The notes beneath the pieces were generated by a model. That model ran no database searches. It saw only the letters and a program-made list of their open reading frames with translations, and had not been told where the DNA came from. From Clostridiales bacterium (GTDB lineage: Bacteria; Bacillota; Clostridia; Christensenellales; JAISNN01), in contig JAITOU010000026.1 in NCBI GenBank assembly GCA_031289755.1, positions 1 to 64,000 of the forward strand: a DNA stretch of 64,000 bases, read 5' to 3'. The stretch's first letter is position 1; every line of letters starts with the position of its first letter. Shown piece by piece: positions 1-64,000 of the stretch. The position numbers and the translations under genes are program-made.

Positions 1-2
1 CA

Positions 3-104
3 ACGAAAAAGATAAGTGATTTTTTGAGTTTTTCTATTCTGATACTTTACGCGTGGTCAATTCAATATTCATATTGTTTCCATTGTCGGATTTTGCAATT
101 GTAA
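3..104 (+). CDS. possible 3' end of an upstream gene (partial)
   Basis: A frame open from the left edge closes with TAA at 102-104, giving about 33 residues of hydrophobic and aromatic character, as at the end of a membrane protein. The only support is the open frame and an inverted repeat just after the stop. The product cannot be identified, and this may not be coding at all. Confidence 0.2.
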   Translation, partial: TKKISDFLSFSILILYAWSIQYSYCFHCRILQL

Positions 105-108
105 ATCG

Positions 109-134
109 GAACGGCGGACAATCGTCCGCCGTTC
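109..134. terminator. perfect inverted repeat, possible terminator
   Basis: GAACGGCGGAC (109-119) pairs perfectly with GTCCGCCGTTC (124-134) around a 4-nt AATC loop. There is no clear U-tract after it, so it could terminate an upstream transcript weakly or be an extragenic palindrome. Confidence 0.4.
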
Positions 135-192
135 ATTATTGGACGGGGTTGACTTTTCCCAAAAACCGTACGGTATTTTTTTGTCAAACCGC

Positions 193-222
193 TTGTCACT
201 TTGTGGGCTTATATGATATAAT
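193..222 (+). promoter_or_regulatory. sigma-70 promoter of the Xaa-Pro peptidase gene, leaderless layout
   Basis: TTGTCA (193-198) lies 18 nt from TATAAT (217-222). The ATG begins at 229, where transcription would be expected to start, and no Shine-Dalgarno sequence lies between. The mRNA is therefore probably leaderless or nearly so. Confidence 0.6.
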
Positions 223-228
223 GAAATA

Positions 229-1293
229 ATGAGAAACGCGGAATTTTTGTTTAACGGGGGAGATTTGGACGCCGCAGTGATTTTGGGCGGAGTCAATAAG
301 CTTTATTTCACGGATTTTGTCAGCGAAAATTCATGCCTTTTGATTTTTAAGGACAAGAGCTTTTTTTTGCTCGATAAAAGGTATACCGAAGCGGCGGCGG
401 AGCAATTCGGGGCTTGTAAGAATATCGGGATAATCGATATCACGAGCGGAAATTTTTTTGCCGTAGCCGGAGAGCTTTTGAATGAACGCCGCGCCGAAAA
501 GGTCGGATTTGAAAACCGTACCGTTTCGTATGAGAATTATGAAAGCTTGGAAACTCTCTGCGGCGCGCTTATTCCGATAAGCGCAAGGATAGAAGCTTCA
601 AGGTGCGTCAAGGACGGCGAAGAATTGTCGCGTATGGCATATGCCGCCAAAATAGCCGGAGATGCCTATACGTCCGTCTTAAAATTGTTAAAAGAGGGAA
701 TAACGGAAAAGGACGTAGCCGACGAGCTGATATATTTTATGAGAAGGGCGGGGGCTTCGGGAGTTTCGTTCGACCCGATAGTGGCGTTCGATGCGAACAC
801 GAGCCGACCGCACCACTTGTACGGCGCGCAAAAGCTCAAAAACAATTCCGTAGTCACGGTAGACTTGGGCGCGGTTTACAAAGGATATTGTTCCGATATG
901 ACACGTTCGTTTGTCTTCGGACGGCGCGCGCCCCAAAAGTATTCCGAAATATACGCTGCCGTCTTAAAGGCGCAAACGGAAGCTTTGAGTTTTTTGAAAG
1001 TCGGAGCGGACACAAGGGACGCCGACGGCGTGGCGAGAGCGGTCATAGAAAAGAGCGGGTACGGACGGTTTTTTACCCATTCGCTGGGGCATTCGGTAGG
1101 GCTTGAAATACACGAAGAGCCGAGATTGTCCGCAAAAGGCGGCGTCGCGCTAAATCATGGCAACGTCGTGACCGTCGAGCCGGGAATATATATCGAAGGG
1201 CTATTCGGCGTAAGGATAGAGGATATGGTCGCGGTGACGGACGGCGGTATAGTAAATTTTTGCGATACGCCTAAGGAATTGCTTTACATATAG
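229..1293 (+). CDS. pepP: M24 family Xaa-Pro aminopeptidase
   Basis: This 354-residue protein is a creatinase/prolidase-type (M24) metallopeptidase that removes N-terminal residues preceding proline. Residues about 1-125 form the creatinase-like N-terminal domain and about 130-354 the pita-bread catalytic domain. The five expected metal ligands are visible: D212 and D223 (Asp-x10-Asp), H288 in GHSVG, E317 in VEPG and E331 in RIED. The length is normal for the Firmicutes YqhT/PapA group. It sits just upstream of efp, the usual Firmicutes order. The start at 229 is chosen because the protein begins normally there and a promoter ends six bases upstream; there is no ribosome binding site. Confidence 0.93.
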   Translation: MRNAEFLFNGGDLDAAVILGGVNKLYFTDFVSENSCLLIFKDKSFFLLDKRYTEAAAEQFGACKNIGIIDITSGNFFAVAGELLNERRAEKVGFENRTVSYENYESLETLCGALIPISARIEASRCVKDGEELSRMAYAAKIAGDAYTSVLKLLKEGITEKDVADELIYFMRRAGASGVSFDPIVAFDANTSRPHHLYGAQKLKNNSVVTVDLGAVYKGYCSDMTRSFVFGRRAPQKYSEIYAAVLKAQTEALSFLKVGADTRDADGVARAVIEKSGYGRFFTHSLGHSVGLEIHEEPRLSAKGGVALNHGNVVTVEPGIYIEGLFGVRIEDMVAVTDGGIVNFCDTPKELLYI

Positions 1294-1394
1294 ACGTCAT
1301 GCGCACGTTATATTATGCAAGAAAAACAACAATCAAATCTGATAAGTATTTTTATATATCCGAATAACGGACATACCACACGGAGGAACAAAAA

Positions 1395-1961
1395 ATGGGA
1401 TTTTTAACGGCAAGTGATTTTAGAAAGGGAAATACCTTTGAAATGGACGGTAACGTCATGGTTATCGTCGATTTTCAACACGTCAAACCGGGTAAGGGAG
1501 CGGCTTTTGTCAGAGCAAAAATCAAAAACGTCATAACCGGAAGCATTATCGAGCGCACCTTTAATACGGCGGATAAATTTGAGCTGGCTGTCATCGAGAG
1601 AAAGGAAATGCAGTATTTGTATTCTGACGGCGACCTTTATTATTTTATGGACCCCGAAAACTACGAACAGACGCCTTTAAATCAGGCGCAAGTCGAGAAC
1701 GCACTTTATTTTATCAAAGAAAACACAAACGCGACAATTTCGTTTTTTAAGGGTGCGGCGTTTTTGGTCGAACCGCCGAATTTTGTCGAATTGGAAATAA
1801 TCTCCTGCGAACCGGGCGCAAAAGGCGACACCGTGACAAATTCCACCAAACCCGCCACTCTCGAAACCGGTCTTGTCATCAACGTGCCGATGTTTGTCAA
1901 TCAAGGCGACGTCATCAAAATCGATACGAGAGACGGCGGCGAGTATATGAGCAGGGTGTAA
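1395..1961 (+). CDS. efp: translation elongation factor P
   Basis: The 188-residue protein has the standard EF-P layout: an N-terminal KOW-like domain followed by two OB domains, ending in the conserved region [13 protein letters not shown] binds between the P and E sites of the ribosome and relieves stalling at proline stretches. The loop residue that is modified in many species is K34 in [13 protein letters not shown] lies 10 bases before the ATG. It follows the peptidase gene by about 100 bases, so the two may be co-transcribed. The identification is secure. Confidence 0.97.
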
Positions 1962-2120
1962 AGGGCTTTAAAGGGCGTTTTGTGGGGCAATGCAAATACA
2001 TAGTTTTTGCATTGCGTTTTAGTTGCTTGTGATTCTGCCTGAGTTAAAATACAAAATATACATAAATTCAAAAAGTTGTTCAAAAAACGTATAAAAAGAT
2101 TGAAAAATTTTCATAAAATC

Positions 2121-2149
2121 TTGACATTTTTTTAAATACGGTGTATTAT
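2121..2149 (+). promoter_or_regulatory. promoter of the AbiF-associated small RNA
   Basis: TTGACA (2121-2126), a 17-nt spacer and TATTAT (2144-2149) form a near-consensus sigma-70 promoter. The predicted start is near 2156, about 40 nt upstream of a strong terminator hairpin, so its main product should be a short RNA of about 75 nt. Confidence 0.7.
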
Positions 2150-2155
2150 ACTATT

Positions 2156-2230
2156 AGTGGCCGACCAAGGCATGCTTGCGGGGCGCTTTGGCGAAACATG
2201 TTCGGGAGAAATCCCGGACATGTTTTTTTT
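2156..2230 (+). ncRNA. candidate abiF RNA: short structured RNA in front of the AbiF gene
   Basis: The segment between the promoter and the AbiF start has no reading frame but is structured. CCAAGG (2165-2170) can pair with CTTTGG (2185-2190), enclosing the GC-rich loop GCATGCTTGCGGGG. This is followed by a 12-bp terminator hairpin with a GAAA tetraloop. The published abiF RNA motif is a structured RNA found immediately upstream of abiF genes, and recent work treats such RNAs as partners or antitoxins of AbiF-like HEPN proteins. Position and architecture match, but the assignment was made by eye and not with a covariance model. Both ends are approximate. Confidence 0.6.
2196..2230 (+). terminator. 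terminator hairpin with GAAA tetraloop
   Basis: ACATGTTCGGGA (2196-2207) pairs with TCCCGGACATGT (2212-2223), with one G-U pair and a GAAA loop, followed by eight T residues. It lies between the promoter and the AbiF start codon, so full-length mRNA requires read-through. Confidence 0.85.
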
Positions 2231-2241
2231 ATAAGGAACGT

Positions 2242-3171
2242 ATGATTGAATTTAAAACATATGATGAGCAAATTGATATTCTTATTGGGCGCGGCATGAT
2301 TATTGACGACAGAGAAATTACCAAATTATTTTTGGAAAAAAATAATTATTATAATGTCATAAATGCTTATAAAGATATTTTTTTAGATAAAGCTTATTAT
2401 CCCGATAAATATCTTCCCGAAACTTCCTTTGAGCATATAAAAATATTATGGTTTTTTGATAAGCAATTAAGTCATGAAATTTTTAGATATACTACGATTG
2501 TCGAAAGGACGCTGAAATCCAAAATTGCCTATGTGATATCACGAAAATTCGGTACAAAGGAAGATGATTATCTTAATATACATAATTTTAACGAAAAACA
2601 CAAACACGGCGCAGAAGAGCTTATTAAAAATATTTATATTGCAATAGACAAAAGCCTTAAACAAAAAAATGAAATGATTTGCCATTATCGCAAACAACAT
2701 AGCTTTATACCTTTTTGGGTTCTTGTCAATGTTTTATCTTTTAACGAAATCAGTAAATTTTATCGATATTTGCGTGACGATATACAGATAAATATTGCCC
2801 AAGAATTATCTGCTCTTTTAGATAAAAAGCTTTTCCCTAAAAACATAATAGATAATGTAAAGATTATAAATTTGTTTAGAAATTTATGCGCTCATGACCA
2901 ACGAACCTTTGATTTTAATGCTTTTGCTGGAATCTCTCCGGCACACCCGATAAATATTCATTGTAATAAAACAGATATTGCCGATAAGCTTTTCGCTTTA
3001 GTTTGTAGTTTTTATAATGTTCTTGATAAAAAGGCTTTTAATGAATTTGCAACGATGTTAAATGATTTATGGAATGAATTAGAATCGGGTCTTCCTGATA
3101 ATAATATTTTGACAATTTATAAAAAAGCCGGTTTTCCGTCAAATTGGAGAAATATCTTGAGCATGAAATAA
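2242..3171 (+). CDS. abiF: AbiF-like HEPN protein (Abi_2 family, abortive infection)
   Basis: The 309-residue protein belongs to the Abi_2 family (AbiD/AbiF of lactococcal phage-exclusion systems). Family features visible are the N-terminal K(T)YDEQIDILIGRGM segment, a central block with ILWFFDKQLSHEIF and IVERTLKSKIAY, and near residue 215 the motif FRNLCAHDQRTF. The last contains RNLCAH, the Rx4H signature of HEPN ribonucleases. ATG 2242 is preferred over an in-frame start at 2176 because the terminator separates them and AAGGA precedes 2242. The gene is AT-rich compared with its neighbours, suggesting horizontal transfer. It probably acts as an RNA-cleaving defence toxin held in check by the upstream RNA; this is inferred from family knowledge. 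Confidence 0.88.
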   Translation: MIEFKTYDEQIDILIGRGMIIDDREITKLFLEKNNYYNVINAYKDIFLDKAYYPDKYLPETSFEHIKILWFFDKQLSHEIFRYTTIVERTLKSKIAYVISRKFGTKEDDYLNIHNFNEKHKHGAEELIKNIYIAIDKSLKQKNEMICHYRKQHSFIPFWVLVNVLSFNEISKFYRYLRDDIQINIAQELSALLDKKLFPKNIIDNVKIINLFRNLCAHDQRTFDFNAFAGISPAHPINIHCNKTDIADKLFALVCSFYNVLDKKAFNEFATMLNDLWNELESGLPDNNILTIYKKAGFPSNWRNILSMK

Positions 3172-3200
3172 CAATAAATTTAAATAAGTAAGAGGTTATT

Positions 3201-3368
3201 ATGATTATTATTAAGAACGAGAAAAACTATTCCGTTTTTGAAACGAAAACAAAATGGAAAATCAGTATTGTAAAAACCGAATTGTCTATTGATTACAATA
3301 TAAGCAAAAAAGATATACCAACGTTTGAAGCGTTAAAAGAATACATTTTGAGCGAGGATATTTTCTAA
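3201..3368 (+). CDS. 55-residue hypothetical protein coupled to an RHH gene
   Basis: ATG 3201 follows AGAGG by six bases and opens a 55-codon frame ending in TAA at 3366-3368, which overlaps the next ATG by one base (TAATG). The product is charged (KNEKNY, ETKTKWKISIVKTE, ALKEYILSEDIF) with an alternating pattern suggestive of a small beta-alpha protein. No family is recognised. Tight coupling to a ribbon-helix-helix protein suggests a two-gene regulatory or toxin-antitoxin-like pair. Confidence 0.6.
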   Translation: MIIIKNEKNYSVFETKTKWKISIVKTELSIDYNISKKDIPTFEALKEYILSEDIF

Positions 3369-3565
3369 TGAGAACAGAAGCGCAAAGGGAAGCCGACAAG
3401 CGATATCAAAAGAAAAAAAGAGCGTCCGGGAGCGTTGCGCAATTTAATGTTACGTTACCGGCGGCAGAAGCAAAAGAGATAAGCGAAGCGATAAAAGAAG
3501 CCGGCATGACGCAGCCGGAATTTATAAGAAAAGCGTATGAGATTATATTCAAAGAAAAACTTTGA
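3368..3565 (+). CDS. ribbon-helix-helix (Arc-type) DNA-binding protein
   Basis: This 65-residue protein begins with a basic tail (residues 1-20, READKRYQKKKR). It continues with a strand (AQFNVTLP) and two helices (AEAKEISEAIKEAG and TQPEFIRKAYEIIFKEKL), the pattern of Arc/MetJ ribbon-helix-helix repressors. The start overlaps the stop of the preceding small gene. Such proteins often autoregulate small operons or act as antitoxins. The specific target is unknown. Confidence 0.7.
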   Translation: MRTEAQREADKRYQKKKRASGSVAQFNVTLPAAEAKEISEAIKEAGMTQPEFIRKAYEIIFKEKL

Positions 3566-3786
3566 AATTTTTAAAATACTTTAGAAAATATAGCGCAAGC
3601 GTTAGAAGATAAAATATCAATCACGACAAAAACAGAATAAAGTAGAACAAAAAAAGGAACTACCGTCACAAGCTTGGCGACCGACCGATAGCTCCACCAC
3701 CACCCGACAAGGTGTCAAAGTAGTATAAATAATACCGCTTTTAAATGACCTTGGGCGATGAAAAAATTAAAGTTGGAGGTAAGACA
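3566..3786 (+). other. intergenic stretch with short coding-like scraps
   Basis: No intact gene is seen. Two short open pieces have protein-like codon content: about 3578-3640, ending in KISITTKTE and a stop, and about 3645-3713, containing RPIAPPPPDK and a stop. They look like tails of decayed accessory genes but cannot be assigned to a family. Confidence 0.3.
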
Positions 3787-4227
3787 ATGACAAAAAGCAA
3801 AATGACATCACTTATATTTATTGGGTTGCTGTTTATATGGTTTTTGTTTGATATGACGGGTTTATCATTTGGAAACGTTTCATTGGTAGCTTCGTGTTTT
3901 ATAGATGAACCGATTGATTTTATTTTCTTTTTAATTTTTGCTGTGGCGATATTCTTATTTATTTGGCGTGAAAAAATCGGCAAGTGGGTTATTTTTGCAT
4001 TTTTGTTGTGTTGGCTGTGTATACAGGGTGCTATATATTTCCGTAATGATTATAGTGGGTATTATTTATATTTTGCGGAAGCAAATACGCATAGAATTTT
4101 TACCGAAAACGCATATTTTCTTATAAAAGATACCTACCATTTAATATTGGATATACTCATATTATCTGCTTTTATTAGTGTTGCCGTATTTTTGATTTTG
4201 ACACGAAAGCATAAGAAAAATACATAA
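3787..4227 (+). CDS. four-helix membrane protein of unknown function
   Basis: The start at 3787 is chosen because GGAGGT precedes it by seven bases; an in-frame ATG at 3745 has no ribosome binding site. The 146-residue product has about four hydrophobic segments: residues 6-25, 40-58, 67-84 and 121-139. A periplasmic-side loop between the last two is rich in tyrosine and asparagine. The C-terminus is basic (RKHKKNT). No family is recognised. It lies in the accessory island beside AbiF and the RHH pair. Confidence 0.65.
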   Translation: MTKSKMTSLIFIGLLFIWFLFDMTGLSFGNVSLVASCFIDEPIDFIFFLIFAVAIFLFIWREKIGKWVIFAFLLCWLCIQGAIYFRNDYSGYYLYFAEANTHRIFTENAYFLIKDTYHLILDILILSAFISVAVFLILTRKHKKNT

Positions 4228-4301
4228 TACTTGTTTTTTATTTGTTATTCTTTTTTGTATGTTAAACTCTTAATAGTTATACCCCATAAGGGGGGGGGAT
4301 T

Positions 4302-4403
4302 CACTATCAAACCATAGATGAAAAGGATTATATTTGTTTGACGGATTTAGCACGGTTAAAAACGCCGTCTTTTATCTCAAAAATCCATTCGGTTTTAGTG
4401 TGA
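4302..4403 (+). pseudogene. remnant of a KilA-N domain gene
   Basis: A frame running from about 4302 to TGA at 4401-4403 encodes DEKDYICLTDLARLKTP. This resembles the first strand-helix of KilA-N domains (consensus about DYISLTDIAKYKN), found in phage and accessory proteins. A run of nine G residues precedes it; no start codon or further domain remains. The match is by memory of the family and the fragment is short. Confidence 0.4.
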
Positions 4404-4430
4404 TTTTAAACGCGAAACAGTATAAAATTG

Positions 4431-4460
4431 TTGACAAAACGAACAATTTGATAGTATTAT
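4431..4460 (+). promoter_or_regulatory. promoter upstream of the amino-acid kinase gene
   Basis: TTGACA (4431-4436) lies 18 nt from TATTAT (4455-4460). The resulting leader to the kinase ATG would be about 150 nt. An 18-bp sequence immediately upstream (4408-4425) recurs upstream of aspS. Confidence 0.6.
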
Positions 4461-4604
4461 ATTATAGTAAAGCTTTACCTTGACGGCATAAAAACAGCCG
4501 ACGACGGCTACGAAGTTGGGTACGCCGCTCGTTTGAGCGGAGAAAGATTTTTGAGCAAAAAAACATATTTTTTATTTGACGATATCAAAATATTGATTTT
4601 TTAA
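4455..4604 (+). other. open, coding-like segment without a start codon
   Basis: Fifty codons are open from just after TAG 4452-4454 to TAA 4602-4604. Protein-like content includes LYLDGIKTADDGYEVGYAAR and TYFLFDD. No ATG, GTG or well-placed TTG start with a ribosome binding site is present. It overlaps the promoter and leader of the next gene, so it is probably a decayed gene tail. It could be a rare-start small protein coupled to the kinase gene. Confidence 0.25.
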
Positions 4605-4616
4605 AAGAGGATTATT

Positions 4617-5438
4617 ATGATTGACCTTGTAATCAAAATAGGCTCTATGGCGCTTATTAACAAGGATTATAACGATATAAACTACAATATTTTTGCAAGA
4701 CTGTCAAGGGAGCTTAGACCGGGCTATGCTTTGGTTTCGAGCGGAGCGACGGAGATAGGAAGGCTCGATTTTATCAAACGGAACGGAACGGAGCTTGCCG
4801 AAAACGGCGATTACGAAAAGGCAAAAACCGACTATGCGGCACAGGGGCAGTCGGTATTAATGCAAAATTATCGGCAGTTTGTAGACAGCAAATACAGCTT
4901 GCGGCAAATTCTCGTAGAGCATCAGCATTTTAACGACGCGGACAAGAGAGAGCATTTGAAAGAAATGCTGTTGAGATGCTCCGTTCAAAACGCAATACCT
5001 ATCATCAACTATAACGACGCCGTTTCCGAAGAGGAAAACCGCAAAATGGAAATACAGGCGCGGAGAAGCATCGGACAAAAAGTAGTGGAATGCGTCGATA
5101 ACGACGAAACGGCGGCGCAGGTAGCCTGCCTTTTAAATTGCAAGACCTTGCTCATACTGACAAGCACCGACGGCATATACAAGAATGCCGCAGATTCTTC
5201 TACGATAGTCAAAGAAGTGAAGTCAAGCGACCCGAACGAGCTTCTCGTCAAGGTTTGCGAATTGCAAAAAAGCTGCGTCGGGGCAAACAGGCGCGGCGCG
5301 TTCGGAGCTTTGGCTAAGCTGGAATATATCAAAGAGCCGCTCAGACAGGGAATAAAGGTCATTATATCCAACAGCGCGTTTAAAATAGAAGATATCTTGT
5401 CCGGCGTCGCGAGAAGCACCGTGTTTGAAGTGAAGTGA
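4617..5438 (+). CDS. amino-acid kinase family protein, glutamate 5-kinase-like
   Basis: The 273-residue protein has the amino-acid kinase fold: the N-terminal strand VIKIGSMALI, the substrate loop LVSSGATEIGR (about residue 39), the segment NDETAAQVACLLNC (about 165) followed by LILTSTDGIY, and the C-terminal RRGAFGALAKLE. This order matches ProB-type glutamate 5-kinase. It lacks the C-terminal PUA domain of many ProB proteins, and there is no proA next door. The substrate is therefore uncertain; acetylglutamate or uridylate kinases are less likely alternatives. AGAGG precedes the ATG by six bases, and a good terminator follows, so the gene is monocistronic. Confidence 0.75.
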   Translation: MIDLVIKIGSMALINKDYNDINYNIFARLSRELRPGYALVSSGATEIGRLDFIKRNGTELAENGDYEKAKTDYAAQGQSVLMQNYRQFVDSKYSLRQILVEHQHFNDADKREHLKEMLLRCSVQNAIPIINYNDAVSEEENRKMEIQARRSIGQKVVECVDNDETAAQVACLLNCKTLLILTSTDGIYKNAADSSTIVKEVKSSDPNELLVKVCELQKSCVGANRRGAFGALAKLEYIKEPLRQGIKVIISNSAFKIEDILSGVARSTVFEVK

Positions 5439-5487
5439 GCTTGCGGCTCGTTCGTAATAAAAGATAAATTTTAGCAAAATATGATAA

Positions 5488-5516
5488 GGACACCGAACGG
5501 TGTCCTTTAATTTTAT
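5488..5516 (+). terminator. rho-independent terminator of the kinase gene
   Basis: GGACACC (5488-5494) pairs with GGTGTCC (5499-5505) around GAAC, followed by a T-rich tract. Confidence 0.85.
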
Positions 5517-5711
5517 TAAGGTCTTTGTTTGCGTATCACATTATAAACGCCTTTGTTTCCATTATTCATTTTCGTATCCGTCAAGCGGTGAAAGAAGGCA
5601 TATTCAAATATGTGTGAGTATGTTGACGGCGGTAAGGCGGCTATTTTTTAGAGATTTTTCGCGAAGCCGACCGAAGTTAGAGTGACATCAACGAGTGTCG
5701 GTTTAGCAAAA

Positions 5712-5868
5712 GGACTTAATACGGTAGACGGCGCACACATCTAAGCCCAATCTTTTATGCGTATGCGGCTCGTTATAAACCGCTTACATAGCTCTGCTAT
5801 GCTACGCCCGAACCGCATACACAAAAATCTTGAACTTATCCGTGCGCGCCGTCTACCGTATTAAGTCC
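5712..5868. repeat. dispersed palindromic element, copy A
   Basis: The ends at 5712-5738 and 5842-5868 are inverted repeats matching at 26 of 27 positions. Inside, GTATGCGG/CCGCATAC and a central CATAGC-TCT-GCTATG hairpin extend the palindrome. Layout and size (157 bp) match copies at 7.4, 39.0 and 59.6 kb, although this is the most divergent copy internally. No coding capacity is evident. Confidence 0.75.
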
Positions 5869-5909
5869 GAAAAGCAAAAAGAGCGTCTTAGCGCGGTGTT
5901 TCCGGTAGC

Positions 5910-6065
5910 CTATCTGACAAGGCATCTTTGTTGGTCGGTTAGGAGCATGGCGATGACCGTCGTTATTAATATTATGCTTTCGCTGCCTTTTATTTCTCCG
6001 TCACGCGAAAACAATATGAGCATTATAAGTATCAGGATGAAATAATTTGAATTATTGTTAAACAT
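5910..6065 (-). CDS. 51-residue single-helix membrane mini-protein
   Basis: On the minus strand ATG at 6065 is preceded by a strong GGAGGCGAT ribosome binding site and opens 51 codons ending in TAG at 5910-5912. The product starts MFNNNSNYFILILIMLIL, so it has one membrane-spanning helix. A short polar loop (SRDGEIKGSES) follows, then a second hydrophobic stretch (IILITTVIAMLL). Its beginning resembles the coat-like mini-protein at 58.5 kb (MFNNYGG...). Function is unknown; a small spore or envelope protein is a guess. Confidence 0.6.
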   Translation of the reverse strand: MFNNNSNYFILILIMLILFSRDGEIKGSESIILITTVIAMLLTDQQRCLVR

Positions 6066-6386
6066 TATATCGCCTCCGATTTTTATGCGGAGTCAATCCG
6101 CGTTTAATGCGGGGCGGTTAAAAATTCGCCTTTTGCAGGTCGCACGAATAAACTCTATTTTAAATTATGAGATATTACACGCAATTATGACAAATAAAAT
6201 CAACAATAAACTTATATCGCTTGAAAATATATCGTATTTATGATAGAATATACGACGAATAGAGTCGATGCTTTGAATAATGTCGTCAGCTTAGCGCGGT
6301 CTTTTTTCGTCCGTTTTTGAGAATTACAGTGTAAATACAAAGACGTCGGGAATTTAAATAATCGGGCTTTAAATGGAGTGTTTTTT

Positions 6387-7370
6387 ATGGCTTACAAAAA
6401 ACCGTTTAAAAAAACCAGAGTAAATTATAATCCGCCTTATGATAAGGAGCTTTTGAATACGCCGGTGACGGAGCTGCAAATAAGCGAACCGTTGAAGGAA
6501 ATTCTTGTCAACGGATTTGTCAAGGACATTTACGCCGTTGTCAAGCGCAGTGAACGTGAAATTTTCGGCATAAAGTTTTTTAACAAAAAGCATCTTATCG
6601 AATTAAAAAAGGCTTTGGCTCTCTTAAACGTAGAATTTAGAAAGGAAGAACCTGCCGAAGTCAAGCCGGACGGCGCGCCGTCCGAAATCAACGCGGAGCG
6701 AAACGGTACGGAGCGCAACGGCGCGGTAAACGCAGACAGACCAAAGAATGAAACAAATAACAGAACGAACGCCTTTAAAAACGACAGGGGCAATGCGGTG
6801 AACGGCGGACGTGAGCGCGTGCCTAACGACAGACGCGGACAAGACGACAGGCGACAGGACGACAGGCGGCAGGACGACAGGCGGCAAGACGGCGGAAGGG
6901 TAACCGACCGCGACAATTTGCGCGGACGTCCCGTGCGTCAGCAAGAGCCTGAGCCGCCAAAAAAGACCGGACCGCTTACCGAAGCCGATTGGAAAAAATA
7001 TACGCGCAACGGCAGATGGGGCTACATAGACCCGTCGACAAATCAGATAAAGATACAGCCGGTGTACGACGAGGTTTTTGCCTTTAAGGAAGGCTTGGCG
7101 TGCGTTGAAAAAAACGAGCTTTTCGGATATATTGACATCTCGAATAACGTCGTCATACCGTTTGAATTTGAGCTTGCTATGAGCTTTAAGGACGGGCTTG
7201 CCTGCGTGACAAAAAACAACAAGACGGGCTTTATCGACAAAGAAGGCGGTATCGTGATAGATTTCCGCTTTGACGCCGCAATGCCCTTCGAGGACGGCAC
7301 TGCAAGAGTCAAGGAGAGCGGCAAATGGTTGGAGATAGATCGCAGCGGACAAACCTTAAAAATATATTAG
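6387..7370 (+). CDS. WG-repeat protein with an RNA polymerase alpha-CTD-like N-terminal domain
   Basis: ATG 6387 follows GGAG by eight bases, giving 327 residues. Residues about 15-80 (TPVTELQIS...LKEILVNGFVKDIYAVV...IFGIKFFNKKHLIELKKAL) follow the helix-hairpin-helix pattern of the RNA polymerase alpha C-terminal domain. Residues 90-195 are a low-complexity linker rich in Asn, Arg and Asp, with a QDDRR repeat encoded by tandem 12-nt units. Residues about 205-327 contain three to four WG repeats (GRWGYIDP, ELFGYID, NKTGFIDKEGG, GKWLEIDR). No signal peptide is present, so the protein is cytoplasmic. A role in nucleic-acid or protein binding is inferred only. Confidence 0.75.
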   Translation: MAYKKPFKKTRVNYNPPYDKELLNTPVTELQISEPLKEILVNGFVKDIYAVVKRSEREIFGIKFFNKKHLIELKKALALLNVEFRKEEPAEVKPDGAPSEINAERNGTERNGAVNADRPKNETNNRTNAFKNDRGNAVNGGRERVPNDRRGQDDRRQDDRRQDDRRQDGGRVTDRDNLRGRPVRQQEPEPPKKTGPLTEADWKKYTRNGRWGYIDPSTNQIKIQPVYDEVFAFKEGLACVEKNELFGYIDISNNVVIPFEFELAMSFKDGLACVTKNNKTGFIDKEGGIVIDFRFDAAMPFEDGTARVKESGKWLEIDRSGQTLKIY

Positions 7371-7371
7371 A

Positions 7372-7517
7372 CGGATTTTGACTCTTTTCGCGCCTGACTG
7401 CGTTGCTTTTTCCTAACGTAGCGTAGGCTACGCGTCGTCAAAATCGCCTTGTCAGTCACAAAAACAGCCTAAAATCCTTTGACTCTTTTCGCGCCTGACT
7501 GCGTTGCTTTTTCCTAA
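7372..7517. repeat. dispersed palindromic element, copy B, with a duplicated left half
   Basis: The element at 7372-7480 has the family core: GTTGC-TTTTTCCTAA, a CGTAGC-GTAG-GCTACG hairpin, then GTCGTCAAAATCGCCTTGT. Its outer arms contain CGGATTTT and AAAATCC. A 40-bp segment at 7377-7416 is repeated exactly at 7478-7517. The right part is therefore a second, truncated left half ending just before the dnaX ribosome binding site. Confidence 0.75.
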
Positions 7518-7556
7518 TATAGTACATTGAATTATTCCCTAAAACAAAGGAGCATT

Positions 7557-9251
7557 ATGTCGGTTTCTCTTTACAGAAATTTCCGTCCGTCGGCTTTTAA
7601 AGACGTTGTGGGGCAGGAGCATATCGTGAGAACGCTCGTCAATCAGATAAAGACGGGCAATATCAGTCATGCTTATATATTCACGGGAACAAGGGGAACG
7701 GGCAAGACTACGACGGCAAAAATATTTGCACGAGCCGTAAATTGTTTGAAGCCGATAGACGGGTCGCCTTGCGGCAAATGCGCCGTGTGTCTGAGCGGCG
7801 CGGACGGCATAGATATAATCGAGCTTGACGGCGCAAGCAACAACGGTGTGGACGAGATAAGAGCGTTGCGCGACAACAGCAATTTTCCGCCGGTCAATTC
7901 CAAATACAAGGTTTACATCATAGACGAAGTGCATATGCTGTCCATAAACGCTTTTAACGCGCTTTTAAAGACGCTCGAAGAACCGCCGGCGCATATGATA
8001 TTTATACTTGCGACGACGGAAATTCATAAAGTACCGCAGACGGTTTTGTCGCGCTGCATGAGATTTGATTTTCGATTAGTGCCGACCGACATCATAGCCG
8101 ACAGAATAAGCAAGATATTCGGTGAGCTTAAAGTCAAATGCGAAAAGGAAGCCGCTTATGCTCTTGCCAAGCTCGGAGAAGGGAGCGTGAGAGACGCGCT
8201 GTCGTATGCGGATATCGCTCTTGCATATTCGGGCGGCGACGTGACGTACAGAAACGTCCTTGACGCGCTCATGGTCAGTCCGCCCGACGCATATATTCCG
8301 CTTGCGGACGATATATTGTCGGGGAATATAAGGGGCGCGTTGTCCGAAACGGACAGAATGCTCGGGACAAATTCTAATGTCAATATCATAAGGCGTGAGC
8401 TTTGCGATTTTTTTAGAAATCTCATATTTATAAGGGCGTCGGACGGCGCGTCGGTCAATGTGACAAAGGACCTTTTTGACGCCATGAAGCCGCTCGCCGA
8501 AAGATACGACCCCAAGCTTCTATACCGTGCGCTCGACATCTTTGCCAAGCTCGAATCGGATATGAGATACTCGTCTAATCCGAGAATTCTTCTCGAATCG
8601 GCGGTGATAAAGGCGGCGGACAGTCTGACGGAGACCGACGAATCGGGACTTGTCATCAGAATCAAAAATCTCGAAAACCGTCTTGCGGGCTTATCCGACG
8701 CAGGCGAAGGCTTAAAAAAAAACGTGATTAACGCCGCAACGCAAGAAAAGAACGCTACTAATGATGCGGCGGACAAAAAAGACCTTTCAAAAACCCGAAC
8801 ACAAAACATCGCGGAAAGCGGTATACAAGCGGATGCCGCCGCAAACGCGGCAAGCGGTATACAAGCGGACGCCGCCGCAAACGCAGCAAGCGGAATAGAA
8901 GCGGCAAGTCATGAGAATAAACCGCACGCTTATCCCGAAGCGCGCGTTTTGCTCGGAAAGGTGATAAATACTTTTAGAAAGCGCGGACTTTTTCAGCTCT
9001 ATACCTCGTTTTTGAACGTATATGACGCGGAAATAAACGGAAATGAGCTTCTGGTATTTTTTACCGACGATGCGGATTATAATTCCTTTTCGATAGTGAG
9101 CAACAAGACCGCCGCACAGGAGATATTGAACGAATCGGAAGCTTCGCTCAAAATAAAAGCGGTATTAAAAAAGACAAACGGACAAAACGTACAGGAAGAG
9201 ACGGAAAGACTTAAAGAATTATTTGACGGAAATTTTAAAACAAAATCATAG
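7557..9251 (+). CDS. dnaX: DNA polymerase III gamma/tau subunit
   Basis: ATG 7557 with AAAGGAG upstream gives 564 residues. The clamp-loader AAA+ ATPase domain shows the Walker A motif GTRGTGKTT, the four-Cys zinc module ending in PCGKCAVC, Walker B IIDEVHML, and the start YRNFRPSAF typical of DnaX. Domains II and III extend to about residue 370. A variable linker follows that includes a 36-bp tandem repeat (8817-8888, protein SGIQADAAANAA twice). A C-terminal tau-like domain begins at about 460. It heads the conserved dnaX-ybaB-recR cluster. Confidence 0.97.
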   Translation: MSVSLYRNFRPSAFKDVVGQEHIVRTLVNQIKTGNISHAYIFTGTRGTGKTTTAKIFARAVNCLKPIDGSPCGKCAVCLSGADGIDIIELDGASNNGVDEIRALRDNSNFPPVNSKYKVYIIDEVHMLSINAFNALLKTLEEPPAHMIFILATTEIHKVPQTVLSRCMRFDFRLVPTDIIADRISKIFGELKVKCEKEAAYALAKLGEGSVRDALSYADIALAYSGGDVTYRNVLDALMVSPPDAYIPLADDILSGNIRGALSETDRMLGTNSNVNIIRRELCDFFRNLIFIRASDGASVNVTKDLFDAMKPLAERYDPKLLYRALDIFAKLESDMRYSSNPRILLESAVIKAADSLTETDESGLVIRIKNLENRLAGLSDAGEGLKKNVINAATQEKNATNDAADKKDLSKTRTQNIAESGIQADAAANAASGIQADAAANAASGIEAASHENKPHAYPEARVLLGKVINTFRKRGLFQLYTSFLNVYDAEINGNELLVFFTDDADYNSFSIVSNKTAAQEILNESEASLKIKAVLKKTNGQNVQEETERLKELFDGNFKTKS

Positions 9252-9263
9252 GAGGCACGGGGT

Positions 9264-9596
9264 ATGGCAAAATTCGGAGGCTTCGGCGGCGGCAATATGC
9301 AGCAGCAGCTCATGAAGCAGGCTCAAAAAATGCAGGAAGATATGCAAAAGGCTCAGGAGGAGCTTGAAGAAACGGAGATAACCGCAGAAGCCGGCGGCGG
9401 TCTTGTGGAAGTAGTTATTACCGGCAAAAAGAAGCTTGTCAGTATCAAAATCAAGCCGGAGGTCGTCGATAAGGACGATGTGGAAATGCTCGAAGACTTG
9501 ATTATCGCCGCTATCAACGACGCGTACAAAACCGCAGACGAAGAAGCGGAAAGAGTTATGGGTCCGCTCGCAGGCGGCTTGGGTGGTTTATTTTGA
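9264..9596 (+). CDS. ybaB: YbaB/EbfC family nucleoid-associated protein
   Basis: The 110-residue protein has the family pattern: a long N-terminal helix rich in Gln and Met ([20 protein letters not shown]), then [25 protein letters not shown] and a C-terminal helix. These dimers bind DNA and possibly the replisome. AGGAGG lies upstream. It starts 12 bases after dnaX and overlaps recR, so the three form one operon. Confidence 0.95.
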
Positions 9597-10177
9597 GAGA
9601 TATAGACAGTATAGCCAAGCTTGCGGGGTGCTTTGCCAAAATGCCCGGCGTCGGCAAAAAAACTGCCGGACGCTATGCTTACGCGGTCATCAATATGCCC
9701 CGTGACGAAGCCGAAGAATTTTCTTCGGCAATTTTGGACGTCAAGGATAAGGTGCGGTTCTGCAAAACGTGCGGCAATTTTACCGACGAAGACGAATGCG
9801 AAATCTGCCGCAGGCGCGACGGCTCGGTCATTCTCGTGGTCAAAGAACCTAAGGACGTAACGGCGATAGAAAAGGTTCGGGAATATAGCGGCGTGTATCA
9901 TATCCTTCACGGCGTGATAGACCCGAACAACAATATCGGCCCTGACGATATAAAGATAAAGGAATTACTCGTGCGCTTAGACGGTGTAAGCGAAGTGATT
10001 GTCGCGACAAATCCCGACCTGCTCGGCGAAGCTACCGCCATGTATATAGCCAAGCTCTTAAAGCCTTTCGGGGTCAAGGTGACGCGTATCGCTCACGGCT
10101 TGCCCGTCGGCTCGGAGATAGAGTATGCCGATGAAATGACCTTGTCGAGAGCCTTGTCCGACCGTCGGACGATGTGA
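9593..10177 (+). CDS. recR: recombination mediator RecR
   Basis: The 194-residue protein has the N-terminal helix-hairpin-helix ([14 protein letters not shown]), the zinc finger [16 protein letters not shown] (residues about 58-73), and a Toprim domain beginning [16 protein letters not shown] with the HGVIDP loop. It works with RecF/RecO in loading RecA during gap repair. The start is TTG at 9593, whose last bases overlap the TGA of ybaB (TTGA), implying translational coupling. Confidence 0.96.
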
Positions 10178-10642
10178 CGGGCAAGGGCGTTATAGCGTAT
10201 GTAACGGTTGGGACATTTAACAAAATTTGCGTTTGGTACTTGACATTTTTTTATACCGGTAGTACAATTAGACAAAATAGATTAAGTGTCTAAAATTTGC
10301 GGCGCACATATCAACCGAAAATTTGCACGGAATCCTTGATGCGGGTTTTTCTCATTCTTTATTTTCATTCTTTTTGCAGCTTTGTACATCGGCGTTTATG
10401 CCGTCTGTGTTTTCCGTAGGGTTGTTTTGCGGAGAAGCTTTGCAGCGCGGAATTGCGGCGGATAGGGAGAAATACATCGTATTTTTGTACAAAACAAAAT
10501 ATTTCGACAAAATCTTATCTGCTTTGATAAATTATGTTATCAAAATTACGGGTTTTGTGTTTTAGAATGGTTTAGGGGAGCAAAAAAATTTTTGCCGTAC
10601 TAAATCGGTCGGTGACTCTCATAAGTTAAAATGAGGGAAAAA
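10178..10642 (+). promoter_or_regulatory. intergenic region with a strong promoter at 10240-10268
   Basis: TTGACA (10240-10245), a 17-nt spacer and TACAAT (10263-10268) predict a start near 10275. That would give the deacetylase gene a leader of about 360 nt. No convincing gene or known riboswitch is seen in the leader; an 80-codon frame at 10323 lacks a ribosome binding site. Confidence 0.55.
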
Positions 10643-11407
10643 ATGTTTGTCACCGTCAATTTAAAAAAAATCTTAAAAACGTCGGCGTTTGCGGCGGCTC
10701 TCGCTGTGAGCGTCATAATGCTCGGACATCCGGCGATAATGGCGGCGTATGCCGGATACTCGATGCGCAGAGTGCCGGTGTACAGTGTGGAGACCGAAAA
10801 GCGGCAAATATGTCTTACCTTTGACGCGGCATGGGGAGCGGACAAGACTGCGGGAATCGTCGAGATATTAAAAAAGAACGGAATAAGCGCGACATTCTTT
10901 TTGACCGGCTTCTGGATAGACAAATTTCCCGAAGAGGTAAAGCTGTTGGACGAAGCCGGTATCGAGATAGGCAACCACAGCGAGAACCACCCCGACATGG
11001 CAAAGCTTTCCGCAGGGCAGATAAAGGAAGAATTGGAATCGGTCAACCGAAAGCTAAAAGCCTTAACGGGAAAGGACGTAAAGTATTTCAGACCGCCTTT
11101 CGGGAGCTACAACGACAGGCTGATATCGACGGCGGAGAGTATGGGGCTGACGGTCGTTCAGTGGGACGTGGACAGTTTAGATTGGAAGGACACAAAGTCG
11201 TCCACGATTGTCAACAGAGTGATATCAAAGGTCAAGAACGGTTCTATACTGCTTTTTCACAACAACAGCGAGTGCGTCTTGGACGCCGTAGGCATAATAA
11301 TTCCGCTTTTAAAAAATAAGGGGTATACCTTTGCGACGGTAGGCGAAACGGTGTACGGGGAAAATTATTACATAGACCATACCGGGCGGCAACGCCCTAA
11401 TATATAG
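10643..11407 (+). CDS. polysaccharide deacetylase (NodB/CE4 family), PdaB-like
   Basis: The start at 10643 is preferred because GAGGG lies five bases upstream; ATG 10631 in frame is possible. The 254-residue protein has an N-terminal membrane anchor or uncleaved signal (residues about 9-32) and then a NodB domain. Motif 1 is LTFDAAWG (the second Asp of the usual TFDDG is replaced, as in PdaB-type proteins). Motif 2 is NHSENH with both metal-binding histidines, and motif 3 is RPPFGSYN. The end carries ILLFHNN. It probably deacetylates peptidoglycan or another cell-wall glycan outside the membrane. A sporulation role like PdaB is possible. Confidence 0.85.
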   Translation: MFVTVNLKKILKTSAFAAALAVSVIMLGHPAIMAAYAGYSMRRVPVYSVETEKRQICLTFDAAWGADKTAGIVEILKKNGISATFFLTGFWIDKFPEEVKLLDEAGIEIGNHSENHPDMAKLSAGQIKEELESVNRKLKALTGKDVKYFRPPFGSYNDRLISTAESMGLTVVQWDVDSLDWKDTKSSTIVNRVISKVKNGSILLFHNNSECVLDAVGIIIPLLKNKGYTFATVGETVYGENYYIDHTGRQRPNI

Positions 11408-11580
11408 GTCAAGCCCAAAACGACGCCGTTATGGCGGCGCGGGGAAGAGAGATAAAGCAACCTAATGATAAAAGCTACCGAATAACCGTATACAGATATT
11501 AATCGCAAACAAGCCGGTCCAAAAAACCGGAGCGGATTTTTTAATCCGATAAAAACATATAAGAACGTATGGAGGACACT

Positions 11581-12246
11581 ATGAATTATGAACAGATGAG
11601 TAACAATGCGCTTCATTTGCGCGGAGTTGTCGATTCGGAACCGAAATTCAGTCATGAAGTTATGGGCGAAGGCTTTTATGAAATCAATCTCAAAGTAAAA
11701 AGATTGTCGGAGCAGTACGATATTTTGCCCGTTACCGTTTCGGAACGGCTTCTCGACGACAACGATGCCGGACTCGGCAGGGAGATAAGCGTCTTCGGGC
11801 AATTCCGCAGCTACAACAAGACTGAGGACGAAAAGAGCCGTCTTATGCTCACCGTGTTTGTAAGAGAGATAGCCGAAGCCGACGAGAAGCAGAACCCGAA
11901 CGTCATAACGCTCACGGGCTATCTATGCAAGCCGCCCGTTTACCGCACTACCCCCTTTAACCGCGAGATAGCCGATATGCTCGTAGCCGTCAACCGCGCT
12001 TACAACAAATCCGATTATATACCTTGCATAGCGTGGGGCAGAAATGCGCGCTTTGTAAAAAATCTTTCCGTCGGCGAAAAATTGACGGTAAGCGGCAGAA
12101 TACAGAGCCGCGAATATCAAAAGAACATGGACGGCGTAATCGTTGCAAAAACGGCTTATGAAGTGTCCGTAAATAAGATTTTTTTGAATGACAGAGACGC
12201 GCAGGACGCGTGGTATCTGCAAGGGTGCAATACGCAGCAACAATAA
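11581..12246 (+). CDS. single-stranded DNA-binding protein-like, two OB folds
   Basis: ATG 11581 follows GGAGG. The 221-residue product carries two OB-like halves: residues about 10-100 (ALHLRGVVDSEPKFSH...VFGQFRSYN) and 108-205 (VITLTGYLCKPPVYRTTPFNREIADMLVAVN...YIPCIAWGRNARFV...LTVSGRIQSREY). The second half has the SSB/PriB signature. It lacks the acidic DDLPF tail of the canonical SSB, which is encoded separately at 23.9 kb. Similar proteins occur in Clostridia as accessory SSBs. The precise role is unknown. Confidence 0.75.
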   Translation: MNYEQMSNNALHLRGVVDSEPKFSHEVMGEGFYEINLKVKRLSEQYDILPVTVSERLLDDNDAGLGREISVFGQFRSYNKTEDEKSRLMLTVFVREIAEADEKQNPNVITLTGYLCKPPVYRTTPFNREIADMLVAVNRAYNKSDYIPCIAWGRNARFVKNLSVGEKLTVSGRIQSREYQKNMDGVIVAKTAYEVSVNKIFLNDRDAQDAWYLQGCNTQQQ

Positions 12247-12257
12247 GCAACGCGGTA

Positions 12258-12295
12258 GATAAGGGCATACGCATTTTGATGTGTATGTCCTTATC
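12258..12295. terminator. long hairpin between the SSB-like and YkvI genes
   Basis: GATAAGGGCATAC (12258-12270) pairs with GTATGTCCTTATC (12283-12295) with one G-U pair. No U-tract follows, so termination is uncertain. Confidence 0.5.
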
Positions 12296-12330
12296 TCGCA
12301 TAATTGACGGTAAGCGGCGTATAATATACC

Positions 12331-13356
12331 ATGCTAAAATCATTTAAAAATGCCGCATTGTATATAAGCGCGATAATAGGCGCGGGATTTGCGACGGGCA
12401 GCGAGATAGCGCTGTTTTTTGGGGAGCAGAGTATCGTGATAATTTTGCTTGCCGGAATCATGCTCGGAAGCTTTGCCGGAGCTTTCCTACGCATCGGCAA
12501 TATCATATACGCCGAGAAGCCGCAAGGGGAAGCTTTTGATTTTTTTGATATATTTCCGGGTAAGAGCGCCGCTTTTTTGAGAGCGGTTTTTTTGATTGCT
12601 TCGTTTGTGACGCTGGCGGCTATGACGGCAGGGGCGGAGAGAATCTTTGAAACGGTCTTTAAAATCAAATATGCCGGAGTAATAAGCCTTATTCCCGCCG
12701 TCCTTTGCGGACTGCTCAATATAGACAAAATCAAGTCGCTGTTTTCGGCATTGGTGGCGGTGACGGTCGCGCTGATATTTTATTTGTATGTCAACAGCGT
12801 AGGAGCGGCGGCTTTTGACGGCGGCGGACACAATATTCTCAAAGCGGTGGCTTATGTGTCTATGAACGTCTTTTTGGGCGGCTACCTGATAGTCAAAAAG
12901 GAAAAATCGGATAAAAAAGAAATAATCCTTACGGCGGTTTTTTCCGCATTGATACTGACCGCTTTGCTCGTGATGATATACGGTATAAACGGGGGAAGCA
13001 CTCACGAAATGCCCGTGATAGAAGCGGCTGCGGCGGCAGGCAGAGAAAGGATTGCAGCAGGCATAGTTTTGTTATCGATATTCTCGACAATGATATCGAC
13101 GGCTAAAACCTTGTTTAACCGACTGCTCAAAAAGCAGGGGAAGTTTTTGGCGGCACTATCGCTCGTCGCATCGGCTTTTTTTGTCAGTCTTGCCGGATTT
13201 AAAAATATCGTCGATTATGCTTATCCTGTCATTAGTCTTTTTAGCTCGGTCTTTACGGCATTGACGATTATCTTCTTGGTAAAGCACGGAAAAGCCAAAA
13301 AACAGAGTTTTTTTGCTCAAAAAAAAATTGTAAAAAGTTCTCAAATTGTTGATTAA
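12331..13356 (+). CDS. YkvI-family membrane transporter-like protein
   Basis: The 341-residue protein has about ten hydrophobic segments and opens with SAIIGAGFATGSEIALFF, the hallmark of the YkvI family within the APC/LeuT-like superfamily. The substrate is unknown. It ends with a short basic cytoplasmic tail. There is no Shine-Dalgarno sequence, but TATAAT (12320-12325) ends five bases before the ATG, so the transcript may be leaderless. Confidence 0.8.
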   Translation: MLKSFKNAALYISAIIGAGFATGSEIALFFGEQSIVIILLAGIMLGSFAGAFLRIGNIIYAEKPQGEAFDFFDIFPGKSAAFLRAVFLIASFVTLAAMTAGAERIFETVFKIKYAGVISLIPAVLCGLLNIDKIKSLFSALVAVTVALIFYLYVNSVGAAAFDGGGHNILKAVAYVSMNVFLGGYLIVKKEKSDKKEIILTAVFSALILTALLVMIYGINGGSTHEMPVIEAAAAAGRERIAAGIVLLSIFSTMISTAKTLFNRLLKKQGKFLAALSLVASAFFVSLAGFKNIVDYAYPVISLFSSVFTALTIIFLVKHGKAKKQSFFAQKKIVKSSQIVD

Positions 13357-13542
13357 AACGCCGAAAAGACAGTTTTTTAACCGAAATTTTTACCTTTCTC
13401 AAAATATCTCAAAATATCTTTGCATATCGCGGCGGCATTATGGTATAATGTTTGTGTCGCTTCGGTCAAGAAACGCCGCTCAGGGGAAAGCTCTCCGATA
13501 AGCCGGTATTCCGCAGTGATAAATTCAAAAAGGAAAAAGCTT

Positions 13543-14442
13543 ATGAAAAAGATTATACTTACGGTCGCACTGCTTATACTGTCCGTCTTTGTATTGGCGG
13601 CGTGTACGCAGCAAAAGGCGATATCCGATTCGCTCAAACGTGGTTGGGATGTAAATCTCCAAACGCTCAAATATGACATTTTTGAAACCGAGCAAGAGAA
13701 CGGTGCGGATATCAAACGGCTCATCGGCGAAATGTCAGTCACTATGCAACGCTTTGACAAAACCGACGTCAAAATAAACGACAAGGAATTGAAAGGTTTT
13801 AGCGGCTACAAAACGTCGTACTTTATAACTATGTCGGACGGCGGTAAAGCTGTCGAGATAGACTCGCAAGCAATCTTTGCCGGGACAAAAATGAAGCCGC
13901 AGTATTCGTATAAGAGCGTCACGGTAGACGGTACGCTGTTGTATGAGATAACGGCGGCTTATACCGCCAAAAATTATGAGTATTCCCTTACACAAAACGG
14001 TGAAACGCCCAAAAGCGGTAAAATCAAACTCAAAGGAACATATTTTGACAACGAGATGATTTTTGCGCTCTTGCGGACTTGTCCGCTCGAAGATAGGGGA
14101 AGCAGCTTTGATTTTGCTTTCAGCGTTCCGAGTGTTTTGGACGACACTTCGGGCTTTGTCGATATGAAAATCGTCAACGCCGAAGGAAGCAGCGTGAAGT
14201 ATAAGAGAGAAGACAGAACCGAAAAAGACGGCTATACGGACGCGGATTTTGTAATCGGCGTCGATGACGCTTTGCATTTCAAATACGTTCCTGCGCAAGA
14301 CCTTGATTATAATGGCATGACGGAAATGTTTTATGCAAAGACTAACGACTTGCTTTTTGACAAAAAAGAAACCTATATTCCCGTGTATATCAAACAAAAC
14401 AATATAGAATATATCTTTTACCAAGCGGAAGAAACAAAATAG
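13543..14442 (+). CDS. putative lipoprotein of unknown function
   Basis: ATG 13543 with AAAGGA upstream gives 299 residues. The N-terminus is a lipoprotein signal peptide (KKIILTVALLILSVFVLAAC) with the lipobox LAAC and lipidated C21. The rest is hydrophilic and beta-rich, with no recognised domain. It is expected on the outer face of the membrane. An upstream -10-like TATAAT lies at 13444. tRNA-Arg follows. Confidence 0.8.
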   Translation: MKKIILTVALLILSVFVLAACTQQKAISDSLKRGWDVNLQTLKYDIFETEQENGADIKRLIGEMSVTMQRFDKTDVKINDKELKGFSGYKTSYFITMSDGGKAVEIDSQAIFAGTKMKPQYSYKSVTVDGTLLYEITAAYTAKNYEYSLTQNGETPKSGKIKLKGTYFDNEMIFALLRTCPLEDRGSSFDFAFSVPSVLDDTSGFVDMKIVNAEGSSVKYKREDRTEKDGYTDADFVIGVDDALHFKYVPAQDLDYNGMTEMFYAKTNDLLFDKKETYIPVYIKQNNIEYIFYQAEETK

Positions 14443-14517
14443 ATAACTCATACAAAGACGGCATTCGGCTTTTGTTAAAAGCCGAATTTGCCGGTATAGA
14501 ACCGCACAAAACCGTAT

Positions 14518-14594
14518 GTACCCGTAGCTCAGCGGATTAGAGTGTCAGACTCCGACTCTGAAGGCCGAAGGTTCAAATCCTTTCGGGTACACCA
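14518..14594 (+). tRNA. tRNA-Arg (anticodon CCG)
   Basis: The acceptor arms GTACCCG (14518-14524) and CGGGTAC (14584-14590) pair fully, followed by discriminator A and an encoded CCA. The anticodon stem TCAGA/TCTGA encloses the loop CTCCGAC, giving anticodon CCG. The T loop is TTCAAAT with a GAAGG/CCTTT stem. Confidence 0.95.
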
Positions 14595-14597
14595 AAT

Positions 14598-14633
14598 AAC
14601 CCGACGTTATTATGATAGACGTCGGGTTTTTTT
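14598..14633 (+). terminator. terminator after tRNA-Arg
   Basis: AACCCGACGT (14598-14607) pairs with ACGTCGGGTT (14619-14628), then a run of T residues. Confidence 0.9.
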
Positions 14634-14708
14634 ATGTGCCGCAATGTGATATTTGTTTTTGAATCGGCAAGAAATAACATGAGCGGCGGCGCAAAAATTT
14701 GTTTTTTG

Positions 14709-14723
14709 ACGGTACTATACCGT
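14709..14723. repeat. inverted pair of the CGGTATAG octamer
   Basis: ACGGTA-CTA-TACCGT is a perfect 6-bp inverted repeat. Read on the minus strand it is ACGGTATAGTACCGT. It lies 36 bases after the stop codon of the minus-strand MBL gene and may act in its termination, since T-rich DNA flanks it. Confidence 0.6.
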
Positions 14724-14758
14724 GCAAATCGTTGTTTTTTTGCTTTTTTAAATCATTA

Positions 14759-15526
14759 TTAAACGGAGTAAACGGTGTGCCATTGTCCGACAGGCAATAT
14801 TTCAAAACCGAATTTTTTTAAATCTGACGGGTTTGTTTGATAATGCGACATATCGTCGATGTGAACGGGTATTACCAAACCAAGATTAAGCGTTTGCCTG
14901 TATTTGTCCAACATAGGGGCTGACATAGTTAGCGGTCCGCCAAACTTGTTATTGCTTACTTCACCTAAGTTAGCAACGGTCAAATCAATTTTGGGGTAGG
15001 CAGCCGTCAAAAAATCAACGACGTCTTTGTGGTAAACGGTATCGGACGTAAAATAAATAGTAAACGTACTTTCTTGATTTTGGATTTCGACTATATAGCC
15101 GTTGACTGCGCCGGCTAATTTTCGCATTAACAAATTGTTCCCGTGATAAGCTGGAACGGCTATAATAGTCACGGCACAATCGTCAAAAAGGAATTTTTTT
15201 GATTGTCCCCAAGAAAGCGGATTTTGATTATATCCTTTAAAGCTATCGGTATAGTTTGGATGAAAAACAACAGGGATATCTTTATCAATTTTTTTAATGC
15301 CGAAGCTATCGCAATGGTCGGCGTGCATATGGGTTATCAGCCAAAGCTTGATATCTTTGAATGTGCCGTCGTCATACGTCGGACTGCGCATTCTTTTTGA
15401 ATCAAACGACTTAAATGACACGACTTCACCTTGCGGACATAATGACGGGTCTATTGCGATTTTTATTGATTCATTTATACGGATTAAGCACGTCGCAAGA
15501 CCGACATGAAAAAAACTAATTTCCAA
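14759..15526 (-). CDS. MBL-fold metallo-hydrolase, UlaG-like
   Basis: The 255-residue protein contains the metallo-beta-lactamase motif THMHADHCD (HxHxDH), a later PAYHGNN histidine, FTSDTVYH and VPVHIDD near the end, the typical metal-ligand order. Resemblance is to the UlaG/YhfI-type cytoplasmic hydrolases acting on lactones or phosphoesters; the substrate is unknown. The start is TTG at 15526 with AAAGGA upstream on the minus strand. Confidence 0.85.
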   Translation of the reverse strand: MEISFFHVGLATCLIRINESIKIAIDPSLCPQGEVVSFKSFDSKRMRSPTYDDGTFKDIKLWLITHMHADHCDSFGIKKIDKDIPVVFHPNYTDSFKGYNQNPLSWGQSKKFLFDDCAVTIIAVPAYHGNNLLMRKLAGAVNGYIVEIQNQESTFTIYFTSDTVYHKDVVDFLTAAYPKIDLTVANLGEVSNNKFGGPLTMSAPMLDKYRQTLNLGLVIPVHIDDMSHYQTNPSDLKKFGFEILPVGQWHTVYSV

Positions 15527-15648
15527 AATTCTTATCCTTTTAAATAGCCGCTAAATGTAAAAACGGATTAGCGGCTTGCGATAATTTGAGGACGGTTAGA
15601 ATTGTGATTGAAGCAAAAAATATTTAATTTACAATATAAAAAAACACA

Positions 15649-15888
15649 TTATTTATTTTCGTTATCGTCGGACGGGCTTGACAGAGCGGCGGCTTTTTTT
15701 TCTTCGTATTGACCGATAAATCTGTTTATCAGATATGTCGCGGCGACGATTAGCACGATGACGATAAAAATCGCGAGCATTCCTTTCCAAAATATTTCAA
15801 GAGATTTTTTTATATTTTCTACATAGTTTTCGGAGACGGCGAAAAGTACGGAAGTCATAGACATCAAGCCGTTTATCAGATACAACAT
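15649..15888 (-). CDS. sodium-pump decarboxylase gamma subunit (OadG family)
   Basis: The 79-residue protein has one membrane helix (residues about 33-54, WKGMLAIFIVIVLIVAATYL) followed by a hydrophilic tail. This is the layout of OadG/MmdD subunits that assemble membrane-bound biotin-dependent decarboxylases. AAGGAG precedes the ATG. It lies 148 bases downstream of the beta subunit on the same strand. No alpha or biotin-carrier subunit is in the window. Confidence 0.75.
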   Translation of the reverse strand: MLYLINGLMSMTSVLFAVSENYVENIKKSLEIFWKGMLAIFIVIVLIVAATYLINRFIGQYEEKKAAALSSPSDDNENK

Positions 15889-16036
15889 ATTTTTTCTCCT
15901 TGTTTTGAGTTTTGGTTTTTATTTTGATTTAGACTGCTTTTTTAAGGTGTTTTGAAAGGCTTTAAAGAAGCGAAACGCCCGTATTGCCCTTTAAATTGGG
16001 TTGTGGGGCGCGAAACGCTTTTATCGAGCTTGCGGG

Positions 16037-17176
16037 TTAGCCGAGAACTAAGGCGATTATCAGACCGCCGACAATCGCCGAAGCGACTTGTCCGGAGACG
16101 TTTGCTCCGACCGCGTGCATAAGGAGATAATTTGTCGGGTCTTCCTTTCTGCCGAGCTTGTGGACGACTCTCGCCGACATAGGGAAGGCGGAAATACCCG
16201 CCGCGCCTATCATCGGATTGATTTTTTTCTTTAAAAAGAGATTCATGACGTCGGCGAAGAGTACGCCGCCTATCGTGTCAAAGATAAAGGCGAAAAGTCC
16301 GAGACCGACTATCATGAGCGTTTCCAGAGAGAGAAAAGCTTCGGCACGCATTTGTGACGCGATGGTTATTCCGAGCAGTAAGGTGATGAGATTTACAAGT
16401 TCGTTTTGAGCGGTTTTGGAAAGCTGGTTCAAAACGCCGCATTCTCTCAATAGATTGCCGAACATGAGAAAGCCGATAAGAGCAAGACTCTTAGGCGCGA
16501 TAAGTCCGGAGATGAGCGTGATGACGATAGGGAATAATATCCTGACGGTCTTAGATACGGGCTTGATTATCTGGTCGTCCATTCTTATCAGCCGTTGTTT
16601 TTTTGTAGTGACGAGCTTGATGACGGGCGGCTGTATGATAGGCACGAGAGCCATGTAAGAATAGGCGACGATTGTGATAGCGCCGAGATAATTACTGCCG
16701 AGAGCCCGTGCTACGAGTATCGACGTCGGTCCGTCGGCTGCTCCGATTATGCCGATTGACGCGGCGTCGCCTATTTCAAAGACGCCGGTCAGGGAAGCGA
16801 AGAGTATAGTAATAAAGATACCGAGTTGGGCAAAGCCGCCGAGCAGCATAAGCTTTGGATTTGATATGAGCGGTCCGAAATCTATCATTGCGCCTATGCC
16901 GATAAAGAGCAGGATAGGCATGGCTTCGGATGTGTTGACTCCTACTTCAAAGAGCCAATCCAAAATGCCGGGCGTTATGATAGTGCCGTCCGCCGCGACT
17001 TCGTTTAGGACGTTTGTAAGCGGCATATTGACGAGTATGCAGCCTAACCCGATAGGGAGAAGGAGCATAGGCTCCATGTCGCGCTTGATGGCGAGATAGA
17101 TGAGAATGAAGCCGATGAGCCACATAACAGGCTCTTTCCAGGACAGTCCGTTAATTCCTTCAAATAAAAAGTCCAT
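16037..17176 (-). CDS. oadB: sodium ion-translocating decarboxylase beta subunit
   Basis: The 379-residue protein has about ten membrane segments and clear family motifs: IGIGAMIDFGPLISNPK, GIIGAADGPTSILVA (the Asp-containing sodium channel segment), and GAAGISAFPMSARVVHKLG near the end. This subunit couples decarboxylation of oxaloacetate, methylmalonyl-CoA or glutaconyl-CoA to sodium export. Which one cannot be told without the alpha subunit. No good Shine-Dalgarno site is near the ATG. The gamma subunit follows. Confidence 0.93.
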   Translation of the reverse strand: MDFLFEGINGLSWKEPVMWLIGFILIYLAIKRDMEPMLLLPIGLGCILVNMPLTNVLNEVAADGTIITPGILDWLFEVGVNTSEAMPILLFIGIGAMIDFGPLISNPKLMLLGGFAQLGIFITILFASLTGVFEIGDAASIGIIGAADGPTSILVARALGSNYLGAITIVAYSYMALVPIIQPPVIKLVTTKKQRLIRMDDQIIKPVSKTVRILFPIVITLISGLIAPKSLALIGFLMFGNLLRECGVLNQLSKTAQNELVNLITLLLGITIASQMRAEAFLSLETLMIVGLGLFAFIFDTIGGVLFADVMNLFLKKKINPMIGAAGISAFPMSARVVHKLGRKEDPTNYLLMHAVGANVSGQVASAIVGGLIIALVLG

Positions 17177-17236
17177 TTTTTGTGCGGTATAATATCCTTG
17201 TATTAACCGGTTGCGGCGGTCTGTGATATTATATCC

Positions 17237-18091
17237 TTAGTTCTTTAAAATGTCGTTGTTTTCCGTTTCTTGATTTTTTAGAAGCTCGTTGTATATTTTT
17301 TCTTCGTTATATGTAAGGTACTTTTTGATTTTTTCGATATTGCGCGGCATGACCGCGTAATGGGTGACCTTGTGGGTGGGGAGCGAGAGAGCCAATCTTT
17401 TTATCTCATTGCCGACTTGCTTGATGAGCTTTTCTTCGGCTTCCGAATCTTCAAGGTCGGTATCGAAGGCGATAGGCGTTCCTACGCACACGATGTCTAA
17501 GGCTTTGCAGCAATACACCGGCACTGCGTAAGGGGCTTTGCCGATGTGTTTACGGCAAATTCCGAAGGTCTTAAACGCGCCCTTTTGTATAGTGTCCATA
17601 TATTCGTTGTCGGGGTCGGGGATAAGCGAATCGGGAAAAATAACGACGTCGAGTCCTTCTTTGAGCGTTTCAATGGTCTTTGCAAAGGTGGTCTTGACGC
17701 GTATATCTCTGTATACGGGAATAACTCCGGAAGCCTTAAAGATACCGCACATTACGGGCGCCATGAGATAGGAAAGGACGCGGCAGAGCGGAAAGAGCTT
17801 CTCGGCATTAGGAAAAATCGTCTTCATTATCTGGTCGGGCGCGGTTTTTAGGGAAAGCATATTTGCGCTTGACCACGCTCTAAAACTCCTTTCCGCCGAA
17901 AAAAGCATAGCCATAGGACCGTAATCGTTGGCATGATTAGCGATAAAGATGACCGGCTCTGACGGTATGGGAGCTTCCCTTATCACCTTAGGACGCTTAA
18001 AAGGCTTTGACAAAAAGAAAAGCGTCTTAAATATAAGGTGGGGTCTGCGTACCTTTGAATAGGGTTTTGTAGGAGAATAGTATTTTTTCAT
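17237..18091 (-). CDS. lysophospholipid acyltransferase-like (PlsC superfamily)
   Basis: The start at 18091 is chosen because GAGGA precedes it; upstream in-frame Met codons have no ribosome binding site. The 284-residue protein shows the block IFIANHANDYGP (residues about 47-58) where PlsC has NHx4D, and later VVIFPDSLIPDPDNEYMDTIQKGAFK, similar to the PlsC glycerophosphate-binding region. The His-Asp spacing is not canonical, so activity or substrate may differ. Such proteins acylate lysophosphatidic acid at the membrane. Confidence 0.65.
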   Translation of the reverse strand: MKKYYSPTKPYSKVRRPHLIFKTLFFLSKPFKRPKVIREAPIPSEPVIFIANHANDYGPMAMLFSAERSFRAWSSANMLSLKTAPDQIMKTIFPNAEKLFPLCRVLSYLMAPVMCGIFKASGVIPVYRDIRVKTTFAKTIETLKEGLDVVIFPDSLIPDPDNEYMDTIQKGAFKTFGICRKHIGKAPYAVPVYCCKALDIVCVGTPIAFDTDLEDSEAEEKLIKQVGNEIKRLALSLPTHKVTHYAVMPRNIEKIKKYLTYNEEKIYNELLKNQETENNDILKN

Positions 18092-18382
18092 ACATTTCCT
18101 CATTCGCACAACCGGGCGGTTGCCGACCGATTTTGCCGCGATAGGGCATTAATGCCGTCCTGCGTTTGTTGCCGGCAAATAACCGAAGTGCCGGATTGTA
18201 CGGATGCGCCGCGTGATTTTGGCAACATCCTTGTTCGGAAATAGTATATATTTTATCGGGGAAAAAGTCAAGAAAAATGCCTGATTTTTGTGGTATACTA
18301 TAAGGGACGTCCTGCCAATATTTACCTATTTAAGTATAGGGTGATTTTAAAGAAAAATTATGTCGACTATATAAGGATAGAA

Positions 18383-18542
18383 AAGGATAATTGTACGAAA
18401 TAAAAGCAAGGTGTATTATATATAGAATAGGGAATAGAGAAACGGAGCGTTTTAAGTAATAAAAACGAGGTATAGAAGCATTGAAATCATAAATAACGGT
18501 ATTATACGGAATACGGAAGATTTGACAACATGATATAATGAT
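18383..18542 (+). pseudogene. decayed duplicate of the start of the PPC-domain gene
   Basis: This stretch repeats 18627-18770, which holds the upstream region and first codons of the following gene. Shared pieces include AGAAGCATTGAAATCATAAATAA-type sequence before the ribosome binding site and GAAGATTTGACAA-ATGAT inside the gene. In this copy GGAG and ATG have been lost (ACGG and ACG), and the frame stops soon after, so it is a tandem-duplication remnant. Confidence 0.65.
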
Positions 18543-18733
18543 GTAAAAGGATAACGATATTGATTATATAGTGATTAAAAGAATAACCGTACTAACTATA
18601 TAATTTATTAAAAAGAATAACTATACGAAAATAGAAGCAAGGTATTATATAGAATATGGAATGGACACACTGAGCGTTTTTGAGTAAGAAAACGCGGTAT
18701 AGAAGCATTGAAATCATAAATAAGGAGTATTAT

Positions 18734-19153
18734 ATGGAATACAGAAGATTTGACAATATGATTATCGCGAGAATAGACAAGGGCGAAGAGATTTTGTCCG
18801 TCATAACAAAGATAATTGAAAAAGAAAACATAAAGCTCGGCAGCGTATCGGCTGTCGGTGCGATAAACTATCTCAAAGCCGGATTGTTCGAGCCGAAAGA
18901 AAAGAATTACTTAGTCAATGTTTTTGAGAAGGATATGGAGATAGTTTCTTTTATAGGCAATATAACGGCGATGAACGGCAAACCGTATATTCATGTCCAT
19001 ATCGCCGCCGCCGATTCGGTGGGAAAAACCGTCGGCGGTCATCTGAGCGCGGCTGTCGTGAGTCTTACGGCAGAGATGATTATCAATATATACAACGGGG
19101 AAGTAGGACGCGCTTTTGACGGAGATATAGGACTAAATCTTTTGAAGTTTTAG
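18734..19153 (+). CDS. PPC/DUF296 domain protein
   Basis: ATG 18734 follows AAGGAG by seven bases, giving 139 residues that are almost entirely a PPC (DUF296) domain. Features are FDNMIIARIDKGEEIL, IKLGSVSAVGAINY, the metal-binding-like block PYIHVHIAAAD, and GGHLSAAVV. Bacterial stand-alone PPC proteins form trimers of unknown function. The family is often annotated as DNA-binding from its plant relatives, but no AT-hook is present here. Its 5' end has been duplicated upstream. Confidence 0.85.
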   Translation: MEYRRFDNMIIARIDKGEEILSVITKIIEKENIKLGSVSAVGAINYLKAGLFEPKEKNYLVNVFEKDMEIVSFIGNITAMNGKPYIHVHIAAADSVGKTVGGHLSAAVVSLTAEMIINIYNGEVGRAFDGDIGLNLLKF

Positions 19154-19198
19154 AGCGGCGAAAACATAGTAAAATAAGAAACGACGCGGTATAGACCC

Positions 19199-19420
19199 TT
19201 TTTTATTGTAAATCGGGCGTTTGGGAATCAAAGAAAAGATAAGAAAGTATCGGGAAGAGATACTTTCTTTTTTATTGTGCGGAATAGAGCGTCATAAAGA
19301 CAGGGGAAGATAGGAAACGATGGTTTTTTTATTGTGCGGAATAAAAAGCTGTAAAATCAAAGAAAAGATAAGAAACTACATTTTCATTGTGCAGAAGATA
19401 GCCTTGTAAAAGTAGGGGAT
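19199..19420. repeat. degenerate tandem repeats with a terminator hairpin
   Basis: TTTTATTGT-type motifs recur near 19201, 19270, 19328 and 19383. They are spaced about 56-69 bases apart and each is followed by purine-rich sequence such as AAAGAAAAGATAAGAAA. The first unit contains an 11-bp perfect hairpin (19241-19251 with 19259-19269) and a T-run, a good terminator for the PPC gene. Confidence 0.65.
19241..19273 (+). terminator. terminator of the PPC-domain gene
   Basis: AAGAAAGTATC (19241-19251) pairs perfectly with GATACTTTCTT (19259-19269), followed by T residues. Confidence 0.8.
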
Positions 19421-19980
19421 ATATTTTTTTCGCACGGTATAGTGCTGTCAAGAATACGGTTTTAGCTTTCTTACAAATATGGAATAAGGTTTGCGGTTTT
19501 GAGTAAGCGGTTTTGAGTAAACCGATTAGCGATTGGGCCATAGCCCTTTTTATCTCAATGGGGCAAGTTGGGTCGCGCGCGTATGCGCGTGTTTGTGTGT
19601 GGGAATTATTCCGTTTTTTTTTAAGGGACGGTTCGGGGCGGGGGATTCGGCGGAATAGGGCTTATAGAGTTTCGTTTTATGAAATGGTTCATGTGTTGGT
19701 ATGGTTAAGACGCTTCTATACCGTCGAGAACGCGAAAAACACGTGTCTTTTTTGCTATCTCTTGTGTCTATTTGCGCGGTAAAACACAAAAAAGGTGCAT
19801 GCACGGTCAAAAAAATCAATATTTTTTACTTTTTTTGTTATTTTATGCTTGCAATAATGTGAAAAACAATATATAATTAAAATAAATTATAATACTAAAC
19901 TTGTATTCTAATATTCGAGTTTGGAAGTATAGAGCTTTGTCCTTATTATTTTTTACCGGAGGTATACGCATTATAGGATT
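19421..19980 (+). other. intergenic region without a supported gene
   Basis: It holds two CGGTATAG octamers (19435 on plus, 19716 on minus) and an AT-rich block at 19800-19915 that probably contains the promoter of the next operon. A GGAGGT site lies at 19958-19963. An 89-codon frame in this region has no start signal and is not reported as a gene. Confidence 0.5.
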
Positions 19981-20172
19981 TTGAGCGAAAATAAATTATC
20001 ATTTGAACCACCGACGGCGTCGGACTTGAAAATCGATATTAAAACGGCACACAGCACCAAGGTTTACTTTGACTTGCCGAATACGGTTGTGTATATACAA
20101 CGACGGTTTTTAATTCGGGGAATAGACGCGGCGGAGAGAATGATGTTGATATATAAAATTTTAAATGTTTAG
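19981..20172 (+). CDS. small hypothetical protein upstream of the Sel1 gene
   Basis: A 63-codon frame beginning at TTG 19981 ends 12 bases before the next ATG. GGAGGT lies 17 bases upstream of the TTG, an unusually long distance; ATT at 19978 is an alternative start. Content is protein-like (SFEPPTASDLKIDIKTAH, FDLPNTVVYIQRRFLIRGID) but no family is recognised. It may be a real leader gene or the tail of a decayed gene. Confidence 0.4.
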   Translation: MSENKLSFEPPTASDLKIDIKTAHSTKVYFDLPNTVVYIQRRFLIRGIDAAERMMLIYKILNV

Positions 20173-20184
20173 GAGAAATTTAAA

Positions 20185-23100
20185 ATGATTAAAAGAAGGT
20201 ATGTGTTAGCTTTTCTTTTCTTGGCCTTAGCTATTGCGGGCATCGCCGTCGAAATTATTCTTGTAGCGACGGGAGATATCGAGTATTTATCGCATATGTC
20301 GGTTATTACCGGTATCCTTATCGAATTGTGGCTTTTGATAGCCTCATTAGGTATTATTTTTGGGTACAAAAGATTTAAAGGCACTTTGGGGATTATAGGA
20401 GCGAGAGTTCAAGGTGCGCTGTCTACTTATGCAATCGGTGTGGCGTTGGTGTTTTGGTTTGCGCTTGCCGGTCGTATCGCCCCTTTTAACAATGACGTTT
20501 GGATAACCGGCTTCGTCGGTTTCGCAAATATATTAAATAACGCAATATTGCCGTTGTTCATGTTATTCGTATGGATATTCTTTCCTATCGACAAAAAACG
20601 TCCTAAGAAGAGCGACCCTGTTTTTTGGTTGATACCGCTGTATGTGTACTTTTTCGTGCTTATCATAATCGGTATGAATACAAATTGGTTTCCTTATGCT
20701 TTCTTAGACCCGAATTGGGCTTTTGGCTTGATAGGCGGAGACGTTATACTTACACTGCTTTTGGCTCTTGCGGTTACCGCCGCGCTTGCCGCAGTCTTTT
20801 ATTACGTCGGTAAGCTTCTTGTGCTTTTGCGCATCAGACAGCTTGACGGAAAGGAGAGAACGTCTACGGCGGAGCTTTTGCTTATCGACGAATCTATGGG
20901 AAATCTCTTCTCACGCGGTTCTGCGGCAGGCGAAAAGGTCAAGAAGACCAGAGTCAAGAAAGACAGAGAAATTTTTGGTAACGGTTACGACGGAGAGGAT
21001 TTAGACAAAATCGTCAACCTTTACAAAAAGCCGGCGGACGAAGGGGATGCCTATGCTCAGCTCGTTTGGGGTGTTGTAAACGAGAAGGGTCTCGGAATCC
21101 CGCAGGATTATGTTCAGGCGGCGTATTGGTACGCGACGTCTGCCGAAGGCAACAATTCCGACGGACAAAACAATTTGGGCGTGCTTTACGAAAAAGGCTT
21201 GGGTGTTACGCAGGATTACGACAAATCCGCAGGTCTTTACAGAAGTGCCGCCGCAAAGGGCAATGCAAACGCACAGTACAATTTGGGCAGAGCCTATTAC
21301 AACGGCTGGGGTGTTCCGCAGGACTACGAAAGGGCGGCGGAATGGTATAAAAAATCAGCCGACCAAGGCAACGCAAAGGCTCAGAACAATCTTGCAGATT
21401 GCTGTGAAAAGGGCTTGGGCGTAGAAAAAGACACGGTTTTGGCGGAAAGACTTCGCAAGAGAGCCGGAGAGAAAGACCCGATTTTTGCGAACGAACACAT
21501 CATCTGCTACGAAGCGGCGGCATATCCCGATAACGACGATGTATTTAGCCGCGCTTACGAGACATATTCAAAGCCTGCCGAAGAAGGCAATGCGGACGCT
21601 CAGCTCATACTCGGCGTTGCAAACGAAAAAGGTTTGGGCGTCCCGAAGGATGCGGGACAAGCGGCTTATTGGTACGCTAAGGCAGCCAAACAGGGCAATC
21701 CCGATGCTCAAAACAATTTAGGCGTATTGTACAACAGGGGTGAAGGCGTCCAAAAAGACGACGCTAAGGCGGCTAAGTGGTACGATAAGGCGATAGCGCA
21801 AGACGATGCCAATGCGGAATACAATGCGGCGAACGGTTATTACAACGGCAAGGGCGTAGAAAAAGACTACGCGAAAGCCCTTGACCTGTATACAAAGGCG
21901 GCCGAGCAGGGTAATTCCGACGCGCAAAACAATTTGGCTTATATGTACGAAAAAGGCTACGGCACGCCGCAAGACTTGGAAAAAGCTAAATATTGGTATG
22001 CGAGAGCCGCAGAGCAGGGCAATGAAAATACCCTTAAAAGCTTAGGTATGTCTTATAAACCGTCGGAATATCCGCTTTATATCGGTTATACCGACAGCGT
22101 GAACGGCAATAAAAATGCCTATCAGAGATTGGTGGACGACGAAGCGATAGCGGCGAGAGAAGCCAAAGCGGTAGAAGACGCACGCAAAGCGGCTAAGGAA
22201 GCCGAAGAAAGATACAGGGCTATAAAGGCAGAAGAAGAAGCGGCAAAGAAAGAAGGCAGAGAGCCGGTTTATAGCCGCGAAGACATCGAGAAGGCTTACA
22301 GAGCCTTTAAGGATGCGGAAGAAGCTTATTTGCAGGCTAAGGCAATCGAAGAAGCTTACAGAGAAGCGAGAAACGCCGAAATGGCAAAGATGGAAGCCAA
22401 GATTACCGAAGACACTTACAAAGCGGCAAAGGCTGCCGAAGAAGCTAAGGCGGCGCAAGAAAGAGCCGAAGCCGCAGCGGCAAGAGCGTCCGAAGATGCG
22501 AGATACGCCAAAAACGCCAAAGACGCTGCCGACGAAGCCGCGAGAAAGGCGGCGGAAGAAACCGCAAGAAAGGCAGAGGAAGAAGCTAAGGGCAAGAAAA
22601 AAGTTGTTGACGATGATGACGACGACGAGTATTCTTCCGTCGAAAGCTTCTCTATCCTTTCGGGCGAGGGCAAGAAGGGCGGCGAAGAAGGCGACGAAAC
22701 TCCGGTTATGGACATTCCTGACGGATATGTCTATCAGGACGGCTGGTATTATGTAAGCGAGACGGGAGAGCGTGTGGAATTCACGGGTATCCGCGACGAC
22801 TTCTATACCAATCTGCCCGACGAGCTAAAACCCGAATTTAAAGATTTGTTTGTAGACGGCAGAAGAATCAACATTCCGAGATTTCCGTTCTATGTAATCG
22901 ACGGCGACAACACGATGTTTTTCAGACTTGTGTTCACCTACATTACGAGATATAGAAAGGTCATTTCCATAGAATTACTCGACATTCTGTACAGCTATCT
23001 TGTCGACAAATTTACCGGCAATTACAGCATCGTCGCAAAAATTAACGACAAGCTCATAAGGATATATTTTGCAAGACGCAAAGAGCCGGGAGTGCAGGAC

Positions 23101-23358
23101 AAATGCGAAGCTAAATGCCGCGAGGATATCGAATACAATCTCAAAAATGTATCCGATTATCCGTCAAATCTGTATTCATTCAAACGACTTGTAATGATTT
23201 TGGAACGTCAGGACAATCTCTACGAAGCACGCGATTATTGCAAAAAAGCACTTGAACTCGGTCTTGTAGACGGAACAAAGGCGGGATATCCGGGCAGACT
23301 CGAAAGAATCGAGAGAAGAATAGCGGAAGAAGAGGCGGTTAAATCTCTTAGATTGTAA
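20185..23358 (+). CDS. membrane protein with Sel1 repeats and a coiled coil
   Basis: The 1057-residue protein has three parts. Residues about 1-215 contain six hydrophobic segments. Residues about 273-610 hold two blocks of four Sel1-like repeats (for example AAYWYATSAEGNNSDGQNNL and AEWYKKSADQGNAKAQNNL), separated by a short spacer; the second block repeats the first in order, indicating an internal duplication. Residues about 645-805 are an Ala/Glu/Lys/Arg-rich coiled coil ending in an acidic run (DDDDDDE). The last 200 residues are a folded domain that starts PDGYVYQDGWYY and ends in TPR-like helices. Sel1 repeats mediate protein contacts. A scaffold role at the membrane is inferred. Confidence 0.85.
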   Translation: MIKRRYVLAFLFLALAIAGIAVEIILVATGDIEYLSHMSVITGILIELWLLIASLGIIFGYKRFKGTLGIIGARVQGALSTYAIGVALVFWFALAGRIAPFNNDVWITGFVGFANILNNAILPLFMLFVWIFFPIDKKRPKKSDPVFWLIPLYVYFFVLIIIGMNTNWFPYAFLDPNWAFGLIGGDVILTLLLALAVTAALAAVFYYVGKLLVLLRIRQLDGKERTSTAELLLIDESMGNLFSRGSAAGEKVKKTRVKKDREIFGNGYDGEDLDKIVNLYKKPADEGDAYAQLVWGVVNEKGLGIPQDYVQAAYWYATSAEGNNSDGQNNLGVLYEKGLGVTQDYDKSAGLYRSAAAKGNANAQYNLGRAYYNGWGVPQDYERAAEWYKKSADQGNAKAQNNLADCCEKGLGVEKDTVLAERLRKRAGEKDPIFANEHIICYEAAAYPDNDDVFSRAYETYSKPAEEGNADAQLILGVANEKGLGVPKDAGQAAYWYAKAAKQGNPDAQNNLGVLYNRGEGVQKDDAKAAKWYDKAIAQDDANAEYNAANGYYNGKGVEKDYAKALDLYTKAAEQGNSDAQNNLAYMYEKGYGTPQDLEKAKYWYARAAEQGNENTLKSLGMSYKPSEYPLYIGYTDSVNGNKNAYQRLVDDEAIAAREAKAVEDARKAAKEAEERYRAIKAEEEAAKKEGREPVYSREDIEKAYRAFKDAEEAYLQAKAIEEAYREARNAEMAKMEAKITEDTYKAAKAAEEAKAAQERAEAAAARASEDARYAKNAKDAADEAARKAAEETARKAEEEAKGKKKVVDDDDDDEYSSVESFSILSGEGKKGGEEGDETPVMDIPDGYVYQDGWYYVSETGERVEFTGIRDDFYTNLPDELKPEFKDLFVDGRRINIPRFPFYVIDGDNTMFFRLVFTYITRYRKVISIELLDILYSYLVDKFTGNYSIVAKINDKLIRIYFARRKEPGVQDKCEAKCREDIEYNLKNVSDYPSNLYSFKRLVMILERQDNLYEARDYCKKALELGLVDGTKAGYPGRLERIERRIAEEEAVKSLRL

Positions 23359-23383
23359 GAGAAATACCGTGTAAATCAGATAA

Positions 23384-23421
23384 AGCGGGCTGTTTTTTGA
23401 TAAAACAGTCTGCTTTTTTTT
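23384..23421 (+). terminator. terminator of the Sel1-repeat gene
   Basis: AGCGGGCTGTTTT (23384-23396) pairs with AAAACAGTCTGCT (23402-23414) with two G-U pairs, followed by eight T residues. Confidence 0.85.
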
Positions 23422-23537
23422 GACGTTTTTATTCAATATGTGCGTTTTTTACTTTACAATCGGCGCATAATCATATATAATAAATTAGCAAAATTTTTAA
23501 GCAATTTTTTGCGGTAGGTCTTTTTTTTAAGACCGAA

Positions 23538-23608
23538 ACATCCTTATTCGGATTTTGAAAACCGAAGCACAGCGTCAAAGCTTGTGCGTATGAGGATAAG
23601 TCCGAATC
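23538..23608 (+). promoter_or_regulatory. candidate S6:S18 ribosomal leader
   Basis: Directly upstream of rpsF, ATCCTTAT (23540-23547) can pair with ATGAGGAT (23590-23597), and ATTCGGA with TCCGAAT (23601-23607). The inner hairpin GCACAGC/GCTTGTGC is preceded by ACCGAAG. The known S6:S18 leader has a long stem with a conserved CCG bulge bound by the S6-S18 complex, giving autoregulation. Position and the ACCGA element fit; the exact fold was not computed. Confidence 0.5.
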
Positions 23609-23632
23609 AATTGACCAAAAGGAGGTAAGAAA

Positions 23633-23914
23633 ATGAATAAATACGAAGTATTGTATATTATTCAGAACGAGCTTAGTGACGAGCAAAAGACGGCGTTGAT
23701 TGATAAATTTAAAGCAATCATCGAAACGTCGGGGGGAACGGTTGAGTCGTTGGATAAGTGGGGCGCAAAAAAATACGCCTACACTATCGACCACAAGACC
23801 GAAGGATATTATGTCCTTATGAATTTTTCTTCCGAACCGTCTGTCCCTCATGAATTAGAGAGACAAATGCAAATCACCGAAGGTTTCGTCCGAAAGATGA
23901 TAATCAAAAAATAA
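23633..23914 (+). CDS. rpsF: 30S ribosomal protein S6
   Basis: The 93-residue protein matches S6: MNKYEVLYIIQNELSDEQ at the start, VESLDKWGAKKYAYTIDHKTEGYYVLMNF in the middle and ERQMQITEGFVRKMI at the end. It binds S18 on the small subunit. AGGAGG precedes the ATG. It is the first gene of the rpsF-ssb-rpsR operon. Confidence 0.97.
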   Translation: MNKYEVLYIIQNELSDEQKTALIDKFKAIIETSGGTVESLDKWGAKKYAYTIDHKTEGYYVLMNFSSEPSVPHELERQMQITEGFVRKMIIKK

Positions 23915-23930
23915 AGAGGCAGAGAACAAT

Positions 23931-24356
23931 ATGAATAAAGTATGCTTAGTGGGCAACCTTACAAAAGACCCGGAATTATCCACAACGACATCGGGAATAT
24001 CTATTTGCCGGTTTACGTTGGCGGTTCAAAGGCGTTTTCAGAGCGCGGACGGAACACGGGAAGCTGATTTTTTGCCTATCATAGTTTGGAGAGCGCAAGC
24101 CGAAAACTGTGCCAAATATCTCAAAAAGGGAAACAAAGCCGCCGTTGTCGGTACGATTCAAACAAGGTCGTACGACGCTCAGGACGGCACTAAGAGATAT
24201 GTCACGGAGATAATCGCCGACGAAGTGCAGTTTTTGAGTGCGAGAGAGAGCATAGCCGAGCAATCGGCAGGCGACGAATATGAGCCGCTCCCAAAATACG
24301 AGAAAAACGAGAGAAAAGCCGAGTTAAAACCGGTAGACGAAGATTTGCCGTTTTAA
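23931..24356 (+). CDS. ssb: single-stranded DNA-binding protein
   Basis: The 141-residue protein has one OB fold (MNKVCLVGNLTKDPEL, ISICRFTLAVQRRF, LPIIVWRAQAENCAKYLKKG, VGTIQTRSYDAQDGTKRYVTEIIADEVQFL). A short linker leads to the acidic tip DEDLPF that recruits repair and replication partners. It lies 16 bases after rpsF in the standard Firmicutes order. Confidence 0.97.
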   Translation: MNKVCLVGNLTKDPELSTTTSGISICRFTLAVQRRFQSADGTREADFLPIIVWRAQAENCAKYLKKGNKAAVVGTIQTRSYDAQDGTKRYVTEIIADEVQFLSARESIAEQSAGDEYEPLPKYEKNERKAELKPVDEDLPF

Positions 24357-24448
24357 AAAAAACGGCTTACATTAATTGAATTTTGTTTTGCGGTCAAAAG
24401 GGTGACGGATTGCGCCGTCCTGCCGCAAATATTTTATGGAGGATAACA

Positions 24449-24694
24449 ATGAGTGATAATAGCGTAAAACGTCCGATGAAACGCATTCCTAAGAAAAAGG
24501 TTTGTGTCTTCTGCGTCGAAAAAACCGACGAAGCGGACTATAAAGACGTTGGCAAGCTTAAAAAGTTTGTAACGGAAAAGGGTAAGATGATGCCGAGAAG
24601 AATGACCGGCGTCTGCGCGAAGCATCAGCGTATGCTTGCCGAATCTATCAAACGCGCCAGAATAATGGCATTACTGCCTTTTAAGGGCGAATAA
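24449..24694 (+). CDS. rpsR: 30S ribosomal protein S18
   Basis: ATG 24449 with GGAGG upstream gives 81 residues. The S18 core is clear: [43 protein letters not shown] and [12 protein letters not shown]. It partners with S6. It lies about 90 bases after ssb and is followed by a strong terminator. Confidence 0.97.
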
Positions 24695-24726
24695 GTTTTT
24701 TGCAATGACAAAAAAATAAAAAATAG

Positions 24727-24773
24727 GCGTTAGCGGTTTTGTACGGAAGTACGGAACGCTAACGCTTTTTTTT
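24727..24773 (+). terminator. terminator of the rpsF operon
   Basis: GCGTTAGCG (24727-24735) pairs perfectly with CGCTAACGC (24757-24765), with a further inner GTAC pairing, followed by eight T residues. The same GCGTTAGCG arm sequence occurs in the terminator at 29.45 kb. Confidence 0.9.
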
Positions 24774-24937
24774 GTTTTTTAAAATCAAGATTTTGTAAGA
24801 TATATTTACAAATCAGGAGCAGGCAATTAAGGGCTTTTATGATGTTTTGAAAGGGGAGTGGGGAAAAGCTTTTTTTAAAAGTTTGCCCCACATTCTTTAT
24901 TATAGAGAAATAAATTTCTTGAAATTATCTATTTCCA

Positions 24938-25213
24938 TTATTTTTTTATATCGTTGATTATATTTTGGATATGTGTTGTTTGAAGCTCGGTAAGACCTGA
25001 AATTTCTAAAAATTCTCTGTTGTCTAATCCCAAAAGAAAATCCGCGCTTACCGAAAAAAATTTTGTCAGTCTAATGAGCATTTCAATCGACGGCATGACA
25101 TTATCATTTTCCCAATTTGAAACACATTGCTTGCTCACGCCTAATTTGTTGGCAAGCTCGACTTGACTTATTCCGCAAGCGATTCTCATTTCTTTTATTT
25201 TTTCATTCAACAT
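24938..25213 (-). CDS. XRE-family HTH regulator
   Basis: The 91-residue protein has an N-terminal XRE helix-turn-helix (IKEMRIACGISQVELANKLGVSKQCVSNWENDNVMPSIEML) followed by FSVSADFLLGLDN and a short helical tail. GAGGG precedes the ATG. It is divergent from a small gene starting at 25359, with an AT-rich intergenic region that probably carries its operator. It is likely a repressor; the target is unknown. Confidence 0.9.
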   Translation of the reverse strand: MLNEKIKEMRIACGISQVELANKLGVSKQCVSNWENDNVMPSIEMLIRLTKFFSVSADFLLGLDNREFLEISGLTELQTTHIQNIINDIKK

Positions 25214-25276
25214 AAGCCCTCATTCGATAAAATGTTTCAAAAAATCAATTATTACAATACAATTATATAAAAACAA

Positions 25277-25306
25277 TTGACATTTATAAAAATACTATTG
25301 TATATT
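25277..25306 (+). promoter_or_regulatory. promoter divergent from the XRE gene
   Basis: TTGACA (25277-25282) lies 18 nt from TATATT (25301-25306). The start would fall near 25312, just at an ATG (25311), which makes the later ATG 25359 with a ribosome binding site the better start. The AT-rich spacer suits XRE binding. Confidence 0.55.
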
Positions 25307-25358
25307 AATTATGGACAATAATAATCATAGATATCAAAAACGACTTTGGAGATTTATT

Positions 25359-25529
25359 ATGGGCGAAAAAGAAAGATTGGCAAGTTTTTTATGCGGCGAA
25401 AGCGTATATGAAATAGAAGGCGTAAAGGACACGGAATATCCCGTTGAATTAAATGCCTTCGTAATCGTCATGGACGACGGCAGTAAGTACATCGTAGAAG
25501 TCAACGAATATTCGGACGAAAAATACTGA
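25359..25529 (+). CDS. 56-residue hypothetical protein
   Basis: ATG 25359 follows GGAG by eight bases; an earlier in-frame ATG at 25311 would add 16 basic residues. The product is acidic (ASFLCGESVYEIEGVKDTEYPVELNAFVIVMDDGSKYIVEVNEYSDEKY) and predicted beta-rich, with no known family. It is probably regulated by the divergent XRE protein. Confidence 0.6.
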   Translation: MGEKERLASFLCGESVYEIEGVKDTEYPVELNAFVIVMDDGSKYIVEVNEYSDEKY

Positions 25530-25659
25530 CCGTAGAGCTATGTTTTCTTAAACAAAAAAATATTCGGTCTTGAATTTGTAACAAAGATATGTTATAATCT
25601 ATTAGACGCATAAAAATCAAACCGAATCGGCGTTATTTTAGGGAAAAGGAAGACAAAAT

Positions 25660-28600
25660 ATGATAAAAACGAAGTTTTATATGTCGTATGTTTTGGGGTC
25701 GGCGGCTTTTGCGCTTTCGCTCGTGTTGCTTGTGGGGATTTTGCTGTTAAATCCTATCGAAACGGCGTTGTTTTGGGGGCGTTCGGCTCTCGGCACTATC
25801 AATATCACTATGTATTTGACCGTCATAGCCGCTTATCTTGCTTATTTGCTCCGTCCGCGCTTGACAAAACAAATCAAAGAATTTACCGATATTTTGCTCT
25901 TTGCTTCGATTTTTTCCGCGCTGATTACCGCGATATTTACGAGCGGTTCAAATCAAGAAAGCTGGTTTCTTGCTTTGAATTGGTTCATTGTCAATCACGG
26001 TTATATGTTCGGGTTGATAATCGGGCTTTCTATCGCGAGCATTATGGGTACTTTTCAGATTTTTACCGCGTCTTACGGACGCGCTTATTTAAAGGAAAAG
26101 GGCGGCAAGCCGAACGTCTTTGCTTTGGCAGCCTTTATCGCGTTCTTTGCCGTCTTTGCGATAGGCTTTCTCTTTGTTTGGCGGTACGGCTCGCATATAG
26201 CGTTGCTGTCCTTAATCTTTGTTTGCGCGCTGGTCTTTGCCGTCTTTGCTTTTGTGTTTTGGCTGTCGCGCAGTCCGTCATTCTTAAATTCCCATGCCGC
26301 AGAGCGTTTTGCTTCCTTTGCGCCTAAGACCGAAGGGGAAGTGTCGGAGCTTTATGCTAAGCAATACGGCGGCAAAAGGCTTTCGGCGGCTTCTTCGCGC
26401 ATCTTTGGACGCGCGGGATATGCGCCGTCAAAAAAGGATTTACGCGCATTGAGGGCGGCGGTGTTTTTCTTAATTTTGTTTGCCGCCGTCGGCGTGTACG
26501 GACTAATCGATAAAACGGAAATCCTTTTCTTTCCGGGCGCGCCTGTTCCGGGGACGGTCAGACGCTTTCAAATCGCCGCTATTGCCGCCGCGCTGATTTT
26601 TTTGGTCGCGCTCATGCTGGGGTCAAAGTCCGAGCTTGGCGGAGTAAGAAAAAATATTTTGACCGAAAAGGGCGTCAAAAGTGTATTTAACGGTTATCCG
26701 TTCCTGCATTGTATCAAGTCGGTCTTTGAGATATTTGCTTTGGCAATGTCGGTTTATTATTTTTGTATAGTCATTTATCTGCCTGATATGTTGATGAAGG
26801 AGTTGGCTTTTGCGATTTTGGGTGCGGCGGTGTATTTTATAGTCGTCAGGCGCGCCAAAAAAAGCGGCAAGGGCGACCGTTCGGATATTGCCGCAAAGGG
26901 CGTTTATCTTTTTGCATTCTTAATCTTTGTCGTTTGCGTCGCATTGCTGCTTGACGACAATCTCAAAAACGGCGTCGCTAACGACGAACGTCTTGTATTG
27001 CCGCAGGACAATTTTCCGTTCAAATTTATCCATTCGATTTGGCATACGGCAATGATGGGTATCGTCATAGGCGTACTGCTTGCGGATAAGATATATTACG
27101 GCTTTGCGCGTGCGGAAAGCTTTTCGACGCGTTCGGGACGCGCCGCCGGAATTTCCTTTGCGGTATTCGTCATAGGCTTGATAACGGTCGGCTTCGGACA
27201 CGCTATCGTTCTCTTAAACGGAGCGGGCGACTGGCCGCCGACGTACGGATTTAAGGTTTTTGATATTCCTTTCGGAAAATTCTTTACGGTCGCTTTCGGG
27301 CTTATGTTCGTTGCGGCTGTCGTGATAGAGCTTCTTTCGGGAATAGCTATTTTAAAAACACCGCGCAGCGCAGTAGGCGTTGCGGCGGCTTCTAACGCGC
27401 CGCCGTTGAAGCCGTTGCTGTCCGCTTCGGCAAAGCCTAAGGCGGTCGCTAAAAGGCGTCCTGCCGCACGCGCGGCGGCGGCGTTGATAGCGGCGGCGTT
27501 GATAGTATCGTCAGTGCCGCTTGCGTCGTTTTTTGTGACGTCGGAGCTTTCGCGTGAAATCGTCGCGGAAGGGGACGGCTATTACATATGGACGACTGAT
27601 TCATACGAAAAGGTCATGCCGCAGGCTTATATCAGCAAAAAAGGCTCTAAACGCGTAGACGCCGCATCTATCAGCGTCGCAAAAAACGAGTACGGCAGCT
27701 TGCAATTTATTTGGCGAACCGAAACCGACGTCGAGAATCTTAACGCGACCGTCACTATATCCGAAAAAGGCGGAAGCGCGGTGATATCCGACGCCGCTTT
27801 GCGGTTGGCGGAAAACCTTTACGTCGATACCTATCCCGAGATTCTCGCACCGATTGACGGTCAGACTATCAAGAAAGGCGAAAACACTTCGGTTTGGTTC
27901 AGCTTCTTTACCGACTATTATCAGCAAGCCGGAGATTATCTCGCGGAGCTTGATTTTAGCTTCGTGACGGACGGCAAGCCCGGCAATCAAAAGGTTTACG
28001 TCAATATCGAGGTAGCGCCTTACGCACTCCCAAAAAACTCGCATTACTTCTTTGTGTTGCCTTGGGACGAAACGGATTTTACAAACGGATTTTATGCTAA
28101 ATACAGACAATTCCAAAACGGCGGTAAGCTCATAGACGGGCTTGCAAACCGTTCGCTTTGGTATGACGGCGTAAGCGGTTCGTGGGATTATACAAGACCG
28201 CTTAGTCAAAGCGTGATAGACAGCACCTATAAGAATTGGGGCATTGTCGTCGCGACGGGAATGGATTTGTGGAACGCATGGGCGGATATCGCCGTTGCCG
28301 AATTGAATGCAGGCCGTCCGGCAATCATGCTCGATTATTTGACGGTGATAGCTTCCGTCGACGGAATACGCAACCCGGCTAATTGGACGGGCGAGACTTG
28401 GAACGGCAGCGCGTGGGAAGCGGAAGGGGAGCAGACTATTTATTCCTATTACTATTTTCTCAATGAATTTTTGCTGTCTAAGCAGGTCAATGCGCAGGAA
28501 ACGCTTGCCGACAGAACGCTCTTAAAATGGAAGGACGAATGGGACCAGCCGCAATTCTTCCCAAGCTCTCCGACGGGCAGGACTCTCGGACGCAAAGAGA

Positions 28601-29397
28601 CTTACGAAATCTACAAATTGGAGCTGAGCGTAATGAACCGTGCGCGTGACGCCGCCGTAACGGCTGCCGGAGCTTCGGGCGGATTGTCGTATCTCGCTAA
28701 CGTCAATCCTGTTGCGGAGAATATGGAAATACTCTTTGACTATTTTGATATCTATTGTCCGCTGTCTTATACTATTACGGACGAATTAGTGAGTTATTGT
28801 CACGAACGCGGCAAGACTGTATGGCTCTATACCTGCGTTCAACCGTTTTTGCCTTACGCAAATCAATTCGGCTACAATCAGCTTATGGACACCCACATCA
28901 CGCAATGGCAGCTCTATCAAACGCGTACGGAAGGGTATTGGCTGTGGAAATCCGACTTAGATGAAAATACAAATTTCTTTTACGGCTTTAACGGTTATCT
29001 CGACGGAATCTTTATCTATTACGAAAACGGCGAGAAACCCGATACGATAACGGCGGGTTCGTTCATGACGGGTATTCGTTTTGAAACGGCTACGGAAAGC
29101 ATAGAAGAAGTAGAATACTTTATCATGCTCGAAAACATATTGGTAGACTTAAAGAAAAACGGCAACTTGTCCGCAAAGGACGCCGACGCCCTAATCAAGG
29201 AATTGCAAAAGAGAGTTTCTTCCTGTGTGAAATCGGTATCGGATTGGACAAAGAATCAGAAAAAAATGCGGCAAACAATAGAATGGACACGCACTACAAT
29301 CGGCAGTCTATATTCACAGCATTACGCTTCGCGTCCCGGCTACTTCTCCGACGTTGTCGAAGGTAAGTGGAATACCGCCGTCAATCCTTTGGATTAA
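25660..29397 (+). CDS. polytopic membrane protein fused to an extracellular DUF4091-like domain
   Basis: The 1245-residue protein begins with about 15 hydrophobic segments over residues 1-630, unlike any transporter recognised here. The last (ALIAAALIVSSVPLASFF) leads into a large extracytoplasmic part. That part holds a beta-sandwich-like region (residues about 640-790) and a DUF4091-like domain (about 790-1140). DUF4091 features are the segment GKTVWLYTCVQPFLPYANQF, then THITQWQLYQTRTEGYWLWKSD and YLDGIFIYY. DUF4091 proteins are glycoside-hydrolase-like and usually secreted; the membrane fusion is unusual. AAAAGGAAG lies upstream of the ATG. Confidence 0.75.
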   Translation: MIKTKFYMSYVLGSAAFALSLVLLVGILLLNPIETALFWGRSALGTINITMYLTVIAAYLAYLLRPRLTKQIKEFTDILLFASIFSALITAIFTSGSNQESWFLALNWFIVNHGYMFGLIIGLSIASIMGTFQIFTASYGRAYLKEKGGKPNVFALAAFIAFFAVFAIGFLFVWRYGSHIALLSLIFVCALVFAVFAFVFWLSRSPSFLNSHAAERFASFAPKTEGEVSELYAKQYGGKRLSAASSRIFGRAGYAPSKKDLRALRAAVFFLILFAAVGVYGLIDKTEILFFPGAPVPGTVRRFQIAAIAAALIFLVALMLGSKSELGGVRKNILTEKGVKSVFNGYPFLHCIKSVFEIFALAMSVYYFCIVIYLPDMLMKELAFAILGAAVYFIVVRRAKKSGKGDRSDIAAKGVYLFAFLIFVVCVALLLDDNLKNGVANDERLVLPQDNFPFKFIHSIWHTAMMGIVIGVLLADKIYYGFARAESFSTRSGRAAGISFAVFVIGLITVGFGHAIVLLNGAGDWPPTYGFKVFDIPFGKFFTVAFGLMFVAAVVIELLSGIAILKTPRSAVGVAAASNAPPLKPLLSASAKPKAVAKRRPAARAAAALIAAALIVSSVPLASFFVTSELSREIVAEGDGYYIWTTDSYEKVMPQAYISKKGSKRVDAASISVAKNEYGSLQFIWRTETDVENLNATVTISEKGGSAVISDAALRLAENLYVDTYPEILAPIDGQTIKKGENTSVWFSFFTDYYQQAGDYLAELDFSFVTDGKPGNQKVYVNIEVAPYALPKNSHYFFVLPWDETDFTNGFYAKYRQFQNGGKLIDGLANRSLWYDGVSGSWDYTRPLSQSVIDSTYKNWGIVVATGMDLWNAWADIAVAELNAGRPAIMLDYLTVIASVDGIRNPANWTGETWNGSAWEAEGEQTIYSYYYFLNEFLLSKQVNAQETLADRTLLKWKDEWDQPQFFPSSPTGRTLGRKETYEIYKLELSVMNRARDAAVTAAGASGGLSYLANVNPVAENMEILFDYFDIYCPLSYTITDELVSYCHERGKTVWLYTCVQPFLPYANQFGYNQLMDTHITQWQLYQTRTEGYWLWKSDLDENTNFFYGFNGYLDGIFIYYENGEKPDTITAGSFMTGIRFETATESIEEVEYFIMLENILVDLKKNGNLSAKDADALIKELQKRVSSCVKSVSDWTKNQKKMRQTIEWTRTTIGSLYSQHYASRPGYFSDVVEGKWNTAVNPLD

Positions 29398-29442
29398 GGG
29401 AATAGGGAAAGCGGACTTTTTTGTGTCGGCAAAAAAATAACT

Positions 29443-29500
29443 AAAAGACGGCGTTAGCGGCTTAATGAAATATTTGCGCTAACGCCGTCTTTTTTTGTTT
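29443..29500 (+). terminator. very strong terminator
   Basis: Positions 29443-29459 (AAAAGACGGCGTTAGCG) pair perfectly with 29477-29493, a 17-bp stem, followed by T residues. Confidence 0.92.
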
Positions 29501-29568
29501 TTCTCAAATTTAGAATGGGAGCAAAGGGAATATCGCATAAATGAAATAAAATTTTAAGCAGTTTAGTC

Positions 29569-29597
29569 TTGACAAAGGACATTTAATGGAGTAAACT
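29569..29597 (+). promoter_or_regulatory. promoter of the AAA/DUF234 ATPase gene
   Basis: TTGACA (29569-29574), a 17-nt spacer and TAAACT (29592-29597). A palindromic repeat covers the predicted start site immediately downstream. Confidence 0.6.
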
Positions 29598-29601
29598 AAT
29601 A

Positions 29602-29639
29602 CTACTAAATCATGATTTACTAAATCATGATTTAGTAGT
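29602..29639. promoter_or_regulatory. double palindromic operator over the ATPase transcription start
   Basis: ACTAAATCATGATTT occurs at 29604-29618 and again at 29619-29633 in tandem. The second copy continues into AGTAGT, making the whole block ACTACTAAATC...GATTTAGTAGT an inverted repeat as well. Placement just after the -10 box indicates a repressor site. The cognate repressor is not obvious in the window. Confidence 0.6.
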
Positions 29640-29658
29640 TTGTGCGGAGGTTTTGAAA

Positions 29659-31053
29659 ATGAAGCAAGAAGGGATTAAGCCGTTTATAGGGCGCGAGAGC
29701 GAGTTGGCAAAATTGCAAGAGATTTACAATTCAACCGATTTTGAATTTGGCGTTGTTTACGGACGGCGCAGAATAGGCAAGTCTACTCTGTTAAAAAAGT
29801 TTGCGGAAGGGAAATCCGCAATTTATCTTGTGGCAAACGAAAAAAAGTTGGAAATGAACCTTGAAGCCTTTGCAAAGATAATCGGTGAAAAGCTGAGTTT
29901 ATCTCATCTGAAATTCAAATCGTTTTCGGATATGATGGAATTTCTTTTTGAGAATGTCAATTCAAAAACGATTGTAATTATCGATGAGTTTACTTATCTT
30001 GTCGCCGTAGACAAAGCCGTATTAAGCGAGCTTCAAAATGCCGTAGACAAATATAAGGAGCAATCGAGCTTGAAGCTCGTCATATCGGGCAGTCATGTCG
30101 GCATGGTAGAGGATATGCTTGCATACAAAAAGCCGCTTTATGCGCGCAAAACATTTTCGATAAATCTCAAAGAGTTTGACTACTATGAAGCGGCTTTATT
30201 TTATCCGCGCTATTCATACGAAGATAAAATTCGTGCCTATGCGATATGCGGCGGAGTGCCGTACTATTTGTCGCTAATAGACGATGCAAAAACTTTGGAA
30301 CAAAATATCATTTCAATTTTTATCGCACCCCACGCTTATTTGGAGAATGAATTAGACTTTTTGTTCCAAACCGAATTTAGGAATAAGGTCAATTATGCGT
30401 CTATTCTCCAAGTCGTTGCGAACGGAAAAACAAAGTTGAACGAAATCAGTCAATTATCACACATTAACGATACGGCAAAGACATCTACCTATTTGAAACC
30501 GCTCATTGCGATGGGGCTTGTAGACAAAGAAAACGTTTTCGGGGACGGCAAGGGGACGCGCCGGACAATCTATAAGGTAAAAAATAATTTAGTGAATTTT
30601 GTATATACTTTTATAGAAGAAAATCAATCTGCCCGCGAATTGCTTGCGCCGACTGATTTCTATTCGATAATTGTTGCGCCGCGCCTTGACGAGTATGTGT
30701 CCTTTATCTTTGAAGATGTTTGCAAACAATTTATTTCACGCAGAAACAAACTGCCGATTGTCAAGGATAAAGTCTTAGAGATAGGTCGGTATTGGCTAAA
30801 CGATAGCGTGACAAAAGCACAAATAGAAATAGATATTTGCACAAGGTCCGAAAAAGGGTATACCGTTTATGAGTGCAAATGGCAGAACACAAAAATAGAT
30901 ATTGCTACGATGGGAGAGCTTGAAGAAAAAGCAGGAAAGATTACGGAGTTTGAAGTGACGGCAGTCGGAGCTTTTTCGCGCAGCGGCTTTGAGAATGCCG
31001 TGCCGCAAAACTATCCGTTGACCTATACGCTAAACGAAATTTTTAATATTTAA
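29659..31053 (+). CDS. AAA ATPase with C-terminal DUF234/nuclease-like domain
   Basis: ATG 29659 follows GGAGG by eight bases, giving 464 residues. The N-terminal ATPase shows FIGRESELAKLQ, Walker A VVYGRRRIGKSTLLKKF and Walker B TIVIIDEFTYL, then ISGSHVGMVEDML. A winged-helix region follows (residues about 260-310, HINDTAKTSTYLKPLIAMGLV). The DUF234 domain (about 320-464) includes FEDVCKQFI, EIDI and YECKW, which look like a PD-(D/E)xK nuclease-type core. This family is common in archaea and anaerobic bacteria; its function is unsettled. Expression appears controlled by the palindromic operator upstream. Confidence 0.85.
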   Translation: MKQEGIKPFIGRESELAKLQEIYNSTDFEFGVVYGRRRIGKSTLLKKFAEGKSAIYLVANEKKLEMNLEAFAKIIGEKLSLSHLKFKSFSDMMEFLFENVNSKTIVIIDEFTYLVAVDKAVLSELQNAVDKYKEQSSLKLVISGSHVGMVEDMLAYKKPLYARKTFSINLKEFDYYEAALFYPRYSYEDKIRAYAICGGVPYYLSLIDDAKTLEQNIISIFIAPHAYLENELDFLFQTEFRNKVNYASILQVVANGKTKLNEISQLSHINDTAKTSTYLKPLIAMGLVDKENVFGDGKGTRRTIYKVKNNLVNFVYTFIEENQSARELLAPTDFYSIIVAPRLDEYVSFIFEDVCKQFISRRNKLPIVKDKVLEIGRYWLNDSVTKAQIEIDICTRSEKGYTVYECKWQNTKIDIATMGELEEKAGKITEFEVTAVGAFSRSGFENAVPQNYPLTYTLNEIFNI

Positions 31054-31383
31054 ATAAAGGTTGTTTTGGGCGCAAAAAAATGTGGGCTGACTTGTTCGGC
31101 TCGTTTTTTTTTGTTCGGAAACGGATATTGCGATATGCGGCTCAAAGCGTTTAAATGACAGTTTTTTCGGCGTTTAAAACGGCGGATTTGGAGAAGAAGA
31201 GCCGTAGTCGATTATGCAAAGAAAGGGAAGTCGGGCGAAAATTACAAATGAAAATTTACTGTTATTTCCGTCATGGATATGGTATAATATAAAAGAGTTA
31301 GGTCGGAGCAGGGTGAGAATCGGTTTCGGCTTAAAACAAATGATAAGGCTTGCAAGCCTTTAAGGATTTAAGGAAAATTGTAA
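31054..31383 (+). promoter_or_regulatory. intergenic region with a -10 box at 31283-31288
   Basis: TATAAT at 31283-31288 marks the likely promoter of the next gene; its -35 box is weak. AAGGCTTGCAAGCCTT (31346-31361) is a perfect palindrome in the leader. Nothing coding is seen. Confidence 0.45.
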
Positions 31384-32544
31384 ATGGTCAGAAGTGAAGA
31401 ATTAAAAAAGATTATTGCTCTTTGTGATTTTGTAGTGTCGTCCGATGAAACAAAAACCGATTGGACGACGGACTTCGCGCTTTTTGGATACGCGCTCTGT
31501 AAGCTTGACGCATATCTGAAAGAAGATAGATATTATATGTTTTTAAAATCGTTTTGCGACAGACATATAAAGGAAAAGCCGTATTTGGATAATATCGATT
31601 GTGCCGCGCCGTCGCTCGTCGTCTATGAGATGTACAAGAGAACGGGGAATGACGAATATCTTTCTCTCGTGAAAAGCGTTTTGAGCTTTTTGGAAAGACA
31701 ATCCAAAACGTCCGGCGATGCCGTCAATCGCTTTAAAGGCTCGATGCTTCGGGCGTACTATACCGAAAATCTCATACCTTGCGCTTATCTGAGCTACATA
31801 CGCGCAAAGGATTTGAACGACGAAGACGCCTTGCGCCAAGCTATCAGGCTGCCGAAGATTTATGCGGATTATCTCATGGACAAGAAGGACGATTTATTCG
31901 GTCATTCTTATTGGCCGGACGCCAAAATCCGCTTGCCTTTCGGACGGAACTATACCGGCAGAGATAACGCGCTGGCACTCTTTGCGTTGACGCTGATAGC
32001 GGAAGGGGAAGATTATATACACAAGGATATCAACGGGCTGATAATACGCTTGACGACGTCTTTTTTTAAATACCGCAATGTGGACGGCTCTTATAATTGG
32101 CTTTTTAAGAACAAAAGACGTTCCGAAACTACCGGCTTTATCACCGGCGGAAAGAGTGTGTATTTGGGTAGCGGAAGCCCGAAAAGTGAAGAAATCGGCG
32201 GTATAGAAACGTCAAATTTGCCTATAACGCATAGCGAAGGGCGTGCGCCGAAAGACGCGGCGATAGCCGCTTATTATGCCGCTTGCTGTCTCAAAAATTC
32301 GGCTGCCGGAATAATAGACGAAGGGTATGCGCAGGCGGGAAAGGATGCTTTTTTGAATGCGCTAAACAGTCTTGTCAACGAGAGCGGCGCGATATATCTG
32401 CCGGACGTTTCGCGCAAAGTGTTTTTGCAAAATATTATGCCGAATCTCTTTTCTAAAATAAATGCAAAGACAAGAAACAGCTTATACGGCGCGGCGGGAT
32501 TGGTTTTTGCCGCATTGGAATATGACAAAAGAAGCGGTTTGTAA
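31384..32544 (+). CDS. (alpha/alpha)6-barrel-like protein, possible glycoside hydrolase relative
   Basis: The 386-residue protein is helical with a repeating pattern seen in GH88/GH105-like six-hairpin proteins: WTTDFALFGYALCKLD, IDCAAPSLVVYEMYKRTGNDEYL, FGHSYWPDAKIRLPFGRNYTGRDNALALFALTLI, and repeated small-helix pairs. GH105-type catalytic residues could not be placed with confidence. No signal peptide is present, so it is cytoplasmic. tilS begins 11 bases later, so the two are co-transcribed. Confidence 0.5.
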   Translation: MVRSEELKKIIALCDFVVSSDETKTDWTTDFALFGYALCKLDAYLKEDRYYMFLKSFCDRHIKEKPYLDNIDCAAPSLVVYEMYKRTGNDEYLSLVKSVLSFLERQSKTSGDAVNRFKGSMLRAYYTENLIPCAYLSYIRAKDLNDEDALRQAIRLPKIYADYLMDKKDDLFGHSYWPDAKIRLPFGRNYTGRDNALALFALTLIAEGEDYIHKDINGLIIRLTTSFFKYRNVDGSYNWLFKNKRRSETTGFITGGKSVYLGSGSPKSEEIGGIETSNLPITHSEGRAPKDAAIAAYYAACCLKNSAAGIIDEGYAQAGKDAFLNALNSLVNESGAIYLPDVSRKVFLQNIMPNLFSKINAKTRNSLYGAAGLVFAALEYDKRSGL

Positions 32545-32555
32545 TAGGTTTTGAT

Positions 32556-33953
32556 ATGTCTTTTTTGGAACGTGTAAAATCAAATATAATAACAAAACAG
32601 CTGATAAAGCCCGCGGAGACCGTAGCGGCTGCCGTTTCGGGCGGACAGGATTCGATGGCCTTGCTCTTTGCTCTCTCTGCCCTTAAAGACGATATAGGAT
32701 TTGAGCTTATAGCCGTCAATGTCGAACACGGAATAAGGGGAGAAGAGTCGCTGAAAGACAGTCTTTTTGTGCGGAATTTTTGCGCGAAGCGCGGTATAGA
32801 ACTGCACGAATTCTCTTTTGATATCCCTACGGAAGCGAAATATCAGAGCATAAGCGTGGAAGAATGCGCGAGAAATAAGCGATACGAAGCGTTCGCCGAA
32901 CTGTTAAACGCGTCTAAATGCCAGAAAATCGCGCTTGCACATCATGCCGGAGACCAAGCGGAGACGATATTTATGCGCATATTAAGGGGAACGGGAGTCG
33001 CGGGACTTTCGGGAATGAGAGATATAAGAGACGGAGAGTATATACGACCCCTTCTCGATATAAGCAGGGGCGATATAGAGAGCTTTATATCCGATAATAA
33101 TATCCCTTACGTCACCGATACGTCTAATGCGGACAACGAATATACGAGAAATTTTATAAGAAACGAAGTTTTTCCGCTCATAGCGACACGCTTTAAAGGC
33201 TTTGAAAACGCCCTGTTAAGGCTTGGAAAAAATGCCGGAGAAATGCAGTTTTACATCGAAAAACAGTCGAAATCGCACGGTATAGAACTGCGCGGAAGCA
33301 CTGCGAAAGTGCCTGAGCAGGTGTTGGCGGAGTCCGTTTCGGCAAAGGCGGCGATAGATATTTGTTTCGGTTATCTTGGGGTTTTACGCGATGTGGAGAA
33401 CAGGCATTCCGATGAAATCAAAAAACTTTTGATTGCCGCAAACGGTGCTTCTCTCGATATGCCGTTCGGCATAACTGCCGTAAGGGAATACGGATATATT
33501 ACCTTTTACCGTGCAGATAGCGGCGCAGGATACCGCCGAGAGAGTGTAAAAATAGCCGATATTTTAAGTACGGGCGGCATTTACGGCGACGGTAACACGG
33601 AAATAAGCCTTAAAACCTTTGACGTTTCAGCCCTTGAAAACGGTTTTTTTGATGCCGTAAACGGCTCTAAGGGGCTTAAAAAACTCTATGCGGATATCGA
33701 TAAGATATCTGACGGAGCGGTATTGAGATATCCGGAGAGCGGCGACGTTTTTAAGAAATTAGGCGGCGGCACAAAAAAGCTTTGCGATTATTTTACCGAT
33801 TCTAAGACGGAAAAACGGCTGAGAAACGGTATACCGGTTATAGCTTACGGCAATAATATTCTGGCGGTGACAGGAAGGGAGATAAGCGATACCGTCAAGA
33901 TAGACGAAACGACAAAATGGATTTTAGAGATAGAAATTCACATAAAAGGTTAG
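32556..33953 (+). CDS. tilS: tRNA(Ile)-lysidine synthetase
   Basis: The 465-residue protein has the PP-loop signature VSGGQDSMALLFAL (SGGxDS, residue about 29) near the start. The N-type ATPase domain continues with ALAHHAGDQAETIFMRILRGTGVAGLSGM and NEYTRNFIRNEVFPL. A C-terminal TilS domain (about 390-440) is present. It converts C34 of tRNA-Ile(CAU) to lysidine. There is no clear ribosome binding site; translation may be coupled to the upstream gene. Confidence 0.95.
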   Translation: MSFLERVKSNIITKQLIKPAETVAAAVSGGQDSMALLFALSALKDDIGFELIAVNVEHGIRGEESLKDSLFVRNFCAKRGIELHEFSFDIPTEAKYQSISVEECARNKRYEAFAELLNASKCQKIALAHHAGDQAETIFMRILRGTGVAGLSGMRDIRDGEYIRPLLDISRGDIESFISDNNIPYVTDTSNADNEYTRNFIRNEVFPLIATRFKGFENALLRLGKNAGEMQFYIEKQSKSHGIELRGSTAKVPEQVLAESVSAKAAIDICFGYLGVLRDVENRHSDEIKKLLIAANGASLDMPFGITAVREYGYITFYRADSGAGYRRESVKIADILSTGGIYGDGNTEISLKTFDVSALENGFFDAVNGSKGLKKLYADIDKISDGAVLRYPESGDVFKKLGGGTKKLCDYFTDSKTEKRLRNGIPVIAYGNNILAVTGREISDTVKIDETTKWILEIEIHIKG

Positions 33954-33958
33954 AAATA

Positions 33959-33977
33959 ACGCGGTATAGAACCGCGT
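33959..33977. repeat. inverted pair around CGGTATAG after tilS
   Basis: ACGCGGT-ATAGA-ACCGCGT is a perfect 7-bp inverted repeat six bases after the tilS stop. It is one of several intergenic palindromes built on the CGGTATAG octamer. Confidence 0.65.
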
Positions 33978-34058
33978 TTCCGCGTCAAATATACAATTAG
34001 CTTCTTTGTCAAACTAAGTGCGGAAAGTGTGCAGTTAATAAAAAGAGGGGAATCAAAA

Positions 34059-35474
34059 ATGACGTCGGACAACGGTTTGAAACAGCTTGCGGAAATCTTT
34101 TATCCGAATCCCGTATATGCAGTAGGGGGTTGCGTACGCAACGCTCTTTTAAAAATGCCTGCCTACGATACCGACCTTTGCGGAGCTTTGACACCCGAAG
34201 ACGTCTGTGCTTTGGCTGACAAAAAAAACGGCTTGAAAGCCGTTCCCGTCAATCCGAGAATAGGCACGCTCAAACTGTTATACGACGGCAAAAGTTACGA
34301 ATATACGACCTTTCGCAAGGATAATTATGACATAAACGGCGGACATAGACCCTTAAATTCCGTTTTTACAAAGGATATAGAAACGGATGCGCGGCGCAGG
34401 GATTTCACGGTCAACGCCTTGTATTACGACATTTTAAACGATACGGTTATAGACCCCGTAGGCGGCTGTAAGGACTTGGAAAAGCGTGTTTTAAAGACTT
34501 GCGATAAAGCCGATATAACTCTTTCGCAGGACGGCTTGCGTCTCATGCGGTTGGTGCGTTTTGCCGCCGAATACGGCTTTGAAATCGATGCGGATACTTA
34601 TTCTGCCGCCGAAAAAAACGCGGTTCTAATCTGCGGAATTTCGGGAGAACGCGTCAGGGGAGAGCTTTTGAAGATACTGTCGTCCGACAAGACCGCCGCT
34701 CTTCTCTTTGGAATAGACGGTGGATTTTCGCCGGAGAACGCCGACAAAATCGCTGAGTTTAACGGCGGGCCGCTCAGGGGACTTAGACTCTTTCTCGATA
34801 TCGGTCTGGCAAAATATGTAATACCCGAATTAAACGATTGCTCCGGATTTGTACAGCCTAATAAATATCATAAATTCGACGTCTTTACGCATATAGCAAA
34901 AGCCGTTTGTTATTCGCCGTATGAGATAAGAACGGCGGCACTTTTTCACGATATAGGAAAGCCCGTGTGCTTTAAAGAAAACGGCAATATGTACCGTCAT
35001 GCCGCATACGGTATGGCAATAGCAAAAAACCGTTTGGGGCAAAAGGGCTTGAAATTTCCCATAGCGGACATCAACCGCACACTCGGACTGATTTGTCACC
35101 ATATGTTCGATATAGACGGAAAGGTGTCGGAGAGTAAGGTCAGGCTCTTTGTGCAGGAAAATTCAAATATCGTTCCCGACCTTATAGAATTGAAAAAAGC
35201 CGATTACAGAGCCAAGGGCGTCAACGATGACGAATGCTTTCCTGCGGTCAAAATGAACAAAATATATCAGGAGATGAAGCGTGAAGAAGTGCCATTCGCC
35301 GTCTCCGAATTAAAAATAAACGGCAATGATTTGAAGAGAAAGGGTTGCAAGGACAGTGAGATAGGAGAGACCTTAAAAGCCGTTTTGAAAGCGTGCGCAA
35401 ACGATAGCGGAATGCTGAATGCGGAAGCGCAGCTCGAAGCGGCACTGAAACTTAGCAAGCATAAAAAAGACTGA
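34059..35474 (+). CDS. cca: CCA-adding tRNA nucleotidyltransferase with HD domain
   Basis: ATG 34059 follows AGAGGGG, giving 471 residues. The nucleotidyltransferase core shows VGGCVRNALL, YDTDLCGALTPEDV (DxD) and DARRRDFTVNALYYD. The RNA-binding neck contains DGLRLMRLVRFAAEYGFEI. An HD domain (ALFHDIGKPVC, residues about 294-304) follows, then YGMAIAKNRLGQKGLKF. The enzyme adds or repairs the 3' CCA of tRNAs. It sits near tilS, a tRNA-maturation neighbour. Confidence 0.93.
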   Translation: MTSDNGLKQLAEIFYPNPVYAVGGCVRNALLKMPAYDTDLCGALTPEDVCALADKKNGLKAVPVNPRIGTLKLLYDGKSYEYTTFRKDNYDINGGHRPLNSVFTKDIETDARRRDFTVNALYYDILNDTVIDPVGGCKDLEKRVLKTCDKADITLSQDGLRLMRLVRFAAEYGFEIDADTYSAAEKNAVLICGISGERVRGELLKILSSDKTAALLFGIDGGFSPENADKIAEFNGGPLRGLRLFLDIGLAKYVIPELNDCSGFVQPNKYHKFDVFTHIAKAVCYSPYEIRTAALFHDIGKPVCFKENGNMYRHAAYGMAIAKNRLGQKGLKFPIADINRTLGLICHHMFDIDGKVSESKVRLFVQENSNIVPDLIELKKADYRAKGVNDDECFPAVKMNKIYQEMKREEVPFAVSELKINGNDLKRKGCKDSEIGETLKAVLKACANDSGMLNAEAQLEAALKLSKHKKD

Positions 35475-35693
35475 CGGTCGGAAACGACCCGATACGACGG
35501 TATAGGCCGATACAGAATGCTATAAACAGAAAAACAGCCTTAAAAAAGATTTGACGAAAAATAAAAAATATTTTCTCAAAACTATTTTTTATCCGGGTAA
35601 AATATTGTATAATATAGAAAAACGATTTTTATATGAAATTTACAAGGTCTAAAAAAACATGAGAATATTTATCGTATCAACGGGAGGTGCGTT

Positions 35694-36203
35694 ATGAAAA
35701 AGGAAAAAATTATCAACAGAGAGTACTCGGACATTTATTACAACAGAGCCCTTATAGGCGTAAAGTCTTGTCTTTCGCCGACCATCGGATTGCTCATAAT
35801 TCTTGCTGCCGCCGGTATCGCCGTGCTGTTTTTGCTGCCGGTTTTTTCGGGCGCGGAGCTGACGACGGGCACGATAATTGTCGCGGCGGTCTGCGGTGCG
35901 GCGATACTCGCGGCTCTTATCAGGATAGTTTTTTGGCTGGCTTATCCGCGCAAGCTGATTGCCGTCGAGCCGGGAAGGGTGATACTTTTTCCGGGCGGAA
36001 AAAGCGGACGCGAAAAGATTTTACCGTTGAGCGAAGTGTCGGTGATACGTCAAAACGATTGGTGGAGCTTGCTGTTTGTGTATAACAATTATAGCATAAC
36101 TCTCGCTACAAAATACAACGGCTACCATAAATTGCGTTTTGTAAAATCTTCTCCGCAGGTCGTCGCTAAATTGAAGCAATTAAAATACAACAGACCGGTA
36201 TGA
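35694..36203 (+). CDS. two-helix membrane protein, PH-like cytoplasmic domain
   Basis: GGGAGG precedes the ATG. The 169-residue protein has two hydrophobic segments (residues about 25-50 and 58-80) followed by a soluble beta-rich part: PRKLIAVEPGRVILFPGG, EKILPLSEVSVIRQND and ITLATKYNGYHKLRFVKS. This resembles bacterial PH-like (bPH) membrane proteins. Function is unknown. Confidence 0.7.
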   Translation: MKKEKIINREYSDIYYNRALIGVKSCLSPTIGLLIILAAAGIAVLFLLPVFSGAELTTGTIIVAAVCGAAILAALIRIVFWLAYPRKLIAVEPGRVILFPGGKSGREKILPLSEVSVIRQNDWWSLLFVYNNYSITLATKYNGYHKLRFVKSSPQVVAKLKQLKYNRPV

Positions 36204-36287
36204 AGCTCTTGCATATTAAAAAAACTCTTTAAACCGCAATTTTAAATAAGGTTGAAACGTGAGCGGTTTTTCGGAAAAATTTTATCG

Positions 36288-36330
36288 TCAAAATAAACGG
36301 CTCGCATTTAGAGCCGTTTATTTTGATTTT
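36288..36330 (+). terminator. strong terminator
   Basis: A 16-bp perfect stem (36288-36303 with 36311-36326) with loop GCATTTA and a T-rich flank on both sides; it may work in both directions. Confidence 0.88.
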
Positions 36331-36740
36331 AAGGCGTGTTACGATTGTCTTGATTAGTTAATCAACCGTCCGTAACACCGCGCTGGCGCGTTCGGTTTTG
36401 CGGCTTGCCGTCGCTTTCGGCGCGGTGCGCCGACTTGTCCGAAGCCACTGTGTTTTTGAGAAAGAGCCGAAGGGAGAGTTTGAAAAAAAAATGATTTTAC
36501 GGCAAAATTTTTTTTGCCGTTCAGCTTTTTTTGCGTCCGCGAAAATCCAATCGCGGCAATTTTTTTGTCAGCCGAAATTGTCGGCGGCAACGGCGGTCCG
36601 CACCGTAAAGATTTAAGGGGGAATAAAAATCCGACACGGCAAGATACTACCTTTGTATAGTTTTCAAAAAAAAATTTCTGTCGGACATGACTTAAAACCG
36701 CAGATTTTTGATTTTGAAAAATTGACGAAGGGAAGGACGC
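36331..36740. other. 410-base intergenic region, no supported gene
   Basis: The stretch is locally GC-richer (36380-36440) and contains short palindromes such as ACGGCAAAA-TTTTTTTTGCCGT near 36500. Open frames on either strand lack start signals and protein-like composition. The promoter of the VanW gene must lie in its right end. Confidence 0.5.
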
Positions 36741-38024
36741 ATGGCTTTAAAAATTTACATTACCGTCATAAATATCATTTCCGCATTGACGCTTTGTTTT
36801 GTTATTCCGATGCGGAGCGGCGGCGCGGAGCTTATGGGGCGATATGCGTATGCCGCAGAAATTCCTTGTCCGTCGCGGCTCTCCGTCGATTATTACGGCG
36901 AGAACCAAGCCTTTGCCGGAAGCGGCGAATACTTATATAATTATCGCGGCATTACATATTCGGAGAGCTTAAAGATAACCGAAGGCTTGACAAAAAGGGG
37001 CTACTCCGAAACCGAAGCCGTCTGTATGTTGTTCGACGGTCTCAAAGAAGATTTGGAAAAGTATAAAAAAATATACGCCGAAAAACGCATAAATTCCGAC
37101 GTCATTTTTTATCCTGATGCCGAAAAAAAATTTGAATACACAAAAAGTGCCTGCGGCCGCCGCCTTGACGAAAAGAAATTTATCGACGCTATCAAGACTT
37201 ATGCGGGTAAGAAAAAAGCAAGGGTGACTTTGTTCACCGAGAAAACCTTTCCCGAAGACACAAGGGAAAAATTGGAAAAAATCACCGTTCACCGTTCGGG
37301 CTTTTCCACAGGCTATGCAAATTCTAAGCAGAACAGAAAAGAAAACATCAAGCTGGCGGCAAAATATATCAACGGAACGGTTGTCGCTCCGAATGAAATT
37401 TTTTCTTTTAACGATACGGTCGGTAAGCGTACCGCATCTAAGGGCTTCCGTTCGGCGGCGGAAATGATAGACGGTAAAATGATAGACGGAATAGGGGGCG
37501 GCGTTTGTCAGGTATCGACTACGATATATAATGCCGCCCTTTATGCCGACCTCGAAATAGTTCATGCAAAGCGCCACAGCTCCAAAGTGGGGTATATACA
37601 GCCTTCCTTTGACGCTATGGTCAGCGAATACAACGATTTGAAATTCCGAAATAATACGGGATGCCCACTTTATATATGCGCCCGTGCCGACGACAGTCGC
37701 ATAAAAATAGAGTTTTACGGGAAGCCGATAGACGGCGGAATCGAGATACGATTGAGAAGTAAAGTAGGCGAAATACTCGGTTATACCGACAAGATAATCG
37801 AGAACGACGGCAGTTATGAGATTCCCGAAGAAGGATATTTGAGAATATCAGGCGGCTCGGACGGCTGTATCAGCGAAGGGTATGCGGATTATTATCGCGG
37901 CGGCGTCAGAATAAAATCCGTCCTTATCAGAAAAGACGTATATAATCCTATGAGCGGTATTGTCGTTAAGGCAAGGATATCGGACAATTTTTCGGCCTTG
38001 TATAAAGCCCCGAAAGCCGCTTGA
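36741..38024 (+). CDS. VanW family protein
   Basis: The 427-residue protein starts with a signal anchor (residues about 2-25). A peptidoglycan-binding 4-like region (about 60-170) comes before the VanW domain (about 200-340). VanW motifs are GYANSKQNRKENIKLAAKYINGTVVAPNEIFSFN, GIGGGVCQVSTTIYNAALYADL, RHSSKVGYIQ and NNTGCPLYI. VanW proteins are exported, wall-associated and of unknown biochemical role. The ribosome binding site is weak (AAGGGAAGGA, 36729-36738). Confidence 0.9.
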   Translation: MALKIYITVINIISALTLCFVIPMRSGGAELMGRYAYAAEIPCPSRLSVDYYGENQAFAGSGEYLYNYRGITYSESLKITEGLTKRGYSETEAVCMLFDGLKEDLEKYKKIYAEKRINSDVIFYPDAEKKFEYTKSACGRRLDEKKFIDAIKTYAGKKKARVTLFTEKTFPEDTREKLEKITVHRSGFSTGYANSKQNRKENIKLAAKYINGTVVAPNEIFSFNDTVGKRTASKGFRSAAEMIDGKMIDGIGGGVCQVSTTIYNAALYADLEIVHAKRHSSKVGYIQPSFDAMVSEYNDLKFRNNTGCPLYICARADDSRIKIEFYGKPIDGGIEIRLRSKVGEILGYTDKIIENDGSYEIPEEGYLRISGGSDGCISEGYADYYRGGVRIKSVLIRKDVYNPMSGIVVKARISDNFSALYKAPKAA

Positions 38025-38214
38025 TAAGCGGGGGAGAAGAAGATAAACGGCTTCAAGATATGAAATTAACCAAAAAGAAATAGGGCATTAGAATAGGTAA
38101 TCGGCTTCGATATTATGAACGCAACTTACTGTTTTGCACATCTTCACAAGCTGCCGATACGAGCGTAAACGACCCAAAAATAAAAAATAATCTCCGTAAG
38201 CGGTACGACGCCGT

Positions 38215-38256
38215 TTGCAATGATGCGGTTTTTCTGATATAATAAAAAAACCGCAT
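38215..38256 (+). promoter_or_regulatory. promoter embedded in a hairpin upstream of the DUF21-like gene
   Basis: TTGCAA (38215-38220), a 17-nt spacer and TATAAT (38238-38243). The -10 box lies in the loop of ATGCGGTTTTT (38223-38233) / AAAAACCGCAT (38246-38256). The same sequence could terminate the upstream transcript. Confidence 0.55.
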
Positions 38257-38361
38257 TAATTTTTGTTTGCTTTTTTGCAGGCTTACAAGGCGCAAAGGCG
38301 GAATATTACTTATATCCGGCGAATATATCATAATGAATTATAAACGCCGCTAAGGTACAAA

Positions 38362-39024
38362 ATGGGTTTTCCGAATGAAAAAACAGATATTTCCGCCGCT
38401 TCCGCTTACGGGCAGGAAGTCGTAGGCATTCCCGAAAAAGCTGCAAAAGACAAACCCGAAAAGCCGATAAAGCCTTCCAAAAAAAATATAAAGAAGAAAA
38501 AAGGGTTTATATATTCGTGGACTTTTAAGGTTATTTTGATAAGCCTTGTGATGACGGCGTTTTTTTCTTTGTTGTCCGAAATGACTATGACCGTCAGTCA
38601 CGGGGTAGTTATTGTGCTTATAATCCTCTTTTTGATTATAGCCGGTATTTTTTTTGACGCGATAGGCGTAGCCGTCACGTCCTGTGATTTAGGGCCTTTG
38701 ACGGCGATGGCGTCAAAAAAAGTCAAAGCGGCAAAAATGGCTATAAAGCTCGTGAATAACGCCGAAAAGGTCGCCAGCTTTTGCTCCGACGTCATAGGGG
38801 ATATCTTTGGGATAATAAGCGGAGCGTGTATAGTCGCGCTCGCGGCAAGAATTGTCGCGGTGACAAATGCGGAAGAAAGGATACTTACGATAGTATTGAG
38901 CTGTCTTACCGCCGCCGCTACGATAGGCGGCAAATCGTATGTAAAGGGCTTGGCTATAAGAAGAAGCAAGGATTTTGTCATGTTTGCCGCACGGATTATC
39001 AATGTGTTTAAAAAAGAAAAATAA
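38362..39024 (+). CDS. DUF21/CorB-like membrane protein
   Basis: The 220-residue protein has a Lys/Pro-rich cytoplasmic head (residues 1-50) and then four hydrophobic segments. The conserved-looking block AVTSCDLGPLTAMASKKVKAAKMAIKLVNNAEKVASF resembles clostridial proteins annotated as Mg/Co transporter CorB (CNNM/DUF21). No CBS domains are present, so it is a minimal membrane module. Transport activity is not shown. Confidence 0.65.
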   Translation: MGFPNEKTDISAASAYGQEVVGIPEKAAKDKPEKPIKPSKKNIKKKKGFIYSWTFKVILISLVMTAFFSLLSEMTMTVSHGVVIVLIILFLIIAGIFFDAIGVAVTSCDLGPLTAMASKKVKAAKMAIKLVNNAEKVASFCSDVIGDIFGIISGACIVALAARIVAVTNAEERILTIVLSCLTAAATIGGKSYVKGLAIRRSKDFVMFAARIINVFKKEK

Positions 39025-39181
39025 TAGACTTGAACCAACTTAGACGGCGGCATCTATTTCGTCTTTTAGGCTTATACATTGTTGCATTATCCTAATGCAG
39101 CGATGCTACACGTCGTAAAATGCGCCTCGTCTAACCCAAAAATCCGAAAAATCTGCCGCCGTCTAAGTTAGTTCAAGTCTA
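39025..39181. repeat. dispersed palindromic element, copy C
   Basis: The ends 39025-39052 and 39154-39181 are inverted repeats matching at 27 of 28 positions (TAGACTTGAACC...GTTCAAGTCTA). The interior has the family core GTTGCATTATCCTAATGCAGC, then GCTACACGTCGTAAAATGCGCC. The element fills the gap between the DUF21-like gene and dxs and has no coding capacity. Confidence 0.85.
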
Positions 39182-39377
39182 ATGCCGTTTCGGGTGTGTT
39201 GAGAGAGCGTTTTTGTGATTTTTAATGCCGAAATTTTTTTGTCCGTTTGTTTTTTGATGTTGGTGGCGTCGTTTAAACGGGCGATAAAAATCGTTTTTTA
39301 TACGGCAAATCCACCGTTTAAAATCAATGTTCACTCTGTCGTGCGCCCGTAAACGGCGGTTTTTAAAGGAGTTTGAC

Positions 39378-41543
39378 TTGCATATCGTGCCCGATGTCAA
39401 AAAAATAAGTATAGAAGCATTGCAAAAATACGCTTCTAACCTCAGAACACACATCATAAACGCCGTCAAAAAGAACGGCGGACATCTTGCGTCCAATTTG
39501 GGAGTTGTCGAGATAGTTTTGGCTATGCACCGCGTTTTTGATGCGAAAAATGATAAATTTATATTTGACGTGGGGCATCAATGCTATGTACATAAAATGC
39601 TTACGGGACGGGCGGAAGCCTTTGCCGATTTGAGAAAAAGCGGCGGAATAAGCGGATTTCCTAATCCCTTAGAGAGTCCTTGCGACGCCTTTGTGACGGG
39701 ACATAGCGGTACTTCGGTCTCTCTCGCTTGCGGTTATCTGCGTGCGCGCAGGGCGGAAGAGACGGCATACCGCGTCGTGGTTTTGATAGGCGACGGCGCG
39801 ATGACGGGCGGAATGATACACGAAGCTTTGTATGATTTGCGCGGTATAGAAGGCAAGGCAATTATCATAATCAACGATAACGGACGACCCTACGGCGGTC
39901 AAGAATCGGGTTTTTCGGCATATCTTGACGATATAAGGAAAGGTTTGATAAAAAAACCCTTTGAAGAATACGGACTTGCTTATTTAGGACCGGTAGACGG
40001 ACACGATTTAAACGCTCTCACAAAGGCATTTTTGCAAGCTGAGTCGGAAGAGCAAAGTGTGATAATCCATGCCATAACGACAAAAGGCAAGGGGATGCCC
40101 GAAGCGGAGAATGAGCCGGAAAAATATCACGGCTTGCCGCGTCCGGGAGCTTCCGCAACGCCCGATACGGAGCTTTTGGAAGGGGCTTTTTGTGCGTCTT
40201 GCGGTGTCCCGACGGACGCAAACGGCGCGGTACAGAACCGCGTTGTCGGCAGTGCCGCATTTAAAACCTTTTCTCAAATAGCCGGCGAAGCCGTTTGCGA
40301 GTGTGCGCAAAAGGATTTGCGCGTAGCTGCGGTTACGGCGGCGATGAGAGATGGAACGGGCTTTGCGGATTTTGCAGCACGTTTTTCGGACAGGTTTTTT
40401 GATGTGGGGATATGCGAGGACCACGCCGTCACGATGAGTGCCGCTTTGAGCAGGCAGGGCTTGATACCTTATGTGGCAGTGTATTCGTCGTTTTTGCAAA
40501 GAGCTTTCGACAGTATTGTGCACGACGTGGGAATAATGTCTAACAATGTCCGCTTTCTCATTGACCGAGCCGGGTTAGTTCCGGAGGACGGCGAAACGCA
40601 TCAGGGAATCTTCGACGTAGGATTTTTGAGCCTTATTCCCGAAATGACGGTATTATCGCCGAAGGACGGCGGCGAGCTGAGAACAATGATAGAATGGTCG
40701 CTCAAATACAAAGGGCCGCTTGCCATTCGTTATCCTAAGGCAAAAACTTGCGATACGTCGTTAAACGCCTTTAATTCGGCTTTTAACGGACTTTCTCAAT
40801 GCAGTGAGTTCATGGTCGGGAATTACGATTTTGCGCCGCATGGCTCAAATGACGCCGTCAAACGGGCATTTCACGATAAAAACATACATTTCAAAGGCGC
40901 GGCGGTTAAAAAGGACGTTTATGCGGCTGACGGTGTGGGTTATTCCGAAGTCGCCGATTATTTACAGCGGAGCGACCGACTATCGGACGGACAAGGGGGC
41001 GTTTTTGAAGGCATTTTAAATCCGTCGTCGAGAAATCCTTCAAGAAAAAATTTCGTGTCTTACAACGCAAATGATGGGCTTAAACGGGGTGTTTGTGATT
41101 TTGCGGTCAAAAATGCCGTCAATTATCCCGATTTTCTCCGTATGCGCAGCTTCGGTCGCGAAAATGCCCCTTATGCCGTTGTTGTTTCCGGCGCGGTCAT
41201 GTTGAGCGAGTCTTTAAAAGCCGCAGAGATATGCCAAAGGACGTACGGCTTTGAAACGGAGATTTTTTATGCGGCAGCTTTAAAGCCCTTCGATAGGGCG
41301 GGGCTTAGCGGCTTAGCGGACAAAAAACATATCTTTGTAATCGAAGACAACGCGCCTTCCGGCGGCTTGGGGAGCGAAGTGTCGGCATTTTTTGCCGAAT
41401 ATGCCAAAAGTCCGCCGGTACACCGCTTTGCGGTCGAAAGCGGCTATCCGGCTCGCGGTACGCGCTCCGAGCTTTTAAGGACCGAAAGACTCGATGCGAC
41501 GAGTTTGGCGGCGAGAATGTCCGCAATAGTCAAAAAGCTCTAA
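39378..41543 (+). CDS. dxs: 1-deoxy-D-xylulose-5-phosphate synthase, atypical
   Basis: TTG 39378 is taken as start because AAAGGAG lies six bases upstream and the family start (KKISIEALQKYASNLR) follows soon after. The 721-residue enzyme condenses pyruvate and glyceraldehyde-3-phosphate with TPP, the first step of the MEP isoprenoid pathway. Family motifs are NGGHLASNLGVVE, FDVGHQCYVHK, GDGAMTGGM...NDN, GPVDGH, and DRAGLVPEDGETHQGIFD. Two oddities: the stretch after NDN, normally about 70 residues, is shortened to about 35. About 120 extra residues (nt about 40770-41130) lie between the pyrimidine-binding and C-terminal transketolase domains. Confidence 0.88.
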   Translation: MHIVPDVKKISIEALQKYASNLRTHIINAVKKNGGHLASNLGVVEIVLAMHRVFDAKNDKFIFDVGHQCYVHKMLTGRAEAFADLRKSGGISGFPNPLESPCDAFVTGHSGTSVSLACGYLRARRAEETAYRVVVLIGDGAMTGGMIHEALYDLRGIEGKAIIIINDNGRPYGGQESGFSAYLDDIRKGLIKKPFEEYGLAYLGPVDGHDLNALTKAFLQAESEEQSVIIHAITTKGKGMPEAENEPEKYHGLPRPGASATPDTELLEGAFCASCGVPTDANGAVQNRVVGSAAFKTFSQIAGEAVCECAQKDLRVAAVTAAMRDGTGFADFAARFSDRFFDVGICEDHAVTMSAALSRQGLIPYVAVYSSFLQRAFDSIVHDVGIMSNNVRFLIDRAGLVPEDGETHQGIFDVGFLSLIPEMTVLSPKDGGELRTMIEWSLKYKGPLAIRYPKAKTCDTSLNAFNSAFNGLSQCSEFMVGNYDFAPHGSNDAVKRAFHDKNIHFKGAAVKKDVYAADGVGYSEVADYLQRSDRLSDGQGGVFEGILNPSSRNPSRKNFVSYNANDGLKRGVCDFAVKNAVNYPDFLRMRSFGRENAPYAVVVSGAVMLSESLKAAEICQRTYGFETEIFYAAALKPFDRAGLSGLADKKHIFVIEDNAPSGGLGSEVSAFFAEYAKSPPVHRFAVESGYPARGTRSELLRTERLDATSLAARMSAIVKKL

Positions 41544-41609
41544 AAAATTGTTTCGCATATTTAAAAGAAATAAAAAACCGAAAAGCTACCGAAATATTAT
41601 GCAATTTCA

Positions 41610-41637
41610 AAACTCCCGAAAAAGGGAGTTTATTTTT
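41610..41637 (+). terminator. terminator of dxs
   Basis: AAACTCCC (41610-41617) pairs with GGGAGTTT (41624-41631) around GAAAAA, followed by ATTTTTAT. Confidence 0.75.
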
Positions 41638-41639
41638 AT

Positions 41640-44600
41640 AAAAGTTTTCAATATCAAAGCGGCGAAAAAAATGATTAAATTTTTGCGAGTTAATTTTTTA
41701 AGACGGGTGGGGGTGCGTTTTGAAATTTTTTTGGATTACAAAAATAATGCGGATTTTTTTGAGAAAATTGTGCAAAGCAAAAAATCCGTGAGAAAGACAG
41801 GCGATTTCTCATGTTTTTTAAAGAAAATAACGGGGAAAGTTTTGAAAAAAGCCGTTTAAAAAAACAGAAATAAAAAATTTCTCCGGCGCATGAAAACAAG
41901 TGTTAAGTATTTTTTTATAACCGAAAAGTTCTTGCTCGAATTATCGGCTTGGAAACCGTAAGCGGACAATCGGTTTTTTAGCGTAGCAAAAAATTTTTAA
42001 AATTTATTTTTGTTATTTAATATTGCCTGCGCTTTGGAATCTGCGGAGCTGAATGATAGGGGAATGCCGAGTGATTAAAATATTTGAATTGTTATCGATT
42101 TAGAGAATATGGGGATTATGCAGACTTCGCCGCGATATGTTGTTAGCGCGAAAATTCATAAAAGAAATATTATCCGAGTTATCTGCGGATTATTTTAACA
42201 GAAGGTTTTTATGACGTGTCCGATTTTTAAAGAAGTCGGGAACGGATTGTTTTCGTTTCCGTTACCGTCCTTTCGGGCGAAAATGAAAAATATTGATTAC
42301 GACTTCCGTTAGTCGAAACGCAGCTTGGACGCGCTTTTGATTTTCGGATTTTTGCAAAAGGATATCCGGAATTGAAATGTTACAAAACGAAGACCAACGA
42401 AGTGACGGTGGGGTTATCTCAAAAGATATATATCGCTTGACGCGTCGCGGAAAGGGTAGCAAAGAGAAAGTCGGCGGACTTACCGTTACTTTTTTTTAAG
42501 AGTGGGCGGCGTCGCGAAATCTTTGTTTCGGTATAGCGGTTGAAGTGCTAAAAAATCCGTGTTGCGACAGGGGAAGGAAGCCGCGCTTTTTGCGAAAATT
42601 CAAGAGTGTCGCGGTGCGTATCCGAAGCTGACAACCGAGCATACGGAGTGTTATAGGGCAACTTGCGGCGGAGGAGTATAGGAAAAGCTCCTTGATTTTG
42701 GAGGCGCGTCCTTTGACGGAGTGAGTGACGGGCAAGAAAAAGAAGTGGTAGATTAGGTGGCATTTGATATAAAAATAAAATGTCTGCGGCGATAAAAAAA
42801 TTCTGCAAAAACACAAGCTTTGCCGTTATAAAAAAATTGAATACTTTGATATAGACAAATAGCATACTAAAAAACAGGAAAAGCTCGCCGACAAAAGTGA
42901 TGAAAATATCACTTTTAAAAAGCCCCCGAAAGAGTATTTCTGCGAGGGTTTTTTCTTTTATTTTTATATGAGATTTACGTTGCGCAAACGGAAAACGACA
43001 TATTTTCTTGTCAAAAAAAACGGTATAGAGCCATGCGAAACGCGGTTTTTGTATTTTTACGGCGTTTTAATTATTCTAAAAATAAAATCAAACACGGTCG
43101 GCGCGAACGGTTTTTGCCGTTACTTTTCGGAGAAGATTTTTTTGTTTGTCCAAATAAAATTTTGCTGAAAAAACAAAGTTTTTTACGGCAAAAAATCCTT
43201 TATTTTTATTATCGAAAAAGATTGACAGAAGCAATGCTTTTTAACGGAGCTTTTTTAGGCGGAAATTCTCAAACATACGGGCGATTTCGGCAAGAAAGCT
43301 ATCGCCGGAAATGCCGCATTTTCAAGGGCTGAAATGGGGTTTGGACAGGAGTTTAATAGGTTTTTAATGTAGAGAATCGAGACATGAAAAAGAAGGTTTT
43401 AAAGGGCATTTAAAGGCTTAATTTTGCGTGCGAAAATCAGCAAAAAAACCGCTCTTTCAGACGTGTTTTTTAAGCCCGAACCGTTATGCCGATAGCGGCT
43501 TTTCTTGCCTTAAAATTGTCGTAACATGGATAACATTTGTCAATGCTAAAACATTGCTTTAAAAGGCGCAAAAACTCTAAGGTAAAGTGCTTTTTAGCGT
43601 GAAAAATCTTAAAAAAATTGCTTATTCGGAGTGGGGGAAGGGGGCTAAAAATGTCAAAAAAATAAGCTCATTTTTTTTTGTTTCTGAATGAAGCCTTTGC
43701 TATAAAAAGACATAGTAACGTATATATCATATGCTTGAAAAAATCTTAAATAAATTTAACGAGAAAAATCTGTTTTTCTTCGGATTTGTGAACGGGTTTT
43801 TTAAGGCTTGTGAAGGTTTTTTAAACAATGTAAACGGCGTTACGTTTTATGCCGAATGCCGCGAATTTGACGGTATAGAAACGAATTTTGGTGGTTTTTC
43901 GGAGATAAATTGCGCAGAAATAATGTTAAATAAAGCTTTTTAAAATGCGGAAGTGTTATAGCATATAATGGATTTTTGGAATGGATTTCGCGGCTGATTC
44001 GCGTGAAAACGATATAGCACTATCGATAGATTCTGTAGACGATAAAGTGGTAAATAATATAATATTTGCAACACCGCCCGACCGTCATCAGTTACAATCG
44101 GAAGACTTTTTACCCATATCTAAAAAATGAAAAAATAACAGTTCTTCTCCGTATTGCCAAAGATATTCGTACGCATATGTGACGGCATAGATTAGTCGTT
44201 ATGTCATATTGTTTAAGACAAAATAATGAAAAATTTAAAATAGACGCGCACCATATGTTATGGAATATATAGCTACTATGTCATAATAAACAACGTTCTA
44301 TACTTGATATATGATATAAAATTATTATAACTTAGTTTATTATATTTTCGCTTATTTAATAGGGAATATATCGACATATATTATAATAATTGCGGTGAAT
44401 TTGCGCTCAAATTGCGTTTTTTGCCGCTTTATTTAAGGGAATAGAGCTGCCTTTGGCGGTATTAAGACGGTTGATTATCTCGATTAAAGAGCAAAAAACG
44501 GTCATTTTGACGAGTTGAAACGTAGATTTGGGGAATAAATTGCTTGATTTTCCTAAGAAAAAATGTCAAAAATCGGTGGAATTGTATCCCTTTTTGTCAT

Positions 44601-45332
44601 TAAAAGTCTTAAAACGCAAAAATACGTCAAAAACAATATACTTTACGATAAAATTGGGCATGGTTTTAATATCTTCCGAGCCGATGCGGAGCTTCGTCGG
44701 CTTTATTGAAGAATTATGGTAAAACTTTATACGGAAGTAGGGGTGTATTTAAGGTAATCGGAGCGATGAAATGGCGGAAATCGCTAAATTTGGGGCATAA
44801 TTTGTCTTTTTAATGAGATTTTTTAATTAAAATGCTCTTGATTTTCAGGTATTTAATCGGTAAATTTCTCTTAAAGCGGACGATTTTATAGTAAAAGTTG
44901 GCTATATTTTATAATGCGCAAAAACTGTCATTTTAACGATTTGTGGAGCATTTTTGTCGTGTTATTTCTTTTTATTTTGGGAATTTATTTATAAAAACAA
45001 GTTCAAAATCGCTTCTAAAAGCGTTAAAAATGCGTTTTTTAGGTGTTTTTTACGAGAAAATGCGGCTTTTTTGTTGTAAATCGGGCTTTTTGAAGTAATT
45101 TTTAATTCATATAGTCGGTTGTCTAATGGGCAAATATGAAAAGAAATATTAAGACAAACGAGTGTGCCAAGCCAAGACGTAGCTTTATTTGGTGTATTCA
45201 GACAGATATTTTTTGACATTTATCGGGGGGGGATACGCTTGATTATTGTAGGGGCAGAATGGGGGATTTTAGGGGATTTTTTGTTAAATTGTAAAAAAAA
45301 ATAATTTTTTTTAAAAAACTTTTGAAAAACTG
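41640..45332. other. 3.7-kb AT-rich region without a convincing gene
   Basis: Frames here are short, low-complexity (Lys, Phe, Asn) and lack ribosome binding sites; the best, 43731-43943, has no start signal. Visible structure: a 9-bp hairpin at 42893-42916; CGGTATAG at 42529, 43021 and 43871; and two copies of GCAAAAA-C-GTCATTTT-ACGA (44491 and 44917). The 42.0-42.8 kb part has scattered coding-like codons and may be a heavily decayed gene. No homology to a known element was recognised. Confidence 0.55.
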
Positions 45333-45361
45333 TTGACAAACTCAATTTGTTCTGATATAAT
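45333..45361 (+). promoter_or_regulatory. perfect-consensus sigma-70 promoter of a non-coding unit
   Basis: TTGACA (45333-45338), 17 nt, TATAAT (45356-45361): an exact consensus promoter. No reading frame of note begins within 1.4 kb downstream. Confidence 0.8.
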
Positions 45362-45836
45362 CCATTACATTAAACACAAATTTTTTTCTTGACTTCTTTG
45401 CCTTGCTTTTGTGTGAAATGTAACTTGACAACATTAATATATGTACTTTTTAAAATTTTCTTGCTTGAATTTGTTTGCAGTAGAGAATAAATATACATCA
45501 AATTTTGTATATTTACTCACGTTTACTTTGTTTTTCGACGGTATAGACCCGAAAAGCTGTATATTTACTACATACGATAAACATTCTGATGTTAAATACA
45601 TATGTTAATGAAGGCGGCAAAAAGACGGTTTTTGCTTAAAAATTGTCTTTAACTAAAATAAACGATGTAAGTTTATTTTGTGACGTAGCGTTTATTGAGT
45701 AGAGAATTAATGAAAGAATATCAATGGAATCAAGACATAGTTTTTGGAAATCATTTTTAAATTTGTTTTCGGAAAGGTCTTGATAAAACGAACAAGGTAA
45801 TCAAGTAGGATTGTTGGGCGTTTTACTGAAAGCTTT

Positions 45837-45894
45837 CTCTCATTTTTAAATTTGTTGTTTAAACTCATATTTGCCGCAAATTTAAAAATGAGAG
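45837..45894. repeat. 18-bp perfect inverted repeat (hairpin unit 1)
   Basis: CTCTCATTTTTAAATTTG (45837-45854) and its exact complement at 45877-45894, loop 22 nt. The 14-nt core CATTTTTAAATTTG also occurs as a direct copy at 45752-45765. Confidence 0.85.
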
Positions 45895-45932
45895 CCGGAA
45901 ACATTCATGTGTAGGAGAATGGGTTCCGGAAT

Positions 45933-46053
45933 CTCTTTTTTAAATTTTTAAACAGTTTGAAGGTGATGAGTCACTGCTTGGGCGATTTGTGAGATTGGTG
46001 TTAGGAACAAATTGTGCGGTAACGGTATTTCGCTGAGTAAATTTAAAAAAGAG
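45933..46053. repeat. inverted repeat (hairpin unit 2)
   Basis: CTCTTTTTTAAATTT (45933-45947) is exactly complementary to 46039-46053 across a 91-nt loop. The arm is related in sequence to units 1, 3 and 4. Confidence 0.75.
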
Positions 46054-46311
46054 CGTCCCGAACGGGATTATGTGTGTAGACAGAATTTTTTAAGAGAATT
46101 TTTGATAAGCGGAAATCCGAAGATAGTTACTGATTTGCGTATGGGTGAGAAGAGGATTTCTTTTTAAACTGTTTTTTGCCGTTTGCAACAGAAGGTGTTA
46201 TTTTGTTGTTTGTGGTGAGAGACTAATTTTATTGTCTTTTCTATATTCTGCTAGGTTCGAGAATTATCGGTCTTAAAATTTAGTGTAATCTATCTTAGTG
46301 GGGGAGGAATA

Positions 46312-46461
46312 TCTTTTTTAAATCTATCGCGTACTTAAAGGTTTTATTTGTGCGGGATTTTGCGGCATGTATATCTTTTTTTGAGATACGCAAAAGAACG
46401 GAAATATTTTTGCCTACTTCTCCTTTCATTTTCCTTTAAGTCGCGATAGATTTAAAAAAGA
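46312..46461. repeat. 29-bp inverted repeat (hairpin unit 3)
   Basis: Positions 46312-46341 pair with 46433-46461 over 29 bp with a single one-base bulge; the arm begins TCTTTTTTAAATCTATCGCG. The loop is 91 nt and contains a smaller GTATATCTTTTTTTGAGATACGC-type hairpin near 46369-46391. Confidence 0.88.
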
Positions 46462-46564
46462 GGTTCTTAAATGCAAAATTAAAGGAAACCCCTTTTTTAT
46501 TATGAACTTGATTTTATCTTCTTTGAATTTTGAGAAGGGAATAGCATAACAAGTTTGTATTACA

Positions 46565-46702
46565 AATATCTTTTTTAAATCTATCCCGGTCTTAAAGGGA
46601 AGCTGCTTTCTTGATTGTGTTGCTTAAAATTTTTGCGGCGAACGAAAATGCCCAACCTTTTTCGTTTCCCTTTAAATCCGTGGTGGATTTAAAAAAGATA
46701 TT
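46565..46702. repeat. 37-nt imperfect inverted repeat (hairpin unit 4)
   Basis: Positions 46565-46601 pair with 46666-46702, about 31 of 37, with perfect ends. The arm starts AATATCTTTTTTAAATC and so shares 17 bases with unit 3 but has a different inner part and loop. Confidence 0.85.
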
Positions 46703-46713
46703 TTTTTATTTTT

Positions 46714-46745
46714 AAGCACACGATTGAAACGCGTGCTTTTTATTT
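46714..46745 (+). terminator. terminator at the end of the hairpin array
   Basis: AAGCACACG (46714-46722) pairs with CGCGTGCTT (46730-46738) with one mismatch, followed by TTTTATTTATT. Confidence 0.7.
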
Positions 46746-46941
46746 ATTCTTAATAATTTTAAAAAACAGGTACTTTGAAAGGAAGCGGCAGTGTTATTGC
46801 GGTATAGTAACGTCAGCGAACGTTATATTTGTACGGCAAGCTTAAATGCCAAAATCGAAAAACAGAATTAAAACGGATTTTTGCGGAACAATAACTAAAA
46901 AAGCGGTATTAAAAAAAACGAGCAACGGAGCGTGGGAAATA

Positions 46942-49900
46942 ATGAAAAAAGTTTTAAAAAGATACTGTGGCTACATATTTGCATCGGCTTTGATATTTGC
47001 AATCGGTGCAATAACCGTCTCGGTCGTCACAACGACTGCGGACAAAACGGACGAGAGAGTCTTTGCGGCAGGGAACGCAACCGCGCTCGATGTGCCGGAC
47101 TGCGACTATGAATATATCATTTTGCAAAGTGGCAATGATTATGCTATCTCCAAACAAAGTACGGTGGGCGGAGACGGCTTTACCGGAACAATCGAAGAAG
47201 TGAGCGATATGCTCAATGCCCAAAACAGCGGCAAGGTAACTAAACTTCATGTAAATTCAGTAGTAAACACTTCCGCCGTGTTTGTATTGAGTCAAGGCAC
47301 TTATATCTTTGACGGAACGGGAATGCTAAAAAACTCGAACACGGATTTGATTAAACTAATAGGCGGAACGAATCTATACTTTATAGGAGGAACGTTCTCG
47401 GCGGTCGGCGGATATAATGTCGCTGTGCATAATGCAGGCGACGGAGCTATAACGGTAAAGGGCGGCGTTATAACAAGCGAGTACAATGACTTTTCGTCTA
47501 AGGGAACGATATATCTCGAAGGCGGCATATCCGGCACTCCCGCTCTGTCGATAAGCGGCGGAGTCATACGCAACGATGCGGACGATATGTTGTCGTTTTA
47601 TTCAAAAGCCGTATACAATGGCGGAGCGGGGGATGTGCGTATATCCGGCGACGCATTGATATATTGCGGAAAATCGGAAAAGCTTCTCAACGAATTAGGA
47701 ATGGCGATACACAATGCCGGTTTGGGAAATATAATTGTAGAAGAAAATTCTCCGGGTGTCAAAATATTATCAAAAGGCAACATATCGTTATATAATACTT
47801 CCGTCGGAGAGATAGAGATAAACGGCGGAGTTGTTTTGTCGGAAGAAGGCAATGCCGTCCTTAACACACAAGACGGCGGAAGAATAGTTGTCAACGGCGG
47901 AGAGATTAGTTCCGGCGGCTCGGGCAGAGCATTATATATGAATGCCGGCAACCTGACCGTGAATGCCGGAAAAATAACCGCTTACAACGGCGCGGCTGTA
48001 TATGTAAATTCCGGCAAAGCAAAGTTGAACGGCGGAAATATATCAAGCGGCGGTAAGTATGCGGTCTATATCGGCGCAGGATACAACGGTGTGGAATTTG
48101 TTCTCGGAAACGTATCTATAAACGGAACGGTATGGTTAGACGGAGCTGCAAAAAACAAAAGAAGCTTGACGGCGGATTTTAAGGCGGCATCCGTTACGGT
48201 CTTTGAATTTTACAATTTTAATGTAAGAGACGTGTTGTTTTTAAACGGCGGGGCTTTTGCGGCGCAATTTGTTTCGGTAGACGGTAAATACTGCGTTGCA
48301 AATAAAGCGTGCAATGCGAGTCTATACTTTCTAATTGACCATGCTGCCGTTGCGGCGCAAGGCAAAACATACGACGGAAGCACCAATATCGACGTCGGAC
48401 TTTCGGCGGTGTTTTATAATGGCGCAACCGAAAGTGACGCTGCTAAAATGACGATTCCGGCAGCCTATTATAATATCGTCGGAAGCTTTGATGACAAAAA
48501 TGTCGGCAGAAGCAAGAGCTTGATCGTAACTATAACCTTGAAAGATAACGAATATGTTTTTGCAAACGGCAAATTCACGGCTTCTTTTAAAGCTATCGCC
48601 GATATCTTGATAAGGGAATTGACGGTAAACGGAATGACGGCACAGGATAGGGAATACGACAAGACAAAGACCGTCACTTTATCGGGCGGCTCTTTGGAGA
48701 ACGTATCTGCCGGCGACATCGGAAATTCGGATAAATTGAATTTTGTTTCAGGCTTTGGAATTATAGAAAGCGAGCTGCCGGGCGTGAAGAAGCGCGTAAC
48801 TGCGAATATAATATTGACAGGCAAGGAAGCCGTGAATTATAAGCTTATACAGCCCGACGGCTTGACGGTGAATATCGTTCCGAAGGAATTGACGATAACG
48901 GGAATAACGGCGGTACAAAGGGAATATGACGGCACGACCGTCGTTGTCTTGAAGGGCGGAGTTTTGAACGGCGTAATCGGGAAAGATACCGTCACCTTTT
49001 ATCTCGGCGAAGGAATACTTGAAGCCGTAGATGCCGGACGGAATAGAAGCGTAAAGACCAATATAGTTTTGGGCGGCTCTGAAAGAAAAAATTATACCTT
49101 AGTACAACCGAGCGATATTAAAATGTCCGTATCTCTAAAAAGGTTGACAATAGAAGGAATGGCAGCCTATGACAAGCCGTATGACGGAAATGTCAACGTT
49201 ACCTTTAAAGACGGAGTGCTTGTCGGAGTATTGCCGGGCGACACAGCGCACCACAATGTCAATTCTGCGCAAACCGCGTCCGCCGGAGTAGGCAAAAAGG
49301 CGGTAATTTTTGATATAGTTTTGAGCGGAAGCGATTATAAAAACTATGAGATAATACTTCCCGAAATCGACATCTATATCTATCCTGCGGATAGAAATCA
49401 TATGATAGACTATGATTTGAGTCTGTTATTCGGAGATGTTTATTATGTATATGACGGCAAATTTCACGGTATAGAAACGGATGAAACTAAAATTATACCC
49501 GAAATCAAGAGTATATCCTATGACGGAACGTCGGTAAAGTATGTGACCGACGGCATCAAAAAAACGACCGCGAAATTGACGGCTGAGAGCGGTTTTGGGT
49601 TTAGATTAAAGGACGGAACGTATGGGGAAGAGACGGAGATATCAAGGGGGATAGGTATTCTTCCGAGAAAAATCATATTGGCAGCAATTGCAAAAGATAA
49701 GAAATATGACGGAAAGGATACCGCCTATGTTGAGTTGATATTCGGCAATTTGGCGGACGGCGAGACATTTAAAAGTGGAATAGATTTTATAGAAAACAGT
49801 GCTTTTGTCGATTTTGCGGCAGGACAGGATAAGGAGATAAATACGGCAGTCGTATTGCTCAACCCGAATTATGTTTTTGAAAACGGCGGCAATTTATATA

Positions 49901-50043
49901 CCGTAAACACGAGTACCGATATAATAAGCGATTTGGCGTGGTATATCTCTTTGCAGGTAGCGGCGACGGTTGTATTTTTCTTCTTCTTTATCAGGGGACA
50001 TATAATTAGAAATAAAAGGTATCCCAAAAATAAATCGACATAA
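46942..50043 (+). CDS. surface protein with glycine-rich beta-helix region and YDG repeats
   Basis: ATG 46942 (GGAG 11 bases upstream) is preferred over 46846, giving 1033 residues. A signal sequence (KRYCGYIFASALIFAIGAITVSVV) comes first. Residues about 100-400 hold many GGxI-type turns (for example GGVITSEYN, GGVIRNDADD, GGNISSGGKYAVYI), typical of a right-handed beta-helix. From about 470 there are six YDG-type domains, marked by KTYDGSTNIDVG, REYDKTKTVTLSGG, REYDGTTVVVLKGG, KPYDGNVNVTFKDG, YVYDGKFHGIET and KKYDGKDTAYVEL. A C-terminal membrane helix and basic tail (about 1000-1033) anchor it; no LPxTG motif is present. An adhesin-like or wall role is inferred. Confidence 0.85.
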   Translation: MKKVLKRYCGYIFASALIFAIGAITVSVVTTTADKTDERVFAAGNATALDVPDCDYEYIILQSGNDYAISKQSTVGGDGFTGTIEEVSDMLNAQNSGKVTKLHVNSVVNTSAVFVLSQGTYIFDGTGMLKNSNTDLIKLIGGTNLYFIGGTFSAVGGYNVAVHNAGDGAITVKGGVITSEYNDFSSKGTIYLEGGISGTPALSISGGVIRNDADDMLSFYSKAVYNGGAGDVRISGDALIYCGKSEKLLNELGMAIHNAGLGNIIVEENSPGVKILSKGNISLYNTSVGEIEINGGVVLSEEGNAVLNTQDGGRIVVNGGEISSGGSGRALYMNAGNLTVNAGKITAYNGAAVYVNSGKAKLNGGNISSGGKYAVYIGAGYNGVEFVLGNVSINGTVWLDGAAKNKRSLTADFKAASVTVFEFYNFNVRDVLFLNGGAFAAQFVSVDGKYCVANKACNASLYFLIDHAAVAAQGKTYDGSTNIDVGLSAVFYNGATESDAAKMTIPAAYYNIVGSFDDKNVGRSKSLIVTITLKDNEYVFANGKFTASFKAIADILIRELTVNGMTAQDREYDKTKTVTLSGGSLENVSAGDIGNSDKLNFVSGFGIIESELPGVKKRVTANIILTGKEAVNYKLIQPDGLTVNIVPKELTITGITAVQREYDGTTVVVLKGGVLNGVIGKDTVTFYLGEGILEAVDAGRNRSVKTNIVLGGSERKNYTLVQPSDIKMSVSLKRLTIEGMAAYDKPYDGNVNVTFKDGVLVGVLPGDTAHHNVNSAQTASAGVGKKAVIFDIVLSGSDYKNYEIILPEIDIYIYPADRNHMIDYDLSLLFGDVYYVYDGKFHGIETDETKIIPEIKSISYDGTSVKYVTDGIKKTTAKLTAESGFGFRLKDGTYGEETEISRGIGILPRKIILAAIAKDKKYDGKDTAYVELIFGNLADGETFKSGIDFIENSAFVDFAAGQDKEINTAVVLLNPNYVFENGGNLYTVNTSTDIISDLAWYISLQVAATVVFFFFFIRGHIIRNKRYPKNKST

Positions 50044-50166
50044 TGTGTATGTAAGACGGAATATTTTTGAGCAACAATCAAAAAGGTATTGAAAAAAAAG
50101 ATTTTGTATGATATAATCATCTTATTCGGACGGGAGAACCCAACCGCTTGTTGGAGATAATATATT

Positions 50167-50502
50167 ATGGCATTCAGAGATATTTTAAAAGATAAGAGAA
50201 ATCAAAATATATTCGTTACCTGCGTCAGTGCGGTCGTCATAATCGCCGCAGTTATAGTTATCGTCGTTTCTTCGGTTTCGGGTGTCGCCGAATTGAAAAA
50301 ATACAGAAATGAAGCGATAGCCGAATTAAATACTCTGTACGATATTCAAGAAGAATATACATCGGAAAATTACGAAAAAATAAAAGAATTCTTGACCAAA
50401 GCGGCAGATGAGATAAATAAAGCTCCGTCAAAAAGATTAGTCGACGAAGCCAAAGCTGCCGCAAATGATGATTTAAAAGGCGTACAAAAAATCGGGACGT
50501 AA
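50167..50502 (+). CDS. small membrane-anchored helical protein
   Basis: The 111-residue protein has a membrane helix (residues about 15-38) and an extracytoplasmic helical part ([48 protein letters not shown]) resembling a single FIVAR/albumin-binding-like three-helix unit. TATAAT (about 50111) and GGAG before the ATG are visible, with a small CCAAC-CGCTT-GTTGG hairpin touching the ribosome binding site. Function is unknown. Confidence 0.7.
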
Positions 50503-50524
50503 CCGCCTTGATGTTTTTGGAAAT

Positions 50525-50566
50525 AAAAAAAGCGTTTTCGCAAATTGTGAAGACGCTTTTTTTGTT
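50525..50566 (+). terminator. terminator
   Basis: AAAAAAAGCGTTTTC (50525-50539) pairs with GAAGACGCTTTTTTT (50549-50563) with one G-U pair; the T-run is part of the right arm. Confidence 0.85.
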
Positions 50567-50672
50567 TGTGTCAAAAGATTTTTATCGGTCATATTATGTA
50601 TCAGCCCTTGTCTTTTTTTTGACGGGGAGTATCATAGAATATGCAAAAAAAGCGAAATATAATAGGAGTATT

Positions 50673-52367
50673 ATGAATAATAATTTTTACGGAACGGATT
50701 GCGGACAGGAATATTACGGCGGTAATTGTCTGAATTATACACAAGACAGCCGTTGCTGCGGCGGTGGGTGTTGTCCGAGTCCGATATATTTGAGAGGACC
50801 GCAAGGTCCGATTGGTCCGCAAGGACCTATCGGTCCGATAGGTCCGATGGGGCAGAGAGGTCTTGTCGGTCCGATAGGTCCGATAGGTCCGCAAGGACCG
50901 AAAGGCGATATCGGTTCGACAGGCGCGACAGGGCCGACGGGTCCGACGGGAGCAACGGGAGCAACGGGAGCGACAGGTCCGATAGGTCAGACAGGCGGAA
51001 CGGGAGCGACGGGTCCGATAGGTCCGATAGGACCTGCCGGCGCAACGGGCGCAACGGGAGCGACAGGAGCGACAGGTCCGATAGGACCGATAGGTCCGAC
51101 GGGGGCAACGGGGGCGACGGGTCCGATAGGTCCTGCCGGAGCGCAAGGACAGCAAGGTCCGCAAGGTCCGCAGGGGATAGAAGGGTCGCAAGGTCCTACC
51201 GGAGAAAACGGTCAAGCAGGACCGATAGGTCCGCAAGGACCTGCCGGAGTGTCCGGTCCGCAAGGTCCGTCAGGTCCGTCCGGTGCAACAGGGGCAACGG
51301 GAGCGACAGGTCCGGCAGGCGCAACAGGTCCGTCCGGCGCGGCAGGACCGCAAGGTCCGCAAGGCGCGCAAGGAGCGCAGGGTGAAACGGGTTTACAAGG
51401 ACCGATAGGTCCGATAGGACCGCAAGGACCTATGGGAGCGCAAGGTATAGAAGGTCCTGCCGGTCCGGCAGGCGCGACCGGTCCGATAGGTCCGGTAGGC
51501 GCGACAGGCGCAACGGGTCCGATAGGTCCGGTAGGCGCAACGGGAGCAACCGGTCCGATAGGTCCGATAGGTCCGGCAGGCGCAACGGGAGCAATAGGTC
51601 CGATAGGTCCGGCAGGCGCAACGGGCGCAACAGGTCCGATAGGTCCGGCAGGACCGACGGGGGCAACAGGACCGGAAGGTCCGGCAGGCGCGACGGGTGC
51701 AACGGGTCCGATAGGTCCGGCAGGCGCGACGGGGCCGATAGGTCCGGCAGGCGCGACGGGGGCAACGGGTCCGATAGGTCCGGCAGGACCAACGGGGGCA
51801 ACAGGTCCGGAAGGTCCGGCAGGTCCGACGGGCGCAACAGGTCCGATAGGTCCGCAAGGCCCGACAGGTCCTGCCGGATTTTCTCCGACGGTTGTCGTAA
51901 CGGAGAATACGGATGCCGCTTACGGCTATGAAATAATAACCTCCGGCGGAAGTACGGTCATACCGCCGCTGAGAAAAGCTTATCAGGTATACAATGCGAA
52001 TTTGGCTGTACTCGGCAGCGTATTGAGTGCGGCGGTTGGCGACGTATTATTTGAAGTAGTAAGGGGAGTAGCGACATTGACTGCCAGAATCAGATTGATA
52101 GGCAGCGATACCGTTTATGCCGATTTGAATGCGGCGGCGATAAATGTATTGAGCGGAACAAATTTCGGCATAGCATTGAATACGACGCTTTTGACTCCGG
52201 CATATACGGTTTTGAGCAGCGGTTTGACGATAAATTCGGCTGAAATATACGAGATTACGCTAAGGCAAAGCAATGTCACCGACGCTTCGGCGGCACTCTG
52301 CAAGATTCGCGTATTTTCTTCCGATAATGCGACCAAGACGACCGTATGGGTAGATTGGATTTATTAA
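50673..52367 (+). CDS. collagen-like (Gly-X-Y) surface or exosporium-type protein
   Basis: ATG 50673 follows AGGAG, giving 564 residues. The head (1-38) is rich in Tyr, Gly and Cys ([10 protein letters not shown]) and could cross-link or anchor. About 120 Gly-X-Y triplets (residues about 40-402; mostly [12 protein letters not shown]) should form a collagen triple helix. The C-terminal 160 residues ([23 protein letters not shown] ... VWVDWIY) look like a BclA-type trimerising beta domain. The repeat DNA is itself highly repetitive and prone to length change. Exosporium location is inferred by analogy with BclA; no signal peptide is present, which fits a coat protein made in a mother cell. Confidence 0.88.
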
Positions 52368-52477
52368 AAGGCAACAAGGACAAACCCTGCGGATAAGAGC
52401 CTTTATTAAAATGCGGCAAAGCCGTATGGATAGATGAGCCATCAAACTATAAATGTTACTGTTTTTTAAACTAAATA

Positions 52478-52507
52478 TTGACATTGTACGGCCGATTGTA
52501 TTATAAT
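52478..52507 (+). promoter_or_regulatory. strong promoter of the ior operon
   Basis: TTGACA (52478-52483), 18 nt, TATAAT (52502-52507); the expected start is near 52514. Confidence 0.75.
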
Positions 52508-52532
52508 AGCCATACAAGGTTTCGGGTAAGGT

Positions 52533-52577
52533 AAATCGCCCGTCCTTAACAGAGATGTTTCGGACGGGCGATTTTTC
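52533..52577 (+). terminator. early terminator, possible attenuator of the ior operon
   Basis: AAATCGCCCGTCC (52533-52545) pairs perfectly with GGACGGGCGATTT (52562-52574), then T residues. It lies only about 20 nt after the predicted transcription start and 65 nt before iorA. CGGG at 52523-52526 could compete for CCCG in the left arm, suggesting an alternative fold. Either a short RNA is made or iorAB transcription is attenuated. Confidence 0.65.
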
Positions 52578-52640
52578 AAATCCGCTACAATATGTTCGTC
52601 ATATAGGTATAGGACTAATCTAATAATCGGAGATAGATAT

Positions 52641-54464
52641 TTGGGAAAAAAATTATTGATGGGGAATGAAGCTATCGCGCTCGGCGCATTAAGGGCGGGG
52701 GTGTCCGTCGTCACGGGTTATCCCGGCACGCCTTCCTCCGAGATTTTGGAAACGGTAGCAAAACAAAATGCCGACGGCGTATATGTCGAATGGTCCGTCA
52801 ACGAAAAAGCCGCTTTGGAGATTGCCGCAGGCGCGGCTTATTCCGGAGCAAGGGCAATGGTAACTATGAAGCAGGTCGGACTGAACGTCGCGTCCGACCC
52901 GCTGATGAGCTTGAATTATGTCGGAATAAAGGGCGGCATGGTCATCGTTTCGGCAGACGACCCCGGACCTATATCTTCGCAGACGGAGCAGGACACAAGG
53001 CAATTCGGCGCGTTTGCTAAGGTCGCCGTTTTTGACCCGTCAAATCCGCAGGAAGCTTATACGATGATAGCCGACGCTTTTGACTGCTCCGAAAAGTACG
53101 GAAGACCGGTACTCTTCCGTCCGACGACAAGAGTATGTCACGGTACGGCGTCGGTGGAAATTTTGCCGCCGCTCGCCAAAAGGAGTCCGCAAGGCTTTAC
53201 AAAGGACGGCGGTAAATGGGTGATATTTCCTGCGCTGGCATACGCGAATCACAAAAAAATCGAAAGCTCGCTCAAAGAAATGAGCCGTGAATTTTCTGCA
53301 TACGCCGCAAACAGCTTGACGGGAGACGGCAAAAAAGGCATTGTCTCAGGCGGTGTAAGTTTCGCCTATACCTGTGAAGCTTTGGACGATTTGGCGGCTT
53401 GTAGGGGCATTCCGGAGCCTTACAAGCTGTTTAAAGTGTCCGCCTATCCTTTTCCCGAGCAAAAAGCATTGGAATTTTTGAAAGGATTAGATGAGATTCT
53501 CGTGACCGAAGAGCTTGACCCGGTGATAGAATCCTGTCTGCTCCGTCTAATCGGAGCGCATAATCTGCAAGTAAAAGTCAAAGGAAAGCTTGACGGAACG
53601 ATGCGTAACGCCGGTGAAAATACCGTCGCCGAAATACAAGAAGTCCTTTCGGGATTTTTTAACGTCGATGTGCCTGCTAAAAAGACGCTAAGTCCGTCGC
53701 CTATATTGCCGGGCAGACCGCCCGTGCTTTGCGCAGGGTGTCCGCACCGAGCGTCGTTTTTTGCGGTAAAGGAAGCGGTGAAAGAAAGTGCGGCGAAGAG
53801 AAAAGCCGTATATTCGGGAGATATAGGTTGTTATACGCTCGGAAATGCCGCGCCTCTCGATATGGTCGATACTTGCCTTTGCATGGGGGCGGGGATAACT
53901 GTGGCGCAGGGGATAAACAGAGTAGAACCCGATACATTAAATTTTGCGTTTATAGGTGATTCGACTTTTTTTCACAGCGGCATCACAGGAATAATAAATG
54001 CGGTGTACAACAAATCGAATATCATAATAGTCATTTTGGACAATTACACTACGGCGATGACGGGCGGTCAGCCGCATCCCGGAACGGGCAAAACAGCTTC
54101 GCGCAAGGACACCGTTAAGGCAGATATCCACGGTATAGTAACGTCTCTCGGCGTATCGGAATTAATCCGTGCCGACGCCTTTGATTTGAATGCGGCAAAG
54201 GATGCCGTCAAGAGAGTGATAGACAAGAAGGGCGTACGCGTCTTGTTGTTTGAAGGAGCTTGCGTATCGGGCATATCAAAAAGCGCGTTGCTTTCGGTAG
54301 ACGCGGGGTTATGCACGGGCTGTAAGCTGTGTATCAAAAAGACCGGCTGCCCGGCTCTCGCTTATAATGCAAAAAAGGTTGTCATCGATGCGGAGCTGTG
54401 TACGGGGTGCGGATTGTGTGCAAGCGTATGTCCGGCAGGGGCGATGCTTGCCGTAAAGCGATAA
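52641..54464 (+). CDS. iorA: indolepyruvate ferredoxin oxidoreductase alpha subunit
   Basis: The start is TTG 52641 with GGAG ten bases upstream. The 607-residue protein has the pyruvate-oxidoreductase-type N-terminal domain (MGNEAIALGALRAGVSVVTGYPGTPSSEI). Next is the TPP-binding domain (LCAGCPHRASFF, GDIGCYTLG, GDSTFFHSGI, NYTTAMTGGQPHPG). A C-terminal ferredoxin-like segment binds two 4Fe-4S clusters (CTGCKLCIKKTGC and CTGCGLCASVCP). With IorB it oxidatively decarboxylates aryl pyruvates from Trp, Phe and Tyr to aryl-acetyl-CoA and reduces ferredoxin. Confidence 0.96.
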   Translation: MGKKLLMGNEAIALGALRAGVSVVTGYPGTPSSEILETVAKQNADGVYVEWSVNEKAALEIAAGAAYSGARAMVTMKQVGLNVASDPLMSLNYVGIKGGMVIVSADDPGPISSQTEQDTRQFGAFAKVAVFDPSNPQEAYTMIADAFDCSEKYGRPVLFRPTTRVCHGTASVEILPPLAKRSPQGFTKDGGKWVIFPALAYANHKKIESSLKEMSREFSAYAANSLTGDGKKGIVSGGVSFAYTCEALDDLAACRGIPEPYKLFKVSAYPFPEQKALEFLKGLDEILVTEELDPVIESCLLRLIGAHNLQVKVKGKLDGTMRNAGENTVAEIQEVLSGFFNVDVPAKKTLSPSPILPGRPPVLCAGCPHRASFFAVKEAVKESAAKRKAVYSGDIGCYTLGNAAPLDMVDTCLCMGAGITVAQGINRVEPDTLNFAFIGDSTFFHSGITGIINAVYNKSNIIIVILDNYTTAMTGGQPHPGTGKTASRKDTVKADIHGIVTSLGVSELIRADAFDLNAAKDAVKRVIDKKGVRVLLFEGACVSGISKSALLSVDAGLCTGCKLCIKKTGCPALAYNAKKVVIDAELCTGCGLCASVCPAGAMLAVKR

Positions 54465-54501
54465 AAGAATAAAGCAACGCCGATTAGGCGAAACGGGAAA
54501 T

Positions 54502-55092
54502 ATGATGAAGCTTGAAAAAAAATATAATTGTATAATAACGGGGGTCGGCGGTCAAGGCACGGTGCTTTTGTCGCGCCTTATATGCGGTGCGGCAACGGAG
54601 AAGGGCTTTGCGGTCGGCGGTTCGGAGACGATAGGAATGGCGCAAAGGGGCGGAAGCGTAGTGAGCCATGTCAGAATAGGGGAGCGCGTCTTGTCGCCGC
54701 TCGTTCCGTACGGAAAAGCCGACGTGATAATAGCCTTAGAGCCTGCCGAAGCCGTTCGCGTCCTGCCTTATCTCGGTAAGGACGGAGAGATGTTTGTACT
54801 TGACCGAGCCGTTCAACCGGCAGGCTGCGAACTTAGAGGCGGACGCGCTTATGCGACTTTTGACATGACGTCTTATCTCAAAGAAAACGTCGAGAAGCTT
54901 ACCGTAGTAAATTACCAAAGGCTCGTCGGCATTTTGGGCGGCGCAAAAGCCGTAAATACCGCTATGCTCGGCGCAGCCGTCAAAAAAGGAGTTTTTCCGT
55001 TCTGTATACAAGATGTGGAAAAAATCATCAGGGAACGTCTGCCGGAAAAATTTTGGGCGGTAAATACGGAAGCGTTGACGTGTTCCGTTTAG
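54502..55092 (+). CDS. iorB: indolepyruvate ferredoxin oxidoreductase beta subunit
   Basis: The 196-residue protein matches the gamma-type subunit of 2-oxoacid:ferredoxin oxidoreductases: CIITGVGGQGTVLLSRLI, VGGSETIGMAQRGGSVVSHVR, ADVIIALEPAEAVRVLPYL and NTAMLGAAVKKG. It completes the enzyme with IorA, 37 bases upstream. Two adjacent Met codons (54502, 54505) leave the exact start open; the ribosome binding site is weak. Confidence 0.95.
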   Translation: MMKLEKKYNCIITGVGGQGTVLLSRLICGAATEKGFAVGGSETIGMAQRGGSVVSHVRIGERVLSPLVPYGKADVIIALEPAEAVRVLPYLGKDGEMFVLDRAVQPAGCELRGGRAYATFDMTSYLKENVEKLTVVNYQRLVGILGGAKAVNTAMLGAAVKKGVFPFCIQDVEKIIRERLPEKFWAVNTEALTCSV

Positions 55093-55144
55093 CAAATACA
55101 GGGGCAATCGGTCGTTTTAATTTTGTAAGAAAATTCATTAAAAA

Positions 55145-55159
55145 ACGGTTCTATACCGT
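55145..55159. repeat. inverted pair around CGGTATAG after iorB
   Basis: ACGGT-TCTAT-ACCGT: 5-bp arms that contain the octamer on the minus strand. It lies in the iorB-paaK gap with A-rich flank. Confidence 0.5.
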
Positions 55160-55266
55160 CAAAAACAAAGATTTGAGGACATTAAAAAATTAATTTCGTC
55201 CGTGTCTAAGGTGCGGATATTTATCGAATTATTAATAATTGCGGACGCGCCGCATAAGGAGCAAAT

Positions 55267-56502
55267 ATGCAAATGACGACGGAGATTTTAAAGCAAATCG
55301 TACAATCCGTAAAACACGCAAAAAACAGTCGGTTTTACAAAAAGCATTTCGCAGACATCGATGCGGAGGACATAAAAACCTACGCCGATTTTAAAAAGCT
55401 TCCTTTTACCGAAAAGGACGATTTGAGAGCGGCATATCCGCTCGGTCTTACGGCGGTGGCGGATGAAGAAATTATCAGGATTCATTCGTCGTCGGGAACG
55501 ACGGGAACGCCCGTTATCATTCCGTATACACGGCAGGATGTGGACGATTGGACGGAAATGTTTAAGCGGTGTTATCTGACCGCGGGCGTGACAAAAAAAG
55601 ACAGGGTGCATATTACTCCCGGTTACGGACTTTGGACGGCGGGGATAGGCTTTCAGTCCGGCGCGGAACGCTTGGGCGCAATGGTCATACCTATGGGTCC
55701 CGGCAATACGGACAAGCAGCTCAAAATGATGACCGATTTGGAATCGACGGTGCTTTGCGCTACGTCGTCTTATGCACTTTTGCTCGCCGAAGAGATAGCA
55801 AAGCGCGGTATAAAGGATAAAATCCGTTTAAGGAAGGGGATAATAGGTTCGGAGCGTTGGGGCGAAAAAATGCGGCAAAGGATAACCGACGAGCTTGGCG
55901 CGGAGCTGTATGACATATACGGTTTGACGGAGATTTACGGACCCGGGATAGGTATTAGCTGCGAAGGTAAATGCGGCATACATATGTGGACGGATTATTT
56001 TTATTATGAGATTATCGACCCGAAGAGCGGAAAAAACGTCGCGGAAGGCGAGGTGGGGGAGCTGGTCATAACGACGCTCAAAAAGGAAGGCGCGCCGTTG
56101 ATAAGATACCGCACTCACGACTTGACGAGAGAATTGCCGGGCGAATGTGCCTGCGGCAGTCCTTATCCGAGAATAGATACGCTTATCGGGCGTTCAGACG
56201 ATATGGTCAAGGTCAAGGGTGCGATAATATATCCGGGCATGGTAGATATGCTTCTCTCAAAAACCGAAGGCGTAAGCAGCGAATATCAAATAATGATAGA
56301 CCATTTAAACGGTCGTGACATATTCAGAATATTTTTTGAAACGCCGCTGACCGATAAGGACACAATAAAAGAATTGGAAAGAACGGTGGAAACGGCATTT
56401 AAGAACAGCTTGGGGATAACTCCCGAGCCGAAAGCCGTTTCGATAGGCGACCTTCCGAGAAGCGAAAAAAAATCGACAAGGATTTTTGATAATCGATATT
56501 GA
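55267..56502 (+). CDS. paaK: phenylacetate-CoA ligase family AMP-forming enzyme
   Basis: The 411-residue protein has the adenylate-forming signatures IHSSSGTTGTPVIIPYT (phosphate loop), ITPGYGLWTAGIGFQSGAERLGAMVIP, LYDIYGLTEIYGPGIG, LIRYRTHDLTR and IGRSDDMVKVKGAIIYPGM. The group activates aryl acetates to CoA thioesters. Downstream of iorAB it would act in reverse, making ATP from indole- or phenylacetyl-CoA, or salvage aryl acids; this pairing is common in anaerobic amino-acid fermenters. AAGGAG precedes either ATG 55267 or 55273. Confidence 0.93.
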   Translation: MQMTTEILKQIVQSVKHAKNSRFYKKHFADIDAEDIKTYADFKKLPFTEKDDLRAAYPLGLTAVADEEIIRIHSSSGTTGTPVIIPYTRQDVDDWTEMFKRCYLTAGVTKKDRVHITPGYGLWTAGIGFQSGAERLGAMVIPMGPGNTDKQLKMMTDLESTVLCATSSYALLLAEEIAKRGIKDKIRLRKGIIGSERWGEKMRQRITDELGAELYDIYGLTEIYGPGIGISCEGKCGIHMWTDYFYYEIIDPKSGKNVAEGEVGELVITTLKKEGAPLIRYRTHDLTRELPGECACGSPYPRIDTLIGRSDDMVKVKGAIIYPGMVDMLLSKTEGVSSEYQIMIDHLNGRDIFRIFFETPLTDKDTIKELERTVETAFKNSLGITPEPKAVSIGDLPRSEKKSTRIFDNRY

Positions 56503-56523
56503 GCCGATGTGACGACAAGGATA

Positions 56524-56570
56524 ATCGTTAGTATGCGGTTATGAGTAATGACCGCGCTAACGATTTTTTT
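56524..56570 (+). terminator. terminator of the iorAB-paaK operon
   Basis: TCGTTAG (56525-56531) pairs with CTAACGA (56557-56563), with an inner GCGGT/ACCGC pairing, followed by seven T residues. Confidence 0.8.
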
Positions 56571-56572
56571 AT

Positions 56573-56601
56573 TTTTTTGACGGTATAGTACCGTCAAAAA
56601 A
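56573..56601. terminator. bidirectional terminator built on an inverted CGGTATAG pair
   Basis: TTTTTTGACGGTA (56573-56585) pairs with TACCGTCAAAAAA (56589-56601) around TAG. U-tracts exist on both strands, and it sits between convergent paaK and the desulfurase gene. Confidence 0.8.
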
Positions 56602-56636
56602 TAAAAAAACGCCGGTAATATATGTTGTTTAAGTAA

Positions 56637-57764
56637 TTATCGGTAAGCCGTTTCTTTTACGGCGTCTATCAGTTTTTTGATGTCGCCGATGCTGTTGTTG
56701 TAGCCAAGGCTGGCTCTTACCGTGCCGTTTTTGAGAGTGCCGAGATGTCGGTGTATGAGCGGTGCGCAGTGCAAGCCGGTTCGGACGGCTATGTTGTATT
56801 TTTCGTTGAGAATGTCGCCGACGGACGAAGAGGTCAGTCCCTTGATGTTAAAGGACACGACGCCGTTCAGAGCTTCCGGCGGTGTGTAGAGTGTGACGTT
56901 TTTGATTTCTTTCAGACCGCAAATGAGCGCGAAAGTATTCCGGCGGATATTAGCCGACAGGGCTTCTTTGTTTTTTAAAGTCCATACTATCCCTTCTTTA
57001 AGACCGGCTATTGACGGAGTGTTTACCGTGCCGCTCTCGTAGGCTTCCGGCGCGGCAAATGGCTGATATACGCTTTCGCTGTCCGTACCTGTGCCGCCGT
57101 ATAGCAGCGGCTTGATTTTTGTCCTTGCGTCAAAGGCAAGAAAGCCCGTGCCTTGCGGTCCGTGAAGCCCCTTATGTCCTGCCGCCGCAAGCAGGTCTAT
57201 TTTTGTCTTTTTTGTGTCTATAACGGTATGTCCTATCGATTGTGCCGCATCGACGAGCAGCAGTAAGCCTTTTCTTTCTGTCAGTGCCGCTATTGCTTCT
57301 ATGTCGGCTTTCGCGCCCGTTACGTTTGATATGTGATTGACGCAGACAAGATATGTGTCACGCGAAATTGCCGTGTCTATACCGTCGATGTCCACGCTGC
57401 CGTCCGACGATACGGGCAGAATTGTCAGACGTATTTTTCCGCGCCTTTCAAGCTCGTGGAGCGGACGGAGAACGGAATTATGCTCATTGACGGTCGTTAT
57501 GACATGACCGCCTTCTTTGACCGTGCCGAAGATAGCCAAATTCAGAGCTTCCGTACAATTTTTTGTGAAAATCACTTCCGATTGGGGGTTATTTATCAGC
57601 GTTCTTACGGTGTCGCGTGCGTCCATTATTTTCATCGCGGAGCGTATCGAGTCGCCGTGTGCGCTTCTGCCGGGATTCGCGCCGTTTCTCAATTCTTCGC
57701 TTACGGCACGCACTACCGCCGACGGTTTATATTTGCTCGTGGCGGCGTTGTCAAGATATATCAT
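56637..57764 (-). CDS. cysteine desulfurase-like aminotransferase class V
   Basis: ATG 57764 follows GGAGGA on the minus strand, giving 375 residues starting MIYLDNAATSKYKP. PLP-enzyme motifs are EVIFTKNCTEALNLAI, VNHISNVTGAKADI, LLVDAAQSIGHTVID and LAAAGHKGLHGPQGTGF (Schiff-base Lys). The active-site Cys loop is TGLHCAPLIHRHLGT. It fits the EF2568-type cysteine desulfurase family (TIGR01977), which is often found with selenium- or sulfur-carrier genes. The divergent neighbour is a DUF3343 gene, which supports such a role. Confidence 0.92.
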   Translation of the reverse strand: MIYLDNAATSKYKPSAVVRAVSEELRNGANPGRSAHGDSIRSAMKIMDARDTVRTLINNPQSEVIFTKNCTEALNLAIFGTVKEGGHVITTVNEHNSVLRPLHELERRGKIRLTILPVSSDGSVDIDGIDTAISRDTYLVCVNHISNVTGAKADIEAIAALTERKGLLLLVDAAQSIGHTVIDTKKTKIDLLAAAGHKGLHGPQGTGFLAFDARTKIKPLLYGGTGTDSESVYQPFAAPEAYESGTVNTPSIAGLKEGIVWTLKNKEALSANIRRNTFALICGLKEIKNVTLYTPPEALNGVVSFNIKGLTSSSVGDILNEKYNIAVRTGLHCAPLIHRHLGTLKNGTVRASLGYNNSIGDIKKLIDAVKETAYR

Positions 57765-58085
57765 TTTTTTTCCTCCGCATATTTTTGATTTGCAAATTCG
57801 GCTCTGCCTTGTCGGTATTCTTGCAAAGCCTTGATTAATACATAAACGTTTCAATGTCGTCCTATGCCGTATAGGTATTCCCGCAAAACCCGATTTGCAT
57901 AAGATAATACTTTTTTATTATAAGATATATTGTTTTTTTGCCGTGACTTACGCTGAATAACAATATTTTGCCTTAAATCTTCGGGTGAATTTTGCGGGAA
58001 GCCTGTCGGCGTGCCGTCCGCAATTAACATAAAGTCTTATCAAATTAATATATTGTAATGTAATAATATTATATGGGGGAATATT
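57765..58085. promoter_or_regulatory. divergent intergenic region
   Basis: This AT-rich region separates the desulfurase gene (minus) from the DUF3343 gene (plus) and must hold both promoters. TAATATTATATGGGGGAATATTATGG just before 58086 includes the ribosome binding site GGGGGA. No known riboswitch is seen. Confidence 0.45.
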
Positions 58086-58337
58086 ATGGATGTTTACATC
58101 GTCGCCGTTTTTAGGGCGAGAGAACATACTATGAAATTTAATGCCGAGCTTTTGCAAAAGGGATACAGGGCTTCCGTAATAAATACTCCGAGAGAAATTT
58201 TTTCTTCCTGCGGTATTTCGGTAAAGTTTGAAGAATACGCCGTGAGCTTTGCAAGGCAGGTAATAAGGTATTATGATTTTCAATCCTTTGCCGGCTTTTA
58301 TTTAAAGGAAGGCTCAAATTACAGAATGATATATTAG
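58086..58337 (+). CDS. DUF3343 family putative Se/S carrier-like protein
   Basis: The 83-residue protein has the family core: a beta strand (VYIVAVFRAREH), a helix (TMKFNAELLQKGYRASV), and the signature NTPREIFSSCGISVKF with its conserved Cys. DUF3343 proteins are thought to carry sulfur or selenium in the context of YedF and class V desulfurases. The gene is divergent from such a desulfurase here. Confidence 0.82.
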   Translation: MDVYIVAVFRAREHTMKFNAELLQKGYRASVINTPREIFSSCGISVKFEEYAVSFARQVIRYYDFQSFAGFYLKEGSNYRMIY

Positions 58338-58521
58338 AATAGTCTATATATAGAATACTCTGCGCCGCATACCGATATTCCGCATTTGCGGTAAAAACAA
58401 TAAGCTTCGCAGGGCATAAGGTAACACTTTCCGTCCGTTCCGCGTATTATTGCAATATAAAGCGGTTTTTTGAAAAATCATCTTTTGAAGAACCGCAGTT
58501 TTGAAAAAGGAGGTAAATGCT

Positions 58522-58722
58522 ATGTTTAATAATTACGGAGGATGCGGCTGCGGCGAAAACAACAGCTGGATTTGGATACTTATATTGCTCTTGTGCGGCG
58601 GCGGCGGTGGCGGCGGCTGTAACGACAAATACGGCGGAAATTTCGGCGACATAATAATTTGGATACTTATATTAAGCTGTATATGCGGCGGTGGCGGCGG
58701 ATTCGGCGGCGGCTGTAAGTAA
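58522..58722 (+). CDS. Cys/Gly-rich coat-type mini-protein
   Basis: AAGGAGG lies just upstream of ATG 58522. The 66-residue protein contains two similar halves, each with a hydrophobic WIWILILLL or IIIWILILS segment followed by C-GGGGGG and a Cys. This resembles clostridial proteins named chorion class high-cysteine HCB protein 13. It may insert in membranes or coat layers and cross-link through Cys. Function is unproven. Confidence 0.7.
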   Translation: MFNNYGGCGCGENNSWIWILILLLCGGGGGGGCNDKYGGNFGDIIIWILILSCICGGGGGFGGGCK

Positions 58723-58774
58723 AAACGCCCGCCAAAAGCTGTAATACGGCGTCAATTGAGTCCTTATAAAAAAA

Positions 58775-58808
58775 TCAGCCCCTCAGAATGTGAAGGGCTG
58801 ACTTTTTA
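58775..58808 (+). terminator. terminator
   Basis: TCAGCCC (58775-58781) pairs with GGGCTGA (58795-58801), with an inner TCA/TGA, then TTTTTATTT. Confidence 0.85.
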
Positions 58809-58896
58809 TTTCGGACGTGATATGGCTATTTATTTGTCGGTGTCGGCTATATCGTTTGAGCCGTCGGGGTAGGGCTTACCTTAAAATTTTGCGTAT

Positions 58897-59556
58897 TTAA
58901 AGGACGGGCTTTCCTTCTTCCGACTGCAATATTTCCAAGTATTTGTCGGCGTCAAGGGTTGTATCGTTATATTTTACATATTGAGCCGTGCGCGTTTGAG
59001 ATAGGACTTTGACATTAAAGCTCGTTTCAAATTCGGCGGCGGCGACATCGGGACGCAGGTTGAGAGCGTCGGAATTGAGCAATATCTTTGTGCCGTCGGC
59101 ACTTAGAGAATTGATATATGAACGCATATTTTTTTCTTTGCCGCTTCTCGCGGTGAAGGGAATATTTTCTTTTTTCAAAAATTCCGATACGGCGGTCAAG
59201 GACACAGGCGCGTCCGTTTCAAATAGATAATCCGTAGAAAATATTTTACCGGCAAGATTTGGGTTTTTGACGGTTCGGAAAATCCTTTCGGGAGTCAGTC
59301 CGGGCGCGGCGGCATGGCTGTATTTTTCAAGAAAAGCTTCCGCGCTTTCCGCCGAAGCTGCGGTAAAATATTCGCAAAGGCTGTCGGCAAAGAGCGGCAG
59401 GGGCGGAGACAGGTACAATTCGGCATGAGGATTGAAGCCGTTCGAGTAGGCTATATCAAGACCTGCACGCCGCACGCCGCGTATTATCGAACGCAGAACG
59501 TCTATGTGAGAAATATAAACGGCTTGTGCCGTCTTACGGTATTTTACAGTCAACAT
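58897..59556 (-). CDS. TIGR03936/DUF2344 radical-SAM-linked protein
   Basis: The 219-residue protein starts MLTVKYRKTAQAVYISHIDVLRSIIRGVRRAGLDIAYSNGFNPHAELYLSPPLP, the strongly conserved opening of DUF2344. This domain is normally fused to, or next to, a radical SAM protein. No radical SAM gene is adjacent here. ATG 59556 is preferred because a promoter ends six bases upstream; a TTG at 59592 would fall inside the -35 box. The mRNA is probably leaderless. The function is unknown, possibly RNA modification. Confidence 0.88.
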   Translation of the reverse strand: MLTVKYRKTAQAVYISHIDVLRSIIRGVRRAGLDIAYSNGFNPHAELYLSPPLPLFADSLCEYFTAASAESAEAFLEKYSHAAAPGLTPERIFRTVKNPNLAGKIFSTDYLFETDAPVSLTAVSEFLKKENIPFTARSGKEKNMRSYINSLSADGTKILLNSDALNLRPDVAAAEFETSFNVKVLSQTRTAQYVKYNDTTLDADKYLEILQSEEGKPVL

Positions 59557-59562
59557 AAGGAG

Positions 59563-59592
59563 ATTATAACTTAACGTCAATCGAAATGTCAA
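59563..59592 (-). promoter_or_regulatory. promoter of the DUF2344 gene, leaderless layout
   Basis: On the minus strand TTGACA (59592-59587), an 18-nt spacer and TATAAT (59568-59563). The ATG starts at 59556, seven bases after the -10 box, and no Shine-Dalgarno sequence is present. Confidence 0.7.
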
Positions 59593-59610
59593 GCAGAAAT
59601 AATTGAGCGA

Positions 59611-59774
59611 TAGATTAGTCCTGAAACCGTACCCGTCGGCAACTTTTGCGTCTTTTTGTCATATACATCGTTGCATTTTCCTTATGTAGCTAAGCTACAT
59701 ATCGTCAAATGCGCCTTGTATAAGCCAAAAATCCGCTAAAATTTGCTCGGCGTTTAGGGTTTAGGATTAATCTA
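59611..59774. repeat. dispersed palindromic element, copy D
   Basis: The ends TAGATTAGTCC and GGATTAATCTA are imperfect inverted repeats. The interior carries the family core GTTGCATTTTCCTTATGTAGC, the 8-bp hairpin TATGTAGC-TAA-GCTACATA, then GTCAAATGCGCCTTGTATAAG. It fills most of the space between DUF2344 and aspS. Confidence 0.8.
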
Positions 59775-60092
59775 ATGTTTCATGGTAAACATCTGAAAGA
59801 AAAAAACCGTAAAAATTCGCTATTATACCGTCATTTTTTTAGGCAAAAACCGCGTAAAACCGCAAAAAACCGTATAAAAAAATTACTGAAATTTATCTCA
59901 TTTTAGCGGTCGTTATTTAAATAAACGCGAAACAGTATAATATTTTTGTGTTTTAAATTAATTCGCTTGTTTTTTTTATCGGAAAAAGGTATCATATTTA
60001 TAGAAAAGGAAACGCCGCCTAAACAATACTTGCTTAAAAGCTATCTCATTATGCGCGGTATCTCCTTAATTAATATAAACGGAGATGATATC
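59775..60092 (+). promoter_or_regulatory. aspS upstream region
   Basis: AT-rich. It holds AAACGCGAAACAGTATAA (59923-59940), an 18-base sequence also found upstream of the kinase gene at 4408-4425. No T-box-like specifier stem or terminator is visible, and no gene is supported. Confidence 0.45.
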
Positions 60093-61817
60093 ATGCGGAC
60101 GCATAATTGTAACGAATTGAGAGATACCGACGCCGGAAAAACCGTAAGGCTCGAAGGGTGGCTTCAAGGAACACGCGATATGGGCAATATTATTTTTGCC
60201 ACGCTAAGGGATTTTTACGGAATTACTCAGGTCACCGTAAGCGACGAGAAGCTCAAAGCGGAATTGAGAGATATACCGAGAGAATCTACGGTCGCGGTGG
60301 ACGGCAGGGTCATTTTGCGTTCCGCGCCGAATAAGCAGATAGCGACGGGACTTATCGAAATCGAGCCGTCGGGAATAGAAGTGCTGGGGCGTTGTGTCGA
60401 ACAGCTTCCTTTTGAGATAAACGACTCTTTGCGTTCAAAAGAGGAAACGAGATTAAAATACCGTTTTCTCGACCTGAGAAATCCTTCGGTCAAGGACAAA
60501 ATCGTTTTGCGCTCAAAGGTCGTTTCGGCTCTGCGCGCCAAAATGACCGAGAGAGGCTTTTTGGAGATAACCACTCCGATACTCACAAGCTCGTCGCCGG
60601 AGGGAGCGAGAGATTATATTGTGCCGAGCAGGGTGCATCCGGGCAAGTTTTATGCACTGCCGCAAGCTCCGCAGATTTTCAAACAAATACTCATGACGTC
60701 GGGCTTTGACAGATACTTTCAGGTAGCGCCTTGTTTTAGAGACGAAGACGCGAGAGCGGACAGGTCGCCGGGAGAGTTTTATCAGCTCGATATGGAGATG
60801 GCTTTTGCATCTCAGGAAGATGTCTTTAAAGAATTGGAAGCGGTATTGCCTGATATTTTTAGACAGTTTTCCGATAAAAAAATTGCCGAAGTGCCTTTTC
60901 CGAGAATCACCTACAAGGACGCAATCGAAAATTACGGCAGCGATAAGCCCGACCTTAGAAATCCTTTGACCGTCAAAGACGTATCGGATATATTAAAAAA
61001 TTGCCCTTACGGCGAAATCGCGGACAAATGCGTAAAAGCCGTCGTAGTCAACGCCTTCGGCGGAACGAGAAAGACGATAGACGAAACGGACGAATATATT
61101 CAAAAGAACGAAGGGAAGCTGTATTGGTTCAAAACCGACGCCGACAACAATTTGAGCGGCGGTATCTCAAAATTTTTGACAGCCGACTCCGCCGCGCTTA
61201 TCAAGGCACTCGGCTTAAAGCCAAATTCCTTTGTCGGACTTGTCGCCGGAAAAAAGGGCAAAATAGAAAAAACCGCCGGACTTCTCCGCAGCAGGCTCGG
61301 CGAAACGCTCGGTCTTGTCGAACAAGACGTATACAAATTTTGTTGGATAGTCGACTTTCCTATGTATGAGATAGGGGAGGAGTCGGGCAAGCTGGAATTT
61401 TGCCACAATCCTTTTTCTATGCCGCAGGGCGGTCTTAAAGCACTTTTAGAGAAAGACCCTCTCGACATTCTCGCTTATCAGTACGATATCGTTTGCAACG
61501 GTATCGAGCTTTCCTCCGGCGCGGTCAGAAATCACAATACCGACGCTTTGGTCAAGGCGTTTGAATTGGTCGGGCTGGGAGAGGACGTCGTAGCTAATAG
61601 ATTTCCGGCGATGTACAACGCGTTCAAATTCGGCGCGCCGCCTCATGCCGGAATAGCTCCCGGTGTGGACAGATTGGTCATGATTCTCGCGGGAGAGCCG
61701 AATATCAGGGAGGTCATAGCCTTTCCGATGAACAAAAACGCCCAAGACCTTATGATGGGCGCGCCGTCCGTGATAGAAATCAAACAGCTCGACGAAACGC
61801 ATATCAAGCTCAAATAG
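60093..61817 (+). CDS. aspS: aspartyl-tRNA synthetase
   Basis: ATG 60093 follows GGAG by eight bases; longer frames upstream are not supported. The 574-residue class II enzyme has an N-terminal anticodon-binding OB fold (VRLEGWLQGTRDMGNIIFATLRDFYGITQVTV). Motif 2 is FQVAPCFRDEDARADRSPGE, the bacterial GAD insertion lies at about residues 280-410, and motif 3 is GIAPGVDRLVMILAG. Bacterial length is normal. The methyltransferase gene follows after 21 bases. Confidence 0.97.
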   Translation: MRTHNCNELRDTDAGKTVRLEGWLQGTRDMGNIIFATLRDFYGITQVTVSDEKLKAELRDIPRESTVAVDGRVILRSAPNKQIATGLIEIEPSGIEVLGRCVEQLPFEINDSLRSKEETRLKYRFLDLRNPSVKDKIVLRSKVVSALRAKMTERGFLEITTPILTSSSPEGARDYIVPSRVHPGKFYALPQAPQIFKQILMTSGFDRYFQVAPCFRDEDARADRSPGEFYQLDMEMAFASQEDVFKELEAVLPDIFRQFSDKKIAEVPFPRITYKDAIENYGSDKPDLRNPLTVKDVSDILKNCPYGEIADKCVKAVVVNAFGGTRKTIDETDEYIQKNEGKLYWFKTDADNNLSGGISKFLTADSAALIKALGLKPNSFVGLVAGKKGKIEKTAGLLRSRLGETLGLVEQDVYKFCWIVDFPMYEIGEESGKLEFCHNPFSMPQGGLKALLEKDPLDILAYQYDIVCNGIELSSGAVRNHNTDALVKAFELVGLGEDVVANRFPAMYNAFKFGAPPHAGIAPGVDRLVMILAGEPNIREVIAFPMNKNAQDLMMGAPSVIEIKQLDETHIKLK

Positions 61818-61838
61818 AAAAAAGGAGATTTTTTAGCG

Positions 61839-62513
61839 GTGAACGACGGACACAACAAAGCGGCTTCTAAGATAGGAGTGTTTTTTGACAACAGGGCAGA
61901 GAGCTACGACGCCGTTCACTTGACGCATATAGGCGGAATAGACAGCAAAAAGCAAGCGGCGCAATATATTCCCCAAAAAACGGAAAAGCTTTTGGACCTT
62001 GGCGCGGGGACGGGCTTGGAGCTGGAATTTATTTTTGACAGGCTTCCCGATATCCAAATCGATTGCGTCGATTTGTCCGAGAAGATGTTGGAGCGGCTCG
62101 AAGCAAAGTACACGGGCAAGCGCGTAAATATTTTTAAGCGGGATTATTTACAATTTGATTATAAAGAAGATTATTATGATTGCGTCCTTTCGGTCATGTC
62201 GTTTCATCATTTGCAAAAGGTCGAAAAAAAGAAATTGTATAAGCTCATCTTCGGAACGTTAAAAGACGGGGGCGTATTTCTTCTCGGCGATTACATTGCC
62301 AAAGATAAGCAAGAAGAAGAACGCTGTTTAAAGGAATACCGCAAAGCGGCAAAAGAGAACAAGGACGAAGAATTTCATTTCGATACGCCTACCTGTTTGG
62401 ATACGGATAGGGAATTGTTACAAGCTGCCGGCTTTACCGATATCTCGATTCCTTGGCGGGTAAAGTCCAATGCCTTGATTTTGGCATATAAAGCCGTATC
62501 GGCAAAAAAATAA
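61839..62513 (+). CDS. class I SAM-dependent methyltransferase
   Basis: The start is GTG 61839 with AAAGGAG twelve bases upstream. The 224-residue protein shows SAM motif I KLLDLGAGTGLELEFI (residues about 48-63), the acidic IDCVDLSEKMLERL, DCVLSVMSFHHL and LKDGGVFLLGDYI. This is the usual class I fold. The substrate is unknown. It is probably co-transcribed with aspS. Confidence 0.88.
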   Translation: MNDGHNKAASKIGVFFDNRAESYDAVHLTHIGGIDSKKQAAQYIPQKTEKLLDLGAGTGLELEFIFDRLPDIQIDCVDLSEKMLERLEAKYTGKRVNIFKRDYLQFDYKEDYYDCVLSVMSFHHLQKVEKKKLYKLIFGTLKDGGVFLLGDYIAKDKQEEERCLKEYRKAAKENKDEEFHFDTPTCLDTDRELLQAAGFTDISIPWRVKSNALILAYKAVSAKK

Positions 62514-62524
62514 ACCAAACCTTG

Positions 62525-62551
62525 CCGAACCTAAAAAGGTTCGGTTTTTTT
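62525..62551 (+). terminator. terminator of the aspS operon
   Basis: CCGAACC (62525-62531) pairs with GGTTCGG (62538-62544) around TAAAAA, followed by seven T residues. Confidence 0.9.
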
Positions 62552-62552
62552 A

Positions 62553-62620
62553 TTAGACTTGAATCCTAAATTAAACGACGGCGTCTATTTCGTCTTTTAG
62601 GGTTATACGTTAAGATAGGG
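62553..62620. repeat. dispersed palindromic element, truncated copy E
   Basis: TTAGACTTGAATCCTAAA...GACGGCGTCTATTTCGTCTTTTAGGGTTATACGTTAAG matches the left half of copy C in order and spacing, then stops near 62613. The right half and central hairpin are absent. Confidence 0.75.
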
Positions 62621-62698
62621 GATTGATTTGTCGAAAAGTGCGCAAAAAACACGCACCTGCAATATTTTGAGAAAAAAGTTAATTATTTTAAAATACTA

Positions 62699-62727
62699 TT
62701 GACATTTGCGTGATTTGCGGATAAAAT
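62699..62727 (+). promoter_or_regulatory. promoter of a small membrane-protein gene
   Basis: TTGACA (62699-62704), 17 nt, TAAAAT (62722-62727). Confidence 0.7.
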
Positions 62728-62811
62728 ATATAAGCAACGCTCACGCGGAAATAAATTTTATTACATTTACACGTTGTTTGCATAAGTAAAAATAAACGGA
62801 CGGAGGACGTT

Positions 62812-63018
62812 ATGAAAAAGGGAGCATTTATTTTGGGCTTGATTATGACGGCAGTTTTTTTGGCGGCGTTTATCGTTGTCTTGACTATGGATTTTTCATT
62901 CTTAAATAATCTTATTTTGAAAGAATTTATACATACAATTTTGCCGTTCTTTCTTGTTGCCGGCATAATAGTATCGGGTGTTAATTCTATTATAATTTAC
63001 AAAAAAGCCGGCGAATGA
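62812..63018 (+). CDS. two-helix small membrane protein
   Basis: GGAGG precedes ATG 62812. The 68-residue protein has two hydrophobic helices (GAFILGLIMTAVFLAAFIVVL and ILPFFLVAGIIVSGVNSIIIY) with a short polar loop between and a basic end. It has its own promoter and terminator. No family is recognised. Confidence 0.7.
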   Translation: MKKGAFILGLIMTAVFLAAFIVVLTMDFSFLNNLILKEFIHTILPFFLVAGIIVSGVNSIIIYKKAGE

Positions 63019-63070
63019 GCTTTTTAACGGTGACAATCCGTTTTAAAATTTTGTCATGTTATTAAATTTA

Positions 63071-63106
63071 ACGGAGAAAAGCTTATTTAAGTTTTTCTCC
63101 GTTTTA
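63071..63106 (+). terminator. terminator
   Basis: ACGGAGAAAAGCTT (63071-63084) pairs with AAGTTTTTCTCCGT (63089-63102) with one G-U pair, then TTTATTTA. Confidence 0.85.
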
Positions 63107-63172
63107 TTTATTCCGGATTATTGTGGTGACGCCGCCGAGCCGCGTCACGGCGCAAAGACGGCAGGGTGGGGC

Positions 63173-63673
63173 TTAGTTGGCGGCTTCGGGCTTAGGCGCT
63201 TTCTTTCTTTGCTTGTATTCGGCGTCGTACTTGGCTTTTTCTTCGGGCGTCAGGGACGCAAAAAATTTGTTCTTTGCTTCATAAACGGTCTTTGTCAGCT
63301 CGGGCAGGGACATTTTTTTGATGTCCTTCATGTCTTTTTTGACGCCGTTCATTTCGTATATCGCTTCGACGACGAGCATAACTCTCATTTTGTAGAAATC
63401 CACGCCGTATTCGTTAGCCATTTTTTCCAATTCTTCCTTAGAATATTTTGTCACTACGGGTTTTTTTACTATATTTTGCTCAAAAAACTCGATATAGTAA
63501 TCGTTGAGCTTTTTGTAAACGCCCGTAAAGGGCTTGATTTCCGCCGCATACGCCGCGCTTTCGGCGCGGTAGGGGGAAGTGCCGGCATTGACGGTTTTGT
63601 TGTAATATCTCAAAACCGGGCTAAAACCGAAGCCCGTTAAGGCTAAGAATATAAGAGCCGCTATTTTTTTCAT
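63173..63673 (-). CDS. secreted or membrane-anchored hypothetical protein
   Basis: AAAAGGAG precedes the ATG on the minus strand. The 166-residue protein has a signal-like N-terminus (KKIAALIFLALTGFGFSP). A helical, charged body follows, with FTGVYKKLNDYYIEFFEQN, EELEKMANEYGVDFYKMRVMLVVEAIYEM and LTPEEKAKYDAEYKQRKK. No family is recognised. Confidence 0.7.
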   Translation of the reverse strand: MKKIAALIFLALTGFGFSPVLRYYNKTVNAGTSPYRAESAAYAAEIKPFTGVYKKLNDYYIEFFEQNIVKKPVVTKYSKEELEKMANEYGVDFYKMRVMLVVEAIYEMNGVKKDMKDIKKMSLPELTKTVYEAKNKFFASLTPEEKAKYDAEYKQRKKAPKPEAAN

Positions 63674-63875
63674 GTTTTGTCTCCTTTTGTTTTTTTAAGT
63701 CGGTTAATATTTGCGGAACGGTCAAGCAGTGTGGTTGTCGGTTGCCGCATTAGTAGTTTTGGAAATTTCTTACAAAATATGTAAAAAAGTTTTAAATTTT
63801 TTTTGAGCGGCATAAATTATTTAAAACGGCGCAGTCCGTAAAGCCCCAAAATCGCACCTTGACGGAGAATCGGAT

Positions 63876-64000
63876 ATGACAAAAAAAAACCTGAAAAAAT
63901 TGATAATATGCTTAATCATTGTGACCGTACTCGCGGCGTCGGGGCTGATAATCGGCATTACGGCGGCAAATAAGTATACGCGGTATGAGATAGACATGAC
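63876..64000 (+). CDS. N-terminal part of a membrane-anchored protein (runs off the window)
   Basis: ATG 63876 follows GGAG by eight bases. The first 41 codons are open to the right edge and encode a basic start (TKKNLKKL) and one membrane helix (IICLIIVTVLAASGLIIGIT), then NKYTRYEIDM. This suggests a secreted or single-anchor protein; nothing more can be said. Confidence 0.6.
   Translation, partial: MTKKNLKKLIICLIIVTVLAASGLIIGITAANKYTRYEIDM

Follow-up and report, generated by a model that had tools for sequence, protein, structure and literature searches.

A predicted noncoding transcription unit with duplicated hairpins upstream of a YDG-repeat protein gene in a Clostridiales bacterium

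Promoter, terminator and the gene-free stretch between them

The window analyzed here is a 64,000-nucleotide stretch of DNA on contig C41 of a Clostridiales bacterium genome (1.98 Mb, 46 contigs), from a lineage of which five congeners were compared. Between the DXS gene and a gene whose secreted product carries four YDG repeats, the window holds a unit of about 1.4 kb that runs from a promoter through a terminator (45333-46742) and ends 200 nt before the YDG gene, which is on the same strand. Upstream of the unit, 3.8 kb of DNA after DXS (41543-45333) is also gene-free. It has no long stems and no trace of a protein family, and hairpins resembling terminators occur at 41610-41631 and about 42917-42954. 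Downstream of the YDG gene, 50508-55092 carries genes for a collagen-like protein, IorA, and IorB, in the same order as in the congeners G002 and G005; the collagen-like protein probably starts at an internal methionine (MNNNFYG...) rather than at the TTG at 50508. The features of the unit and its downstream gene are as follows.

45333-45361, + strand: sigma-A-type promoter of exact consensus, from reading the sequence and a promoter scan
45368-46742, + strand: predicted noncoding transcript of about 1.37 kb, its start placed from the promoter
45837-45894, + strand: hairpin E1, perfect 18-bp stem CTCTCATTTTTAAATTTG with a 22-nt loop (z -5.1)
45923-46063, + strand: hairpin E2, 25-nt arms, 88% complementary, with a 91-nt structured loop (z -2.6)
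46307-46466, + strand: hairpin E3, arms of 25 nt (92%), lengthened toward the loop by CTTAAAGG/CCTTTAAG (z -6.6)
46564-46703, + strand: hairpin E4, 38-nt arms (87%), a paralogue of E3 by alignment (z -8.3)
46612-46630, + strand: part of the E4 loop with complementarity to the terminator's 5' side, a weak candidate for a competing, antiterminator-type pairing (a fragment adopts this fold at -34.3 kcal/mol)
46714-46738, + strand: intrinsic-terminator-like hairpin followed by TTTATTT (fold -8.6 kcal/mol, z -3.1)
46942-50043, + strand: secreted protein gene with four YDG repeats; the open reading frame opens at 46846, and the ATG at 46942 precedes the signal peptide

The promoter reads TTGACA at 45333, a 17-nt spacer, and TATAAT ending at 45361, with a TG before the -10 hexamer. 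This pattern occurs at 81 exact sites in the genome, versus a single site for the reversed pattern used as a control, which indicates that the match at 45333 is not due to chance and that exact-consensus sites are real promoters in this organism. It is the sole 12/12 site among 22 promoter-like matches between 41.4 and 47.1 kb. The first open reading frame of at least 80 amino acids follows 1,484 nt after the promoter, placing this gene-free stretch among the longest behind any of the 81 exact promoters; two kinds of exact site outrank it, a cluster of small, regulator-like genes (L322) and one site for which just 123 nt of sequence were taken.

The hairpin at 46714-46738 has the form AAGCACACG-ATTGAAA-CGCGTGCTT and contains one A.C mismatch, because of which a simple terminator scan missed it. 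Between promoter and terminator, no frame on either strand stays open for more than 65 codons, and there is no tRNA. Six-frame translations of 42.0 to 46.8 kb, with stops read through, matched nothing in Pfam, PHROG, or NCBIfam at an E value of 0.1 or lower. A preliminary description had read this region as an exact-consensus promoter driving a terminator-ended stretch with no credible reading frame, and all three elements of that description hold. Although a long gene-free stretch separates DXS from the YDG gene, a decayed protein gene or prophage remnant is so improbable that it can be practically dismissed, given the absence of any protein-family trace even through stop codons, the lack of DNA similarity to phage and plasmid collections, and the intact promoter and terminator. 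From the promoter, the terminator, and the absence of genes, 45333-46742 is likely a noncoding transcription unit.

A family of hairpins within the unit

Four stems stand out by a strand-neutral inverted-repeat score: E4 (60), E3 (47), E2 (41), and E1 (40). Across 200 dinucleotide shuffles of the unit, scores peaked at 33, with a mean of 0.045 stems per shuffle reaching at least 30, and the best stem in the neighboring 3.7 kb of noncoding DNA scored just 28. The longest arm pair reaches 38 nt with 87% complementarity. The folding energy of the whole unit is also far below that of shuffled sequences (z of -7.6 for the + strand and -8.2 for the - strand), compared with z values of -2.6 and -1.9 for two upstream noncoding stretches. 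The preliminary description had counted at least seven long stems; four are clearly beyond chance, while the rest are weaker, those at 45432-45610 and 45485-45518 being borderline.

A 12-bp core duplex, UCUUUUUUAAAU/AUUUAAAAAAGA, is invariant among E2, E3, and E4, and in E1 one pair of this core is altered. Aligned over the three hairpins E2 to E4, the invariant core reads CTTTTTTAAAT/ATTTAAAAAAG, plus one further conserved pair. A covariance model built from E2 to E4 alone recovered E1, which had not been used in building it, with an E value of 0.0013, and gave no other convincing match in the window. The full-length alignment of E3 with E4 covers about 160 nt at about 64% identity, and their 5' arms are 91% identical, so since their duplication the stems have changed less than the loops. 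Judged by these similarities in sequence, E1 to E4 are paralogous modules of one hairpin family. Arms of different modules are able to cross-pair (inverted pairs I2, I3, I15, and I18).

Whether the pairing has been maintained as RNA or as DNA was addressed with several comparisons. Among the paralogues E2 to E4, nine two-sided pair changes keep the pairing, where shuffles give 4.1 and slid-structure controls no more than 4; this count comes from three sequences only, with a structure derived from those same sequences. It is weakly suggestive of selection on pairing, and DNA inverted repeats could equally have produced such changes. The non-Watson-Crick stem positions, which are few, comprise 4 G-U, 3 A-C, and 6 others. 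Composition alone predicts about twice as many G-U as A-C, so the mismatches are not enriched in G-U and give no sign of wobble tolerance on the + strand. The two strands fold equally well given their composition. Structured RNAs in AT-rich genomes usually have a raised GC content relative to other intergenic DNA (PMC8632094), and the unit has 31.7% GC, compared with 33 to 38% in the adjoining noncoding DNA. None of the mismatch, strand-folding, and GC tests points specifically to RNA-level selection.

The same genome harbors a 157-bp palindromic, MITE-like element with arms of 27 to 28 nt, ends TAGACTTG.../...CAAGTCTA, an apparent TA target, and a z of about -8. In the window it lies at 39025-39181, with partial copies at 59634-59756 and 62551-62611; the element at 5712-5868 is similar in structure only. 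Genome-wide, complete and partial copies together number roughly 20 or more.

Searches for related sequences

We scanned the unit with the Rfam 15 covariance models and found no match at the gathering score; at E values up to 10, the matches were at chance level and far below the cutoffs. The impression in the preliminary description that the region does not resemble OLE, GOLLD, ROOL, or HEARO agrees with the scan, in which raiA and group II introns went unmatched as well. BLAST with the unit as the query found no homologue in 60 relatives, including the 5 congeners, or in 396 genomes of the order. The arm-pair pattern, searched in 101 genomes (the own genome and 100 relatives), matched only the unit itself, and the E2-E4 covariance model, applied to the own genome and 60 relatives (61 genomes), found only E2 to E4. 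A search of the genome and the covariance model gave no second copy of the hairpins elsewhere in it. In three pattern scans of viral contigs, a 16-mer gave single isolated matches per contig and the two specific patterns gave none. The search of related genomes for conserved pairing that the preliminary description had proposed returned no homologue in any genome searched, and hence no cross-species covariation.

Several candidates were rejected. An arm-pair match in the congener G005 (contig C55) lies in a GC-rich intergenic region with no corresponding hairpin, and weak BLAST matches in G004, G045, and G024 are AT-rich, 30 to 55 nt long, and were taken as chance. Of the stretches downstream of the other 80 exact promoters, L322 was the best candidate for a paralogous noncoding unit but holds clustered small genes; at this locus (contig C26, 43700-47460), tandem-duplicated short genes of the MINFNDVVAEE... 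type alternate with antisense HTH-like genes, and there are three exact promoters. Six further loci (L348, L310, L349, L338, L356, and L318) proved to be short leaders, small genes, or repeats.

As to the relatives themselves, the nearest DXS proteins in a collection of 84,980 species are about 42 to 44% identical, and no close relative is present there. In G005, ilvB, ilvN, and ilvC come after DXS. The collagen-like gene and the genes for IorA and IorB are kept in G002 and G005, on contigs that end short of the place of the unit.

The preliminary description had proposed an undescribed large structured RNA or a run of related small RNAs. The noncoding unit, its structure beyond chance, the relatedness of its modules, and the absence of an Rfam match agree with this proposal, whereas selection at the RNA level is not supported and no homologue was found. 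The proposal also did not consider that the unit may be the leader of the surface-protein gene at 46942; the noncoding unit itself stands.

Leader, RNA or DNA palindromes, and known systems

The gap between the terminator and the YDG gene contains no sigma-A-like promoter, the best match of a consensus scan of the upstream 200 bp being 8/12, which is chance level. Of the 28 genes in the window that have a gap upstream, 22 show a match of at least 9/12, and the YDG gene is among the six without. Other YDG genes in the genus have a same-strand sigma-A promoter 166 to 445 nt upstream, with the exception of a further copy on contig C9. One of these surface genes, of the YDG type, lies in the same genome (L349, contig C34, about 250-700) behind an exact-consensus promoter and a 445-nt leader that holds four tandem repeats of about 37 to 40 nt (GGTTATAGACAACGGGCGCGGCAACGGCGGATATTAA).

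Since the YDG gene has no recognizable promoter and other YDG genes have one nearby, the YDG message probably originates from the promoter at 45333, which would make the unit its leader. The layout is that of an attenuation leader, with a promoter, a leader, a terminator, and a same-strand gene that by consensus scan has no promoter of its own. We therefore slightly favor, with a probability of roughly 0.4, the reading of the unit as a conditionally terminated giant leader of the YDG gene over that of a free-standing RNA. In the proposed mechanism, transcription from the sigma-A promoter at 45333 would mostly end at the terminator at 46714-46738, giving an RNA of about 1.37 kb, and expression of the YDG gene would need RNA polymerase to pass this terminator. 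The repeated stems, with their 12-bp core and cross-pairing arms, might set the level of readthrough through a bound factor or through refolding. Several points speak against this. At 1.58 kb, the leader would exceed those of other YDG genes several-fold, and the missing YDG promoter is weak evidence because the other promoterless genes in the window show that such a lack is not rare. Pairing of 46612-46630 with the terminator's 5' side could give a duplex of -12.9 kcal/mol, an energy that shuffled arms match in 15% of cases, so that the pairing is not significant, and this model of competing structures is only a lead. Nor is G-U in excess over A-C in the stems.

It is also quite possible, if tentative, that the unit encodes a free-standing, trans-acting structured RNA of about 1.37 kb, independent of the YDG gene, for example as a scaffold or sponge offering a protein four AU-rich double-stranded sites. 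The complete promoter-to-terminator unit, a structure well past chance, the duplicated modular hairpins with an invariant stem core, and a gene-free stretch near the longest behind any exact promoter are all in keeping with such an RNA. On the other hand, known large RNAs are widespread and this one would have no homologue in any searched genome, its GC content is not raised, neither the mismatches nor the folding z values prefer a strand, and the next gene on the same strand is the promoterless one.

This equal folding of both strands for their composition, together with stems that are nearly all Watson-Crick and whose exceptions are not enriched in G-U, would also be expected of an array of DNA palindromes with no RNA function, left by replication, recombination, or mobile-element processes in the region of 41.54 to 46.84 kb. 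We regard this as unlikely, even though the unit sits in about 5.3 kb of noncoding DNA and the genome has the family of 157-bp palindromic elements. The hairpins have no second genomic copy, no target-site duplication is visible, and the complementarity extends beyond the common core in a way particular to each module. Moreover, a strong promoter and a terminator exactly bracket the stems, and nothing comparable occurs in the remaining 3.7 kb of noncoding DNA.

Control of the surface gene by invertible, phase-variable segments or by a shufflon is highly improbable: copies of TCTTTTTTAAATCTATC do alternate in orientation upstream of the surface-protein gene, but the promoter is outside every inverted pair, the enclosed 22 to 110 nt contain no strong promoter, and a search of the genome for tyrosine recombinases found just two, on other contigs.

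A possible overall picture, though less probable than not, is that of a new, lineage-restricted modular RNA of about 1.4 kb whose four long hairpins with an invariant 12-bp core would let it act either as a multivalent platform made of RNA or as a leader of exceptional length, subject to conditional termination, for a surface-protein gene. If transcribed and structured, the unit would be longer than most described bacterial structured RNAs, built by duplicating one hairpin, and confined to a little-known lineage, and it would show a recent origin of large RNAs or giant leaders through module duplication. If the stems are DNA palindromes only, the unit is a warning against calling large RNAs on folding energy alone.

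Among known systems, OLE, GOLLD, ROOL, and the raiA motif are the closest in kind, in that the unit is a long, multi-stemmed predicted noncoding RNA. GOLLD RNAs are longer than 800 nt, and OLE, GOLLD, and ROOL are spread over many species with stems backed by covariation (PMC12286853). Unlike these three, the unit has no Rfam match, occurs in a single genome, consists of repeated AU-rich hairpin modules at 32% GC, and is not in a phage or tRNA context. It shares modules of 140 to 160 bp and long inverted arms with MITEs and other palindromic elements, such as the 157-bp family of its own genome; in contrast to that family, whose copies end in TAGACTTG/CAAGTCTA, its hairpins do not recur elsewhere in the genome, and the ends of their arms show no direct repeats that would mark a target duplication. 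Attenuator leaders of Firmicutes can carry repeated binding elements (PMC4027176; PMC3369931), as in the trp leader of Bacillus subtilis, where TRAP binds 11 (G/U)AG repeats (PMC4027176). The unit has no known ligand or protein motif, no significant competing pairing, and a leader that would span about 1.4 to 1.6 kb with four long hairpins, unlike those attenuators; it resembles them (trp with TRAP in B. subtilis, rplJL, and ANTAR-controlled eut) in its order of promoter, structured leader, intrinsic terminator, and same-strand gene.
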